Assembly: GCA_027858745.1 (NCBI GenBank) | Contig: JAQICB010000026.1 | Span: 1-50,997, forward strand | Reading direction: 5' to 3' | From: Bacteroidales bacterium | GTDB lineage: Bacteria; Bacteroidota; Bacteroidia; Bacteroidales; UBA1715 | DNA: 50,997 bases | Shown: in pieces, positions 1 through 50,997 of the stretch | How the letters are laid out: each line of letters starts with the position of its first letter | Position numbering within the stretch: the first letter of the stretch is position 1 | Made by a program: the position numbers and the translations under genes | The notes under the pieces: generated by a model | Told to the model about the DNA's origin: nothing | Seen by the model: only the letters and a program-made list of their open reading frames with translations | Databases searched by the model: none

Positions 1-83
1 AATGGTTGGTTTTCACCCCCCCCCAAATATATGCGTTTGTTGTTATTGATTTAATTGCCCCAATAATATTTCCAATGGTAATC

Positions 84-335
84 GTAGGGGCAATCCCTTG
101 TGGTTGCCCATTATTATCATGGGTGAAAATATTTTTATTGTCATGGTTACCCATATTTTTAATTTCACCGGCGACCACGTTTTCATTATGATGGATGACC
201 ACGTTTTTATTATTATGGATGACCACGTTTTTATTATTATGGGCAACCATGTTTTCATTATTATGGGCAACCATGTTTTTATTATTATGGATGACCACGT
301 TTATTATCATGGGCGACCGCAAGGGTCGCCCCTAC
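84..335. repeat. Inverted GTAGGGGC...GGTNGCCC palindrome pair bounding the tandem repeat
   Basis: The 26-mer at 84-109 starts GTAGGGGCAATCCC and ends GGTTGCCC. It reappears inverted at 311-335 as GGGCGACCGCAAGGGTCGCC plus CCTAC, differing by transitions and one indel. Both arms are themselves partly palindromic and both are coding on the minus strand: the 311-335 arm encodes VGATLAVA and the 84-109 arm encodes GQPQGIAPT. I recall this kind of sequence as a common dispersed element in bacterial genomes; that is memory, not a search result. Confidence 0.75.
173..314 (-). repeat. 24-bp tandem repeat (six units) encoding an octapeptide repeat inside the transposase remnant
   Basis: Units at 173-196, 197-220, 221-244, 245-268, 269-292 and a 22-bp unit at 293-314 follow the pattern GACCACGTTTTTATTATTATGG plus two variable bases. 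On the minus strand, in the transposase frame, they encode variants of HNNKNVVI/HNNKNMVA. Because 24 is a multiple of three the array preserves frame, and only the 22-bp last unit breaks it. More degenerate half-units continue to about 125. It is a coding minisatellite in the linker between the HUH domain and the C-terminal helix, not a CRISPR. Confidence 0.85.
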
Positions 336-746
336 GGGGACAATTTCAATAATTCCGTGTATGTAATTGGGCATAATTATATGTTCATGTAAAACAACAT
401 TTGGAAATCGTTTTGTGACATGCCCCATTCATATTGAACCATTTTTCCTGATTCATTTAATATCATATAACCTTGTTTAATGGTGCCAAATAAACATGCT
501 CTATTGTGCGTGCAAATGGTAATAAATATAATCCTTGTTGCGAATAATCATATCCGTGTAATCGTATAGATTTTCGGTTATAAACCGTTTTTTTGTATGT
601 CATTGTATTGCGTTTTGGTGTGCTTTGCAAATACAATAAAACCTTTCAGAGCTGCCGGTCGGGGTTGCTTAGCCACTTAACTAAGCTGATTTTAAATTTG
701 CTATTTACACTTTGTTGGTACACTTGTGTTGCATGGCGGTATTTTC

Positions 747-1976
747 TCATTCCATAACAGCAGATTTGTCTGTATAATATGTGTTGCGTGCCATATAAAA
801 CAAAATCACGGCACATACTCCAAATATCGAAAGCAAGGAAAGGGCAAAGGTGAGTCCTTTAAAATCGGAAATATACCCAATGAGTACGGAAAATACAAAT
901 ACAAAAAAGTTCATTATCAGCACATTAAATCCAAATGCTAATGCACGAACTCGTGTTTTTACAACTTGCTGAATCATTGTAGAAACGGGTGCAAGAAATG
1001 CAACGGTATTGAGTCCAAATAGTCCGAAGAAGGTAAGTGCTGTCCATAAATCTGTTGCATTCAGAGCAAGGAGCAAACATATAATTGATAGAATTGTAGA
1101 AAAAATAGACACATATATTTTTGCATGTTTATTTCGTTTTTCCCACACATCGGCAATTACACCGCCGAGTATTGCTCCAAAAAGAACGCCCACAGCAAGT
1201 CCTCCTGCCAGTAGTCCTGATTTTTCTTTTGGAATGAGATAGGTTATCTCTAAATATTTTGGTAGAAAGTCTATCATGGTTGTATTTACGGTTATGACAA
1301 ATCCGTATGCGACATATAAATATTGGAGGGTGGGTATTTTGAACAAATACAGGGCATCGTGCATAACACTCCGAATGAGTGAAACTGAGTTTTGTGTGTG
1401 TGTGCGTATGGTATGATAGTCTTTGATGAAAAGAACGAGTATGGAGAGAATAATTCCCGGAACTGCAAGCCAGCCAAAAGCTGCGTGCCAACCATATTTT
1501 GCCCCAATTAGACCACCGGCAATAATACCAACGCCTGAACCAATAGGAGCTGCGGCATCGTATATGCCAATATGTTTTGCTCGGTGGTGTGCGGGGAATC
1601 GTTTGGTAATGAGTGCTATAGATGCGGCTGCGTATGCGGCTTCGCCAAATCCGGTGAGACCTCTAAATATTAGCAGTTGTGTGTAGCTTTCGGCAAATGC
1701 ACACATAAGTGTGGCTATGCTCCAAACAAAAACCATTATCGAAATCATTTTCACCCGACTCCATCGGTCAACAATGATTGAAAGGGGAATAACAAAAATT
1801 GCGATAACAAGTGAAACAATGCCATTTAGCATTTCTAATTGTGCATTTGTCACATTCCAATCTTCTTCTATTGAGGTGAATAATGCCGAAACAACCTTAC
1901 GGTCTGCATAGTCAAATAAATACACAACAAAAATGATGGTAAGCATATAGAATGCTCCTGATTTTACTTTTGGCAT
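747..1976 (-). CDS. MFS transporter
   Basis: This is a 409-residue integral membrane protein of the major facilitator superfamily with about 12 hydrophobic segments in two halves. The N-terminal half has the substrate-importer style start YLFDYADRKVVSALF, and the loop 2-3 region reads DRWSRVKM, resembling the MFS motif A (G-x-x-x-D-R-x-x-R). Motif GRVxxG-like text follows at RGLTGFGEAAYAAAS. This places it near the Spinster/anion-cation symporter type, but the substrate cannot be told. It is the last gene of the minus-strand block, 12 bp after mntP, so it is probably co-transcribed with it. Start ATG at 1976 is the only sensible one because the N-terminus leads straight into TM1. Confidence 0.85.
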   Translation of the reverse strand: MPKVKSGAFYMLTIIFVVYLFDYADRKVVSALFTSIEEDWNVTNAQLEMLNGIVSLVIAIFVIPLSIIVDRWSRVKMISIMVFVWSIATLMCAFAESYTQLLIFRGLTGFGEAAYAAASIALITKRFPAHHRAKHIGIYDAAAPIGSGVGIIAGGLIGAKYGWHAAFGWLAVPGIILSILVLFIKDYHTIRTHTQNSVSLIRSVMHDALYLFKIPTLQYLYVAYGFVITVNTTMIDFLPKYLEITYLIPKEKSGLLAGGLAVGVLFGAILGGVIADVWEKRNKHAKIYVSIFSTILSIICLLLALNATDLWTALTFFGLFGLNTVAFLAPVSTMIQQVVKTRVRALAFGFNVLIMNFFVFVFSVLIGYISDFKGLTFALSLLSIFGVCAVILFYMARNTYYTDKSAVME

Positions 1977-1988
1977 ATGGTTTTGTAT

Positions 1989-2552
1989 CTAAAAATAGGT
2001 ATGGTCTATAAATATTTTGAGTCCGAGTCCGAGTAATACGATTCCGCCTATTATATCAATTTTATCATTGATTTTGGTACCTATTTTTTTGCCGAAATAA
2101 ACCCCAAATACCGAAAATATAAATGTGATAATGCCAATAATAACGGCTGCTGTAAAAATGTTGACCCTCAGTATACCAAAAGTAATACCAATGACAAAAG
2201 CATCAATACTGGTTGCTATTGAAATGCCAATAAGCATAATTGCCGGAAGTGTTGCGTAGTTTGAATTTTCTGAATCTTTATGGGTAATGCCGTCGTATAT
2301 CATTTTTCCTCCTATACTGGCAAGTAAAATAATGGCAATGATGTGGTCGTATTTTTCGGCAATGGTTTTAAAATGATTACCGACTAACCACCCTAATAAG
2401 GGGGTGAGGGTTTGAAAAAACGCCATCGATCCTGCAACTCTGAATATGTGTTTTCTTGTTACATTATTTCCGGACGCACCTATTGTTAAAGATGCAGCAA
2501 GGCTGTCAAATGAAAGACCAATACCAATTAAAATAATTGAAGCAACATCCAT
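1989..2552 (-). CDS. mntP: MntP-family manganese efflux pump
   Basis: The 187-residue protein starts MDVASIILIGIGLSFDSLAAS, which is the conserved first helix of MntP (formerly YebN/DUF204) with its membrane-embedded Asp. A second copy of the motif occurs at GISIATSIDAFVIGITFG, giving the two-fold repeat of three helices each that characterises the family. MntP exports excess Mn2+ from the cytoplasm. The length is usual for the family (about 185-190). It lies 16 bp downstream of a DUF3857 gene and 12 bp upstream of an MFS gene, inside a tightly packed block. I see no yybP-ykoY manganese riboswitch directly upstream, so any metal control would have to act elsewhere. Confidence 0.9.
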   Translation of the reverse strand: MDVASIILIGIGLSFDSLAASLTIGASGNNVTRKHIFRVAGSMAFFQTLTPLLGWLVGNHFKTIAEKYDHIIAIILLASIGGKMIYDGITHKDSENSNYATLPAIMLIGISIATSIDAFVIGITFGILRVNIFTAAVIIGIITFIFSVFGVYFGKKIGTKINDKIDIIGGIVLLGLGLKIFIDHTYF

Positions 2553-2568
2553 TAGTTAGAAGTTGAAA

Positions 2569-4536
2569 TTACTTTGTTTGTTCTAATACAAAAATTACTT
2601 TATTGAAATCTGCTGCAGCATTTACCACCTCTTGGAATATTTCGTATTGTTCTATGGGGTACGAAATTTTGTCATAATATTCGTCGCTGATAATGGTAAC
2701 CGTTTGTCCTTCTTGGGTGTAATATGATACAAATTGTGTGCTCACAGTACCATCTTCTTCAATAACTTTTTTGTCAATAACAATATCATCTAAATTGTTA
2801 ATTGTATACCCTTCTGGAATAGTAAATGTTATTTCGCGATAGTATATACGGTTGTAATGATTTTCTATGGGAGTTTTGCGGTTATCTTCGTGGTACATTT
2901 CCATTTGTGGACCAATCAAATCGCCCACTTTAAATAATAATTTATCGCCGGCAATTTCCACCAAATCAGCTGCCTCAATTTCTGCGACGCCAATTAACGG
3001 ACGTTTACCTAAATCTTCAATAGATGTGTTTGTGTATTCCATCGAAAGAATTTCGGCATCAGATGACATAAACTTAATAAGTTCTTCTTGTAATTCTCGT
3101 GTAGTTTTATCGTCGAGCAATTCAAAATATGGCTGAGAAGACATGGCTGAGTATCCGAAACTTTCATTTTTGCAATCAATAATAATTTTAGAAGGATCGT
3201 CTTCTTTGAACGAGACATTTAAATACATTTTACTGTAAGCTTTGTCTTTCGACGGTGCTTGTATCATTTTTATTTCATTTGCACCGGTTGTATATCCGGC
3301 AACAGATACTTCTTTTATAAATAATCCTTTGTTGTGTGTAAATGAATATGGAATGAGTCCGAGACGGTAAAATTGCTTACTTGGAATTAAGTATTCATCT
3401 AATTCCGGAAAGTAGAGTAAGGATTCTTGCAGAAAAATAAAAGAGTCAAAATCGTCTAAAAATTTAATTTCTGTACGGTCCGAGGTGATTACCATTTCGT
3501 GTGGAATATCTAATTTTTTTAAGCAATTAGCCATTGTGCGAATGAAGCCGATTTCGGTCATGATTTTTCGTGAATACCCGTCAGAAATATCACTGCTTCC
3601 CTGTGGGTTTATCGAAATATTTTTCTTTAAATAATCTTCAATTTTAAATACCTTTTCTCGTTGATTGTCTTCGTCTTGAATGTCTATTTTTTTTAATATT
3701 TTTTTCAATGATCGTTCTTCGCCTTTACTAATATCTTTGTATATGAGAGCATAAAAATTTTGCGAAAAATCACCATAATTAATTAAATTTCGTTGAACAC
3801 GATTGTTTCGAATAATTTTATCGAGTTTGTAATGAATTTGTTTCAGGTTTGCTTGGTAGTTTGAAAAATCTTCGTGTTCTAGTTTGGTAATAAGCGAATC
3901 GGTAAATGTGTAGATATTGACATCTCCGGTCGAATCTAATGCTGGTTCCGGGGCATTGTTGAGTGGTTTAAATGTGAAAAAAAGATCTTCCGGACATTGG
4001 AGTGTAAAATGCACCTTTTGAATCTGATTTTCTTCCTGATATTGATAGATGCCACCATTATAATTTGCAGCTTTTTTTACCACAAAGAAAAATTCGATTT
4101 GGCTTTCTTTTTCAATTCCTTCTACCGCAAAATATTTATAGACTTTTCCGGTTTCTTCATCTTTCTTAATTTTTATAGCAGACTTATCAAGTTCTTTTAC
4201 CGAACCGTCTTTATTAATTACACGTGTTTTTTGTGCAATAACCTCTTTTTCGTCGGTGCTAATGGGTAAATAAATTGTGTTGTATGCTGAAATTGCATCG
4301 TCGCTGTTGAGTTGTGCTTTGACGTGTGTTACATTTATTTCACGAAAAGAATCATCGGTATCATAAAAAAATTCTATGAGGTTTTTTTCAAAAAGTATGA
4401 TAGTACTTTCATCAGTAAAACGTTCAATAACGGTGCTATATTCTGCCTCGTCCCAATCGTAAGAAGAGAAACTTGCCTGCGCGAGGCTTGTGAGGTAGAA
4501 AAAACTTGCAATGATAAGACTTACTAATGAACGCAT
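2569..4536 (-). CDS. DUF3857/transglutaminase-like exported protein lacking the catalytic triad
   Basis: A 655-residue secreted protein with signal peptide MRSLVSLIIASFFYLTSLAQA. Residues about 40-230 look like DUF3857 (VINKDGSVKELDKSAIKIKK) and about 290-400 like a transglutaminase-like fold. The block IMTEIGFIRTMANCLKKLDI aligns with KKRYGDCKDMANLIVSMLEE of the neighbouring paralogue: the catalytic Cys is replaced (Ile332 region), and the His and Asp blocks also lack their residues (DSFIFLQES and YFPELDEY). It is therefore probably a non-enzymatic scaffold or binding protein. It sits 6 bp downstream of its active paralogue, which indicates duplication and co-transcription. The family role in Bacteroidota envelopes is not established. 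Confidence 0.75.
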   Translation of the reverse strand: MRSLVSLIIASFFYLTSLAQASFSSYDWDEAEYSTVIERFTDESTIILFEKNLIEFFYDTDDSFREINVTHVKAQLNSDDAISAYNTIYLPISTDEKEVIAQKTRVINKDGSVKELDKSAIKIKKDEETGKVYKYFAVEGIEKESQIEFFFVVKKAANYNGGIYQYQEENQIQKVHFTLQCPEDLFFTFKPLNNAPEPALDSTGDVNIYTFTDSLITKLEHEDFSNYQANLKQIHYKLDKIIRNNRVQRNLINYGDFSQNFYALIYKDISKGEERSLKKILKKIDIQDEDNQREKVFKIEDYLKKNISINPQGSSDISDGYSRKIMTEIGFIRTMANCLKKLDIPHEMVITSDRTEIKFLDDFDSFIFLQESLLYFPELDEYLIPSKQFYRLGLIPYSFTHNKGLFIKEVSVAGYTTGANEIKMIQAPSKDKAYSKMYLNVSFKEDDPSKIIIDCKNESFGYSAMSSQPYFELLDDKTTRELQEELIKFMSSDAEILSMEYTNTSIEDLGKRPLIGVAEIEAADLVEIAGDKLLFKVGDLIGPQMEMYHEDNRKTPIENHYNRIYYREITFTIPEGYTINNLDDIVIDKKVIEEDGTVSTQFVSYYTQEGQTVTIISDEYYDKISYPIEQYEIFQEVVNAAADFNKVIFVLEQTK

Positions 4537-4542
4537 AATGTT

Positions 4543-6474
4543 TTATTTTTTTGTTAATATAATCGACTCTCTGTATGCTGATTGAAGTTGAGATGTGAGA
4601 GCTCGAATTGTTTCAAAATCTGTTTGTTCAGCAAAAATACTATTATTTTTCAAAATAAGAGTACAGGTTACAGAATGTTTGTTGTGATGGTATGAGATAG
4701 AATATGATAGTGTTTCTGAAGAAAACTCTGTATTTTCGGGAATATAAGTTACCGAATATCCTTCAGGGATTTTCAATATGTTTGTAATGTTGTATGTCTC
4801 TGTATTGTCATATTCAATGGGATATACACGGTCTTTACGGATATCGTATTTTTTCGAAAGAAGATCAAGATTTAGGTTAATGTACAACTCATTTTTGTTT
4901 GATACCATATAATTATCTATTGTAAAATCGGTGTGAATAATGAGCGTAGAATCTTTACGTGATTGATTAATTAATGTAAAATCGGTTACATTATAGGTGT
5001 TGTTTCCCTTTTTAGTATATTTTTTCAAGAATTCAGTTATTTCTTTATCCTTTTCGTTGTCTAAACGGCGATTGATTGTTTGCTTTAAATATCCGGTTAA
5101 TTCAATTGTGCTTACCCCTTGAATTGACTTGTTTGTAATATGCATATATGTTGTATCGATATAGGCATTTTGTTGTGCAGAAATAATGGGAACCGTACGG
5201 AGAATAAAAGTGGTATCCATGTGTATCATTGCCTGTTTTCCCTGAATAAATGAAGAGGGGAGACCGAAGGGTAAATGCTTGGATGTGGCATCAAGAAAAA
5301 TGACCGAATCATTTTCGGTTATATATGCTGCAATCATATGATTGTCGCTCGATACGGTAGGCACTTCATTATATGTGTAGGGAATATCTCGCGATCCAAT
5401 CCACGTATGATGAGCCGTAACTCCCATTTCTTCCAACATCGAAACAATTAAATTCGCCATATCTTTACAATCGCCGTATCGTTTCTTGAAAATCATGTCG
5501 GCACCGCGCGGTATAAATCCTTCCAGACCTGCTTCAAAAGCTATGTAATTCATATTTTCCTGAACCCAATAAAAAACATGTTTAACTTTTTCAATATCTG
5601 TTGGTGCATTTTTTGCAATACTGTCGCAGAGTGCAACAAATTCTTCACTTTTATGTTGTGGTACATGTTGGAGTAAATAGGCATACCATGAATGAAGTTT
5701 CGAAGCGTCTTTGTATATATCAATTATTTCTCCCGACGAAGTGGTATATTTTTGTATCCAAACTTGAACGTGTGTCGAAAAATATTGATGACTTGGTGCG
5801 TTTCCTTCAGGTCTCATTTTTGGCATGTTTGTCACGCTCCATTCGTATTTTGTGCCTTTATTATATGCCGTTTTCGAAAATGAAATTGCATTTTGCAGAC
5901 TGTCTGGTCCAAACAGCTGATATCCTATTTCTACACCTTCGGGAACATAAATTGTATAGGTGCTTGATTCCACCGGAATAAAATTTTGAAAGCTAAAACT
6001 ACCAAAAAAGTGTGGATCTAGGAATGATTCTTCATATTCAAAATGCGTAAAAGCTCCTTTTTGTACCCCATCGTATAAAAAGGATTTCGAACGAATATCA
6101 TCGTGAAAAACATAGGAATTACGAATTTTGTCGGAATCGATAATTTTTGAAACCTTTTCTTTTTTGTAGCCATTTTTGTGAGGTCTGAGCGTATATGCCT
6201 TGATATTGTCTATCTCAAAAAAATCGCTGTAATCCACCTCTTCTTCGTTGAACTGACTTGCATTTTCAGTCATAAGAAACAGTTCTTGTTCATGTTCAGA
6301 AACAATATGGAGGTCTTCTTTTTTTATGTTTATTTCAACTGTTTCATTATTTATGGTAAATACAGCCTGTTCATTTGGGAATTTCTCAGAATATTCCGTG
6401 AGTTTTTCCTGAGGACTTTGACCAAATGAAAAATAAGAGATAATGCTAATGAATACCGTTAATATATATTTCAT
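4543..6474 (-). CDS. DUF3857 + transglutaminase-domain exported protein, triad intact
   Basis: A 643-residue exported protein (signal peptide MKYILTVFISIISYFSFGQS). The N-terminal DUF3857 region (about 50-250) precedes a transglutaminase core. The catalytic triad is readable as Cys336 in KKRYGDCKDMANL, His379 in SSDNHMIAAYI and Asp395 in VIFLDATSKHLPFG. A C-terminal beta-rich DUF3858-like region runs from about 420 to 643. Such proteins act in the periplasm or at the outer membrane, and the core resembles cysteine peptidases as much as true transglutaminases. It lies 6 bp from the genes on both sides, between the MORN-repeat protein and the inactive paralogue. Substrate unknown. Confidence 0.85.
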   Translation of the reverse strand: MKYILTVFISIISYFSFGQSPQEKLTEYSEKFPNEQAVFTINNETVEINIKKEDLHIVSEHEQELFLMTENASQFNEEEVDYSDFFEIDNIKAYTLRPHKNGYKKEKVSKIIDSDKIRNSYVFHDDIRSKSFLYDGVQKGAFTHFEYEESFLDPHFFGSFSFQNFIPVESSTYTIYVPEGVEIGYQLFGPDSLQNAISFSKTAYNKGTKYEWSVTNMPKMRPEGNAPSHQYFSTHVQVWIQKYTTSSGEIIDIYKDASKLHSWYAYLLQHVPQHKSEEFVALCDSIAKNAPTDIEKVKHVFYWVQENMNYIAFEAGLEGFIPRGADMIFKKRYGDCKDMANLIVSMLEEMGVTAHHTWIGSRDIPYTYNEVPTVSSDNHMIAAYITENDSVIFLDATSKHLPFGLPSSFIQGKQAMIHMDTTFILRTVPIISAQQNAYIDTTYMHITNKSIQGVSTIELTGYLKQTINRRLDNEKDKEITEFLKKYTKKGNNTYNVTDFTLINQSRKDSTLIIHTDFTIDNYMVSNKNELYINLNLDLLSKKYDIRKDRVYPIEYDNTETYNITNILKIPEGYSVTYIPENTEFSSETLSYSISYHHNKHSVTCTLILKNNSIFAEQTDFETIRALTSQLQSAYRESIILTKK

Positions 6475-6480
6475 GAATAC

Positions 6481-9400
6481 TTAGAGCTTTCGTTCGTTAA
6501 TAATAATTCCATCGTAGTATGTTCTGAGGTGCGTTTGTTCCCCTTTTTTGTTATATACTTTCTCAGTTCCCTGTTCTTTATTATTATGGTATTCTGTTTG
6601 GCTATAAGGTTTCCCATTTAAATAATACATGGTATATGTGCCATTGTAATTGCCATAAAATAAATTAACATCATACCATTTTACACCTGGAGCACTCATG
6701 CGATAGGCGTTTCCGTGACGTTCGTTTTTAACGTATGTTTCTTTTTCCATAATACTGCCATCTTCGGCGTAGCGAATAAAATCTCCGTCTAATTTACCGT
6801 TAACTCGTTCCCATTCGAGAGATTTTTCCCCCGTGCTGTAGTAGAAAACAGCTTTTCCGGTTCCTTCAAACGGTATCATGTCAATCGGTTTTCCGTCTTT
6901 TCCGTGGTACGAATAGCCAATAAGTTTTCCCATATCAAAGTATCGAATTTGATACACATTTCCTGCTTCGGAATAATACACTACAGTTCCGTGAATTTCA
7001 TCGTCAACATAGCTGCGAGAAAAGTGTATTTTGCCGTTCGGGTGATAATAAGTTTCCAATCCTTGTTGTGTATCATATTCGTACAGTTCTTCTGCATAAA
7101 TTTTTCCGGTGGCACTGTGGAATCGTTTTAATGTGCCATGAATGTCACCGTTTTCATATGGGATTTTGGTTGTTACAACTCCATTGGGAGCATACCATTT
7201 CCACAATCCGTGACGCTCACCATTTAAATAACTGCCCGAACAACTTTTTGTTCCGTTAAAATAATACCAGTTAGCCGAACCATTAAATTCTCCATTTGTG
7301 TAGGTGAGTTCTGCATATAATTTTTTCGAATGAGGGTTTACTATTTTAACTGTTCCGTGAAATTTTTCAATTGTTTGTTGAACCGTTCCGGTAGAATCGT
7401 ATATGTGTTCGAGTATGAGTTCATCTTCTTTGTAGTAGTATTCATAGTCTTTTTTTCCGGTTACATCGCAGGTATAACTATACGAAATTTCATCATTTGT
7501 AAAATAATTTTGTTTCCGTAAAGTACCGTCATTATAATAAAAAAACCATGAGCCGGTTATGGTATCATTTCGGTAATAGCCCTCGTATTCAATGGTGTCG
7601 TGAGAGAAGAAATTCATTTGCAAACCATCTTGTTTATCATCAGAATAGTTTCGTTTTGCTTTTATTGCTCCACAAGGATAGAAGTCAACAGCTTGGTCAA
7701 CAATTTCACCTTCTGAGTAATTTTCTGCAGATTTTTTAGCACCATATTTTGTGTAATAAATCCACTCACCTTCTTTGTTGTCATCTTCTAATAAGCCCTC
7801 AGTTTGTATTGTGCCATCGGGTAAAAAACTTTTGAATTCGAGATTTTTGCGAGATTTTTTTGTCTCATACACCACTTTGTTTTGTGTGTTTGTATAGGTA
7901 ATAGCAAGTGATTCACCATTTTTGTATTCCTCTGTTTTGAAGTGATTTCCATCTCTATCATATGCTTTGAGCGTTGCATTTATTTTCCCTTTTTCGTCAT
8001 ATTCTATTTCTTTTTCTAAGGAACCGTTATAGTAATAATGTTTCCATGGTCCCACCGCAGAATGCTCTTTGTACGCACCAATACTTTCAATGTTTCCGTT
8101 TTGGTAATAGGTTGTGTATTCTCCATTGAGCTCGTCTTCAATGTAATTACCTTTGATTTTTACTTGACCATTAAAATAGTATGTGGTAAATTCCCCATTC
8201 GCTTCATTTTCTGTATAGCTTGCAGTAGATTTTATATTTCCATTTGGGAAATAGATAGTGTTGGTGCTGTCTAAATCACCATCTTTAAAAAATGCTTGTT
8301 CTTTTAATGTGCCGTTGGGGTAATATGAGAGGAATTCCCCGTTGCGAACGCCTTCTTCTAACATTACATCACTGAGCGTGTCGCCATATCGTGAAAAAAA
8401 GTAATAGTGACCCGAATATTTTCCGTCAACAAATTCAGCTTCTGATTTAAGAGAACCATCTTCGCGATATGTACGGTGTTTTCCGTTAAGTGAGCCGTCT
8501 TTGTAGGTAATAGACTCGTCAATTGTTCCCGTGTTCGCATACAGCCATTCCCACTCGCCTTCACGTTCGCCATCTACAAAATTCCCACTCGAACGAATAC
8601 GTCCGTTTGTGTGGTAATATTCCCATGCTCCAATAGGTTCTTTATCTTCATTTTTGAGTCCCATACCACCAAGTAAATCCCCTTCGGTAATGTAGAACGA
8701 AACCTTTTGCCATGAATTATTAAAATTCATATATTGAGTAGAATTATAGTAATCCCAATTTTCGCGAAGCCACGCAACAAAATTTGATACGTCTTTTTGA
8801 CCTTTTTTGACCCGTTTCTGAATTTTTTTCGATTCAATGTCTGATATTGTCAAGTATACCATACCGGTATAATTTCCGGTTGTATATATGTCAATATATT
8901 TTGGAAGATATGTTTGCACCCAAAAATCAGTATTGTCGGTTGAATATTTTTTTTCTTTTGCTAAAGCGTCAAAAATCATGTATAATTGTTTCGTTAACGA
9001 CCATTTAAGTTTTGTCAAATCCTTAATGTCTTTGCTGAGAGCAATTTGGTTTTGAAAAATCAAATCAACATCTCTAAAAATCTTATCGTCTCCAAAATCA
9101 ATTCCTTTTTTATCAATTTCAATATTTAGGTCTGAAATCGATTCCATATATTCTAATAAAGCGTGTTTTTGTTCTGCAGTCGACGACATCATTGTTGCAT
9201 AAAAGAGGCTTAACATTGCACGTGTGTATTCGCCTTCTTCGGCTGCTAAAACTCCTAATCGTATATGTGAGGTGACGTGTCCCGGAGCATACAATATGGT
9301 TTTTTTGTAATATTCCACAGCTTCTTGATAGCGTTCCATGCCTTGCAGGGTAGTTGCTTTGTTAAAATAAAGTAAATAGTGATGTGTGTATTCAGCTATA

Positions 9401-9777
9401 CCTTTATCAAAAACAGCAAGTGATTCCTCATCTTTCTCTAAACTATCGAGAGCAATTGCCCAGCCCGAGTATGCCCGATGATTATATTCAGAAGCTGTTT
9501 TTGTCATGTTGCTGTATACCGCAATTGCTTCTTCAAATTTCCCTCCATTTAAAAAGTTTAAGCCCTGTTCGTATTGAGCTAAATTATATATAGTATCGTG
9601 TGTCGGTACCGAAGATAGGAGACGTTCGGCAATTTCATGTTCTTGCTCATCTATTTTATAAATAGCCGTTATTACAGAATCACGATAATTTTCGGGTTGA
9701 GCATTTTTTTGAGAAAACACCTGTGTCGTAATGCTGTAAAGCAAACAAATGGTTAAAAATGAATATGTTATTTTCAT
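6481..9777 (-). CDS. Large TPR plus MORN/YwqK-repeat exported protein
   Basis: A 1098-residue protein with signal peptide MKITYSFLTICLLYSITTQVFSQ. Residues about 40-220 are TPR-like helical repeats (for example YNKATTLQ-type segments around AVEYYKKTILYAPGHVTSHI). From about residue 380 to the C-terminus there are roughly 25-30 copies of a 22-24-residue repeat of the pattern YxNGxxxxxxxYxxGxxxGxW (for example YYPNGTLKEQAFFKDGDL, GEWEWLY), the MORN/YwqK-type repeat that forms a long twisted beta-sheet. Some relatives are annotated YwqK-family antitoxin, but the exported location and context here do not support a toxin-antitoxin role. It is the first gene of the five-gene minus-strand block; the next gene begins 6 bp on. 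Confidence 0.8.
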   Translation of the reverse strand: MKITYSFLTICLLYSITTQVFSQKNAQPENYRDSVITAIYKIDEQEHEIAERLLSSVPTHDTIYNLAQYEQGLNFLNGGKFEEAIAVYSNMTKTASEYNHRAYSGWAIALDSLEKDEESLAVFDKGIAEYTHHYLLYFNKATTLQGMERYQEAVEYYKKTILYAPGHVTSHIRLGVLAAEEGEYTRAMLSLFYATMMSSTAEQKHALLEYMESISDLNIEIDKKGIDFGDDKIFRDVDLIFQNQIALSKDIKDLTKLKWSLTKQLYMIFDALAKEKKYSTDNTDFWVQTYLPKYIDIYTTGNYTGMVYLTISDIESKKIQKRVKKGQKDVSNFVAWLRENWDYYNSTQYMNFNNSWQKVSFYITEGDLLGGMGLKNEDKEPIGAWEYYHTNGRIRSSGNFVDGEREGEWEWLYANTGTIDESITYKDGSLNGKHRTYREDGSLKSEAEFVDGKYSGHYYFFSRYGDTLSDVMLEEGVRNGEFLSYYPNGTLKEQAFFKDGDLDSTNTIYFPNGNIKSTASYTENEANGEFTTYYFNGQVKIKGNYIEDELNGEYTTYYQNGNIESIGAYKEHSAVGPWKHYYYNGSLEKEIEYDEKGKINATLKAYDRDGNHFKTEEYKNGESLAITYTNTQNKVVYETKKSRKNLEFKSFLPDGTIQTEGLLEDDNKEGEWIYYTKYGAKKSAENYSEGEIVDQAVDFYPCGAIKAKRNYSDDKQDGLQMNFFSHDTIEYEGYYRNDTITGSWFFYYNDGTLRKQNYFTNDEISYSYTCDVTGKKDYEYYYKEDELILEHIYDSTGTVQQTIEKFHGTVKIVNPHSKKLYAELTYTNGEFNGSANWYYFNGTKSCSGSYLNGERHGLWKWYAPNGVVTTKIPYENGDIHGTLKRFHSATGKIYAEELYEYDTQQGLETYYHPNGKIHFSRSYVDDEIHGTVVYYSEAGNVYQIRYFDMGKLIGYSYHGKDGKPIDMIPFEGTGKAVFYYSTGEKSLEWERVNGKLDGDFIRYAEDGSIMEKETYVKNERHGNAYRMSAPGVKWYDVNLFYGNYNGTYTMYYLNGKPYSQTEYHNNKEQGTEKVYNKKGEQTHLRTYYDGIIINERKL

Positions 9778-10137
9778 TGGTAAAGGTTATTATGATTAGT
9801 CAGTTCATTTAATAGCGGGATAAAATTAAAAAAAAAAATGACATAAGACTTTTTATTTTGAGAAAAAATGAGATTTCATGATAATTTGTGGGGGTAATGT
9901 GTGAGAAAAAGTCTGGTTGTTTTTTAGATATCAGCTGTCAGTTATTAGGTATCTTATGCTCATTTGCCTTATGTCTTTTTAATTTAGCAGTTCGGGTGCT
10001 AACGCAATTTTATATGTATTATTAGTGGATGAAAACTATAGCTACGGATTAAGATGTTAATAAAAAAAACGGAAACAGTCGTGTTTTTTTTTGAATATTA
10101 CGTGAAATACGTACATTTGCTCTTAAATTTAGTATGT
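9778..10137. other. Divergent intergenic region (about 360 bp)
   Basis: This separates the minus-strand block (start 9777) from the rnf operon (start 10138). It is A/T-rich with no convincing coding frame. A consensus promoter for the rnf side is annotated separately at 10090-10119. On the minus side no exact TAnnTTTG box stands out close to 9777. No riboswitch or repeat was recognised. Confidence 0.6.
10090..10119 (+). promoter_or_regulatory. Bacteroidota-type promoter of the rseC-rnf operon
   Basis: TTTG at 10090-10093 and TACATTTG at 10112-10119 are separated by 18 bp, matching the published Bacteroides primary-sigma consensus TTTG-N-TAnnTTTG. The expected transcription start lies a few bases downstream, just before ATG 10138. 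The longer reading frame from 10054 would start upstream of this promoter, which is why the 10138 start is chosen. Confidence 0.65.
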
Positions 10138-10563
10138 ATGAATTTTCAATCTTCTCATATTTGTCATAGTGGTATCGTTGAACGAATTTCAGATAATTTT
10201 GTAGATGTTTCTATCGTTTCCGAGTCTGCATGTTCGGGATGTCATGCACAGTCTGTCTGTAATGTAGGCGATATGGAAGAAAAATCAATACGAGTATTTA
10301 CATCCAAATCTTGGACGTATTCTCGAGGTGAAACTGTATCGGTTTCTATTTCGCAACAAAAAGGTTTTGAGGCTTTGTTTTATGGTTATCTTTTACCGTT
10401 TCTTGTGGTGTTTATTTCTTTGTTAATTTTTTTGCAATTTACTACTGAGCTATATGCCGGTGTGTATTCCCTTATGTTGTTAATACCTTATTATTTGTTA
10501 TTATATGTTAATAAACAGATAATGCGATCTCGGTTTTCTTTTCAAATTGAACGAATTAAATAA
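10138..10563 (+). CDS. rseC: RseC/SoxR-reducing-system-type protein, first gene of rnf operon
   Basis: A 141-residue protein from ATG 10138 (MNFQSSHICHSGIVERISDN). The N-terminal domain has the RseC/MucC cysteine pattern CSGCHAQSVCNVG, then two hydrophobic helices (GYLLPFLVVFISLLIFLQF and AGVYSLMLLIPYYLLLYV). In Bacteroidota an RseC-like gene regularly heads the rnf operon; a role in Rnf maturation or redox sensing is inferred, not shown. The stop overlaps the start of rnfB by one base (TAATG), indicating translational coupling. An in-frame ATG at 10054 exists but lies upstream of the promoter box at 10112-10119 and adds 28 atypical residues. Confidence 0.85.
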   Translation: MNFQSSHICHSGIVERISDNFVDVSIVSESACSGCHAQSVCNVGDMEEKSIRVFTSKSWTYSRGETVSVSISQQKGFEALFYGYLLPFLVVFISLLIFLQFTTELYAGVYSLMLLIPYYLLLYVNKQIMRSRFSFQIERIK

Positions 10564-11432
10564 TGAACGAAGCAATGTTTTTTCCGGTTATTATATTAAG
10601 CTCTATAGGTTTAGGTGCTGCTATTATTCTATTTTTTGTGAGTAAAAAATTTAAAGTGATTGAAAATCCTTTAATTGACGAAGTTGAGGAAATGCTTCCT
10701 GCTGCCAATTGTGGTGGGTGTGGTTATCCGGGGTGTCGCAAATTTGCACAAGTTTTTGTTGAGTCCGATGATGTGGAAAACCTCTATTGTCCGGTTGGTG
10801 GTGGTGATGTGATGAAGCAAATAGCTGAACTCGCCGGAAAAATTGTAGCTGTTCAAGCTCAAAAAGTAGCAGTTGTTCGCTGTAATGGTTCGTGCGAACA
10901 TACCAACAAACAAGCTTCGTATGATGGTGCGGTAAGTTGCCGTCTTGCCGATTCTACCTTTGCCGGAGAAAGTGGCTGTTCGTTCGGCTGTTTTGGTTAC
11001 GGCGACTGTGTGCCTGTTTGTGACTTCGATGCAATTTATATTGACGAACAAACAGGATTACCGGTTGTTAGTACCGAAAACTGTACTGCCTGCGGCAAAT
11101 GTGTCGATATTTGTCCGCGTGATATTATTGAGTTGCGAAAAACGAATAAAAAGGATTTAAAAATATTTGTGTCTTGTGTGAATAAAGATAAAGGTGCTCT
11201 TGCACGCAAAGTGTGTGAGGTTGCCTGTATCGGCTGTGGAAAGTGTGTGAAAGCATGTCCGCACGATGCAATTACCATGGTCGATAATCTTGCGTATATT
11301 ATTGACGATAAATGTAAGTTATGTCGCAAGTGTGTCTTGGAATGTCCAACACATGCTATTCATGAAACAAATTTTCCACCACGAAAAATTAAAGAAGAAC
11401 CGGTAAAAAAACCAGAAGTTGCTGAGAAATAA
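10563..11432 (+). CDS. rnfB: Rnf complex subunit B (iron-sulfur electron entry)
   Basis: This 289-residue protein takes electrons from reduced ferredoxin and passes them into the Rnf complex. An N-terminal helix anchors it (MFFPVIILSSIGLGAAIILFF). A [4Fe-4S] domain follows with Cys50, Cys53, Cys58 and Cys76 (AANCGGCGYPGCRKF ... LYCPVGGG). Several ferredoxin motifs come next: CTACGKCVDICP, CIGCGKCVKACP and CKLCRKCVLECP, plus a CVPVCDF element that completes a cluster. The tail is basic and Lys-rich. It overlaps rseC by one base and is followed after 10 bp by rnfC. Confidence 0.95.
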   Translation: MNEAMFFPVIILSSIGLGAAIILFFVSKKFKVIENPLIDEVEEMLPAANCGGCGYPGCRKFAQVFVESDDVENLYCPVGGGDVMKQIAELAGKIVAVQAQKVAVVRCNGSCEHTNKQASYDGAVSCRLADSTFAGESGCSFGCFGYGDCVPVCDFDAIYIDEQTGLPVVSTENCTACGKCVDICPRDIIELRKTNKKDLKIFVSCVNKDKGALARKVCEVACIGCGKCVKACPHDAITMVDNLAYIIDDKCKLCRKCVLECPTHAIHETNFPPRKIKEEPVKKPEVAEK

Positions 11433-11442
11433 ATAAAATACT

Positions 11443-12771
11443 ATGGTCTATACATTTCCAAAAGGAGGTATTCATCCTCCCGATACAAAACTTGCAGCTG
11501 CGGAGTCTATTACTACGCTTGCTGTTCCCGATATGGTTTATATGCCGGTGTCGCAACATCTTGGTGTGCCGGCGAAACCAATAGTGGCACGAGGTGATGA
11601 GGTTAAGGTAGGTGCTAAAATTGCCGAAGCGTCGGGCTTTGTATCTGCCTTTATTCATGCTCCTGTTTCGGGAACGGTGCAGAAAATTGATAAAATGATG
11701 TGTGCCTCGGGCTTTTATCAAGATGTGATTGTCATCAAAACCAATGGCGATGTGTGGGAGGAGACTATTAATAGAACAGATGAGGTAATCTCTGATATTT
11801 CTTTGTCTGCCGAGGAAATTCGCACGAAGGTACTCGAAAATGGTATTGTGGGAATGGGAGGTGCAACTTTTCCGTCTCATGTGAAATTTATTGTTCCCGA
11901 TGGTAAAAAAGCGGAAGAGCTAATTATTAATGGGGTAGAATGTGAACCGTATCTTTCTTCCGATCATCGTCTCATGCTCGAAAAAGCTGAAGAAATTTTT
12001 GTGGGTATAGAGATTATTAAAAAAGCGATTGGGGTGCCGGTTGCGTATGTTGGAATCGAAAAAAATAAACCTGATGCTATTGAATTATTTTCTACCATTG
12101 CAGAAAAACATCCAACAATAACGGTTATTCCTTTGGAAGTGAAGTATCCGCAAGGGGGAGAGAAACAACTAATAAAAGCTGTTACTGGTAAAGAGGTTCC
12201 TATCGGTGGATTACCCATTGATGCTGGTTCTATTGTGCATAATGTAGGGACTGTTTTTGCCGTGTACGAAGCGGTGCAAAAAAATAAACCTTTAATTGAA
12301 CGAGTGATTACGGTAACGGGAAAACAGGTATTGCAGCAATCTAACTTTCTGGTCCGAATCGGCACACCGGTGCAACAACTTATTGATGCTGCCGGTGGTG
12401 TTCCCGAAGATACGGGAAAAGTTATAGCGGGCGGACCGATGATGGGAAAAACAATAACTTCACTCAATGCTCCGGTAACCAAAGGAACTTCGGGTATTCT
12501 TATGATGCCGTCAACTGAATCGAAACGAGAAGAAATGGCGAATTGTATTCGTTGTGGAAAATGTATATCGGTTTGCTGTGTTGGTGTTGAACCCTATTTG
12601 CTGATGAGCCTTGCCGAACACGAAATGGTCGATGAATTGCAAGAACATGCTGTAATGCAATGTATTGAATGTGGTTCGTGCTCGTTTTCGTGTCCGGCAC
12701 ATCGTCCTTTGCTCGATTATATTCGTTTAGGAAAAAATATTGTTCGTGAACATACTAAGAAAAAGAAATAA
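11443..12771 (+). CDS. rnfC: Rnf complex subunit C (NADH-binding)
   Basis: A 442-residue peripheral subunit that carries FMN and reacts with NAD(H). The Complex-I 51-kDa-like glycine-rich signature is GMGGATFPSHVKF; an SLBB-type region follows (VRIGTPVQQLIDAAGGVPED). Two [4Fe-4S] motifs are at residues 368-378 (Cys368, 371, 374, 378) and 407-417 (Cys407, 410, 413, 417). In the first motif the residue after the last cysteine, usually Pro, is another Cys (CISVCCVGVEP). Length is typical of Bacteroidota RnfC. It lies between rnfB and rnfD with gaps of 10 and 9 bp. Confidence 0.95.
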   Translation: MVYTFPKGGIHPPDTKLAAAESITTLAVPDMVYMPVSQHLGVPAKPIVARGDEVKVGAKIAEASGFVSAFIHAPVSGTVQKIDKMMCASGFYQDVIVIKTNGDVWEETINRTDEVISDISLSAEEIRTKVLENGIVGMGGATFPSHVKFIVPDGKKAEELIINGVECEPYLSSDHRLMLEKAEEIFVGIEIIKKAIGVPVAYVGIEKNKPDAIELFSTIAEKHPTITVIPLEVKYPQGGEKQLIKAVTGKEVPIGGLPIDAGSIVHNVGTVFAVYEAVQKNKPLIERVITVTGKQVLQQSNFLVRIGTPVQQLIDAAGGVPEDTGKVIAGGPMMGKTITSLNAPVTKGTSGILMMPSTESKREEMANCIRCGKCISVCCVGVEPYLLMSLAEHEMVDELQEHAVMQCIECGSCSFSCPAHRPLLDYIRLGKNIVREHTKKKK

Positions 12772-12780
12772 AATAAACAT

Positions 12781-13782
12781 ATGAATACTTCGGTTAAAAA
12801 AATATTTACAGTTTCACCATCACCTCATATACACAGTGAGGGGTCAATATCGGCTATTATGTATGGGGTGTTGATTGCCTTAATTCCGGCTTTTGCTATG
12901 TCATTGTATGTGTTTGGTCTCGGTGCATTGGTAGTAACAGCAACTGCGGTTGTGAGTTGTATGTTGTTTGAATGGTTAATACAACGATTTTTAATACAGG
13001 GAAAACTAACGGTTTTTGATGGTTCTGCTGCTCTTACCGGTGTGTTGTTGGCCTTTAATGTCCCCAGTTCATTACCACTGTGGATGATCGTAGTTGGTAG
13101 TTTTGTGGCTATTGGTATCGGAAAAATGTCTTTCGGTGGATTAGGGCAAAATCCGTTTAATCCTGCTTTGGTTGGGCGGGTGTTTTTGTTAATGTCTTTT
13201 CCGGTGCAAATGACACAATGGCCGCAACCTCTAAATGGCGACTTTTTTGCTGATGCCGTTTCCGGAGCTACACCATTGGCTTTTGTGAAAGAGGGCTTGT
13301 CGAAAGGAGATTCTATTTCAGATATTGTACCGCAATTACCTCACATGTTTCAGATGCTGACCGGTGGTATTGGTGGTAGTTTAGGTGAAGTTTCTGCCCT
13401 CGCACTCATTATTGGCGGTTTATATATGTTGTACAAAAAAATTATTACCTGGCATATTCCGGTGTCAATTTTATTGACCATGTTTTTATTTACTGGTGTT
13501 CTTAATCTCGTTGATTCTCAAGAGTATATGAGTCCTTTCTTTCATATTTTTGCCGGAGGTGCCATGTTGGGGGCTATTTTTATGGCAACTGATATGGCTA
13601 CGTCCCCCATGTCACCGGTAGGAATGCTTATTTATGGTGTGGGTATTGGTGTTATTACCATTGCAATTCGTGTGTTCGGCTCATATCCCGAAGGTATTTC
13701 TTTTGCAATTTTAATAATGAATGCAACGGTACCAATTATTAATAAAAATGTACGTCCCCGTGTTTTCGGAGCTAAAAAATAA
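12781..13782 (+). CDS. rnfD: Rnf complex subunit D (membrane, covalent FMN)
   Basis: A 333-residue integral membrane subunit. The flavinylation motif SGATPL is at residues 161-166, so FMN would be phosphoester-linked to Thr164. Other conserved text includes FGGLGQNPFNPALVGRVFL and FMATDMATSPMSP. It forms part of the ion-translocating core together with RnfG, RnfE and RnfA. It starts 9 bp after rnfC and is followed 5 bp later by rnfG. Confidence 0.95.
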   Translation: MNTSVKKIFTVSPSPHIHSEGSISAIMYGVLIALIPAFAMSLYVFGLGALVVTATAVVSCMLFEWLIQRFLIQGKLTVFDGSAALTGVLLAFNVPSSLPLWMIVVGSFVAIGIGKMSFGGLGQNPFNPALVGRVFLLMSFPVQMTQWPQPLNGDFFADAVSGATPLAFVKEGLSKGDSISDIVPQLPHMFQMLTGGIGGSLGEVSALALIIGGLYMLYKKIITWHIPVSILLTMFLFTGVLNLVDSQEYMSPFFHIFAGGAMLGAIFMATDMATSPMSPVGMLIYGVGIGVITIAIRVFGSYPEGISFAILIMNATVPIINKNVRPRVFGAKK

Positions 13783-13787
13783 GAATT

Positions 13788-14405
13788 ATGGCACAACAAA
13801 AAGAATCTAGTTTATTTAATATGCTTACAACGCTGGTTGTTATTACCCTTATTTCGGGTTTTGCCTTAGCGTATGTTAATCAATTAACAATTAAACCTAT
13901 TCAGCAGGCACAACTTTCTAAGAAGAAAGATGCTTTGGTTGAGGTGCTTCCCGAATTTGATAATAATCCGGTTGATACCCGATACGCAGTTTTTGTGAAA
14001 GCTCTTGGCGATAGTGTAGAAGTGTATAAAGCATATCAAAGTGGCGAATTGGTTGGCACGGCGGTTAATGCATTTTCACCAGACGGATATTCAGGGGATG
14101 TACGTATTATGGTTGGTTTTTTACCTGATGGTACTATTCACGCCATTTCTGTTTTGGAACAAACAGAAACGCCCGGTTTAGGAACTAAAATGACTGAAGC
14201 GGAATTTATAGATCAGTTTGCTGATAAAAACCCGAAAGATTTTAAGATGCAGGTTGTAAAAGACGGCGGACAAGTCGATGCTATTACCGCAGCAACAATA
14301 TCGAGTCGTGCGTTTTGTGATGCCTTGCAAATGGCATATGCCGTATGTGTGGATTCTTGCGATGCCAATACCGGTGCTACAAGTACAGATGAAAAAACCC
14401 ATTAA
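13788..14405 (+). CDS. rnfG: Rnf complex subunit G (covalent FMN)
   Basis: A 205-residue single-pass protein with its flavin domain on the outer face. TM helix at about residues 12-30 (MLTTLVVITLISGFALAYV). FMN attachment motif VDAITAATISSRAF places the flavinylated Thr at residue 170; Ala occupies the position that is Gly in the common S/T-G-A-T form. The conserved block VLEQTETPGLGTKM is typical. The C-terminus has two cysteines (YAVCVDSCDANTG) not needed for FMN. It lies between rnfD and rnfE. Confidence 0.94.
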   Translation: MAQQKESSLFNMLTTLVVITLISGFALAYVNQLTIKPIQQAQLSKKKDALVEVLPEFDNNPVDTRYAVFVKALGDSVEVYKAYQSGELVGTAVNAFSPDGYSGDVRIMVGFLPDGTIHAISVLEQTETPGLGTKMTEAEFIDQFADKNPKDFKMQVVKDGGQVDAITAATISSRAFCDALQMAYAVCVDSCDANTGATSTDEKTH

Positions 14406-14424
14406 AAATTAATAAAAAAAACAT

Positions 14425-15018
14425 ATGAACCAATTACAGAATTTTACCAAAGGATTTTTAAAAGAAAATCCGGTATTTGTCCTCTTGCTTGGAATGTGTC
14501 CGGTATTGGGCGTTACCTCTTCGGCAATTAACGGTCTTGGTATGGGCTTGGCAACCACATTTGTGTTAGTTATGTCAAACACGGTGGTTTCTTTAGTAAA
14601 AAAACAAATCCCTTCGAAAGTACGAATCCCTTCGTTTATCGTTATCATCGCTTCGTTTGTTACAATTGTGGAAATGGTAATGGAGGGTTTTTTACCCGAA
14701 TTGTATAATCAATTAGGATTATTTATCCCGCTTATTGTCGTAAACTGTTTAATACTCGGACGTGCCGAAGCATTTGCCTCAAAAAACAATTTTATATCGT
14801 CGGTTATCGACGGATTGGGAATGGGATTAGGTTTCACCTTTGCTCTTACATTATTAGGTACCGTTCGCGAAATGCTTGGTTCGGGTACCATTTTTAATGT
14901 GTCTTTTGTGCCCGAGAATGCCCAAACATTCTTATTGTTTGTAATGCCTCCGGGAGCATTTATTGCCCTTGGGTTTTTAATAGCTTTTATCAATAGATTA
15001 AAACATAAACGAGCATAA
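14425..15018 (+). CDS. rnfE: Rnf complex subunit E (membrane)
   Basis: A 197-residue, about six-helix membrane protein homologous to RnfA. Cys25 ([20 protein letters not shown]) and Cys108 ([17 protein letters not shown]) are at the positions that, together with those of RnfA, hold the intramembrane [2Fe-2S] cluster in Rnf/Nqr complexes. A basic C-terminus ends RLKHKRA. It starts 19 bp after rnfG and is followed 12 bp later by rnfA. Confidence 0.95.
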
Positions 15019-15030
15019 AATTTAGAAATT

Positions 15031-15606
15031 ATGGATTATATATTTATCGTCATATCAGCAATATTAGTTAACAATATTGTTTTAGCACAATTTCTCGGGA
15101 TTTGTCCGTTTCTCGGTGTTTCACACAAAGTGTCTACTGCAGTGGGAATGACCGGTGCGGTTCTGTTTGTTATGGTTATAGCGACTATGATTACGTATTT
15201 GTTGCATCAATATGTATTGGTACCATATAATTTATTGTTTATGCGTACTATTATGTTTATTTTGGTAATTGCCTCATTAGTACAAATGGTGGAAATTATA
15301 CTTAAAAAAGTGTCCCCACCATTATATGAAGCATTGGGTGTGTTTCTTCCGCTTATTACTACCAATTGTGCTGTTTTGGGGGTTGCAATGCTTGCTGTGG
15401 GTATGGAAGATGCCAGTTTGCTTAAAGCTGTAATATTTGCTATTGCACATGCAATTGGATTTGGCTTAGCACTAGTTCTCTTTTCCGGTTTACGCGAACA
15501 TCTCAATTTAATGAGTGTTCCCAAAGGAATGAAAGGTGTGCCTATAGCATTAGTAACAGCAGGTCTGCTTTCTATGGCATTTATGGGATTTGCCGGCATG
15601 GTGTAA
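15031..15606 (+). CDS. rnfA: Rnf complex subunit A (membrane)
   Basis: A 191-residue six-helix protein, inverted-topology partner of RnfE. Conserved Cys25 (LAQFLGICPFLGVSHKV) and Cys113 (LPLITTNCAVLGVAML) match the cluster ligands. It is the last gene of the operon and completes the six-subunit complex (B, C, D, G, E, A), which couples ferredoxin oxidation by NAD+ to Na+ or H+ pumping. No strong hairpin-plus-T-run terminator follows immediately. Confidence 0.95.
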   Translation: MDYIFIVISAILVNNIVLAQFLGICPFLGVSHKVSTAVGMTGAVLFVMVIATMITYLLHQYVLVPYNLLFMRTIMFILVIASLVQMVEIILKKVSPPLYEALGVFLPLITTNCAVLGVAMLAVGMEDASLLKAVIFAIAHAIGFGLALVLFSGLREHLNLMSVPKGMKGVPIALVTAGLLSMAFMGFAGMV

Positions 15607-15780
15607 GATAGCATAAGATTTTTTCATGGTTATTAAAAACGTCCGATTGTTATGGTTTGATTTAGATTTTCAATATGATACGACGGTATAATGTAGTAAA
15701 TAATTCCGTGCCTAAAAAATCAAGCAATTTCTTTTATCCATACAATCACAGTTTAGACAATTAAATAACCCCTCCTTTTT

Positions 15781-15811
15781 TTTGTATGGCTTGAGAAAAA
15801 CTGTATTTTTG
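15781..15811 (+). promoter_or_regulatory. Consensus promoter upstream of the glycosyltransferase operon
   Basis: TTTG at 15781-15784 and TATTTTTG at 15804-15811 are spaced by 19 bp, matching the Bacteroidota TTTG-N-TAnnTTTG consensus. The ATG of the next gene is 28 bp downstream at 15840. It would drive the glycosyltransferase, ECF sigma factor and rsmG genes. Confidence 0.6.
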
Positions 15812-15839
15812 TTTCCGCTACAGTTTTCAATTCAAACGA

Positions 15840-16973
15840 ATGATAGAAATTAAATTATCAAGTATTTTTTATGTAATAAGCTTAATTCTTATAATAGCTG
15901 CGTCTATTCAGATTTTCTATTATATGTTTTTTTACATTCGTGTATGTTGTGTGAAAAGAAAGCCGAAATCGCACACATCACAGGTGCCTATTTCGGTAAT
16001 TATGTGTGCACAGAATGAAGAAGAGAATATTCGAAATTATCTTAAATCAGTTATTACTCAAACCTATCCCACATTCGAAGTTGTGGTAATTGATGATTGT
16101 TCCGAAGATGATACGGAATTTTATGTCTCTAATTTAGCACGCGACTATCCGCACATTACGTACCGGAAAATTGTGAAAGATGAAAAATTTCGACACAACA
16201 AAAAATTGGCAATTACTCTGGGAATAAAAGCGGCGAAATATAATCATTTTGTGTTTATTGATGCCGATTGTTATCCAGTTTCCGAACACTGGTTGCAGCA
16301 TATGAGTTCTAAATTTTCTGAAACCAAACATATTGTGCTCGGCTATGGCGGGTATGAGAAACAATCGGGATTTTTAGATAAATTAGTTCGCTACGATACC
16401 TTTTCTATTGCAGTGCAATATCTGTCATATGCCCACGCCGGTATTCCATATATGGCAGTGGGGCGAAATTTGGCGTATGATAGAACCATTTACGAACAGA
16501 GTAGTAAATTTCGCAATCATTACCACATTCGTTCCGGAGACGATGATTTGTTTGTCAGCGAAACTGCAACACGAAAAAATACTGCTATTTCATTACATCC
16601 CGAGTCCTTTACCCGCTCGGTACAAGTTACATCATTTTTTGACTGGCGTGCACAAAAAAGACGGCATTTAAGCACATCAAAAAAATATTCGCTACTCCAC
16701 AAACTGCTCCTGTTGGTGGAGCCTTTTAGTAAATTTGTGTTGTATGTTGCCTTAGTTTTATACCTCGTGTTTGGTATCACAAATATGTATATACCAGTTA
16801 TTTCTGTTGTATCGGCTCGGTTTCTTATTTTATTAATTATTAATAATTGTGCAATGAACAGATTAAAAGAAAAAAAATTATTAGTATATTCGCTTTTATT
16901 TGACTTGGTTTTGCCAATCATCATATTGATATTGCACATTCAAAACAAAATTTTTTCACATACGAAGAGATGA
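15840..16973 (+). CDS. Family 2 glycosyltransferase, membrane-bound
   Basis: A 377-residue GT-A glycosyltransferase. It has an N-terminal TM helix (residues about 8-30), then the GT2 domain: PISVIMCAQNEEENI (nucleotide binding), VVVIDDCSEDDTE, the metal-binding DxD as FIDADCYP near residue 140, an acceptor-site SGDDDLF and a QKRRH element resembling Q/RxxRW. Two or three C-terminal TM helices follow (about 290-370), as in membrane GT2 enzymes acting on lipid-linked or polymeric acceptors. The product cannot be told. Its stop overlaps the ECF sigma gene start by 4 bp (ATGA), so the two are translationally coupled. Confidence 0.85.
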   Translation: MIEIKLSSIFYVISLILIIAASIQIFYYMFFYIRVCCVKRKPKSHTSQVPISVIMCAQNEEENIRNYLKSVITQTYPTFEVVVIDDCSEDDTEFYVSNLARDYPHITYRKIVKDEKFRHNKKLAITLGIKAAKYNHFVFIDADCYPVSEHWLQHMSSKFSETKHIVLGYGGYEKQSGFLDKLVRYDTFSIAVQYLSYAHAGIPYMAVGRNLAYDRTIYEQSSKFRNHYHIRSGDDDLFVSETATRKNTAISLHPESFTRSVQVTSFFDWRAQKRRHLSTSKKYSLLHKLLLLVEPFSKFVLYVALVLYLVFGITNMYIPVISVVSARFLILLIINNCAMNRLKEKKLLVYSLLFDLVLPIIILILHIQNKIFSHTKR

Positions 16974-17566
16974 CACAACACGAACAGTTTTCCACTAAAG
17001 CAAAGCATGATATTTTTCTTGTTGAGGCGGCACTCAAAGGAGATCAACAAGCATATTTTTCTTTAATGAAAAAATATCGAGACACCATTTTTTATATGAT
17101 GCTCAAAATGGTGAAAAATCAAAATGATGCAGAAGACCTTACAATAGAGGCTTTTGGTAAAGCTTTCAAAAATCTTGCTCAGTACACTTCTGATTATGCG
17201 TTTAGTACCTGGCTTTTTCGTATTGCTTCGAATAATTGTATAGATTTTTTACGAAAGCGAAAAGCAATTACGGTGTCTATCGATCAAACGAGTGAGTCTG
17301 ATGAATATGATTCGTCTGTTTCTATTGAAGCCACCGATTTGAATCCCGAAGAAGAGTTAATAAAATTGCAGAACAAAGAGGAAATTTTGGAAATTGTGCA
17401 ACAATTAAAACCTCGCTATCGTGAACTTATTGAACTGCGTTATTTTAAAGAATATGCCTACGAAGAAATAGCTCAACATATGAATTTACCACTTGGTACA
17501 GTTAAGGCTCAGTTGTTTCGTGCTCGTGAATTACTGACAAATACTATTTCAAAACCTTCAGATTAG
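16970..17566 (+). CDS. ECF-type RNA polymerase sigma factor
   Basis: A 198-residue sigma-70 family protein with region 2 (residues about 28-95: YRDTIFYMMLKMVKNQNDAE, then FSTWLFRIASNNCIDFLRKR) and region 4 (about 135-190: LKPRYRELIELRYFKEYAYE, then LGTVKAQLFRARELL), lacking regions 1 and 3, hence ECF class. No anti-sigma factor gene is adjacent: upstream is a glycosyltransferase overlapping by 4 bp, downstream rsmG after 12 bp. Its regulon and control are unknown. Physical coupling to a glycosyltransferase hints at envelope-related control but this is only inference. Confidence 0.9.
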   Translation: MTQHEQFSTKAKHDIFLVEAALKGDQQAYFSLMKKYRDTIFYMMLKMVKNQNDAEDLTIEAFGKAFKNLAQYTSDYAFSTWLFRIASNNCIDFLRKRKAITVSIDQTSESDEYDSSVSIEATDLNPEEELIKLQNKEEILEIVQQLKPRYRELIELRYFKEYAYEEIAQHMNLPLGTVKAQLFRARELLTNTISKPSD

Positions 17567-17578
17567 CAGTACTTTTTT

Positions 17579-18202
17579 ATGCAAGATATCATTACATTTT
17601 TTCCTCATCTTACGGATGAACAATCCAATCAGTTTGCCGCCTTAGGAGAATTGTATATGTATTGGAATGAGCGGATAAATGTTATTTCTCGAAAAGATAT
17701 CGAAAATATTTACACTCACCATATTTTGCATTCACTGTCGATTGCTCATTTTTTTCCTTTAGAAAAAAACACGACTGTACTCGATGTTGGAACCGGTGGT
17801 GGTTTTCCGGGTATTCCACTCGCAATATTATTTCCCGAGGTGTCTTTTACCTTAATCGATGCAACTGCCAAAAAAATATCGGTTGTTCATTCTGTGGCAG
17901 AGTCTCTTGGCTTGAAAAATGTAACTGCCGAGCAGGTGCGTGTCGAAAAATTGCGAACGCAGTACAATTATATTGTGAGCAGGGCGGTAACAGCTTTTCC
18001 GAAATTTGTAGCACTTACGAAAAAAAATATTCTGCGTCATTCACCCGCATCTGTGCCCAATGGAATTATCTATTTGAAAGGAGGTGACTTTTCTGAGGAA
18101 CTAGCATCATTTAAATCATATAAGGTGTATTCAATTTCAGAAATTTTCCCGCATTCTTTTTTTGAGACAAAAAAGATTATTTATTTACCGATTGTGTCTT
18201 GA
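17579..18202 (+). CDS. rsmG: 16S rRNA m7G527 methyltransferase RsmG
   Basis: A 207-residue SAM-dependent methyltransferase (GidB). It modifies the N7 of G527 in 16S rRNA (E. coli numbering). Conserved N-terminus YWNERINVISRKDIENIYTH with the HHILHSL motif, SAM-binding TVLDVGTGGGFPGIPLA at about 67-83, and NYIVSRAVTAFPKF. Length typical. It starts 12 bp after the ECF sigma gene and is the last gene of that cluster; rpmH follows after 117 bp with its own likely promoter box. Confidence 0.93.
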   Translation: MQDIITFFPHLTDEQSNQFAALGELYMYWNERINVISRKDIENIYTHHILHSLSIAHFFPLEKNTTVLDVGTGGGFPGIPLAILFPEVSFTLIDATAKKISVVHSVAESLGLKNVTAEQVRVEKLRTQYNYIVSRAVTAFPKFVALTKKNILRHSPASVPNGIIYLKGGDFSEELASFKSYKVYSISEIFPHSFFETKKIIYLPIVS

Positions 18203-18229
18203 AAATTTTTTTATTCTCAATAAAACTTC

Positions 18230-18237
18230 TATTTTTG
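18230..18237 (+). promoter_or_regulatory. Probable -7 box for rpmH
   Basis: TATTTTTG at 18230-18237 fits TAnnTTTG. No well-spaced TTTG -33 element was found, so only the -7 box is claimed. The rpmH ATG is at 18320, leaving a leader of about 75 nt in which an autoregulatory structure could sit but none was evident. Confidence 0.4.
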
Positions 18238-18319
18238 CAATCCGAATTTGTGAACAAACTGGTAACACAGTTACGTTTTTATTAAATAGTAGAACATTAA
18301 TTTTAAAAAATAGTTACTG

Positions 18320-18478
18320 ATGAAAAGGACATATCAACCTTCGAAAAGAAAAAGAAAAAACAAACACGGTTTCAAAGAAAGAATGTCTACAGCTAGTGGT
18401 AGGAGAGTAATTGCTTCACGAAGAGCTAAAGGCAGAAAAAAATTGTCGGTTTCGAGTGAGCCACAACATAAACGATAA
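18320..18478 (+). CDS. rpmH: 50S ribosomal protein L34
   Basis: A 52-codon gene translating to [20 protein letters not shown] ... [20 protein letters not shown] ... ending EPQHKR, the unmistakable L34 sequence with its R/K-rich composition and [16 protein letters not shown] core. It has its own leader and is followed by a strong intrinsic terminator at 18504-18533, so it is probably monocistronic. Unlike in many bacteria, no rnpA, yidC or dnaA gene is next to it here; the neighbour is rsmG. Confidence 0.97.
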
Positions 18479-18503
18479 ATTTTATTTTAAACATATAACA
18501 TTT

Positions 18504-18533
18504 AAAGCGTATTTGTATGAATACGCTTTTTTT
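18504..18533 (+). terminator. Intrinsic terminator after rpmH
   Basis: A 10-bp perfect stem AAAGCGTATT (18504-18513) / AATACGCTTT (18520-18529) with a 6-nt loop is followed by a T-run. It starts 26 bp past the rpmH stop. Confidence 0.85.
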
Positions 18534-18758
18534 GTTCTGATTACTTTGTGAATATTCAGAAAGTAATTTGATGTGTATGTAAGCCGGTGTGCAATAATCT
18601 GTTATTTGTTTAGTTTCTATACTGTTAATTCGAATAGAGAAAGAGACACATTTTTTAAGATTCTTGTATCCTGAGGATAACTATTAGTAACTGAAATCTA
18701 GCTGAGAAGAATATCTTTTGTATATTGTGCCTGAAAAAAATAAATTAAAATTAAACAG

Positions 18759-20570
18759 ATGAAATATGTGCTGATTTATTTCGTATGTATGCTTACATCA
18801 ATTGGTATGTATGCACAAAACGATACCAACCTCAATCAGCTTGCACTCTTGTATTATTCTCAAAATGAATATACCCGAGCTGTCGAATTATATGAGAAAT
18901 TATACTCTCAAACGCATTCAGATATACATTTTAAATACTTGCTTTCTTGTTATAAAGAACTCGATTTGTACGACAAGTCAGAAGAGATAATTCAGGAACA
19001 AATTAAGCACAAACCCGATAATTTTTTTTACCGGGCAAGTCTAATTCAATTATATCAGGAAACAGGTAATACCAAAGAGTACCAAAAGCTGGTAAAAAAA
19101 ACCAATCGTGATGCACTTTCTTCTGTATCACAAACAGTAGAGTTGTTACAAGCCTACACCAATTTGTCTTTGTATGCTGTAGCAGAAAATTTTGTGCAGG
19201 AAGCAAAAAAAGAATATCAAGAATCCCCCAATCTTTCTAAGGCTATCTCTTCATTGTTTATACAAACCGGACAGTATGCCAAAACAGTAGATGAATATAT
19301 ATCTCTTCTTCTTCATTCTCCCGAAGAGTTAAGCTTTATTCAAAATCAATTGCAGTTTGTGATTTACGAACAAAATTCTGATGAATTAACGAATATTCTT
19401 ACCGAAAAAGTTATTGAAGCACTCAACAGTCATCCAAAAAATTCTGATTTGCATGAATTACTTATTTGGATTTATATACAAGAAAAAGATTTTTCGAAGG
19501 CTCTGTATATTGCAAAAGCTCTCGATTCTCGTGAAAAAAGAAATGGACAGGATGTGTTTGAGGTCGGGAAAATAGCACAATCGCAAAAAAAATATGCAGC
19601 TGCTACCGAGAGCTTCTCGTATATTCTTTCTCAAGGAATAGAAAATCCATTTTATCAGGCAGCCCTAAAGGCAATATTAGAAACCGCCCAGGCGCAACTG
19701 TTCGTCACCGACAGCGTTTCTCGTGAAGATTTACGTGCCTTGGAACAAAGATATATTAGTGCCCTTGCGACATTAGGGAAAAACAATCAAACCGTTGATG
19801 TTGCTCGTGCTCTTGCTCATTTGCAGGCATTTTATCTCGATAAGAGTACCGAAGCTCAATCTTTATTGGAAGAAATGCTGACCATGCCTCGTATTCATCC
19901 GCACGAAAAAGCTTTATGCCAAATTGAATTGGCAGATATTCAGGTATTTAATAATGATGTGTGGACCGCAAATTTGTTGTATGCAAAAATTGCTTTGGAA
20001 TATAAAAATAATGATATTGGCCACGAAGCTCGTTTTAAACAGGCACAATTGGCATATTACAACGCTCAATTTTCGTATGCACAGGCATTGTTGGATATTA
20101 TAAAAGCCAGTACCACCAAACTTATTTCGAATGATGCATTGGAGTTGTCGCAACTTATTTCCAAAAACACCTATCAGGATAGTAGTGCACAAGCACTCAC
20201 TCTTTTTTCGCAAGCTGATTTGTTCATATATCAAAAAAAATATGATGAAGCAATTCGATTATTTGATACCATTTCGGAACAATTTCCCGGTCATTCTCTG
20301 CAAAGTATGATATTGTTTCGAAGGGCAGAAATAGCCAAAACACAGCATGATTTTGACAACATGATAGTTTTTTTAGAAGCTATTACAGAACAATACCCGT
20401 ATGATATTATTACTCACAAAGCTCATTTTTTATTAGCAGAATATTATAATTATAGGCTTAACGACAAAGATAAAGCACGGGAACATTACTTAAAAATTGT
20501 CAAAAATTTTCCGAACAGTTTCTATCTCAATACAGCACGAAAAGAATATCGAAGCTTATTAGAACAATAA
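18759..20570 (+). CDS. TPR-repeat exported protein
   Basis: A 603-residue protein with signal peptide MKYVLIYFVCMLTSIGMYAQ and TPR/Sel1-like helical pairs over nearly the whole length (for example NLNQLALLYYSQNEYTRAVE at about 24-43, YDEAIRLFDTISEQFPGHSL at about 498-517 and KAREHYLKIVKNFPNSFYL near the end). The C-terminal part resembles YbgF/BamD-type TPRs, where a helix pair is followed by outer-membrane or cell-wall association. There is a 280-bp gap after rpmH, so it has its own promoter, but I do not see a clean TAnnTTTG box. Function unknown; probably a periplasmic scaffold. Confidence 0.75.
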   Translation: MKYVLIYFVCMLTSIGMYAQNDTNLNQLALLYYSQNEYTRAVELYEKLYSQTHSDIHFKYLLSCYKELDLYDKSEEIIQEQIKHKPDNFFYRASLIQLYQETGNTKEYQKLVKKTNRDALSSVSQTVELLQAYTNLSLYAVAENFVQEAKKEYQESPNLSKAISSLFIQTGQYAKTVDEYISLLLHSPEELSFIQNQLQFVIYEQNSDELTNILTEKVIEALNSHPKNSDLHELLIWIYIQEKDFSKALYIAKALDSREKRNGQDVFEVGKIAQSQKKYAAATESFSYILSQGIENPFYQAALKAILETAQAQLFVTDSVSREDLRALEQRYISALATLGKNNQTVDVARALAHLQAFYLDKSTEAQSLLEEMLTMPRIHPHEKALCQIELADIQVFNNDVWTANLLYAKIALEYKNNDIGHEARFKQAQLAYYNAQFSYAQALLDIIKASTTKLISNDALELSQLISKNTYQDSSAQALTLFSQADLFIYQKKYDEAIRLFDTISEQFPGHSLQSMILFRRAEIAKTQHDFDNMIVFLEAITEQYPYDIITHKAHFLLAEYYNYRLNDKDKAREHYLKIVKNFPNSFYLNTARKEYRSLLEQ

Positions 20571-20740
20571 ATTTTTGTATTATTGCATAACAAAATGATA
20601 TATAATGAAGCATTCATAACAAAAAGGAGTAATACAACTTGTTTCGTAAATTGGAATATGGCTTGAGTTATCACTTGAATTTTAGAAGACTTTTGTCGGT
20701 GCGGCGGGTATTACAAATAAAAAACAATTAAAATATACAT

Positions 20741-23068
20741 ATGATAAAGATTATACGGATTTGTTTTCTTCTTACATTACTACTTGCACCACATATATTG
20801 TTGAGCCAAACAGCATCACCAACAATTGTGAAAAGTTCTGAAACTGATACTATCGGGGGAAAAGTATATTATAAACACACAATTGAAAAAAACCAAACAT
20901 TATATTCAATTAGCAAAGTATATCAAGTATCTATAGAAGAACTACAACAAATAAATCCTGAGCTTGCACAAGGTCTCAAAACCGGAAACATATTGTATAT
21001 TCCGAAGATGAAAAAAGAGTCAAGCTCGTTGAAACCATTGTATATTGAGGAAAAAAAAGATAGTGTGGTCGACACATTTACTCCTTCTCAAGAAAAATCA
21101 ACGAATATTCAGTATTCAGATGATTATGCCTTTTATGTTCATTCGGTTTCACGTGGGCAAACATTATATTTTTTATCACGTTTGTACGAAGTGCCAACAA
21201 CCGAATTGTATGCATCGAACCCCGGTGTTTCCGAAAATCTATCTATCGGGCAATTAATTAAAATTCCTTGTGCAGATTGTCCGCCTCCCAAGAAAAATGA
21301 AAAGCCCGACTTTAGTTCCAAAAAACCTAAAAAAGGAGTAGAGCACACCATCGATTCAGCACAAACAATATATGACATTGCGGTGATGTACAATGTGCCA
21401 CCCGAAGTTATTTATATGTACAATCCATTTTTAACTGATACAACAGATACGGTATTGCGTGGTAAAAAAATTGAAGTGCCTGTTCATAAAACATTTAAAC
21501 GTGAAAAATTTGTGTATTACGAAGTGCCTCGGAATGCTCAAATTTCTATGATAAGTCAAAAATTTAGAATTGCCGACGAAGAATTATTAGCTCATAATCC
21601 TCGTGCTGCAAAAGAATTGGAACATAAGTCCTTTTTGAAAATACCGATAATCCAGCACAATCGCGATATAGCAATGGAACTTCATAAAGAACAAGAAGAG
21701 TATGTTTTTTACACAGTACAGCCGAAAGAAACGGTGTATTCCATAACAAAAAAATATGATGTGAGCGAAAAAACTCTCTATAATCTTAATCCAAGTGTCT
21801 CGAAAAGAGAGTTGTCGATAGGCACTGTTTTAAAAATTCCGGCTCCTAAAAATACCGAAACCTATATTTATTCAGATACAATAACACGGGTAAAATCGCA
21901 AAAGAATCTTATATCACTCTTGCTTTCGGAGTGCTTCGATTCCACACGTGCCCCACAGTCGACCTTTAATATTGCGGTATTATTACCATTTTATTTACAA
22001 ACCAATAATAGTTTAGATTCCGAAACCGATATTATAAACAAACACAAAGAAATATTTGCACCAACTATTCCATTTATTGAATATTATGAAGGCTTACTTA
22101 TAGGGGTAGATTCTCTTAAAAACAAGGGAATTTCGGTTAATTTGTATGTGTTTGATGTGCATAAAGATACTCTGCAAATCCCGAAAGTCTTACGTCAGTT
22201 AGAATCAAAACAGCTAGATTTAATAATTGGACCGGTTTTTCCGGAAGTCTTTGCTTCGGTAAGTGTATTTGCCGAAAGACATAACATACCAATAATTTCT
22301 CCACTTGCAGCAGTAGATAACAGTGTTGATGATAAACCATTTGCAATACAGGTAAATCCACCTGAACGACTTCGTCACAAAAAAGTTGCAAAAACGGTCT
22401 TGCAAAATAAACCCGTAAATGTAATTCTTGTATATAACTCGGTTGTGTTGGAAGAAAACATGGTGAATCACTGTCACCATAGTTTTACAGAGCAGATTAT
22501 TGATAGTTTAGAGGCTGATTCTGTTACAATTACCGAAATATTATTTCCGGAGCACAAAATGAAGGGATTAGAGCAGGCTATGAAAAAAGATGTACAAAAT
22601 GTGGTTATCGTTATCTCCCGCAATCAGGCATTTATTACCAATGTGGTGACTCAATTGTACTGGCAGATACGAAAATATCCGATTGACTTGTATTCCTTTG
22701 CATCATGGGAACGATTCGAAAATATTGAATTAGACTTTTTGTTTGAATTAAATTTTAAATATACCGCAAGTGGCTATCCGGATTATACATCAGATTCTGT
22801 GAGTTCGTTTATTCATAAATATCGTACCCTATACAAAACAGAACCAAGCCGCTTCAGCTTTCAGGGTTATGACCAGATTTTGTATTTTGTAGAAGCTCTT
22901 CAGCTTTTTGGAGAAAATATGATTCATTGCTTGCCTGCGTATCAAAAAGAGGGCTTATATTCTGGTTTTTCTTTTATTAAGGAACACGAATATGGTGGTT
23001 TGATGAACAATTCAATTCACATTATTGAATATTCCGGTGCTGATAACAAGGTGCATACGGTAAAGTAA
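20741..23068 (+). CDS. Exported protein with five LysM domains and a C-terminal periplasmic-binding-like domain
   Basis: A 775-residue protein with signal peptide MIKIIRICFLLTLLLAPHILLSQ. Five LysM modules are visible at about 42-92, 130-176, 200-248, 256-302 and 320-370, each with a Y-x-I/L core followed by an N-P and ending I-P (for example NQTLYSISKVYQVSIEELQQ; ETVYSITKKYDVSEKTLYNL). LysM binds peptidoglycan. Residues about 410-770 look like a type 1 periplasmic-binding fold (FNIAVLLPFYLQTNN, LDLIIGPVFPEVFASVSVFA, NIPIISPLAAVDNS), as in branched amino-acid ABC receptors, but no ABC permease is near. Probably a cell-wall-anchored sensor or LpoA-like synthase regulator; inference only. It is convergent with asnA across a MITE-like element. 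Confidence 0.8.
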   Translation: MIKIIRICFLLTLLLAPHILLSQTASPTIVKSSETDTIGGKVYYKHTIEKNQTLYSISKVYQVSIEELQQINPELAQGLKTGNILYIPKMKKESSSLKPLYIEEKKDSVVDTFTPSQEKSTNIQYSDDYAFYVHSVSRGQTLYFLSRLYEVPTTELYASNPGVSENLSIGQLIKIPCADCPPPKKNEKPDFSSKKPKKGVEHTIDSAQTIYDIAVMYNVPPEVIYMYNPFLTDTTDTVLRGKKIEVPVHKTFKREKFVYYEVPRNAQISMISQKFRIADEELLAHNPRAAKELEHKSFLKIPIIQHNRDIAMELHKEQEEYVFYTVQPKETVYSITKKYDVSEKTLYNLNPSVSKRELSIGTVLKIPAPKNTETYIYSDTITRVKSQKNLISLLLSECFDSTRAPQSTFNIAVLLPFYLQTNNSLDSETDIINKHKEIFAPTIPFIEYYEGLLIGVDSLKNKGISVNLYVFDVHKDTLQIPKVLRQLESKQLDLIIGPVFPEVFASVSVFAERHNIPIISPLAAVDNSVDDKPFAIQVNPPERLRHKKVAKTVLQNKPVNVILVYNSVVLEENMVNHCHHSFTEQIIDSLEADSVTITEILFPEHKMKGLEQAMKKDVQNVVIVISRNQAFITNVVTQLYWQIRKYPIDLYSFASWERFENIELDFLFELNFKYTASGYPDYTSDSVSSFIHKYRTLYKTEPSRFSFQGYDQILYFVEALQLFGENMIHCLPAYQKEGLYSGFSFIKEHEYGGLMNNSIHIIEYSGADNKVHTVK

Positions 23069-23153
23069 ATTTTAGGTATATTAGAAAGAACGGAATCATT
23101 CAGGCAGTGCTTTGATTCAACTTCTTTGTGGCTTTGTGAGAGATAAGACATTA

Positions 23154-23396
23154 AATTTAAATTCGATATAATTTTTGAGTTCTGAATGTAAATTATTGAA
23201 TAATAGCGAGCTATTGTGAAATAATTTAACGCAGAAAAACTATTTTTTTATGCAAAGCATACTTTTCCCGCTTATAAACAGTCATCTTCAGCTCAAAAAA
23301 GAATTTAAAATAAGCCCTTGTTATTTCATTTTTTTTAGACTGAACCTCACTATTTATAAGCGTTTAGAACCTAAACAATTATATCGAACTCAGGTT
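23154..23396 (+). mobile_element. MITE-like element, copy A
   Basis: A 243-bp non-coding element between the convergent LysM-protein gene and asnA. The right end (read inward on the minus strand from 23396) begins AACCTGAGTTCGATATAATT; the left end from 23154 reads AATTTAAATTCGATATAATT, sharing a 12-base identical core TTCGATATAATT. The internal part 23191-23363 closely matches 50188-50357. It contains the hairpin AATAGC-GA-GCTATT flanked by AATTATT/AATAATT arms. It carries no open frame. The right end also takes part in a TAAGCGTT...AACGCTTA hairpin (23357-23410) next to the asnA stop. Confidence 0.75.
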
Positions 23397-23412
23397 TATC
23401 CGAACGCTTAGC

Positions 23413-24453
23413 TTACACCAAAAAGATTTTATTCTTTTCACATTCAGCTCTCATTTCTTCCGGCCACAAAGAGCATTGCACTTCACCAATATGAGCTTTA
23501 CGAAGTAAATACATACACAACCTGCTTTGTCCGATACCGCCACCAATAGAGAGTGGTAATTTTTCTTCAATCAGTTGCGAGTGAAATAATAATTCTTTTC
23601 GATCTTCCGCCTGCTCAAAAGTTAATTGTTTCAATAAAGAATTTTTATCGACACGAATACCCATAGAAGAAATTTCGAAAGCTTGTCCAAGAACATCATT
23701 CCAAAGAATTATATCACCGTTCAACCCGACAAATCCATCAGAGTTTGGCGTTAACCAATCGTCATAATCAGGAGCACGATTGTCGTGTTTCTCACCGTTC
23801 GATAGCGGTGCACCAATTCCTATAAGAAAATATGCATGATGCTTTTTTGCATACTCATATTCACGTTCCTTTGCTGTCATGTTAGGATATAGCTGTAACA
23901 ACTCTTCTGCATGTATAAAGCTTATTTCTTCCGGTAATATTGGATTGTAGAGAGGGTAATATTCTTGTAAAACAAACTCAGTTCGTTTGATAGCTTCGTA
24001 TATTTTAGTAACAATTTTTTTCAAGAATGATACTGTTCGTTCTTCTTTCGAAATAACTCGTTCCCAATCCCATTGGTCAACATATATTGAATGAATATTG
24101 TCGAGATCTTCGTCCGGACGAAGAGCATTCATATCGGTTAAAATACCATAGCTTTCGTTAATACCGTATTGTGCTAAAGCCATACGTTTCCATTTTGCCA
24201 AAGAATTTACCACTTCTGCGTGGGCATCGTTAAAAGATTTAACCGGAAATTCAACTTTTCGTTCAACACCATTTAAGTCATCGTTTATACCGGTTCCTTT
24301 TAATACAATGAGAGGAGCGGTAACACGACGTAAATTCAATTCAGATGTTAATTGAAATTCAAACGTATCTTTTATCAACTTAATTGCTTGCTCTGTTTCT
24401 TTAAGAGGCAATAGTGGATTGTAATTTTTAGGGACGATTAAATTGGTATTCAT
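23413..24453 (-). CDS. asnA: Aspartate-ammonia ligase (asparagine synthetase A)
   Basis: A 346-residue class II synthetase-like enzyme that makes asparagine from aspartate, ammonia and ATP. Diagnostic blocks: TSELNLRRVTAPLIVLKGTG, NDDLNGVERKVEFPVK, DMNALRPDEDLDNIHSIYVD, QWDWERVI and the C-terminal SIGGGIGQSRLCMYLLRKAH. Length is close to the 330 residues of E. coli AsnA. Third gene of a lysS-gpsA-asnA block, 17 bp after gpsA. The stop lies 17 bp from a MITE-like element whose terminal hairpin may serve as the terminator. Confidence 0.95.
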   Translation of the reverse strand: MNTNLIVPKNYNPLLPLKETEQAIKLIKDTFEFQLTSELNLRRVTAPLIVLKGTGINDDLNGVERKVEFPVKSFNDAHAEVVNSLAKWKRMALAQYGINESYGILTDMNALRPDEDLDNIHSIYVDQWDWERVISKEERTVSFLKKIVTKIYEAIKRTEFVLQEYYPLYNPILPEEISFIHAEELLQLYPNMTAKEREYEYAKKHHAYFLIGIGAPLSNGEKHDNRAPDYDDWLTPNSDGFVGLNGDIILWNDVLGQAFEISSMGIRVDKNSLLKQLTFEQAEDRKELLFHSQLIEEKLPLSIGGGIGQSRLCMYLLRKAHIGEVQCSLWPEEMRAECEKNKIFLV

Positions 24454-24470
24454 AGTATAGTTTAAAAAAA

Positions 24471-25466
24471 TTATCGAAAACTTTCAGCTAAAATTTTAAA
24501 TTCCATAGAAGCAGAAATACGTTCATATAATGTATTGTATACTGCTTGTGTTATTGGTAAATCTGCGTTTATTTCTTGATTGATTTGCATAATGCAATTG
24601 ACACCGTAGTATCCTTCAGCTATCATATTCATTTCAAGTTCGGCAGTATTTACAGAGTATCCTTTGCCTATCATCATGCCGAATGTTCTATTTCTGCTAA
24701 ATTGCGAATATGCAGTCACTAATAAATCTCCTAAATAGACCGATTCGTTAATGTCACGTTTGGTTTTATTTATTTCTGTTAAAAAATGATTCATTTCTTG
24801 CACAGCATTCGAAATAAGAACCGATGTGAAATTGTCGCCATATCCTAAGCCGTGACTTATTCCTGTTGCCAATGCCATAATGTTTTTCAGCACTGCGGCA
24901 TATTCTATTCCTATTATATCTTGAGATATATGAGTTTTAATATAATATACCGAAAGCAAAGATGTTATCTCTTGTGCAAAATCAGTATTTAAAGCACCTA
25001 TGGTCAAATACGATAAGCGTTCCAATGCAACCTCTTCGGCATGGCAAGGACCCGAAATAACGGCAATATGTTCTGTCGGAACCGAAAAGTTTCTGTGGAT
25101 AAATTCAGAAACTAATGTGTTGTTTGAGGGAACAATACCTTTCACAGCAGTTATAATTTTTTTTCCGGATAAATCGACGGTTATAGATTCTGCCAAAGAC
25201 TCAACAAATTTCGAAGGAACACAAAAGATTACAATATCCGCATCTTTCACGGCATCATCCGCATTTTCTGTAATATGTAAAACTTCGGTGTTGAATTTTA
25301 CATTTGATAAGTACAAAGAATTGCGGGAATGTTTGTGTAATGATTCTCTAATTTCCTTTTCCCGAATATACCAATTCAGTTGAGGTACGTTTGTATGTAT
25401 AATTTTTGCAAGAGCAGTTGCCCAGCTACCGCTTCCTAATAATGCTATTTTTAGTGGAGTATTCAT
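24471..25466 (-). CDS. gpsA: NAD(P)H-dependent glycerol-3-phosphate dehydrogenase
   Basis: A 331-residue enzyme that reduces dihydroxyacetone phosphate to sn-glycerol 3-phosphate for phospholipid synthesis. Rossmann motif IALLGSGSWATALAKII at the N-terminus, VKGIVPSNNTLVSEF, HIAVISGPCHAEEVA and the catalytic Lys region YAAVLKNIMALATGISHGLG. It lies 2 bp after lysS and 17 bp before asnA. Its product feeds PlsY, encoded at 32374-33021 in this window. Confidence 0.95.
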   Translation of the reverse strand: MNTPLKIALLGSGSWATALAKIIHTNVPQLNWYIREKEIRESLHKHSRNSLYLSNVKFNTEVLHITENADDAVKDADIVIFCVPSKFVESLAESITVDLSGKKIITAVKGIVPSNNTLVSEFIHRNFSVPTEHIAVISGPCHAEEVALERLSYLTIGALNTDFAQEITSLLSVYYIKTHISQDIIGIEYAAVLKNIMALATGISHGLGYGDNFTSVLISNAVQEMNHFLTEINKTKRDINESVYLGDLLVTAYSQFSRNRTFGMMIGKGYSVNTAELEMNMIAEGYYGVNCIMQINQEINADLPITQAVYNTLYERISASMEFKILAESFR

Positions 25467-25468
25467 AA

Positions 25469-27190
25469 CTATTGTCCTAACCAGTTTTTCACCTCGTCTG
25501 GTTTTGGATTCGAAAGATTTAATTTATTTTTTTTGTTATATCCGCATATGTCTTGATGTAGTTTGGTGAATTTTATATCACATACATCAGAAACTTTTGA
25601 GTGCCCCATATCTATAAGCACTTGAGCCCATTCTTGTGGAATACCTTGTTCAATATATTTTTCTATTGAATCTTTCTGTGCTTTTACTTCCGGTTTCATT
25701 TGGGGGAAGAATAACACATCCTGAATCGATTGGGTGTTTGTCATTATCATACACAAACGGTCGATGCCAATACCCATACCCGAAGTGGGAGGCATTCCGT
25801 ACTCAAGTGCACGAACAAAATCATGATCAATAAACATAGCTTCATCGTCACCTTTCTCAGATAATGTTAATTGATCTTTGAAGCGTTCGTATTGGTCTAT
25901 CGGGTCGTTAAGTTCTGAGTATGCATTGCATATTTCTTTTCCGTTTACCATTAACTCAAATCGTTCGGTTAATTCCGGATTTTCGCGATGTTTTTTACAC
26001 AGTGGCGACATTTCTACGGGGTAGTCAATAATGAATGTTGGTTGAATGAAGTGCGATTCGCATTTTTCACCAAAAATTTCATCTATTAATTTTCCTTTTC
26101 CCATTGACGGGTCGTGCTCAATTTCTAGTTTATCGCATACTTCACGTAATTCAATTTCAGTCATTCCCGAAATGTCATACCCGGTATATTCGTGTATTGC
26201 ATCGTACATTGTTACGCGACGAAATGGACGTTTAAAGTCGATAGCATTTTTATTACCCAGCTGAATCTCAGTTTTGCCATGCAAGTTGTGAGCAATACGT
26301 TCAATCATTTCTTCGGTGAAATTCATCATCCAATGATAATCTTTGTATGCGACATAAATTTCCATTACGGTAAATTCCGGATTGTGCGTACGATCCATAC
26401 CTTCGTTACGAAAATCTTTTGCAAATTCATACACCCCGTCAAACCCGCCAACAATAAGACGTTTAAGGTATAGTTCGTTTGCTATTCGCAAATACAATGG
26501 CATGTTGAGAGCATTGTGATGCGTGATAAATGGGCGGGCGGTTGCACCACCGGGTATGGCTTGTAGAATTGGTGTTTCTACTTCAAGATACCCTTGCTCG
26601 TTAAAAAACGAACGCATTGTGTTCATTATTTGTGTTCGTTTAATAAACACATCTTTCACTTTCGGGTTTACTACCAAATCAACATACCGTTGTCGGTATC
26701 GTTGTTCCGGGTCGGTAAATGCATCGTATGTTTTGCCTTCTTTTTCTTTTACAATTGGTAGAGGGCGAATTGATTTGCTTAAAACGGTGAGTTCCTGAAC
26801 ATGCACCGAGCGTTCCCCAACTTGGGTCACAAAAGCATATCCGCTTACGCCAATAAAATCACCTATATCGAGAAGTTTTTTAAAAACATCGTTGTACAGT
26901 GTTTTGTCCTCTCCCGGACAAATTTCATCTCTATTAATATATAATTGAACCCGTCCCGTGCTATCTTGTAATTCGCAAAAAGAAGCTTTTCCCATAATTC
27001 GGCGTGACATGATTCTACCGGCAAGAGTGATTTTCTGAAAATTATTTTTTTCAGGATCATATTCTTGTGCTATATCTTGTGCTGTTGTGTCTACTTTGAA
27101 TTCTGCAGCAGGATATGGGTTTATGCCTAATTCACGCAATTTATCAAGAGAAGATCTTCGTATTGTTTCTTGTTCGCTTAATTGTTGCAT
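25469..27190 (-). CDS. lysS: Lysyl-tRNA synthetase, class II
   Basis: A 573-residue class II aminoacyl-tRNA synthetase. N-terminal OB-fold anticodon-binding domain (about 55-150: [20 protein letters not shown]). Catalytic domain from about 175 with motif 2 [20 protein letters not shown] and motif 3 [16 protein letters not shown]-terminal extension of about 60-70 residues after the usual end ([20 protein letters not shown] onward) is normal for Bacteroidota LysS. First gene of the block, with a TAnnTTTG box about 40 bp upstream. The tRNA-Lys it charges is encoded at 48056-48128. Confidence 0.96.
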
Positions 27191-27229
27191 ATTATAATTA
27201 ATCTAATGTTATTTTTTTTTATAATTCTG

Positions 27230-27237
27230 CAAATATA
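27230..27237 (-). promoter_or_regulatory. Probable -7 box for lysS-gpsA-asnA
   Basis: TATATTTG on the minus strand (27237 to 27230) fits TAnnTTTG and lies about 40 bp upstream of the lysS ATG. No well-spaced -33 TTTG was found. Confidence 0.45.
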
Positions 27238-27275
27238 CATGAAAGTTTGAATATTTGATATAAGATTGTGTCATA

Positions 27276-28190
27276 TCATGTAAAACTGTTAGGTGAAATC
27301 GTATCTGTTTTTGAGAGATAATTATCGTATGACTGACAGACCAATCCGGCACATTCTATTGCAAAAGGAATAGCCGTATTCCAAAATTCTATCGGAATTT
27401 CCTGTGCTTGTAGATATGTGTGGTGAATGTCTGTTAAACAGTGAATAATTCCCGCATTGAATGTATCGCCGGCACCAATTGTGCTTACCGGATGAATTTC
27501 CGGAACACTATATTCTGCCGAAAAATGTGGCGTGTGTATTTTAACCGTATTTTTATTTTTTGTGATAATCAAAACCGATACGCCATGTTTTTGTACTCTC
27601 GCAAATATTTCGCTACTCTCGCGTGTGTTGAAAATTGCGGCACAATCTTCGTCCGAAGCTCTCACAATGTCGGCAATGTCGAAATTTTCTTCTATCATGT
27701 GTAATTCATCGCTTTCTACCTCTATCTGTTTTCGTATATTTGGGTCGTATATTCGTAATGCATTGGTATGTTGAGCCTGTTTGAGAATACTCATCAATGC
27801 CTTTCGATTTCGTTTTGTAATAGCATATGATGATGAAAATAAAACAATGTCTTTGTTTGTGAGATTAAGAGGAGTGAATTCGACACTATCAGGAACATCT
27901 TTGTAAAATTGATATTGAGCGTCGTTTTGTTCGTTCAAATAAGCTATAGCTAATGATGTTTTTCCGGCATACGAAATGATATGTGAAGTATCAACCTTTT
28001 TGTTGTATAAAAAACCGGTAATAAAAGTCCCCGCAGTGTCGGTTCCTAATTCGGAAATAAAACTCACAGAATTACCGAGTTGAGCAAGACTCACTGCTGT
28101 GTTGAGTGCTGAGCCACCGGCTTTAACAGCTTGAGGCTGCATTTCTTTTAATATGATATCAAGAACAGTTTCTCCTATTGTGTAAATCAT
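27276..28190 (-). CDS. PfkB-family sugar kinase (fructokinase-like)
   Basis: A 304-residue ribokinase/PfkB kinase from the ATG at 28190 (MIYTIGETVLDIIL). Substrate motif VKAGGSALNTAVSLAQLGNS and the C-terminal ATP/anion-hole motif TIGAGDTFNAGIIHCL with the catalytic Asp are intact. The nearest types are fructokinase or adenosine/ribokinase-like; the substrate cannot be fixed. An in-frame ATG at 28229 would add 13 unlikely residues and lies upstream of the TACATTTG box at 28217-28224, so the shorter start is preferred. Confidence 0.85.
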   Translation of the reverse strand: MIYTIGETVLDIILKEMQPQAVKAGGSALNTAVSLAQLGNSVSFISELGTDTAGTFITGFLYNKKVDTSHIISYAGKTSLAIAYLNEQNDAQYQFYKDVPDSVEFTPLNLTNKDIVLFSSSYAITKRNRKALMSILKQAQHTNALRIYDPNIRKQIEVESDELHMIEENFDIADIVRASDEDCAAIFNTRESSEIFARVQKHGVSVLIITKNKNTVKIHTPHFSAEYSVPEIHPVSTIGAGDTFNAGIIHCLTDIHHTYLQAQEIPIEFWNTAIPFAIECAGLVCQSYDNYLSKTDTISPNSFT

Positions 28191-28216
28191 CACATATACT
28201 TTTCTGCATAAGTATA

Positions 28217-28224
28217 CAAATGTA
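28217..28224 (-). promoter_or_regulatory. Probable -7 box for the PfkB kinase gene
   Basis: TACATTTG on the minus strand (28224 to 28217) fits TAnnTTTG and ends 27 bp before the ATG at 28190. It decides the start codon, because the longer frame begins upstream of it. Confidence 0.45.
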
Positions 28225-28355
28225 CGCATGTATTTTTAAAAAACAGGTAGTGGAGAGGTTAAATGATAATACGTATATCACGTATTAATGGTGTTAATTC
28301 CTGCGGTGCTGTTTGAAATTGCTTTTTTACATCTTTTCGTCTCTGTCGAACAAAA

Positions 28356-28389
28356 TTCTGAACTTAAAAAAACACAACGAATTTAACTT
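28356..28389 (+). repeat. Solo MITE-like terminal repeat
   Basis: TTCTGAACTTAAAAAAACAC followed by AACGAATTTAACTT matches the right terminal repeat of the element at 50095-50390 over about 26 of 34 positions. No partner end was recognised upstream, so it is a degenerate or half copy. Confidence 0.4.
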
Positions 28390-28433
28390 ATCAACTCAAT
28401 AAAGTTGAAAATACAATGAAGTGTGATAATGAT

Positions 28434-28607
28434 TTACACAAAGAGATTACTTTTAATATATTCATTGTAATAATATTTACGTAACCAACGCTCTAATTTT
28501 TTGATTTCATCAGGGGTGAGATACGCAATGATTTTTCGTAATTCTTTATGAAACAATTCACGGTCAAAACTTAATTTGGGCAATATTTGAAATCCATATT
28601 CTAACAT
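28434..28607 (-). CDS. Small hypothetical protein (57 aa)
   Basis: ATG at 28607 is preceded 3 bp upstream by GGAGGG, an unusually good Shine-Dalgarno for this window. The 57-residue product MLEYGFQILPKLSFDRELFH ... LTPDEIKKLERWLRKYYYNE is charged and probably helical, with an LTPDE-type helix cap and a Tyr-rich end. I do not recognise the family. It lies alone between the PfkB kinase (same strand, 240 bp downstream) and argF (divergent). An alternative upstream ATG at 28643 would add 12 residues but has no ribosome site. Confidence 0.5.
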   Translation of the reverse strand: MLEYGFQILPKLSFDRELFHKELRKIIAYLTPDEIKKLERWLRKYYYNEYIKSNLFV

Positions 28608-28850
28608 AATCCCTCCATTTTTATCAAGTTTTATAAGATACAAAAATCATGGGCGTTTTCCAATAAAAAAACGAATAGGTTATTAACATATTTCAAGAAA
28701 TATGGTTAGGTTGTTTTTTGCACTTCTTATAGATACGGTGAAATGTGCTTTCGGGCTTAATAGTATTAAATCTAACTGTTTTTAATTTGTTCTTAATTTC
28801 CGCTTTTTTTATTTTATTAAAAACGTAGTATACTCAATCATATTTTTATT

Positions 28851-28858
28851 TAAGTTTG
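28851..28858 (+). promoter_or_regulatory. Probable -7 box for argF-ftcD
   Basis: TAAGTTTG fits TAnnTTTG and lies 27 bp upstream of the argF ATG at 28886. The -33 region (TATACTCAATC) has no clear TTTG. No ArgR-type palindrome was evident. Confidence 0.45.
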
Positions 28859-28885
28859 TAACAGATTTTTTAAAACACTAAGAAT

Positions 28886-29893
28886 ATGAGTTTACGATTA
28901 TATGGCAGGCATTTTTTAAAGCTATTAGATTTTTCGGCAGAAGAAATTCGAGGCTTATTAGATTTGTCTCATGATTTAAAAAAGCACAAAAAAATTAATA
29001 CCGAAAAGCAGAATTTGCAGGGTAAAAATATTGCATTGATTTTCGAGAAAGCATCTACCCGTACGCGGTGTGCGTTCGAAACGGCGGCTTACGATCAAGG
29101 TGCTCACGTTACCTATCTTGGTCCTTCCGGTTCGCAAATTGGACATAAGGAATCTATAAAAGACACTGCTCGTGTGCTTGGACGGATGTATGACGGTATT
29201 GAATATCGAGGCTTTGGTCAGGCTATTGTTGAAGAATTGGCCGAATATGCAGGCGTGCCGGTATGGAATGGTTTAACAGACGAGTTTCACCCCACACAAA
29301 TACTTGCGGATTTTATGACTATGGAAGAACATTGTTTGAAACCGCTTCAGCGAATTTCTTTTTGTTATGTTGGCGATGCTCGAAATAATATGGGAAATTC
29401 TTTAATGGTAGGAGCCGCTATTATGGGAATGGATGTTCGTCTTGCCGCACCAAAATCAATTCAGCCGGACGAATCTTTAGTGACAAAATGTATCGATATA
29501 GCCAAAAAAACAGGTGCAAAAATCACCATTACCGATGATATTGATACAGCGGTTGAAAATGTCGATTTTTTATATACTGATGTGTGGGTTTCAATGGGAG
29601 AGCCACAAGAGGTGTGGAAAGACAGGATTAAACTATTACAAGCATATCAAATAAATTCAAAATTACTTACTAAAACGCACAATCCCAATGTGAAGGTTTT
29701 GCATTGTTTGCCTGCTTTTCATAATAGAGAAACTGCTGTTGGCGAAAAAATTTATAAAGAGTTTGGTCTTGAAGCACTCGAAATTACCGATGAGGTTTTT
29801 GAGTCCGATGCAAGTATTGTTTTTGATGAAGCTGAAAATCGTCTACATACGATTAAAGCTGTTATGGTAGCAACATTATCACAAGAAATATAA
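28886..29893 (+). CDS. argF: Ornithine carbamoyltransferase
   Basis: A 335-residue enzyme that interconverts ornithine plus carbamoyl phosphate with citrulline. Carbamoyl-phosphate motif [13 protein letters not shown] (STRTR at 57-61), HPTQ at 135-138, ornithine-site [12 protein letters not shown] and catalytic HCLPAFH. The sequence is of the E. coli ArgI / catabolic ArcB type ([20 protein letters not shown]), not the N-acetyl- or N-succinylornithine transcarbamylase found in many Bacteroidota. The ftcD gene follows after 7 bp. Its pairing with a histidine-degradation gene makes a catabolic role plausible; direction of flux cannot be read from sequence. Confidence 0.93.
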
Positions 29894-29900
29894 ATTTTTT

Positions 29901-30911
29901 ATGGAAATTATAGAATGCACCCCAAATATTTCAGAAGGGAACGATCAAAAGGTTATTGACGCAATAATTGCGGAAATACGAACGGTAAATGGTGTTACAT
30001 TGCTCCATACTGATTCCGGAAAAGATGTCAACCGTACTGTTTTGACTTTTGTTGGTGTACCTGATGCAGTTGTAAATGCAGCTTTTGTTATGTATAAAAA
30101 AGCGAAGGAATTGTTGTCTATGAAAAATCATGTGGGTAAACATCCTCGAATGGGTATTATTGACGTGTGTCCTCTGACGCCGGTTCGTGAAATTAGTCTG
30201 GAACGGGTGGTTGAATATGCCTATATTTTGGCACAACGTGTTGGTGAAGAATTGCAGGTGCCTGTTTATTTGTACGAAGCTAATGCAAAATATGCCTATC
30301 GTTCGAAACTCGAACAAATTCGTCGTGGTGAATACGAAGGCTTCTTTCAGAAAATGAAAAATGTAGATTGGACTCCTGATTTTGGCCCGAACGATTTCAA
30401 TCCCAATATTGGTGTTACTGCAATAGGTGCTCGAAATTATTTAATTGCATATAATGTGAATCTTGATACGTCTGATTTGAATATTGCAAAAAACATTGCA
30501 GTGCAACTTCGTGAATCGGGGGGGACATATTATGATTCGAATGGGGTACGTGCCATTAAAAAAACGGGATTGTTAAAAGGAGTAAAAGCTATTGGCTGGT
30601 ATATTGAAGATTTTGATATTGTTCAAGTTTCAACAAATATAACAAACTATAATGTTGTTGGGCTGGCTCGAGTTTATAACGAAATTTCCCGTCTTGCTGA
30701 ACAGTATAATGTGGCGGTTACCGGCTCCGAAATTGTTGGGCTCGTGCCATATGATGCTGTTGTACATGCAGGAATGTTTTTTCAACATGCCGAAAAACTT
30801 GTAAATACAGATCCTTTAGAAATTGCTGTTGAAAAACTCGGCTTGTGTAATTTAAAAAAGTTTTCACCGAAATCGCATATATTAGAATACGTTGCCGGAA
30901 TTAGAAAGTAA
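29901..30911 (+). CDS. ftcD: Glutamate formimidoyltransferase
   Basis: A 336-residue enzyme that transfers the formimino group of N-formimino-L-glutamate to tetrahydrofolate, the last step of one histidine-degradation route. Diagnostic start MEIIECTPNISEGNDQKVID, the catalytic His region MKNHVGKHPRMGIIDVCPL and NFNPNIGVTAIGARNYLIAYN-type folate block. Only the transferase half is present; the cyclodeaminase domain of the bifunctional enzyme is absent, as in many bacteria. No other hut gene lies in the window. Its stop overlaps the next ATG by one base (TAATG). Confidence 0.95.
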   Translation: MEIIECTPNISEGNDQKVIDAIIAEIRTVNGVTLLHTDSGKDVNRTVLTFVGVPDAVVNAAFVMYKKAKELLSMKNHVGKHPRMGIIDVCPLTPVREISLERVVEYAYILAQRVGEELQVPVYLYEANAKYAYRSKLEQIRRGEYEGFFQKMKNVDWTPDFGPNDFNPNIGVTAIGARNYLIAYNVNLDTSDLNIAKNIAVQLRESGGTYYDSNGVRAIKKTGLLKGVKAIGWYIEDFDIVQVSTNITNYNVVGLARVYNEISRLAEQYNVAVTGSEIVGLVPYDAVVHAGMFFQHAEKLVNTDPLEIAVEKLGLCNLKKFSPKSHILEYVAGIRK

Positions 30912-31834
30912 TGGACACGTTTTATTCATTATCATTATTTAAGCGTTTGCTTATTGGTTTTTTTGCGGCAATAATTTGTGCGTATGCCGGTAATGTGATT
31001 CTTACGTATTTTTTTGCGTGGATACATAATCTTTCTTTCAATCAATATGAGCAGTCCTTGCTCAAAGCTACACAGTTTCTGACCGACAAAAGATTTGTGC
31101 GTGAGGCTTTATTGCTCCAAACAATAGTTGTGTTTATAATTCCCGCAGTTGTTTTATTATATGCTTTTGCCGCTCGACCATTTAGTATCATTGGTCAATT
31201 GCGAAAAAAGAACCTACCATTGTTTGTGTTTTTTTTGCTGCTTATGTTGGGATTTATTCCCGGTATTAATTTATTATCATCTGTAAATGGAAGCATAGTG
31301 TCTTCTCTTGTGTCTTCCGATTCCCTATTTACTCAATTATATGAACAGAACGAAAAAATTTATACCTTCTTAATGGATGGCGAGGGGGTCTCGGAGCTGC
31401 TTGCTCAGATTGTGTTAATGGCTCTTATTCCTGCTTTTGCTGAAGAACTTTTTTTTCGTGGTATGTTACAAACCTACTGTGAGGAGTTGTTTGTAAACCC
31501 CTATCGTGCTATTTTGTTTGTTGCTATTGTATTTAGTGTGTTACATTTGGATGTGTATAATTTTATCCCTCGTGTCGCAATGGGAGTGCTGTATGGCTTA
31601 ATATTTTATTGGACACATTCTATTTGGATACCCATTATTGCTCATTTTATGCATAATGCTGTAGTTGTTACTGTTAATTTTACAGCATCTCATAATTCTT
31701 TCAATATTGAAGATTTTGGCAGTTACAAGCTCATGGGGGATGGTACGATAGCCATTTTTTCTCTCGTTTGCGGTTTGTTGAGTATTCTTGCTGTCTTGTA
31801 TGGTATGTGGGTTTTGTATACAAAATATCGCTAA
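30911..31834 (+). CDS. CPBP-family intramembrane metalloprotease
   Basis: A 307-residue membrane protein with about 7-8 helices. The CPBP (Abi/CAAX-like) motifs are intact: EExxxR as Glu178, Glu179 and Arg183 in PAFAEELFFRGMLQTY, then an FxxxH-type FSVLHLDVYNF and the C-terminal His motif IAHFMHNAVV. Such proteases cleave within the membrane; substrates are unknown here. The gene is translationally coupled to ftcD (TAATG), so it is in the same transcript although no functional link is obvious. Confidence 0.87.
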   Translation: MDTFYSLSLFKRLLIGFFAAIICAYAGNVILTYFFAWIHNLSFNQYEQSLLKATQFLTDKRFVREALLLQTIVVFIIPAVVLLYAFAARPFSIIGQLRKKNLPLFVFFLLLMLGFIPGINLLSSVNGSIVSSLVSSDSLFTQLYEQNEKIYTFLMDGEGVSELLAQIVLMALIPAFAEELFFRGMLQTYCEELFVNPYRAILFVAIVFSVLHLDVYNFIPRVAMGVLYGLIFYWTHSIWIPIIAHFMHNAVVVTVNFTASHNSFNIEDFGSYKLMGDGTIAIFSLVCGLLSILAVLYGMWVLYTKYR

Positions 31835-32373
31835 ATAGTTTTTGTCTCTATAGTGCTGTGTCAGATTCGGAATGTTCAGTTTCGAGGCTTGCGACTGCTT
31901 GTTGCCTAAAGCTTTAGCGCTTTTCTTTCGGCAATCCTATAGCGGTCGATGGGTGGTGCAAATCTTTAGAATCAAGGAGTCCCGATTCCCGGGATGACTG
32001 TTTTAAACATGAGCGTATAAATCTATCCTGATATTTTTTTGGAATGAAACCGGACATTATGGACAGATACTCGTGTTTGTCTCTAAAGTTCAATTTGGCT
32101 TCGCCGAGCTTTTACTTTGTTGTTGGTTCTGCCTTGCTGCCAAAATATAAATCTTCGAATACATTAGTATACAGTGTTTTCTAATTCTCATGCGTCTTGA
32201 ACGTGAGCTGTATAGAATAAACTTACAGACTTTATTGACAAACCTTCAATATATTCTTTGTATTCCCTTGTTTATGAGGGGCGTATGTGTATTAATGGTC
32301 GATTTCTTTTAAAATGTTTGGTTGGATACCTTTTTTTATAGATTTTTGTGTGTTCAAATCATAACAAGAAACT
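31835..32373. other. Long intergenic region (about 540 bp) with a hairpin and a degenerate repeat
   Basis: No convincing coding frame. It contains the hairpin AGTCCCG...CGGGATGACT at 31978-31999 with no T-run. A stretch at about 32088-32140 (TTCAATTTGGCTTCGCCGAG) resembles the inner-left part of the MITE-like element at 50116-50162 (TTCAGATTAGCTCCGCTGAG). ATGCGTCTTGAAC at 32189-32201 resembles its right end. It may be an old, eroded copy. Confidence 0.4.
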
Positions 32374-33021
32374 ATGGAGAATATATATATAATTCTTGCC
32401 GCACTTGTTGCATACCTCATAGGATCAATACCAACAGCAATATGGATAGGAAAAATTTTTTATGGTATAGATGTGCGTGAATATGGAAGTGGTAATGCAG
32501 GAACAACAAATACATTTCGTGTCTTGGGAAAAAAAGCCGGAATTCCGGTTTTTCTTATAGATGTTTTAAAAGCATTTTTTCCGGCTAAATTTGTTGTATT
32601 TTTTCCTTATCTCATTCCCGGAACGGCTGACTATGTTAATTTGCAATTATTATTTGGAGCTATTGCCGTGCTTGGTCATATATTTCCGGTGTATGCAAAA
32701 TTTCGCGGAGGAAAAGGTGTTGTTTCATTGCTTGGCGTTGCATTTGCCGTTGTTCCGGAAGCAGCATTAGTTGCCTTTATTGTCTTTTTGTGCACATTAG
32801 TACTTACACAATATGTGTCACTAAGTTCTTTAATGGCAGGTTTTTCATTTCCAATTATGATAATTTTAGTTGGCAAAACAACAATAGTATCACTCATGTT
32901 TTTTTCTGTAATTCTTTCGGTGTTGTTGGTTTTAACGCACAAAAAGAATATAGAGCGATTATTGAAACGTGAAGAAAACAAAGCTTATATTTTTAAGCGA
33001 AAAAATAAAGACAATAATTAA
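32374..33021 (+). CDS. plsY: Glycerol-3-phosphate acyltransferase PlsY
   Basis: A 215-residue membrane enzyme that acylates sn-glycerol 3-phosphate using acyl-phosphate. The three cytoplasmic motifs are visible: YGSGNAGTTNTFRVLGKKAG, GHIFPVYAKFRGGKGV (phosphate loop) and a late segment following AFAVVPEAALVAFIVF. About five TM helices; the C-terminus is basic (LLKREENKAYIFKRKNKDNN). It uses the product of GpsA, also encoded in this window. gmhA follows after 43 bp. Confidence 0.95.
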   Translation: MENIYIILAALVAYLIGSIPTAIWIGKIFYGIDVREYGSGNAGTTNTFRVLGKKAGIPVFLIDVLKAFFPAKFVVFFPYLIPGTADYVNLQLLFGAIAVLGHIFPVYAKFRGGKGVVSLLGVAFAVVPEAALVAFIVFLCTLVLTQYVSLSSLMAGFSFPIMIILVGKTTIVSLMFFSVILSVLLVLTHKKNIERLLKREENKAYIFKRKNKDNN

Positions 33022-33064
33022 CTTGTACATATAATTATGTATTACAAGTAATCATAAAGAGAGT

Positions 33065-33637
33065 ATGCAGAATGTATTTCGTGCTGATTTTTTAGAGTCG
33101 CAACAAGTTTTTGAAACCTTTTTATCTCAAGCATCTTTATTCGAGAATCTCGAAAAGGCTGCTGTGTCTCTTATCGAATCTATTCGAAATGGAGGTAAAA
33201 TTATTTCTTGTGGAAACGGAGGTTCAATGACCGATGCTATGCATTTTGCGGAAGAATTAAGTGGAAAATATCAGAAGGAACGAAAAGCATTACCGGCAAT
33301 TGCAATTTCTGATCCCTCGCATATTACCTGTGTAGCTAACGATTATGGATTTGAATATGTTTTTAGTCGCTTTGTGGAAGCTGTTGGTAGTCAAGAAGAT
33401 ACTTTGCTGGTTATCTCTACTTCGGGTAAATCTGCCAATATTATTAACGCAGTGCGATCTGCTCAGAAATTGGGAATGTCGACAGTGGCACTTACCGGGA
33501 ACAAAGATGCTGAGGTGTTAAAAATGGTTGATGTGGGTATTACAGTGCCTTATAGTGGATATTCTGATAGAATTCAAGAAGTGCATACAACAATAATACA
33601 TGCTCTTATTCATGTAATTGAACAAGAGTTATTATAA
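33065..33637 (+). CDS. gmhA: Phosphoheptose isomerase (sedoheptulose-7-phosphate isomerase)
   Basis: A 190-residue SIS-domain enzyme that converts sedoheptulose 7-phosphate to D-glycero-D-manno-heptose 7-phosphate for lipopolysaccharide or S-layer heptose. Motifs: IISCGNGGSMTDAMHFAEEL (phosphate loop with catalytic Glu), LLVISTSGKSANIINAV and DRIQEVHTTIIHALIHVIEQ (catalytic His). Length matches E. coli GmhA (192). No other heptose genes are nearby. It lies between plsY and comM on the same strand. Confidence 0.93.
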   Translation: MQNVFRADFLESQQVFETFLSQASLFENLEKAAVSLIESIRNGGKIISCGNGGSMTDAMHFAEELSGKYQKERKALPAIAISDPSHITCVANDYGFEYVFSRFVEAVGSQEDTLLVISTSGKSANIINAVRSAQKLGMSTVALTGNKDAEVLKMVDVGITVPYSGYSDRIQEVHTTIIHALIHVIEQELL

Positions 33638-33684
33638 AAATTACTGCGTTTTTTTTGTAAAAACGTAAAAAAAAATGTCGCAAC

Positions 33685-35223
33685 ATGTTAGTAAAAACGT
33701 ACGGAGGTGCGGTTAATGGTATAGACGCACGTATCATAACGGTTGAAACAGATGTCGCAAACGGAATAAATTTTTTTATTGTCGGTTTGCCGGATAGTGC
33801 TGTTAAAGAAAGTCAGCAACGAGTAGAATCTGCTTTGCGAAGTAATCATTTTAAGTGGCCGGGGAAGAAAATAACTATAAATATGGCACCGGCTGATATT
33901 CGCAAAGAAGGAACTTCGTATGATTTACCCCTTGCTATTGCTATTTTGGCGGGTTCTGAATTGATGAATCACACAATAATTCATGAATATTTAATAATGG
34001 GGGAATTATCGCTCGATGGTGGTGTGCATCGAATAAAAGGTGCATTGTCAATGGCTATTGAAGCACAGAAATTTGGTTTTAAGGGATTTATTTTGCCTCA
34101 AGAAAATGCACGCGAAGCTGCCGTGGTTAACAATTTAGATGTGTATGGTGTTGAATCTTTGCGAGAAGTAATTGATTTTTTTAATGGAAAAGCCGATTTA
34201 GAAAAAACGATAGTTGACACCCGAAAAGAATTTTTTAAAAATATTCATAATTGTTCTTTCGATTTTGAAGATGTAAAAGGACAAGAAAATGTGAAGCGAG
34301 CTCTCGAAATTGCCGCATCGGGTGGGCATAATATTATAATGATTGGACCTCCCGGTTCCGGAAAAACAATGTTAGCAAAGCGTATTGCATCTATTTTGCC
34401 ACCCTTAACACTTACGGAGGCTTTAGAAACTACAAAAATTCATTCAGTTGCCGGAAAATTATCGACGAGCGTTTCACTTATGACGGAGCGACCTTACCAA
34501 TCGCCGCATCATACGATAAGTGATGTGGCACTTGTAGGAGGTGGAACATATCCGCAACCCGGTGAAATTTCTCTTGCACATAATGGCGTACTTTTTTTAG
34601 ATGAACTTCCCGAGTTTAAGCGTACCGTTCTCGAGGTTATGCGACAACCATTAGAAGATAGGAAAATAAATATTTCACGAGCAAAATTCAGTGTCGATTA
34701 TCCCGCAAGTTTTATGCTTATTTCATCTATGAATCCTTGTCCGTGCGGATACTACAATCATCCCGAAAAAGATTGTGTTTGCGGCCCCGGAGTTGTGCAA
34801 AAATATTTGAATCGAATATCCGGACCATTATTAGATCGAATAGATATTCATATAGAAGTTGTGCCCGTTCCGTTCGAAGAATTATCCAAACAAACCCGAG
34901 CAGAATCGAGTCTTTCTATTCGTGAACGAGTGATGCACGCACGTGATGTGCAACAAAATCGCTTTGTGGAGAATGAAGAAATACATTGCAATGCTCAAAT
35001 GGAAACTCGCACAATACGAAAATATTGCGCACTCGATGAGGCGGGAACACTGCTCTTGAAGCAGGCTATGGAAAAATTAGGTTTGTCTGCACGAGCGTAC
35101 GATAGAATTATTAAAGTATCACGAACGATTGCTGATTTGGAAAAATCAGAGAATATTCAAGCACAGCATATTGCCGAAGCTATTCAGTATCGAAGTTTAG
35201 ACCGAGAAAGTTGGGCGGGTTAA
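33685..35223 (+). CDS. comM: YifB/ComM-family Mg-chelatase-like AAA+ ATPase
   Basis: A 512-residue protein with an N-terminal Lon-protease-S16-like fold (VGLPDSAVKESQQRVESALR; RKEGTSYDLPLAIAILA), an AAA+ core with Walker A GPPGSGKTM at 221-229 and Walker B VLFLDELPEF, then a zinc-like segment CPCGYYNHPEKDCVCGP and a C-terminal MCM-like helix domain (LGLSARAYDRIIKVSRTIAD). ComM is a hexameric helicase that promotes branch migration during natural transformation. Length typical. Its stop is followed within 2 bp by a solo MITE-like terminal repeat. Confidence 0.94.
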   Translation: MLVKTYGGAVNGIDARIITVETDVANGINFFIVGLPDSAVKESQQRVESALRSNHFKWPGKKITINMAPADIRKEGTSYDLPLAIAILAGSELMNHTIIHEYLIMGELSLDGGVHRIKGALSMAIEAQKFGFKGFILPQENAREAAVVNNLDVYGVESLREVIDFFNGKADLEKTIVDTRKEFFKNIHNCSFDFEDVKGQENVKRALEIAASGGHNIIMIGPPGSGKTMLAKRIASILPPLTLTEALETTKIHSVAGKLSTSVSLMTERPYQSPHHTISDVALVGGGTYPQPGEISLAHNGVLFLDELPEFKRTVLEVMRQPLEDRKINISRAKFSVDYPASFMLISSMNPCPCGYYNHPEKDCVCGPGVVQKYLNRISGPLLDRIDIHIEVVPVPFEELSKQTRAESSLSIRERVMHARDVQQNRFVENEEIHCNAQMETRTIRKYCALDEAGTLLLKQAMEKLGLSARAYDRIIKVSRTIADLEKSENIQAQHIAEAIQYRSLDRESWAG

Positions 35224-35224
35224 T

Positions 35225-35258
35225 AAGGTGAGTTTGATATAATTTTTTTGTTAAGAAG
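35225..35258 (-). repeat. Solo MITE-like terminal repeat after comM
   Basis: AAGGTGAGTTTGATATAATT followed by TTTTTGTTAAGAAG closely matches the inward-reading right terminal repeat AACCTGAGTTCGATATGATT of the element at 50095-50390. It begins 2 bp after the comM stop, in the convergent gap before the epimerase gene. No opposite end was found. Confidence 0.5.
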
Positions 35259-35284
35259 TAAAAAAAAATCACGCCGAATTCATG

Positions 35285-36184
35285 TCACGTTAATAATTCA
35301 ATAGTTGAATGGGTGTCTGAATGAGTAAAAGAAAAGCCATGGTTTTTTATTTTTTCGTTTGAAATTTTATTTCCCTTTGTAATTATAACAGACATTTCTC
35401 CGAAAAGAATTCGTAAGAATATTCGTGGAATATAAAGAGCGATGCATCCGGTGATTTTTTTTAGAGAAACAATTATGTCTTTATATTGGGTGTTTGATTG
35501 AGCAAGTGCATTGAATGTGCCATGTAGGTTTTCTTGAATTGTATACATATAGAGTGCTGCTAAATCAGATATATGTATCCAAGGAACATATTGTTTGCCA
35601 TTTCCCGGAACAACGACAAAGTATAATGGTAATGTCTGAATCATCTGAGGAAAAGCTCCGGTCTGCGAATCGAAAACCACACCGGTTCGTATAATCGTCG
35701 TATTAATATGTAATTTTTCAAATCGCTTCGCATGTTCTTCCCACTGAACACAGACATGAGCTAAAAAATCATCTCCTTGAGGTGAATCTTCATAAAACAC
35801 TTTGTTTGAATAAGCAGAGCCGTAGAAGCCGGTTGCCGAACTTGAAATGAGTTGTTTGACAGAACTTCCGTGTTTTTTGCAGGCATCAAAAAGCGTAAGC
35901 AGAGGGGCAGAGCGACTCGATAAAATGTTTTTTTTTTGAGTGCGAGACCATCGTTTTGCAGAAATATTTTCGCCACTTAAATTTATAATGGTAATGACAT
36001 TTTTAAATGCAGCCTCATCATACGTACCATTTTCCGGATTCCAGTAAAATGCATCGCAATCATGAATTGTTGATTGTTTCGAGCGGGTTAATATTCGGAA
36101 CGTATACATATGTTTATATGTATTAATAATGTGTGAACCGATAAAGCCACTTCCTCCGGCAACAAGAATAATACGCGTGTTCAT
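35285..36184 (-). CDS. TIGR01777-family SDR epimerase
   Basis: A 299-residue extended short-chain dehydrogenase (YfcH/SulA-type). N-terminal NAD(P) motif ILVAGGSGFIGSHI, the family block INLSGENISAKRWSRTQKKN, SSSATGFYGS (active-site Ser and Tyr) and WIHISDLAALYMYTI. The C-terminal DUF1731-like region reads PRIFLRILFGEMSVIITKG. Family substrate unknown. It lies 2 bp after a HEAT-like protein gene on the same strand, so they form a two-gene operon. Confidence 0.9.
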   Translation of the reverse strand: MNTRIILVAGGSGFIGSHIINTYKHMYTFRILTRSKQSTIHDCDAFYWNPENGTYDEAAFKNVITIINLSGENISAKRWSRTQKKNILSSRSAPLLTLFDACKKHGSSVKQLISSSATGFYGSAYSNKVFYEDSPQGDDFLAHVCVQWEEHAKRFEKLHINTTIIRTGVVFDSQTGAFPQMIQTLPLYFVVVPGNGKQYVPWIHISDLAALYMYTIQENLHGTFNALAQSNTQYKDIIVSLKKITGCIALYIPRIFLRILFGEMSVIITKGNKISNEKIKNHGFSFTHSDTHSTIELLT

Positions 36185-36186
36185 AA

Positions 36187-36699
36187 TTACAGTTGTAAAA
36201 TGTCAATAGCTTGAAAAATTATATCTTTATGAGGAGATTCCTTTTTTTCAGCAGCAAAGGAGAGTTGTTTTATATAAATCTTGGCATCCTCACGAGGAAT
36301 CGAATCGGCAGTAGTTTCCAATACTGTCATAGCCTCAATAGCAACTTCTAAAGACTCCTTATAAATAAGAGGTATGATAGTGTCGGTATATTTGCTGAAA
36401 TCAATATTTGCTTGCCACATAAATTCAACAAGTAATGATTTGATATGTGCATATTTTTTTTTCGATAAAGCATCAATAATAATGGGTGCCACCTGAGGCG
36501 TTTTCAAATCAAACAAACATGATTGTATGGCCTGTTTTACGATTGCTTGTCGGGTAAGAATGTAGAGGTCTAATAATAAGGGGATAACGTCAATCGTTCC
36601 ATTTTTTCTACTATCTTTAATAGTATCAAGGACTAATGGAAGATCGCCCGAAAATAGCTTTTTTTTCAAATCTTTTGTTTTATTTTCATTTTGATTCAT
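36187..36699 (-). CDS. Small HEAT-repeat-like protein
   Basis: A 170-residue cytoplasmic protein from ATG 36699 (MNQNENKTKDLKKKLFSG). It is made of helical pairs resembling HEAT/armadillo units (DVIPLLLDLYILTRQAIVKQ; VAPIIIDALSKKKYAHIKSL; DTIIPLIYKESLEVAIEAMT). No catalytic motif is visible; probably protein-protein binding. An upstream in-frame ATG at 36789 would add 30 hydrophobic residues encoded by very A/T-rich intergenic DNA and is rejected. The epimerase gene follows 2 bp later. Confidence 0.7.
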   Translation of the reverse strand: MNQNENKTKDLKKKLFSGDLPLVLDTIKDSRKNGTIDVIPLLLDLYILTRQAIVKQAIQSCLFDLKTPQVAPIIIDALSKKKYAHIKSLLVEFMWQANIDFSKYTDTIIPLIYKESLEVAIEAMTVLETTADSIPREDAKIYIKQLSFAAEKKESPHKDIIFQAIDILQL

Positions 36700-36845
36700 A
36701 ACTTTGTATTGTTTAATGAAATTTTCACAAAAATATATATTTAATGTGTGAATTGTGGGATACAAAAAAAAAATCTGTATATTTGGCATAAAATAAACAA
36801 TCTTTGTTTGTTAATTAAAAAAAATATATTACTTTTACTCAAACA

Positions 36846-36853
36846 TAAATTTG
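36846..36853 (+). promoter_or_regulatory. Probable -7 box for the lipoprotein gene
   Basis: TAAATTTG fits TAnnTTTG and lies 26 bp upstream of ATG 36880; a matching -33 TTTG at proper spacing was not seen. Confidence 0.4.
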
Positions 36854-36879
36854 CAATCAAATAATTAAAAAAAATATCT

Positions 36880-37779
36880 ATGCGAAAAAAATTATTTCGA
36901 ACTGCTCGTTTTTTGGCGGTGTCTGGAGTTTTGATATCTTTTATGAGTTGCAACTCAGGAACGAATAAGTCTCAAGATGCAGAAAGTGCTATTGATCTTC
37001 AAATGAAGCAGAAAATAGTTGAAGATGTTAAGATGGTAATGATTTCTTTACCATCACCGGTAGAAACCGCAATGTTGCTCAAAAGGGCCGGAGCTACATA
37101 TAATGAAGCATTATTGAATCCGATTTCAAATGCAAAAAAATACAACACCGATAAGCAAAAAGCATTAAATTTAGGTGTGTATGGGGCAAATTTAAGTTAT
37201 GCAAGTATATTTGAACAAGATGCTATTGTAATGCAATATATGAATGTTTCTAAAAAATTGGCTATTGGTTTAGATTTGTTAACTGCAATTGATCAATCTA
37301 TAGTAGATAGGTTAGAGGCGAATCATGATGATAGAGATTCTGTAGTACGAATTATTTCTGAAACATTTTTGAATTCAAACTCTACACTTAAAGAAGATAA
37401 TAGACCAGAAACAGCAGCTTTAATTCTTGCAGGTGGATGGATAGAAGGGTTATACTTAGCAACAAGTCTTGCCGACAGTGTTGGACAAAAAAGTATGATA
37501 ACTCGTATTGTGGAACAAAAATTATCGTTCAACGAACTTATACAACTTTTAGAAACGTATTCTGACAATAAAGATGTTGCTGATATCTTAGAATCTATTT
37601 CTCCGGTTAAGGCAGCATTTGATAATGTTGAAATTAAAAAAGAAAAAGTAGAAGTCGTAACAGATGTTGAAACGAAAAAGACTGATTTTAAATCGGTTCA
37701 AAAAATAAATATTTCACAAGCACAGTATGATGAATTAAAATCTGCTGCGTTAGAATTAAGAAACTCAATTATCCAATAA
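36880..37779 (+). CDS. Lipoprotein of unknown function
   Basis: A 299-residue protein with a lipoprotein signal: basic start MRKKLFRTARFLAVSG and lipobox ISFMSC with Cys24, so it is anchored in a membrane. The mature part is mostly helical (MKQKIVEDVKMVMISLPSPV; ALNLGVYGANLSYASIFEQD) with a conserved-looking GGWIEGLYLATSLAD segment, and a Glu/Lys-rich tail. I recall similar lipoproteins in Bacteroidota but no known function. It is followed 18 bp later by a small secreted protein gene, probably co-transcribed. Confidence 0.7.
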   Translation: MRKKLFRTARFLAVSGVLISFMSCNSGTNKSQDAESAIDLQMKQKIVEDVKMVMISLPSPVETAMLLKRAGATYNEALLNPISNAKKYNTDKQKALNLGVYGANLSYASIFEQDAIVMQYMNVSKKLAIGLDLLTAIDQSIVDRLEANHDDRDSVVRIISETFLNSNSTLKEDNRPETAALILAGGWIEGLYLATSLADSVGQKSMITRIVEQKLSFNELIQLLETYSDNKDVADILESISPVKAAFDNVEIKKEKVEVVTDVETKKTDFKSVQKINISQAQYDELKSAALELRNSIIQ

Positions 37780-37797
37780 TTAAAAGCATATTATAAG

Positions 37798-38241
37798 ATG
37801 AAAAAAGTTTGGTCAATTATAGGTGTAGTAACTACTTTTATTTTTCTGAGTACAGTAAGTTACGGACAATGTAGATCGTTTGCAAAGAATGAGTGTAGAC
37901 CTGATTTGGAACCTTTTGTTCATGATGGTATATATAACGCAACCGAGTTGTCAGAAGGTGAATCGGCAGAATTGTATAAAACATTTTACTCTAATCAAGA
38001 GTATCGTATAGCAATTTGTGGTGATGCAAATCTACCGACAATTAAGTTTCAAATTATGGATGCTGATAGAAATATCTTGTTTACAAATCAAGATAAAGAT
38101 TTTGCACGGATTTGGGATTTTAAACTTGAAGCAAGTCAACAATTGATAATTTCTATTGAGGTGCAAACTGATGACGAACGTATTTCCGATACTTTTGCTC
38201 GTGGATGTGTTGCCGTTCTTATTGGATTTAAAACAGATTGA
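37798..38241 (+). CDS. Small secreted protein of unknown function
   Basis: A 147-residue protein with signal peptide MKKVWSIIGVVTTFIFLSTV and cleavage near YGQ. The mature domain has four cysteines (QCRSFAKNECRPDL, RIAICGDANL, ARGCVAVLIGF) and beta-strand-rich text (KFQIMDADRNILFTNQ), compatible with a small disulfide-stabilised beta-sandwich that may bind a partner. It lies 18 bp after the lipoprotein gene and 36 bp before the terminator that precedes the ABC-F gene. Function unknown. Confidence 0.65.
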   Translation: MKKVWSIIGVVTTFIFLSTVSYGQCRSFAKNECRPDLEPFVHDGIYNATELSEGESAELYKTFYSNQEYRIAICGDANLPTIKFQIMDADRNILFTNQDKDFARIWDFKLEASQQLIISIEVQTDDERISDTFARGCVAVLIGFKTD

Positions 38242-38277
38242 TTTCTTTGGTGAGATTATTATAAACTTAATAATATA

Positions 38278-38307
38278 AGGTTGTCATATTTTTGACAACC
38301 TTTTTTT
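38278..38307 (+). terminator. Terminator hairpin ending just before the ABC-F start codon
   Basis: Stem AGGTTGTCA (38278-38286) / TGACAACCT (38293-38301), 6-nt loop, followed by a T-run to 38307. The ABC-F ATG is at 38312, only 4 bp later. It may end the upstream secreted-protein transcript or act as an attenuator for the ABC-F gene. Confidence 0.8.
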
Positions 38308-38311
38308 GTCT

Positions 38312-40180
38312 ATGGCATATATTCGGCTTTCTCAAGTAGTGAAGTATTTTGGGGAACTTCAATTGTTTTCTGATGTTTCTTTTTCTATAAATAAGGGGGA
38401 TAAGATAGCTTTAGTTGCTAATAATGGGATGGGCAAATCAACTCTATTGTCTCTTATTACCGGTGCCGATGTGCCCTTTTCGGGCACTATCGAAATTCAT
38501 CCGAATACTACTATCGGCTTTTTGGAACAATCTCCGAATCTTGTTTCAAACAAATCAATTTATCAAGAAGTGTTTTCTGCTCATGCCGACTTACTCGCTG
38601 TTCGCGATAAGTATTATGAGGCATTACTTACCGATAATCAAAAGGATATTCAGGAGCTCACCGACCAAATGGATGTATTTGATGCCTGGGATTATGAAAC
38701 GGAGGTGCAGCGTATGATTTCTCTTATGAATCTTCCTGATGAGAATACTCAAATTTCTGTGCTTTCCGGTGGGCAAAAAAAACGAGTTGCCTTAGCTAAA
38801 TTGTTAATTCAAAAACCGGATATTCTGATTCTTGATGAACCGACAAATCATCTCGATATTGAAATTATTGAATGGTTGGAGAATTTTTTATCGGCGTCTA
38901 ATTTGACTTTGTTTATGGTAACACACGATCGGTATTTTCTCGATAGAGTGTGTAGTACAATTATAGAACTCGACGATGGCCTTGCATATCGATATGAAGG
39001 TAATTATTCCTACTATCTGGAAAAAAAACAAGAACGCATCGAACTTAAAAATGCTGAGGTTTCGAAAGCAAAAAATCTTATGTCGACCGAATTGGAGTGG
39101 ATGCGACGACAACCTAAAGCTCGAGGAACAAAAGCGAAATATCGGGTAGATGCTTTCGAGAAATTATCACAAAAGGCTCAAGATTCCGGTCCCAATCAGG
39201 ATGTTTCTATTTCTGTACAATCGAAACGGTTGGGTAATAAAATTTTAGAATTGCATGCGGTTTCTAAACAGTATGATGAACATGTCTTATTTTCTGATTT
39301 TTCGTATACCTGCAATAAGTTTGATAGGATTGGTATTCTCGGAAGTAACGGCTGCGGAAAAACGACGCTATTGAAGATTATGACCGGTGAGGTTGAACCT
39401 GATACCGGATTAGTCGAGTACGGTGAAACGCTCGAGTTAGGTTTTTATAAACAGGACGGAATCCAAGTACCCGAAACAAAAAAGGTTATCGAGGTGATAA
39501 CCGATATTTCTGAACATATTAGCATTTCGTCTAAACAATCGCTATCTGCTTCACAATTTCTTGATTTATGGCTTTTTCCTCGTTCGATGCATCATTTACA
39601 GATAGCAAAGTTAAGTGGTGGTGAGCGTAAGCGTCTTTATTTGATGACGGTGCTTATGAAAAAACCTAATTTTTTAATTCTCGATGAGCCAACCAATGAT
39701 TTAGATTTACCGACTTTACGTATTCTAGAAGATTATTTAATCAGATTTGATGGCTGTGTTATTATCGTGTCTCACGATAGATTTTTTATTGATAAAGTTG
39801 TTGAACATTCCTTTGTTTTCGAAGAAGAAGGTATTCGTGACTTTCCCGGGAACTATTCTTTATATCGAGATTATATTCATACTAAAAAGAGCGAAGACGT
39901 GGTGCAGACCAAAAAAGCATCGTCGTCCACAGCTGATAAAGCTCATACACCGAAAAATAAAAAAGCTCTTACCTATAAAGAGCGTCTCGAGTTGCAACAA
40001 GTTGAAAAGGATATAGATGAACTTGAATCGAGCAAAAAAGAGTTCGAAATACAGTTGCAAACTGGAGATTTAGAGCCCGATAAACTTGTAGAACTCTCAG
40101 AGCATATAGGACAAATAATGTCGACAATTGAAGAAAAAGAGATGCGGTGGATGGAGTTATTGGAAAAAGCAGAACACTAA
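38312..40180 (+). CDS. uup: ABC-F family ATPase (Uup-like)
   Basis: A 622-residue soluble protein with two ABC cassettes and no membrane domain. Cassette 1: Walker A ANNGMGKSTLL, signature LSGGQKKRVALAKLL, Walker B ILILDEPTNHLD. Cassette 2: GSNGCGKTTLL, LSGGERKRLYLM, FLILDEPTNDLD. A linker (KNLMSTELEWMRRQPKARGT) joins them and a C-terminal coiled coil (YKERLELQQVEKDIDELESS) marks the Uup branch. ABC-F proteins act on the ribosome or, for Uup, on branched DNA intermediates. ATG 38312 is chosen; a TTG at 38306 overlaps the T-run of a terminator. Confidence 0.9.
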   Translation: MAYIRLSQVVKYFGELQLFSDVSFSINKGDKIALVANNGMGKSTLLSLITGADVPFSGTIEIHPNTTIGFLEQSPNLVSNKSIYQEVFSAHADLLAVRDKYYEALLTDNQKDIQELTDQMDVFDAWDYETEVQRMISLMNLPDENTQISVLSGGQKKRVALAKLLIQKPDILILDEPTNHLDIEIIEWLENFLSASNLTLFMVTHDRYFLDRVCSTIIELDDGLAYRYEGNYSYYLEKKQERIELKNAEVSKAKNLMSTELEWMRRQPKARGTKAKYRVDAFEKLSQKAQDSGPNQDVSISVQSKRLGNKILELHAVSKQYDEHVLFSDFSYTCNKFDRIGILGSNGCGKTTLLKIMTGEVEPDTGLVEYGETLELGFYKQDGIQVPETKKVIEVITDISEHISISSKQSLSASQFLDLWLFPRSMHHLQIAKLSGGERKRLYLMTVLMKKPNFLILDEPTNDLDLPTLRILEDYLIRFDGCVIIVSHDRFFIDKVVEHSFVFEEEGIRDFPGNYSLYRDYIHTKKSEDVVQTKKASSSTADKAHTPKNKKALTYKERLELQQVEKDIDELESSKKEFEIQLQTGDLEPDKLVELSEHIGQIMSTIEEKEMRWMELLEKAEH

Positions 40181-40181
40181 T

Positions 40182-40742
40182 TTATTTCCTTTTCGAAAAG
40201 CTGTGGTCTTTTTTTGGAATCCACATATTTACATCTCTATTTACAAATCGAATGTCTTCGACAGTGTAAAATGCTTTTGGATTATGTATTTTAATAATGT
40301 TTATTACATTGTCAAGTCGTTTACGATCTACAATGACATATATTACTGCAACTTTCCCGTATTTTCCTTGAGCATCAATTACGGTGGTGCCATATCCTTT
40401 TTCTCGTAATTCTTGGATAATATGTGTGGTATTATCTTTTGCTATTATTCGCACCAATTCGTTGCCGAGTGCAATTTTTTCTTCAATCTTAATTCCTACA
40501 TAATTTCCCATAGCAAATCCGGCGGCATAAGCAATGTAATTTACCCAGTTTGTGAGATTGTTCATGACGTATGTGATGGCGAATAACCATATTAAAATCT
40601 CAAAAAAACCAATAATTGGAGCAACATTCTTATATCCGCGTGACACAAAAATAATTCTTGTTGTACCCAACGTTACATCGCACATGCGAGCAGTGAAAAT
40701 GAGTAAAGGACCAATAATATATGTTGAAAAATCTATATCCAT
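40182..40742 (-). CDS. UPF0316/DUF2179 membrane protein
   Basis: A 186-residue protein with three TM helices in its first 90 residues (YIIGPLLIFTARMCDVTLGT; IIGFFEILIWLFAITYVM) and a cytoplasmic DUF2179 domain (about 95-165: ELVRIIAKDNTTHIIQELRE, KVAVIYVIVDRKRLDNVINI). The layout is that of the UPF0316 family. DUF2179 often binds nucleotides or small ligands in related YitT proteins; function here is unknown. It is convergent with the ABC-F gene (1 bp gap) and follows smpB by 14 bp. Confidence 0.85.
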   Translation of the reverse strand: MDIDFSTYIIGPLLIFTARMCDVTLGTTRIIFVSRGYKNVAPIIGFFEILIWLFAITYVMNNLTNWVNYIAYAAGFAMGNYVGIKIEEKIALGNELVRIIAKDNTTHIIQELREKGYGTTVIDAQGKYGKVAVIYVIVDRKRLDNVINIIKIHNPKAFYTVEDIRFVNRDVNMWIPKKDHSFSKRK

Positions 40743-40756
40743 ACCAATAAAATAGC

Positions 40757-41212
40757 TTAATAACGTTTTATAGCACGGTCAATATCTTTTTTAGCATCAC
40801 GTGCTTTTATTGACTCTCGTTTATCGTGTAGTTTTTTACCTCGAGCCAATCCAAAATTAATTTTTGCCCACCCGCGTCCGGTGATAAATACTTTTGTTGG
40901 AATAAGTGTTGTGCCTTTATCTTTGAGCTTTTCTCTGATCTTAAGTATCTCTTTTTTTCGTAATAATAATTTCCGTTCACGGTCAGTTTGATGATTGTTA
41001 TAACTGCCAAATGAATAGGTGGCAATGGTCATGCCTTTTATCCAAATTTCATCTCTGTGGACGTAACAGTATGCTTCACGAATACTTGCTTTTGCTTCAC
41101 GAATAGATTTTATTTCAGTACCTGTTAAAACAATGCCGGCAGTGTGCGTTTCAATAATTTCATATTCGTGAAATGCTTTTTTATTTTGTATAGAAACTTT
41201 TGTGAGTGCCAT
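40757..41212 (-). CDS. smpB: SsrA (tmRNA)-binding protein SmpB
   Basis: A 151-residue OB-fold protein that carries tmRNA to stalled ribosomes in trans-translation. Diagnostic text: NKKAFHEYEIIETHTAGIVL, GTEIKSIREAKASIREAYCY, RERKLLLRKKEILKI, LARGKKLHDKRESIKARD and a basic C-terminus. Slightly short relative to the 160 residues of E. coli, normal for the phylum. The tmRNA gene itself is not in the window. It is divergent from miaA with a 109-bp gap to the chosen miaA start. Confidence 0.96.
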   Translation of the reverse strand: MALTKVSIQNKKAFHEYEIIETHTAGIVLTGTEIKSIREAKASIREAYCYVHRDEIWIKGMTIATYSFGSYNNHQTDRERKLLLRKKEILKIREKLKDKGTTLIPTKVFITGRGWAKINFGLARGKKLHDKRESIKARDAKKDIDRAIKRY

Positions 41213-41321
41213 AATAGTTTAACTCTTACTTTTTTGTTAAATTTGTTTGACAAATATAGTTTTTTTACACAGAGAAGCAATTTTTTTACTATTCGAAAAC
41301 ATTCTATTTAAAAAATATTTT

Positions 41322-42263
41322 TTGATACATACACAACAATTACCGCTTATTTTGGGACCCACGGCAAGTGGAAAAACTTCACTTGCAGTATCTGTTGCAC
41401 ATCAGATTGGTGCAGAGATTATGAGTGCGGACTCTCGCCAAGTATATGCCGGAATGGATATTGGAACCGGGAAAGATTTGCACGAATATTCTATTGATAA
41501 TACAGTCGTGAAATATCATTTAATTGATATAGTTCCTGCCGGATATGCTTATAATTTATATGAATTTATGCACGATTTTGTGGCTGCATATCACAATATA
41601 ATATCTCGTAACCAACTGCCACTTGTTTGTGGAGGTACCGGAATGTATTTAGAATCAATTATTAAAAAATACAATTTACACAAAGTCCCCGAAGATATTG
41701 AATTTAGAAAAGCTTGTGAACGTCGTACGTATGATGATTTAGTAGCAGAGCTTCAATCGTATAAAGAGTTGCATAATACCACCGATGTTGATTCAAAAAA
41801 ACGATTGATTAGAGCACTCGAAATTGCTCAATACGAGCACAAACATGGCGACAACATGACGTCTTTTAATCTCAATTTCACACCAGTGGTAATCGGTATA
41901 CATATAAGTCGCGAACTGCGTCGCGAACGTATTGCAACACGGCTTCACAATCGTCTTCATGAAGGTTTAATAGAAGAAGTCGAACAATTGCTTAAGCAGG
42001 GAGTAAGTCATGAAACATTGCAGTATTATGGTCTAGAATATAAATATGCCTCATTATATGTGCAGAATCAATTAGCCAAATCTGAATTTGAACAATCTTT
42101 ACTAACTGCTATTTTTCAATTTGCGAAACGTCAAATGACCTGGTTTCGCGGAATGGAAAGACGAGGGGTTTTTATTCACTGGATAGATGGCGAAGAGCCT
42201 CTGGAAGCACAAACAAAAAAGGTGGTAGAAATTTTGAGAGATAATAATGTAAGTTCGAAATAA
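41322..42263 (+). CDS. miaA: tRNA dimethylallyltransferase MiaA
   Basis: About 313 residues from a proposed TTG start at 41322 (MIHTQQLPLILGPTASGKTS). It prenylates A37 of tRNAs that read UNN codons. P-loop GPTASGKT at about 12-19, SADSRQVYAGMDIGTGK, CGGTGMYLE and the C-terminal FAKRQMTWFRG. There is no ATG near the P-loop; an earlier in-frame TTG at 41247 would add 25 hydrophobic residues. The tRNA-binding block DIGTGKDLHEYS marks the second MiaA type that Bacteroidota often carry. The last codons and stop (VSSK*) lie in the left terminal repeat of a MITE-like element. Confidence 0.9.
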   Translation: MIHTQQLPLILGPTASGKTSLAVSVAHQIGAEIMSADSRQVYAGMDIGTGKDLHEYSIDNTVVKYHLIDIVPAGYAYNLYEFMHDFVAAYHNIISRNQLPLVCGGTGMYLESIIKKYNLHKVPEDIEFRKACERRTYDDLVAELQSYKELHNTTDVDSKKRLIRALEIAQYEHKHGDNMTSFNLNFTPVVIGIHISRELRRERIATRLHNRLHEGLIEEVEQLLKQGVSHETLQYYGLEYKYASLYVQNQLAKSEFEQSLLTAIFQFAKRQMTWFRGMERRGVFIHWIDGEEPLEAQTKKVVEILRDNNVSSK

Positions 42264-42536
42264 TTATTGAGTTCAGAACGCACATAAATGTTAAGATTCA
42301 ATTGAAAACCAACAGTATTATCAGTACAATCCGTCCCACGATTCTAGGGCAAGAAGAAGATTGCTGTTTATTTGTGTATATGAGTATTTTTTGTGTAAAA
42401 TACGAAATATTTTTGTTATTAATCTTCATGGCATCTCTATGTTCTTTGTTAAAAAATATTGATTTTTAGTGTTTTACATCAAATTGTTTCAGTCGAATAA
42501 GATTAGGAACTTAAAAAAGAACCTCGAACACACGTT
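42246..42536 (-). mobile_element. MITE-like element, copy C, overlapping the miaA stop
   Basis: A 291-bp element in opposite orientation to the copy at 50095-50390. The left end AATGTAAGTTCGAAATAATT followed by ATTGAGTTCAGAACGCA matches the inward-reading right end of the other copy through AGAACGCATATAAATAG. The right end GAACTTAAAAAAGAACCTCG then AACACACGTT (42507-42536) matches GAACCTAAAAAATCATATCG then AACTCAGGTT. Internal text GAAGATTGCTGTTTAT is shared, most of the rest has diverged. It fills the gap between miaA and the next gene and contributes the last miaA codons. Confidence 0.6.
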
Positions 42537-42584
42537 AATAATTATTTTTAATAATAAGACCTAAGTTTAAGACATAAAATTATT

Positions 42585-42592
42585 TATATTTG
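42585..42592 (+). promoter_or_regulatory. Probable -7 box for the secreted protein gene at 42636
   Basis: TATATTTG fits TAnnTTTG, 43 bp upstream of the ATG. The -33 region has AAGTTTAA, a weak match. Confidence 0.4.
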
Positions 42593-42635
42593 CATATATA
42601 ATAAAAATGAAAACTGATTAGAAAAAATCTCACAC

Positions 42636-44108
42636 ATGTATATATTTCAGAAAACCTTATTTTACACCATATTTATTGCAAGTTTGTTTGCTTATTCAGG
42701 TGCAACTGCTCAAAGTTCTTTAATGATACACGGAACCGTAAGTGTTGAAGAGGGAACACTTGACGGTGCCTGGCTGAAAGTTCTTAATTCTGAAACATAC
42801 AAAACGGTGTATCATAATCCTATTGAAAAAAGTGGGTCGTACCTGTTGAAGTTACCCTATGGTGAAAATTATACCATTTCGTTTTCCAAACCCGGATATA
42901 CTACTGTAGAATTTGAAGCACAACTTGTGTTGCCGGAAGATGCTCAGCAGTGTTGTTACCGACCAATGGAAATATCTTTTCATTTTTTCGAACCGGACAG
43001 TATGTATGCCCACTTGTTTAGGGGCACGTTTCATACTATTGCGTACAAACAGTCACTCAAAGGATTTAATTATGATATTGATGTCGATTATATGGTGCAG
43101 CAACGAATAGTTAATTATGAACTGTTTGAGAAGAAAAAGCTCATGACAAAAGAAGGAAAAGCTATTCGAGAAGAAGAGATACTTACCGAAAAAAAATATA
43201 TTGCATTAATTAATCAAGCAACAAAGTTTTATAATTCAGAGCATTATTATGCTTCCCGACAATTATTTAATAAAGCCAGCAAATTGCGTCCCAACAGAAA
43301 ATACCCACAGTATAAAATAGAGGATATACGAACTGAATTGGAACGATTTGAAAATAAAGCTCAGATATTAGGGGTAAATGTCGATTCTATTGTCGAACAG
43401 GAATTTGCATTGCTTGAACCAGAGCAAACAGAAGACACTTACCCTACTTATGTTCCTTTAACGGAAGAACAAGTTGATTCTATTTTTAAACAAGAAATAC
43501 GAAAACAGATTGATTTGATGGCACAGAGTCCTGAAGAAAAACAAGAATTACAAAGTGCGATGAATGATTTCTATAACGAAACATATGTAGACGAAGATGT
43601 TATTCAAGTGCCGGTTGATACTGAAACACCAATTGCAGAACCTGAGCCTGAAGAGCGTGCAGTTGATTTTACGAGCCCCGAAATTCCAGTTGAAGAAACG
43701 ATAGAGCCGGAGCCCGAAATGCCGGTAGAGGTAGTTGAAGATCCTCTTGAAGAAACGGTAATTGATACTATTCAAGAAAATCAAGATAAACCTGAGGTTT
43801 CTCAACAAGTTATTCCGCAGGATCCTCCTGATTACCCTGAAGTTGTAGACTATAAGACCTATCAAGATTCCTTGAGAAAAAGATATCCGGAAGAACGAAC
43901 TGTTGAATATTCTGAAACACCAAATAAGAAAATTACCCGTGTTATCTTGAATAATGGTGAGGTTGTTGAAGTATATACCCGTGTAGAACATTCTTGGGGT
44001 GCAACCTATTATTTTATGGAGGAATACCCAACAGGATACCAAAGCATCGGCTATAGTGCATTTATGAATAGAACCCGTTTGTACGAAATAGAGGGGGAGG
44101 ATCGGTAA
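42636..44108 (+). CDS. Exported protein with regulatory-like beta domain and acidic Pro/Glu-rich linker
   Basis: A 490-residue protein with signal peptide MYIFQKTLFYTIFIASLFAY and cleavage near ATAQS. Residues about 28-110 look like a carboxypeptidase-regulatory/CarboxypepD_reg-type beta-sandwich (GTVSVEEGTLDGAWLKVLNS; KSGSYLLKLPYGENYTISFS). Residues about 190-240 carry a TPR-like helix pair (ATKFYNSEHYYASRQLFNKA). A low-complexity acidic linker (about 320-400: EPEPEERAV, EPEPEMPVEV) leads to a C-terminal block (KKITRVILNNGEVVEVYTRV) that recurs in gliding/envelope proteins of the phylum. Function unknown. Confidence 0.7.
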   Translation: MYIFQKTLFYTIFIASLFAYSGATAQSSLMIHGTVSVEEGTLDGAWLKVLNSETYKTVYHNPIEKSGSYLLKLPYGENYTISFSKPGYTTVEFEAQLVLPEDAQQCCYRPMEISFHFFEPDSMYAHLFRGTFHTIAYKQSLKGFNYDIDVDYMVQQRIVNYELFEKKKLMTKEGKAIREEEILTEKKYIALINQATKFYNSEHYYASRQLFNKASKLRPNRKYPQYKIEDIRTELERFENKAQILGVNVDSIVEQEFALLEPEQTEDTYPTYVPLTEEQVDSIFKQEIRKQIDLMAQSPEEKQELQSAMNDFYNETYVDEDVIQVPVDTETPIAEPEPEERAVDFTSPEIPVEETIEPEPEMPVEVVEDPLEETVIDTIQENQDKPEVSQQVIPQDPPDYPEVVDYKTYQDSLRKRYPEERTVEYSETPNKKITRVILNNGEVVEVYTRVEHSWGATYYFMEEYPTGYQSIGYSAFMNRTRLYEIEGEDR

Positions 44109-44284
44109 AGGTTCTAAGTGCCTTGTGTGATGTTTTTTTTGATTTTGGAATAAGAAATCACTGTTTGAAGGTGCGAGAGAAGGGAACTGTTATGAGACAG
44201 GTTTGAGAAGTTTTAATACGCACTATTGGCGTAGCAGAGCCATATACAAATAATGTGGAGATTATAAACTAATAAAAAAATCAT

Positions 44285-44692
44285 ATGAAAATTTTTAGGA
44301 TTATGATTTTAGCTGTTGTGACAATTAGTTGTGCAACACAGAAACAAGCGGAAAATTCGACTACAAGTTTTATTAAAATAAAATTTGGGAGTAGCGGTGG
44401 TTTTACGGGCATGACTCATGAATATTTGATTAAAAATGATGGGAAAGTCTATAAAAACACATCTGATAATTTGAGTCTTATAAATCAAATAGAAAATTCA
44501 GAAATAGAAAATATTGAAAAACAAATCGGAGAGCTGAATTTCATGAATCTAAAACTGAATGAGAAAGGTAATATGACTTATTTTATAGAGGTGCAATCTT
44601 CTACGTATAATAATAGGATAACCTGGTCAGACCGAACTCAAAATGATAGTATAAAGCAATTCTACAAAACCTTAGTCAAAACATTAAAATGA
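44285..44692 (+). CDS. Putative emfourin-like M4 metalloprotease inhibitor lipoprotein
   Basis: A 135-residue lipoprotein: signal MKIFRIMILAVVTISCATQK with lipobox Cys16. The mature domain begins TSFIKIKFGSSGGFTGMTHE and contains EKQIGELNFMNL and NRITWSD. The SGGF-T/A-G motif, followed by a short strand-turn-strand and an acidic helix, is what I recall for emfourin (PF20242), the proteinaceous inhibitor of M4 peptidases that is co-encoded with protealysin. The gene ends 7 bp before an M4 peptidase gene, as expected for such a pair. The lipid anchor would place it in the periplasm or outer membrane, unlike the cytoplasmic original. The inhibitor call rests on remembered motif and context. Confidence 0.55.
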   Translation: MKIFRIMILAVVTISCATQKQAENSTTSFIKIKFGSSGGFTGMTHEYLIKNDGKVYKNTSDNLSLINQIENSEIENIEKQIGELNFMNLKLNEKGNMTYFIEVQSSTYNNRITWSDRTQNDSIKQFYKTLVKTLK

Positions 44693-44699
44693 TACAATT

Positions 44700-47600
44700 A
44701 TGAAGCAGATTATACTTTTTTCAGTATTAGTGTTTGTATCTTTTTTTACAATGGAAGCACAAACCGGCAATGTATTTAAAGCATTTTCAAAAAAAACTTC
44801 TGGTATTACAAAAACAAACATAAACTTCAATAAAATTACAGCTAAATCAAATTTTAAATCTGCAAGTAACTCACCAAATACTTTTTCTGTTTCTCATAAT
44901 TTAAAGAAACCTCACATTAATCAAAATAAAATTCCGAGATTCTTTGAGAAAGACAAGTCTATATTAAAATCCTCAATAGTACACACAATTGAAGAGCAAT
45001 TTTATTCTTTTCATAACTCTTCAAAACAAATAACAAAGTTGTCTGACCCAAGAATGCAATTGAAAATAACAAAAAGTCATACAGATAAACTTGGAATTAC
45101 TCATATTAAAGCACAGCAATATTATAAGGGAATAAAAGTATATGGTGCGGAATCATTTGTTCATATTGGTTCAAGAAATGATATTTTTAATGGATATATA
45201 TATGAAATTGTTGATACAATAAATATAACACCTTATATCTCAAAAAATGAGGCATTAAATATTGTAAATGTAGATTTGGCAACAAAAACAGTTCAAAAAG
45301 ACTTGTCTGAAAAGCAAAAAGAAATATTGAAATATAATGCTCCTGATATTACCCTTATTATTTATGAGGAAAGTCTTGTATATGAAATTATAATACGTCC
45401 AAATTTTCTTCAGGAATGGAAATATTTTATAGATGCACATAATGGTTCAATTATTAAAGAGTTTAATAATACACATTCCGATGGGGCGTCAACTTCAACA
45501 GCATATGATTTAAATAACGTTTTAAGAACTATTAATACCTATCTTGAAAACGGAACCTATTTTTTGAAAAACACCTCAGAAAATATGTATGATACCATAT
45601 CTCAAGAAGGCATTATTTTAACCTTAAATGCAAATAACACGTCAACTGTTAATTTGGACTATACAACAATATCTTCAGTTGATAATACATGGTCAAATCA
45701 AACAGCAGTTTCTGCTCATTATAATGCAACAGCTACATATGAATATTTTGAAAACACTTTTGGTCGAAACTCAATAAATGGTCAAGGAGGTAATATAATA
45801 TCATTTATTAATGTTGCTAATGAAGATGGTAGTTCTATGGAAAATGCTTTTTGGAATGGTCAAGCTGCTTTTTATGGTAATGGTGGTTCTGCATTTTATT
45901 CTCTGGCAGGTGCTTTAGACGTTATTGCTCATGAACTCGGACATGGAGTTGTTTCCAATACTGCTAATCTTGAATATTATGGTGAATCGGGAGCAATAAA
46001 TGAAACATTTGCTGATATATTCGGAGCAATGGTTGATAGAGATGATTGGTTAATTGGAGAGGATGTTACCAAAACATCGTTTTCCCCATCAGGTGCTCTT
46101 AGAAATATGTCTGACCCACACAATACAGGAACTTCAATAACTGATTATTACTGGCAACCCAAGCATATTTCGGAAATGTATATCGGCTTACAAGATAATG
46201 GAGGCGTTCATATAAATAGTGGTATTGGGAATTATGCTTATTATCTCTACGCAACTGCTATAAGTAAAGATAAAGCAGAACAAGTATTTTACCGTGCATT
46301 AACAAATTATCTCACAAGAAAGTCTCAATTTATAGATTTGAGAATAGCAGTTATACAATCTGCTGAGGATTTATATGGAGATAGTTCTAATGAAGTTATT
46401 GAAGCTGGTTATGCCTTTGATTCAGTTGGAATATTTGAAGAAGAAAGTATTGATTATGCACAGGATTATCCTGTAAATCTCGGACAAGACCATTTATTAA
46501 CCTATGATACCGATTTTTTCAACTCAAATACATTGTATAGATCTTCAGTAATTGGTGAAGATTTTTATGCTTTATCTACTACAGAAATGAAAGGAAGTGT
46601 AAGTGTGTCAGATGATGGTACTGTGGCTGTTTTTGTTGCAATGGATGATAAAATAAAAGTGATAAGTACTGACCCTGATGATATTCAAGAGTCGTATTTC
46701 TCAGATAATGCATTTTTTGATAATGTTGCTATTTCGAAAGATGGGAATCGTTTAGCAGCTATTTCCACTGAAATAGATACAGCTATATATGTGTATGATT
46801 TTATTAGCGAGCAGTGGTCTAAGTTTAGGCTATATAATCCAACAACGAGCCACGGCGGAACTGATGCCGGTGGTGTTTTATTTGCAGATGCAATTGAATT
46901 TGACCATACGGGAGAGTATTTGATTTATGATGCTTTTAATGTGTTAAACTCATCTTTGGGTGATAATATTATGTATTGGGATATTGGCTTTATAAAAGTT
47001 TGGGATAATAGTACAAATGATTTTGGAGATGGTACAATTAATAAACTCTATGGTTCTCTTCCCGAAAACATCAGTATTGGAAACCCCACATTTTCGAAAA
47101 ATTCTCCACATATAATAGCATTTGATTACTTTGATAGTGATATAAATGAGTATGGTATATTTGGAGCTAATATATTAACAGGTGAAGTAGATTTGATAAC
47201 TACTAATGCAATAATTGGATACCCAAGCTTCTCAAAAAATGATGATAAAATAGCATTTTCAGCATTAAACATGAGTGATGAAGAAGTTGTTGCGGTTACT
47301 TCTTTGTCTGCAAATAAAATAGCAGGTGTTGGAATTCCTTCAATTATAGTGAATTATGCTAAGTGGCCCGTTTTTTATACTGTGGGTGATAGATACTTAG
47401 ATTTAGTGCCAATAGCAGATTTTACTGCTGATGTTCAATCAGGAGAAGCTCCTTTGAATATTCAATTTACGGATTTATCAATAAATAATCCAAATTCATG
47501 GAGTTGGTCTTTTGAAGGAGGAACTCCGACAACATCAACCCAACAAAACCCTTCAGTTACTTATAGTTCAGAAGGCATGTATCAAGTTTCCTTAACTTGT

Positions 47601-47903
47601 GCAAATAGTGCTGGTGATGATACTATTACCAAAAGTAGTTATATTTCAGTTGTGAATATACCAACTGGTATTGATAATTATTCCGAAGAACTTTTTTCAT
47701 TTTATCCTAATCCAACAAGTGGGGTGGTATATTTTGATTCAGATATAGAATTTGAATTAAAAATTTACTCTTCTACAGGTTTATTATTAATTGAATGTGC
47801 AAATGTGAAAAATGTTGATATATCAAACTTCTCAAATGGACTTTATTTTATTCATTTACAAATAGATAATAAAATATTTATGAATAAGATACTCAAACTT
47901 TAA
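44700..47903 (+). CDS. Secreted M4 (thermolysin-family) metallopeptidase with beta-propeller, PKD and T9SS sorting domain
   Basis: A 1067-residue preproprotein. Signal peptide MKQIILFSVLVFVSFFTMEA; FTP/PepSY propeptide region about 85-255; M4 catalytic domain about 260-580 with zinc motif HELGH (His411, Glu412, His415), third ligand Glu435 in GAINETFADIFG and catalytic His504 in DNGGVHINSGIGN. Residues about 590-900 resemble a TolB-like beta-propeller (VSVSDDGTVAVFVAMDD; ISKDGNRLAAIS). A PKD domain (about 905-985, SWSWSFEGGTP) and a T9SS type A tail (YPNPTSGVVYFDS ... NGLYFIHL ... NKILKL) finish it. It is exported through the outer membrane and degrades proteins extracellularly. The small putative inhibitor gene precedes it by 7 bp. 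Confidence 0.93.
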   Translation: MKQIILFSVLVFVSFFTMEAQTGNVFKAFSKKTSGITKTNINFNKITAKSNFKSASNSPNTFSVSHNLKKPHINQNKIPRFFEKDKSILKSSIVHTIEEQFYSFHNSSKQITKLSDPRMQLKITKSHTDKLGITHIKAQQYYKGIKVYGAESFVHIGSRNDIFNGYIYEIVDTINITPYISKNEALNIVNVDLATKTVQKDLSEKQKEILKYNAPDITLIIYEESLVYEIIIRPNFLQEWKYFIDAHNGSIIKEFNNTHSDGASTSTAYDLNNVLRTINTYLENGTYFLKNTSENMYDTISQEGIILTLNANNTSTVNLDYTTISSVDNTWSNQTAVSAHYNATATYEYFENTFGRNSINGQGGNIISFINVANEDGSSMENAFWNGQAAFYGNGGSAFYSLAGALDVIAHELGHGVVSNTANLEYYGESGAINETFADIFGAMVDRDDWLIGEDVTKTSFSPSGALRNMSDPHNTGTSITDYYWQPKHISEMYIGLQDNGGVHINSGIGNYAYYLYATAISKDKAEQVFYRALTNYLTRKSQFIDLRIAVIQSAEDLYGDSSNEVIEAGYAFDSVGIFEEESIDYAQDYPVNLGQDHLLTYDTDFFNSNTLYRSSVIGEDFYALSTTEMKGSVSVSDDGTVAVFVAMDDKIKVISTDPDDIQESYFSDNAFFDNVAISKDGNRLAAISTEIDTAIYVYDFISEQWSKFRLYNPTTSHGGTDAGGVLFADAIEFDHTGEYLIYDAFNVLNSSLGDNIMYWDIGFIKVWDNSTNDFGDGTINKLYGSLPENISIGNPTFSKNSPHIIAFDYFDSDINEYGIFGANILTGEVDLITTNAIIGYPSFSKNDDKIAFSALNMSDEEVVAVTSLSANKIAGVGIPSIIVNYAKWPVFYTVGDRYLDLVPIADFTADVQSGEAPLNIQFTDLSINNPNSWSWSFEGGTPTTSTQQNPSVTYSSEGMYQVSLTCANSAGDDTITKSSYISVVNIPTGIDNYSEELFSFYPNPTSGVVYFDSDIEFELKIYSSTGLLLIECANVKNVDISNFSNGLYFIHLQIDNKIFMNKILKL

Positions 47904-47927
47904 TATAAGTATTGTTTGAGTTTTTTT
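47891..47927 (+). terminator. Intrinsic terminator of the M4 peptidase gene
   Basis: Stem ACTCAAAC (47891-47898) / GTTTGAGT (47914-47921) followed by TTTTTT. It overlaps the last codons and the stop (47901-47903). Confidence 0.75.
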
Positions 47928-48020
47928 GCGATTTTAAAAATGTATGCTTAAAATCGAAAATCCACAACTTTTTGACTTGACCCATAGAATGCTTTACTAT
48001 CAGAGCAGGTGTTTTAAAAT

Positions 48021-48055
48021 AAAAAAGGTGATTAAAATTAATAACCACCTTTTTG
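48021..48055 (-). terminator. Terminator after tRNA-Lys (bidirectional)
   Basis: Imperfect 13-bp inverted repeat AAAAAGGTGATTA (48022-48034) / TAACCACCTTTTT region (48042-48055), beginning directly at the tRNA 3' end on the minus strand and followed on that strand by a T-rich run. It could also stop read-through from the peptidase gene. Confidence 0.7.
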
Positions 48056-48128
48056 TGATTCAGCTGGGGTTCGAACCCAGGACCCCATCCTTAAAAGGGA
48101 TGTGCTCTACCAGCTGAGCTACTGAATC
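48056..48128 (-). tRNA. tRNA-Lys (anticodon UUU)
   Basis: A 73-nt cloverleaf on the minus strand: acceptor GATTCAG/CTGAATC, D-arm GCTCAGCTGGTAGAGC, anticodon stem CATCC/GGATG with loop CTTTTAA (anticodon TTT), T-arm CTGGGTTCGAACCCCAG, discriminator A. CCA is not encoded. A consensus promoter lies just upstream at 48152-48182 and a terminator just downstream. Confidence 0.97.
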
Positions 48129-48151
48129 TGTTTGTCTCGAAAAGACAGGTG

Positions 48152-48182
48152 CAAAAGTAGTAGTTTTTTTAATTCTGCCAAA
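48152..48182 (-). promoter_or_regulatory. Consensus promoter of tRNA-Lys
   Basis: On the minus strand TTTG (48182-48179) and TACTTTTG (48159-48152) are 19 bp apart, matching the Bacteroidota consensus. The -7 box ends 24 bp before the tRNA 5' end. Confidence 0.65.
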
Positions 48183-48334
48183 TAGTATATGCATAAAAAT
48201 ATTATTTTTTTTGCATATTTTTTTTATCTTTCTATAAACTAAAGAAATATGGAGATTTTTTTTTGTAAATATATGTGCAGAAAAAAAATAATATAATGAA
48301 TATAAAAAATATGTAGTACATAATCCTTTTTTTT

Positions 48335-48342
48335 TATCTTTG
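48335..48342 (+). promoter_or_regulatory. Probable -7 box for pgk
   Basis: TATCTTTG fits TAnnTTTG, 40 bp upstream of the pgk ATG, inside a T-rich tract. No good -33 element was seen at the expected spacing. Confidence 0.45.
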
Positions 48343-48382
48343 AAGCTAATTAATATGATGTTAAATTTTAAAAGGTTAAATA

Positions 48383-49645
48383 ATGCAATTGATTGATAAT
48401 TATAATTTTGCCGGCAAAAAAGCTATCGTAAGAGTAGATTTTAATGTTCCGTTACACAAAGAAACAAAAGAGGTTACCGATGATACACGTATTCGTGGCG
48501 CGTTGCCTACAATAAATAAAATCTTATCTGATGGTGGTTCGGTTATTCTTATGTCTCATATGGGGCGACCAAAAAAGAATCCTGATCCTCAATTTTCTTT
48601 AAAACAAATAATTTCTAAATTGTCTGAAAATCTAGGTGGTAAAGAAATTAAATTTGTTGAAGATTGCTTGAAAGCTCAATCAGAAGCATCTTCTTTACAA
48701 GCAGGTGAAATATTATTATTGGAAAATCTTCGCTTTTATGAAGAAGAAGAAGGGAAACCTCGTGTGGCAGATGATGCGTCGGACGAAGAAAAAGTTGCAG
48801 CGAAAGCTCAGGTAAAAGAGTCTCAACAAGATTTTATTAAAACCCTGGCTTCATATGCTGATGTATATGTAAATGATGCTTTCGGTACAGCTCATCGTGC
48901 ACATGCTTCAACAGCACTTATTGCTGATTTATTTGATGAAAATAATAAAATGTTTGGCTTTTTAATTAATAGCGAATTAAAATCTATGGATTTGGTGCTT
49001 CAATCAAAAGACACACCGAAAACTGCTATTATGGGTGGAGCTAAAGTTTCTGATAAAATTCAAATAATTTCTCGTTTGTTACCAACTATGGATAATTTAA
49101 TTATTGGTGGTGGTATGACGTATACTTTTATTAAAGCTCAGGGCGGACAAATCGGAAATTCTTTGTGCGAAGAAGATAAATTAGATTTAGCTCTTGATAT
49201 CCTAAAAAAAGCAAAAGAGAATAATGTTCAGGTGTATTTGCCTGTTGATGCTGTGAATGCTGATAAATTTGATGCTAATGCAAAAACTTCTGTGTCTAAG
49301 ACAGATGAAACACCAGACGGTTGGATGGGATTGGATATTGCTGATGAAACTATTGCATTATTTTCGAAAGTAATATCTGAATCTAAAATAGTTTTATGGA
49401 ATGGTCCTATGGGTGTATTTGAAATGGATAAATTTTCTAAAGGTACATCTTCGGTTGCTCATGCTCTCGCAGAAGCAACTGAAAAAGGAGCCTTTACTCT
49501 TGTTGGTGGAGGTGACTCTGTTGCTGCAATTAATAAAAATAAATTAGCAGACAAGGTAAGTTATGTTTCTACCGGTGGTGGTGCAATGTTAGAATATATG
49601 GAAGGGAAACAACTTCCGGGCATCGCTGCAATAAGAGGTGAATAA
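48383..49645 (+). CDS. pgk: Phosphoglycerate kinase
   Basis: A 420-residue glycolytic enzyme that transfers phosphate from 1,3-bisphosphoglycerate to ADP. Substrate-binding start [62 protein letters not shown]-site [20 protein letters not shown] and GGGDSVAAI. The acidic insertion near residue 125-150 ([20 protein letters not shown]) is usual for Bacteroidota Pgk. Monocistronic, with a -7 box upstream and a strong terminator after it. The lower purine-3rd-position bias and regular codons fit a highly expressed gene. Confidence 0.97.
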
Positions 49646-49671
49646 TTTTGATACAATTATTTTTACTAGAT

Positions 49672-49717
49672 AAAAAAAAATCTTCTTGTATGTATATGTA
49701 TGAGAAGATTTTTTTTT
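49672..49717 (+). terminator. Terminator after pgk (bidirectional)
   Basis: A-run plus AATCTTCT (49679-49686) pairs with AGAAGATT (49703-49710) and a following T-run, giving a long stem with a 16-nt loop, 26 bp past the pgk stop. Confidence 0.85.
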
Positions 49718-49749
49718 GTTTTTCCTTTTTTTTTCAATTATTTATCTCA

Positions 49750-49757
49750 TATATTTG
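49750..49757 (+). promoter_or_regulatory. Probable -7 box for the CBM48 gene
   Basis: TATATTTG fits TAnnTTTG and lies 28 bp upstream of ATG 49786. No convincing -33 element. Confidence 0.4.
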
Positions 49758-49785
49758 AATATAAATAATTAATTAAATTACAAAA

Positions 49786-50088
49786 ATGAAAAAAAACTTC
49801 TCAAAAACTAAACCTGAATGTAAAGTGACATTTCAGGTTCCTGCTGATATTTTAGCAGGTTCAAAAAAAGCCGCTGTAGTGGGAGAGTTCAATGATTGGA
49901 ATTCCGAAACACATCAAGTCCGTATTATTAAAGCTGCCGGTAGTGTGAGTGTCACTCTCGAAACAGGTAAATCTTATCAATATAAGTTTATTATTGATGA
50001 TGAGCGATGGGAAAATGACCCTGAAGCAGATAGTTATATTGCAAATGAATTTGGTGAAGCAAATTCAATTGTAACTTGTGTGAAGTAA
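49786..50088 (+). CDS. Small glycogen-binding (CBM48/AMPK-beta-type) protein
   Basis: A 100-residue cytoplasmic protein that is essentially one CBM48/early-set domain: CKVTFQVPADILAGSKKAAV, VVGEFNDWNSETHQV (the W-N/D-W type glycan-facing segment), KSYQYKFIIDDERWENDPEA and a C-terminal strand ANSIVTCVK. Free-standing CBM48 proteins are common in Bacteroidota; role unknown, possibly glycogen-linked regulation. It follows pgk, but a terminator separates them. Confidence 0.88.
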   Translation: MKKNFSKTKPECKVTFQVPADILAGSKKAAVVGEFNDWNSETHQVRIIKAAGSVSVTLETGKSYQYKFIIDDERWENDPEADSYIANEFGEANSIVTCVK

Positions 50089-50094
50089 ATTTAC

Positions 50095-50390
50095 AACCTG
50101 ATTTCGACGTAATTTTTCGAGTTCAGATTAGCTCCGCTGAGCTCGTCCTTTGTCTTCGGTTGATATAAAAAGCTGTTTATCAAGAAAAATTATTGAATAA
50201 TAGCAAGCTATTGTGAAATAATTTAATGCAGAAAAACTGTTTTTTATACAAAGCATATTTTTTCCGCTTATAAACAGCAATCTTCAGCTCAAAAATAATT
50301 TAAAATAACCCGTTATTATTTCATTATTTTTGATTGAACCTCACTATTTATATGCGTTCTGAACCTAAAAAATCATATCGAACTCAGGTT
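50095..50390 (+). mobile_element. MITE-like element, copy B (best terminal repeats)
   Basis: A 296-bp element with 33-bp imperfect terminal inverted repeats: left (50095-50127) AACCTGATTTCGACGTAATT then TTTCGAGTTCAGA; right, read inward from 50390, AACCTGAGTTCGATATGATT then TTTTAGGTTCAGA. 26 of 33 positions agree. Internal 50188-50357 matches the copy at 23191-23363, including hairpin AATAGC-AA-GCTATT. A 53-bp segment at 50128-50187 is absent from that copy. No transposase inside and no clear target-site duplication seen. Confidence 0.8.
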
Positions 50391-50528
50391 AATAATGTGG
50401 CGGATTTAAAAGAAAAAATAATGCAAGGTTTCATAGGAGGACCTTGTTGGTATATAATGACAATAGATACACTTTTAAGTGCTGATACAAAGTGCATAAT
50501 GGTGAAATATTCACATACAGAAATGTAA
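50352..50528 (+). CDS. Doubtful small frame starting inside the MITE-like element
   Basis: ATG at 50352 lies in the right terminal repeat; the first 13 codons (MRSEPKKSYRTQ...) are element-derived and the remainder (NNVADLKEKIMQGFIGGPCW ... KCIMVKYSHTEM) comes from flanking DNA. The tail looks protein-like with a GGPCWY segment but is not recognised. It may be a gene fragment, or chance. 58 codons. Confidence 0.2.
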   Translation: MRSEPKKSYRTQVNNVADLKEKIMQGFIGGPCWYIMTIDTLLSADTKCIMVKYSHTEM

Positions 50529-50598
50529 TTTGTAATGTTTTTGCAGCTAAAGAAAAGCTAGAAAGGTATTTATTTTTTGATGCATTAAGCATTGTTTT

Positions 50599-50752
50599 CC
50601 ACCACAGATGACACAGATAACCACAGAATAATTACGAATTTTATATGAACACCTTATTTCAGGCATTAACAGGATATTAAGCGTTAAGCATTCATCATTA
50701 AGCATTATTGACAGAGATTGCCACACTTCACTGCGTTCCGTTCGCAATGACG
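50599..50752. repeat. Cluster of common dispersed repeat motifs
   Basis: CCACCACAGATGACACAGAT then AACCACAGAA at 50599-50628, TTAAGCGTTAAGCATTCATC at 50678-50697 and GAGATTGCCACACTTCACTG then CGTTCCGTTCGCAATGACG at 50714-50752. I recall closely similar strings scattered between genes in many bacterial assemblies. They explain the long minus-strand frame at 50547-50747, which I do not accept as a gene. Confidence 0.55.
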
Positions 50753-50920
50753 TGGATGGTGCACCGACAGTTCTTTGTGCTAATGACCTTCCCTGGGAGC
50801 ATATACCATGATGTGGCTGTTAATCGAACATATTGATGCTACCCGAGTGTCTAGTTTGTTTTATCTGGGACCTCCCGTTCAATGTCATTAAGTTAAGTAT
50901 ATATATTTCTCTATAATTAT

Positions 50921-50984
50921 AGGCTGCCCTTTCAGGGCGCTTTTTATCAGTGTATTACACACAACCCAAGGCGTTGCCATTGGG
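50921..50984. repeat. Hairpin-forming dispersed repeat pair at window end
   Basis: GCTGCCCTTTCAGGGCGC (50923-50940) and CCCAAGGCGTTGCCATTGGG (50965-50984) each form a compact hairpin (GCCCTTTCAGGGC; CCCAA-GGCGTTGCC-A-TTGGG). They match my memory of a paired intergenic repeat in Bacteroidota genomes. The element may continue past the window. Confidence 0.5.
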
Positions 50985-50997
50985 CTATATTATACTG

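Follow-up and report, generated by a model that had tools for sequence, protein, structure and literature searches.

Bacteria whose proteases cross the periplasm need a safeguard against these enzymes. To our knowledge, one for T9SS enzymes has been described in a single oral pathogen only, in the form of the potempins, which have no common sequence family. The locus studied here raises the question of whether another such safeguard exists: in a 50,997-nucleotide contig of a Bacteroidales bacterium (the whole stretch analysed, hereafter the window), a small lipoprotein gene lies directly ahead of the gene of a large secreted M4 peptidase. A first-pass annotation made from the letters alone had taken the lipoprotein for a lipid-anchored relative of the inhibitor emfourin. 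We asked how the two genes are associated across the phylum, to which family the lipoprotein belongs, and which function fits best. The small gene has the following features:

44285..44692, + strand: putative lipoprotein inhibitor gene, 135 aa (ORF; homologs in 35 of 396 genomes of the phylum; dN/dS 0.15)
44321..44332, + strand: lipobox TISC with Cys16; positions +2 to +6 are ATQKQ, without an acidic export signal (sequence)
44393..44410, + strand: SGGFTG motif, residues 37–42, turn joining strands 1 and 2 (alignment A2, AF2 model)
44444..44488, + strand: extra beta-hairpin, residues 54–68, not in emfourins (AF2 models, gap in the profile-profile alignment)
44564..44572, + strand: KGN loop, residues 94–96, at the position of the emfourins' invariant Asp (alignments A2 and A7, profile alignment)

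The translated N-terminus reads MKIFRIMILAVVTISC followed by ATQKQ, a type II signal with its lipobox cysteine at position 16. Across 29 homologs (alignment A2), residues G38, G39, G42 and G53 are invariant and N96 is nearly so, with the loop ending in Gly or Ala and then Asn in 28 of the 29. The AF2 model, of high confidence for the mature domain (pLDDT 87), predicts six strands and two helices: strands at residues 29–38, 44–50, 54–59 and 62–68, a helix at 71–83, strands at 97–105 and 109–115, and a helix at 121–134.

The downstream gene encodes a multidomain enzyme:

44700..47903, + strand: M4 (thermolysin-family) peptidase, T9SS cargo, 1067 aa (Pfam)
45057..45461, + strand: propeptide with FTP (residues 120–163) and a weak PepSY (180–254) (Pfam)
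45498..46433, + strand: M4 catalytic domains, residues 267–578, comprising Peptidase_M4 (267–418) and Peptidase_M4_C (422–578) (Pfam)
45930–45944, + strand: HELGH zinc site, residues 411–415 (invariant columns of alignment A5)
46467..47399, + strand: beta-propeller-like region, about residues 590–900 (PD40 match, phmmer)
within 44700..47903, + strand: PKD domain, residues 904–984 (Pfam)
47703..47891, + strand: T9SS C-terminal sorting domain Por_Secre_tail, residues 1002–1064 (Pfam, genome tail scan)

The catalytic residues HELGH, E435, D439 and H504 are intact and invariant among 24 relatives (alignment A5), and the propeller-like region is common to most peptidases of the paired clade described below, as judged by phmmer against M4 proteins, 24 of them paired and 43 unpaired. 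The same genome encodes SprA and 54 Por_Secre tails and therefore has a T9SS, for which the peptidase carries the C-terminal sorting domain. The first-pass description of this locus, a 135-residue lipoprotein with a lipobox at Cys16 and an SGGFTG motif, ending 7 bp before the gene of a T9SS-secreted M4 peptidase, is thus correct in its particulars (ORFs 44285–44692 and 44700–47903). A tRNA-Lys (ttt) gene lies shortly past the peptidase gene on the opposite strand (48055–48128, −).

Both genes lie on the + strand, the lipoprotein stop 7 bp ahead of the peptidase ATG. This short gap suggests co-transcription, and a simple terminator scan found no + strand terminator between the two. When 297 Bacteroidota genomes were searched with the single sequence and without regard to neighbours, 17 homologs were accepted as true by alignment, 12 of them with an M4 gene within 1.5 kb; since any M4 gene at all is present in only 68 of the 297 genomes, this rate is beyond chance. 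A profile search of 396 genomes raised the number of homologs to 35, and inspection of up to about 9 kb of flank per side placed 24 of them (window included) directly beside a same-strand M4 gene. The lipoprotein comes before the peptidase in 23 of these 24 adjacent pairs, with gaps of −26 to 69 bp. Among 80 close relatives from the window's own order the gene occurs in six; in five of them the peptidase gene follows immediately, with one such pair split over two contig ends. The closest relative (G647), a member of the same family, also has the two genes 7 bp apart; identity with the window is 64% for the lipoprotein and 74% for the first half of the peptidase, and dN/dS values of 0.15 and 0.16, respectively, place the lipoprotein under purifying selection, with the peptidase value close to it.

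The other 11 of the 35 homologs are not beside an M4 gene. They include a more distant homolog type (L114–L116), and two loci (L084 and L112) whose flanks held no clear partner gene. Four members from one family of genomes (L096, L102, L108 and L113) form a distinct subgroup with the pattern WTGYxI..DGSV..WSG that is never found beside M4; its neighbours include a SnoaL-like protein (L102 and L113) and an elongation factor P-like gene (L102 and L108). At L103, a relative lacking the lipobox (8975–9436, −) precedes the gene of an M61 peptidase (glycyl aminopeptidase; 7129–8910, −) rather than an M4 one, M61 being, like M4, a family of zinc peptidases. The last of the 11, at L117, was a weak and probably spurious match; two genes away from it lies a DUF6438-type lipoprotein with the sequence SGCFGTCPIY (6987–7496, −).

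All 24 partners are M4 enzymes and, at the thresholds used, 23 carry FTP and 22 the Por_Secre_tail, while neither a homolog of the lipoprotein nor a similar small lipoprotein upstream occurred in the regions flanking 40 other M4 loci. The genomic survey that the first-pass annotation had proposed finds the lipoprotein kept beside M4/T9SS peptidases. A tree of 66 M4 catalytic domains, built by a quick method with SH-aLRT values, gathers the 24 partners in a single clade of 33 sequences with support 89, or 99 for an inner clade of 27; the other nine of the 33 are M4 genes without a lipoprotein neighbour. There is no paired member in a second group of 25, nor in a third formed by the partners of true emfourins. 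An old pairing followed by several losses is the likely history, with several gains as a possible alternative. The mirror-tree correlation between lipoproteins and peptidases (Pearson 0.80 against a permutation maximum of 0.36; Spearman 0.32) is not counted as evidence of co-adaptation, because shared species history alone would produce it.

The location of the lipoprotein can be predicted from its N-terminus. A lipobox Cys is present in 21 of the 24 paired members; of the other three, L094 and L101 seem to begin with a standard signal peptide, and L089 with a brief hydrophobic stretch that lacks the Cys. In Bacteroidota lipoproteins two acidic residues at +2 to +6 act as the surface-export signal (PMC5080379), and none of the 21 carries such a pair. 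Most paired lipoproteins, that of the window among them, should therefore face the periplasm, the compartment that T9SS cargo crosses.

Emfourin (PF20242; PDB 6zyg), the protealysin-associated protein, binds the active-site region of protealysin 1:1 (PMC9505478). Direct searches did not place the lipoprotein in this family. The HMM check suggested by the first-pass annotation came back negative, PF20242 giving no match to the window lipoprotein at E ≤ 10; among the 29 relatives it gave one match (E 0.026), below the Pfam cut-off of 27 bits, and the genome scan one relative (E 0.042). NCBIfam and PDB sequence searches with the single lipoprotein as query returned nothing, and the 29-member profile had no meaningful match and no related solved chain in the PDB. 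Matches to TseH and SaoB were rejected as chance-level.

A relationship does emerge from profile-profile comparison. With signal peptides trimmed and diverse emfourins added, hhalign aligned the profile of the 29 relatives with one of 15 emfourins at a probability of 91% and a score of 39.1 over 95 columns, full length, whereas 100 column-shuffled controls never exceeded 16.1 and the reversed profile scored 7.5; an earlier comparison with five emfourins only had given a probability of 24%. The alignment puts GGFTG on the emfourin GGFxG and has the emfourins skip about 19 residues at the position of the extra hairpin. In the AF2 model of a Bacteroidota emfourin (pLDDT 78, moderate), strands are predicted at 2–9 and 16–21, a helix at 26–37, strands at 50–57 and 62–68, and a helix at 74–87, so that the order strand–GGFxG–strand–helix–strand–strand–helix is common to both models, apart from the one hairpin inserted in the lipoprotein. 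Twelve aligned emfourins share an invariant GG pair and, before strand 3, one invariant Asp (12 of 12), which we take to be a zinc ligand and which is replaced by Gly or Asn in the lipoprotein family. In the emfourin NMR structure, the Asp of one loop reportedly binds zinc while the substrate site is occupied by another loop, hydrophobic in character. G38–G42 and N96 sit in turns matching these two loops; the two-loop arrangement may thus persist, but with the Asp missing the contact with zinc would have to differ.

Foldseek did not place the lipoprotein model with emfourin, a silence that is uninformative because the emfourin's own model also misses the solved structure 6zyg in its top 50. 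The best Foldseek match of the lipoprotein was Mago nashi (E 8e-6, TM about 0.5, identity of 13–18% over the aligned part), a eukaryotic RNA-processing factor of the exon junction complex with strands and helices in similar order; we set this match aside as likely only a shared simple topology.

On the sequences and models, the lipoprotein is best read as a distinct family distantly related to emfourin, and equally to DUF6438, and not as emfourin proper or a plain lipid-anchored version of it, given the missing PF20242 match and the missing invariant Asp. Some small probability stays with a simple topology shared by the lipoprotein, emfourin and DUF6438 (see below) without common descent. The emfourin-like inhibitor of the first-pass annotation hence survives at the level of profile homology and predicted topology, and not as a family assignment. 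Its comparison with the emfourin/protealysin neighbourhood holds in that both genes adjoin an M4 gene, and its view that known emfourins lack a lipid anchor agrees with those examined here, which have 88–116 aa and no signal peptide, and usually lie downstream of a protealysin-like enzyme of 340–420 aa. The present family, in contrast, is lipid-anchored, has the extra hairpin and Asn for Asp, and stands upstream of T9SS-tailed enzymes of about 1000 aa from another M4 clade.

Several observations on emfourins themselves were made along the way. In Hymenobacter volaticus, the annotated emfourin gene (L122:1113–1427, +) precedes its M4 gene instead of following it as usual, and this M4 gene is missing from the plasmid's gene table. 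On the unannotated record NZ_CP081947.1 (L119), labelled as a plasmid of 'Pseudomonas sp. DR48', the emfourin shares up to 90% identity with those of Arthrobacter and Pseudarthrobacter, so that the source label may be wrong. In three genomes (G013, G034 and G131; loci L029–L031, L052 and L053), many weak PF20242 matches lie inside giant ORFs of 7,600–11,600 residues; these probably come from repeats with a comparable short pattern of strands rather than from emfourins.

A closer precedent for the gene arrangement exists, which the first-pass annotation overlooked in favour of emfourin/protealysin. In Tannerella forsythia, a small lipoprotein gene lies directly ahead of each of six T9SS KLIKK proteases (PMC4404884), and the products, potempins, are reported to inhibit the downstream protease specifically, PotE pairing with the metalloprotease forsilysin (PMC7296668). 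The locus studied here is arranged likewise, its small lipoprotein gene immediately preceding that of a T9SS peptidase, so the principle of a lipoprotein inhibitor encoded before its T9SS peptidase is not new. Forsilysin is, moreover, an M4 enzyme. Potempins differ in that they have been described in one oral species, as six ORFs without mutual sequence similarity, and in their fold, an OB-fold or eight-stranded barrel as opposed to the predicted strands and two helices of our family. New, within the literature searched, is a single recognisable family that occurs phylum-wide, is tied to one M4 clade and has an emfourin-like predicted fold rather than a barrel. We count the lipoprotein neither as a PF20242 member nor as a potempin.

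Taken together, the conserved pairing, the restriction to one peptidase clade, purifying selection, the profile and fold link to emfourin and the precedents of potempins and emfourin make it probable that the small gene encodes a lipid-anchored, periplasm-facing inhibitor of the adjacent M4 peptidase, made together with it. Counting against this reading are the missing PF20242 match and Asp, the Foldseek result without emfourin, the 11 unpaired homologs and the nine unpaired M4 genes of the clade. Under such a mechanism, the peptidase would enter the periplasm as a pro-enzyme; the lipoprotein would capture any molecule whose FTP-PepSY propeptide came off too early, plugging the active-site cleft with its two conserved turns, GGFTG and the loop that N96 closes; and the remaining peptidase would exit via the T9SS and be active outside. 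The lipoprotein would then be a built-in safeguard protecting the producer from its own enzyme. The first-pass proposal that it would keep the peptidase silent until T9SS export is plausible.

Other functions were weighed against inhibition of the outgoing enzyme. M4 pro-enzymes need folding help, and a foldase-like or hand-over lipoprotein that assists folding or export would agree with this need, with the fixed gene order and very short gaps, and with the prevalence of the lipobox in paired members. We consider such a role improbable, since the FTP and PepSY propeptide that the peptidase itself carries normally does that job, the nine related peptidases of the same clade manage without the gene, and the lipoprotein's fold connects it with a family of inhibitors. 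Somewhat less remote, though still unlikely, is an immunity protein directed against peptidase from siblings or returning from outside. Potempins are described as protecting the outer membrane of the producer, which is in keeping with this role. For emfourin too, a role as an inhibitor of the immunity type has been suggested (PMC9505478), but the absence of a surface-export signal from all 21 lipobox-bearing paired members points to the periplasmic side (rule: PMC5080379).

The remaining rival assigns the lipoprotein to a DUF6438-type family with a general envelope role, its adjacency to M4 being secondary. DUF6438 (PF20033) comprises uncharacterised Bacteroidota lipoproteins with a similar core profile, on which a literature search by name found no paper. 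The profile link is as strong as that to emfourin (hhalign probability 95%, score 51.5, shuffled controls not above 18.2), and some homologs do lie beside unrelated genes. However, the CFGxCP motif that DUF6438 has instead of GGFTG is missing from alignment A2, none of the 29 relatives reaches the PF20033 cut-off (two sub-threshold matches, best E 0.055), and the association with M4 is far above chance; of all the readings, this one appears to us the hardest to sustain.

If the inhibitor reading is true, one recognisable family, tied to a single peptidase clade, does the safeguarding in many lineages of the phylum, a widespread hypothetical lipoprotein gains a likely role, and the safeguard idea becomes directly testable. 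It would also suggest how an intracellular inhibitor fold and one of the envelope are related. A broader and more tentative idea, which we regard as rather doubtful, is that the lipoprotein family, the cytosolic emfourins and DUF6438 form one metallopeptidase-inhibitor superfamily, serving in Bacteroidota as general envelope-anchored guards against zinc peptidases. The emfourin and DUF6438 profiles do not match each other directly; a point cited with this idea is the relative at L103, which stands ahead of M61 and not M4.
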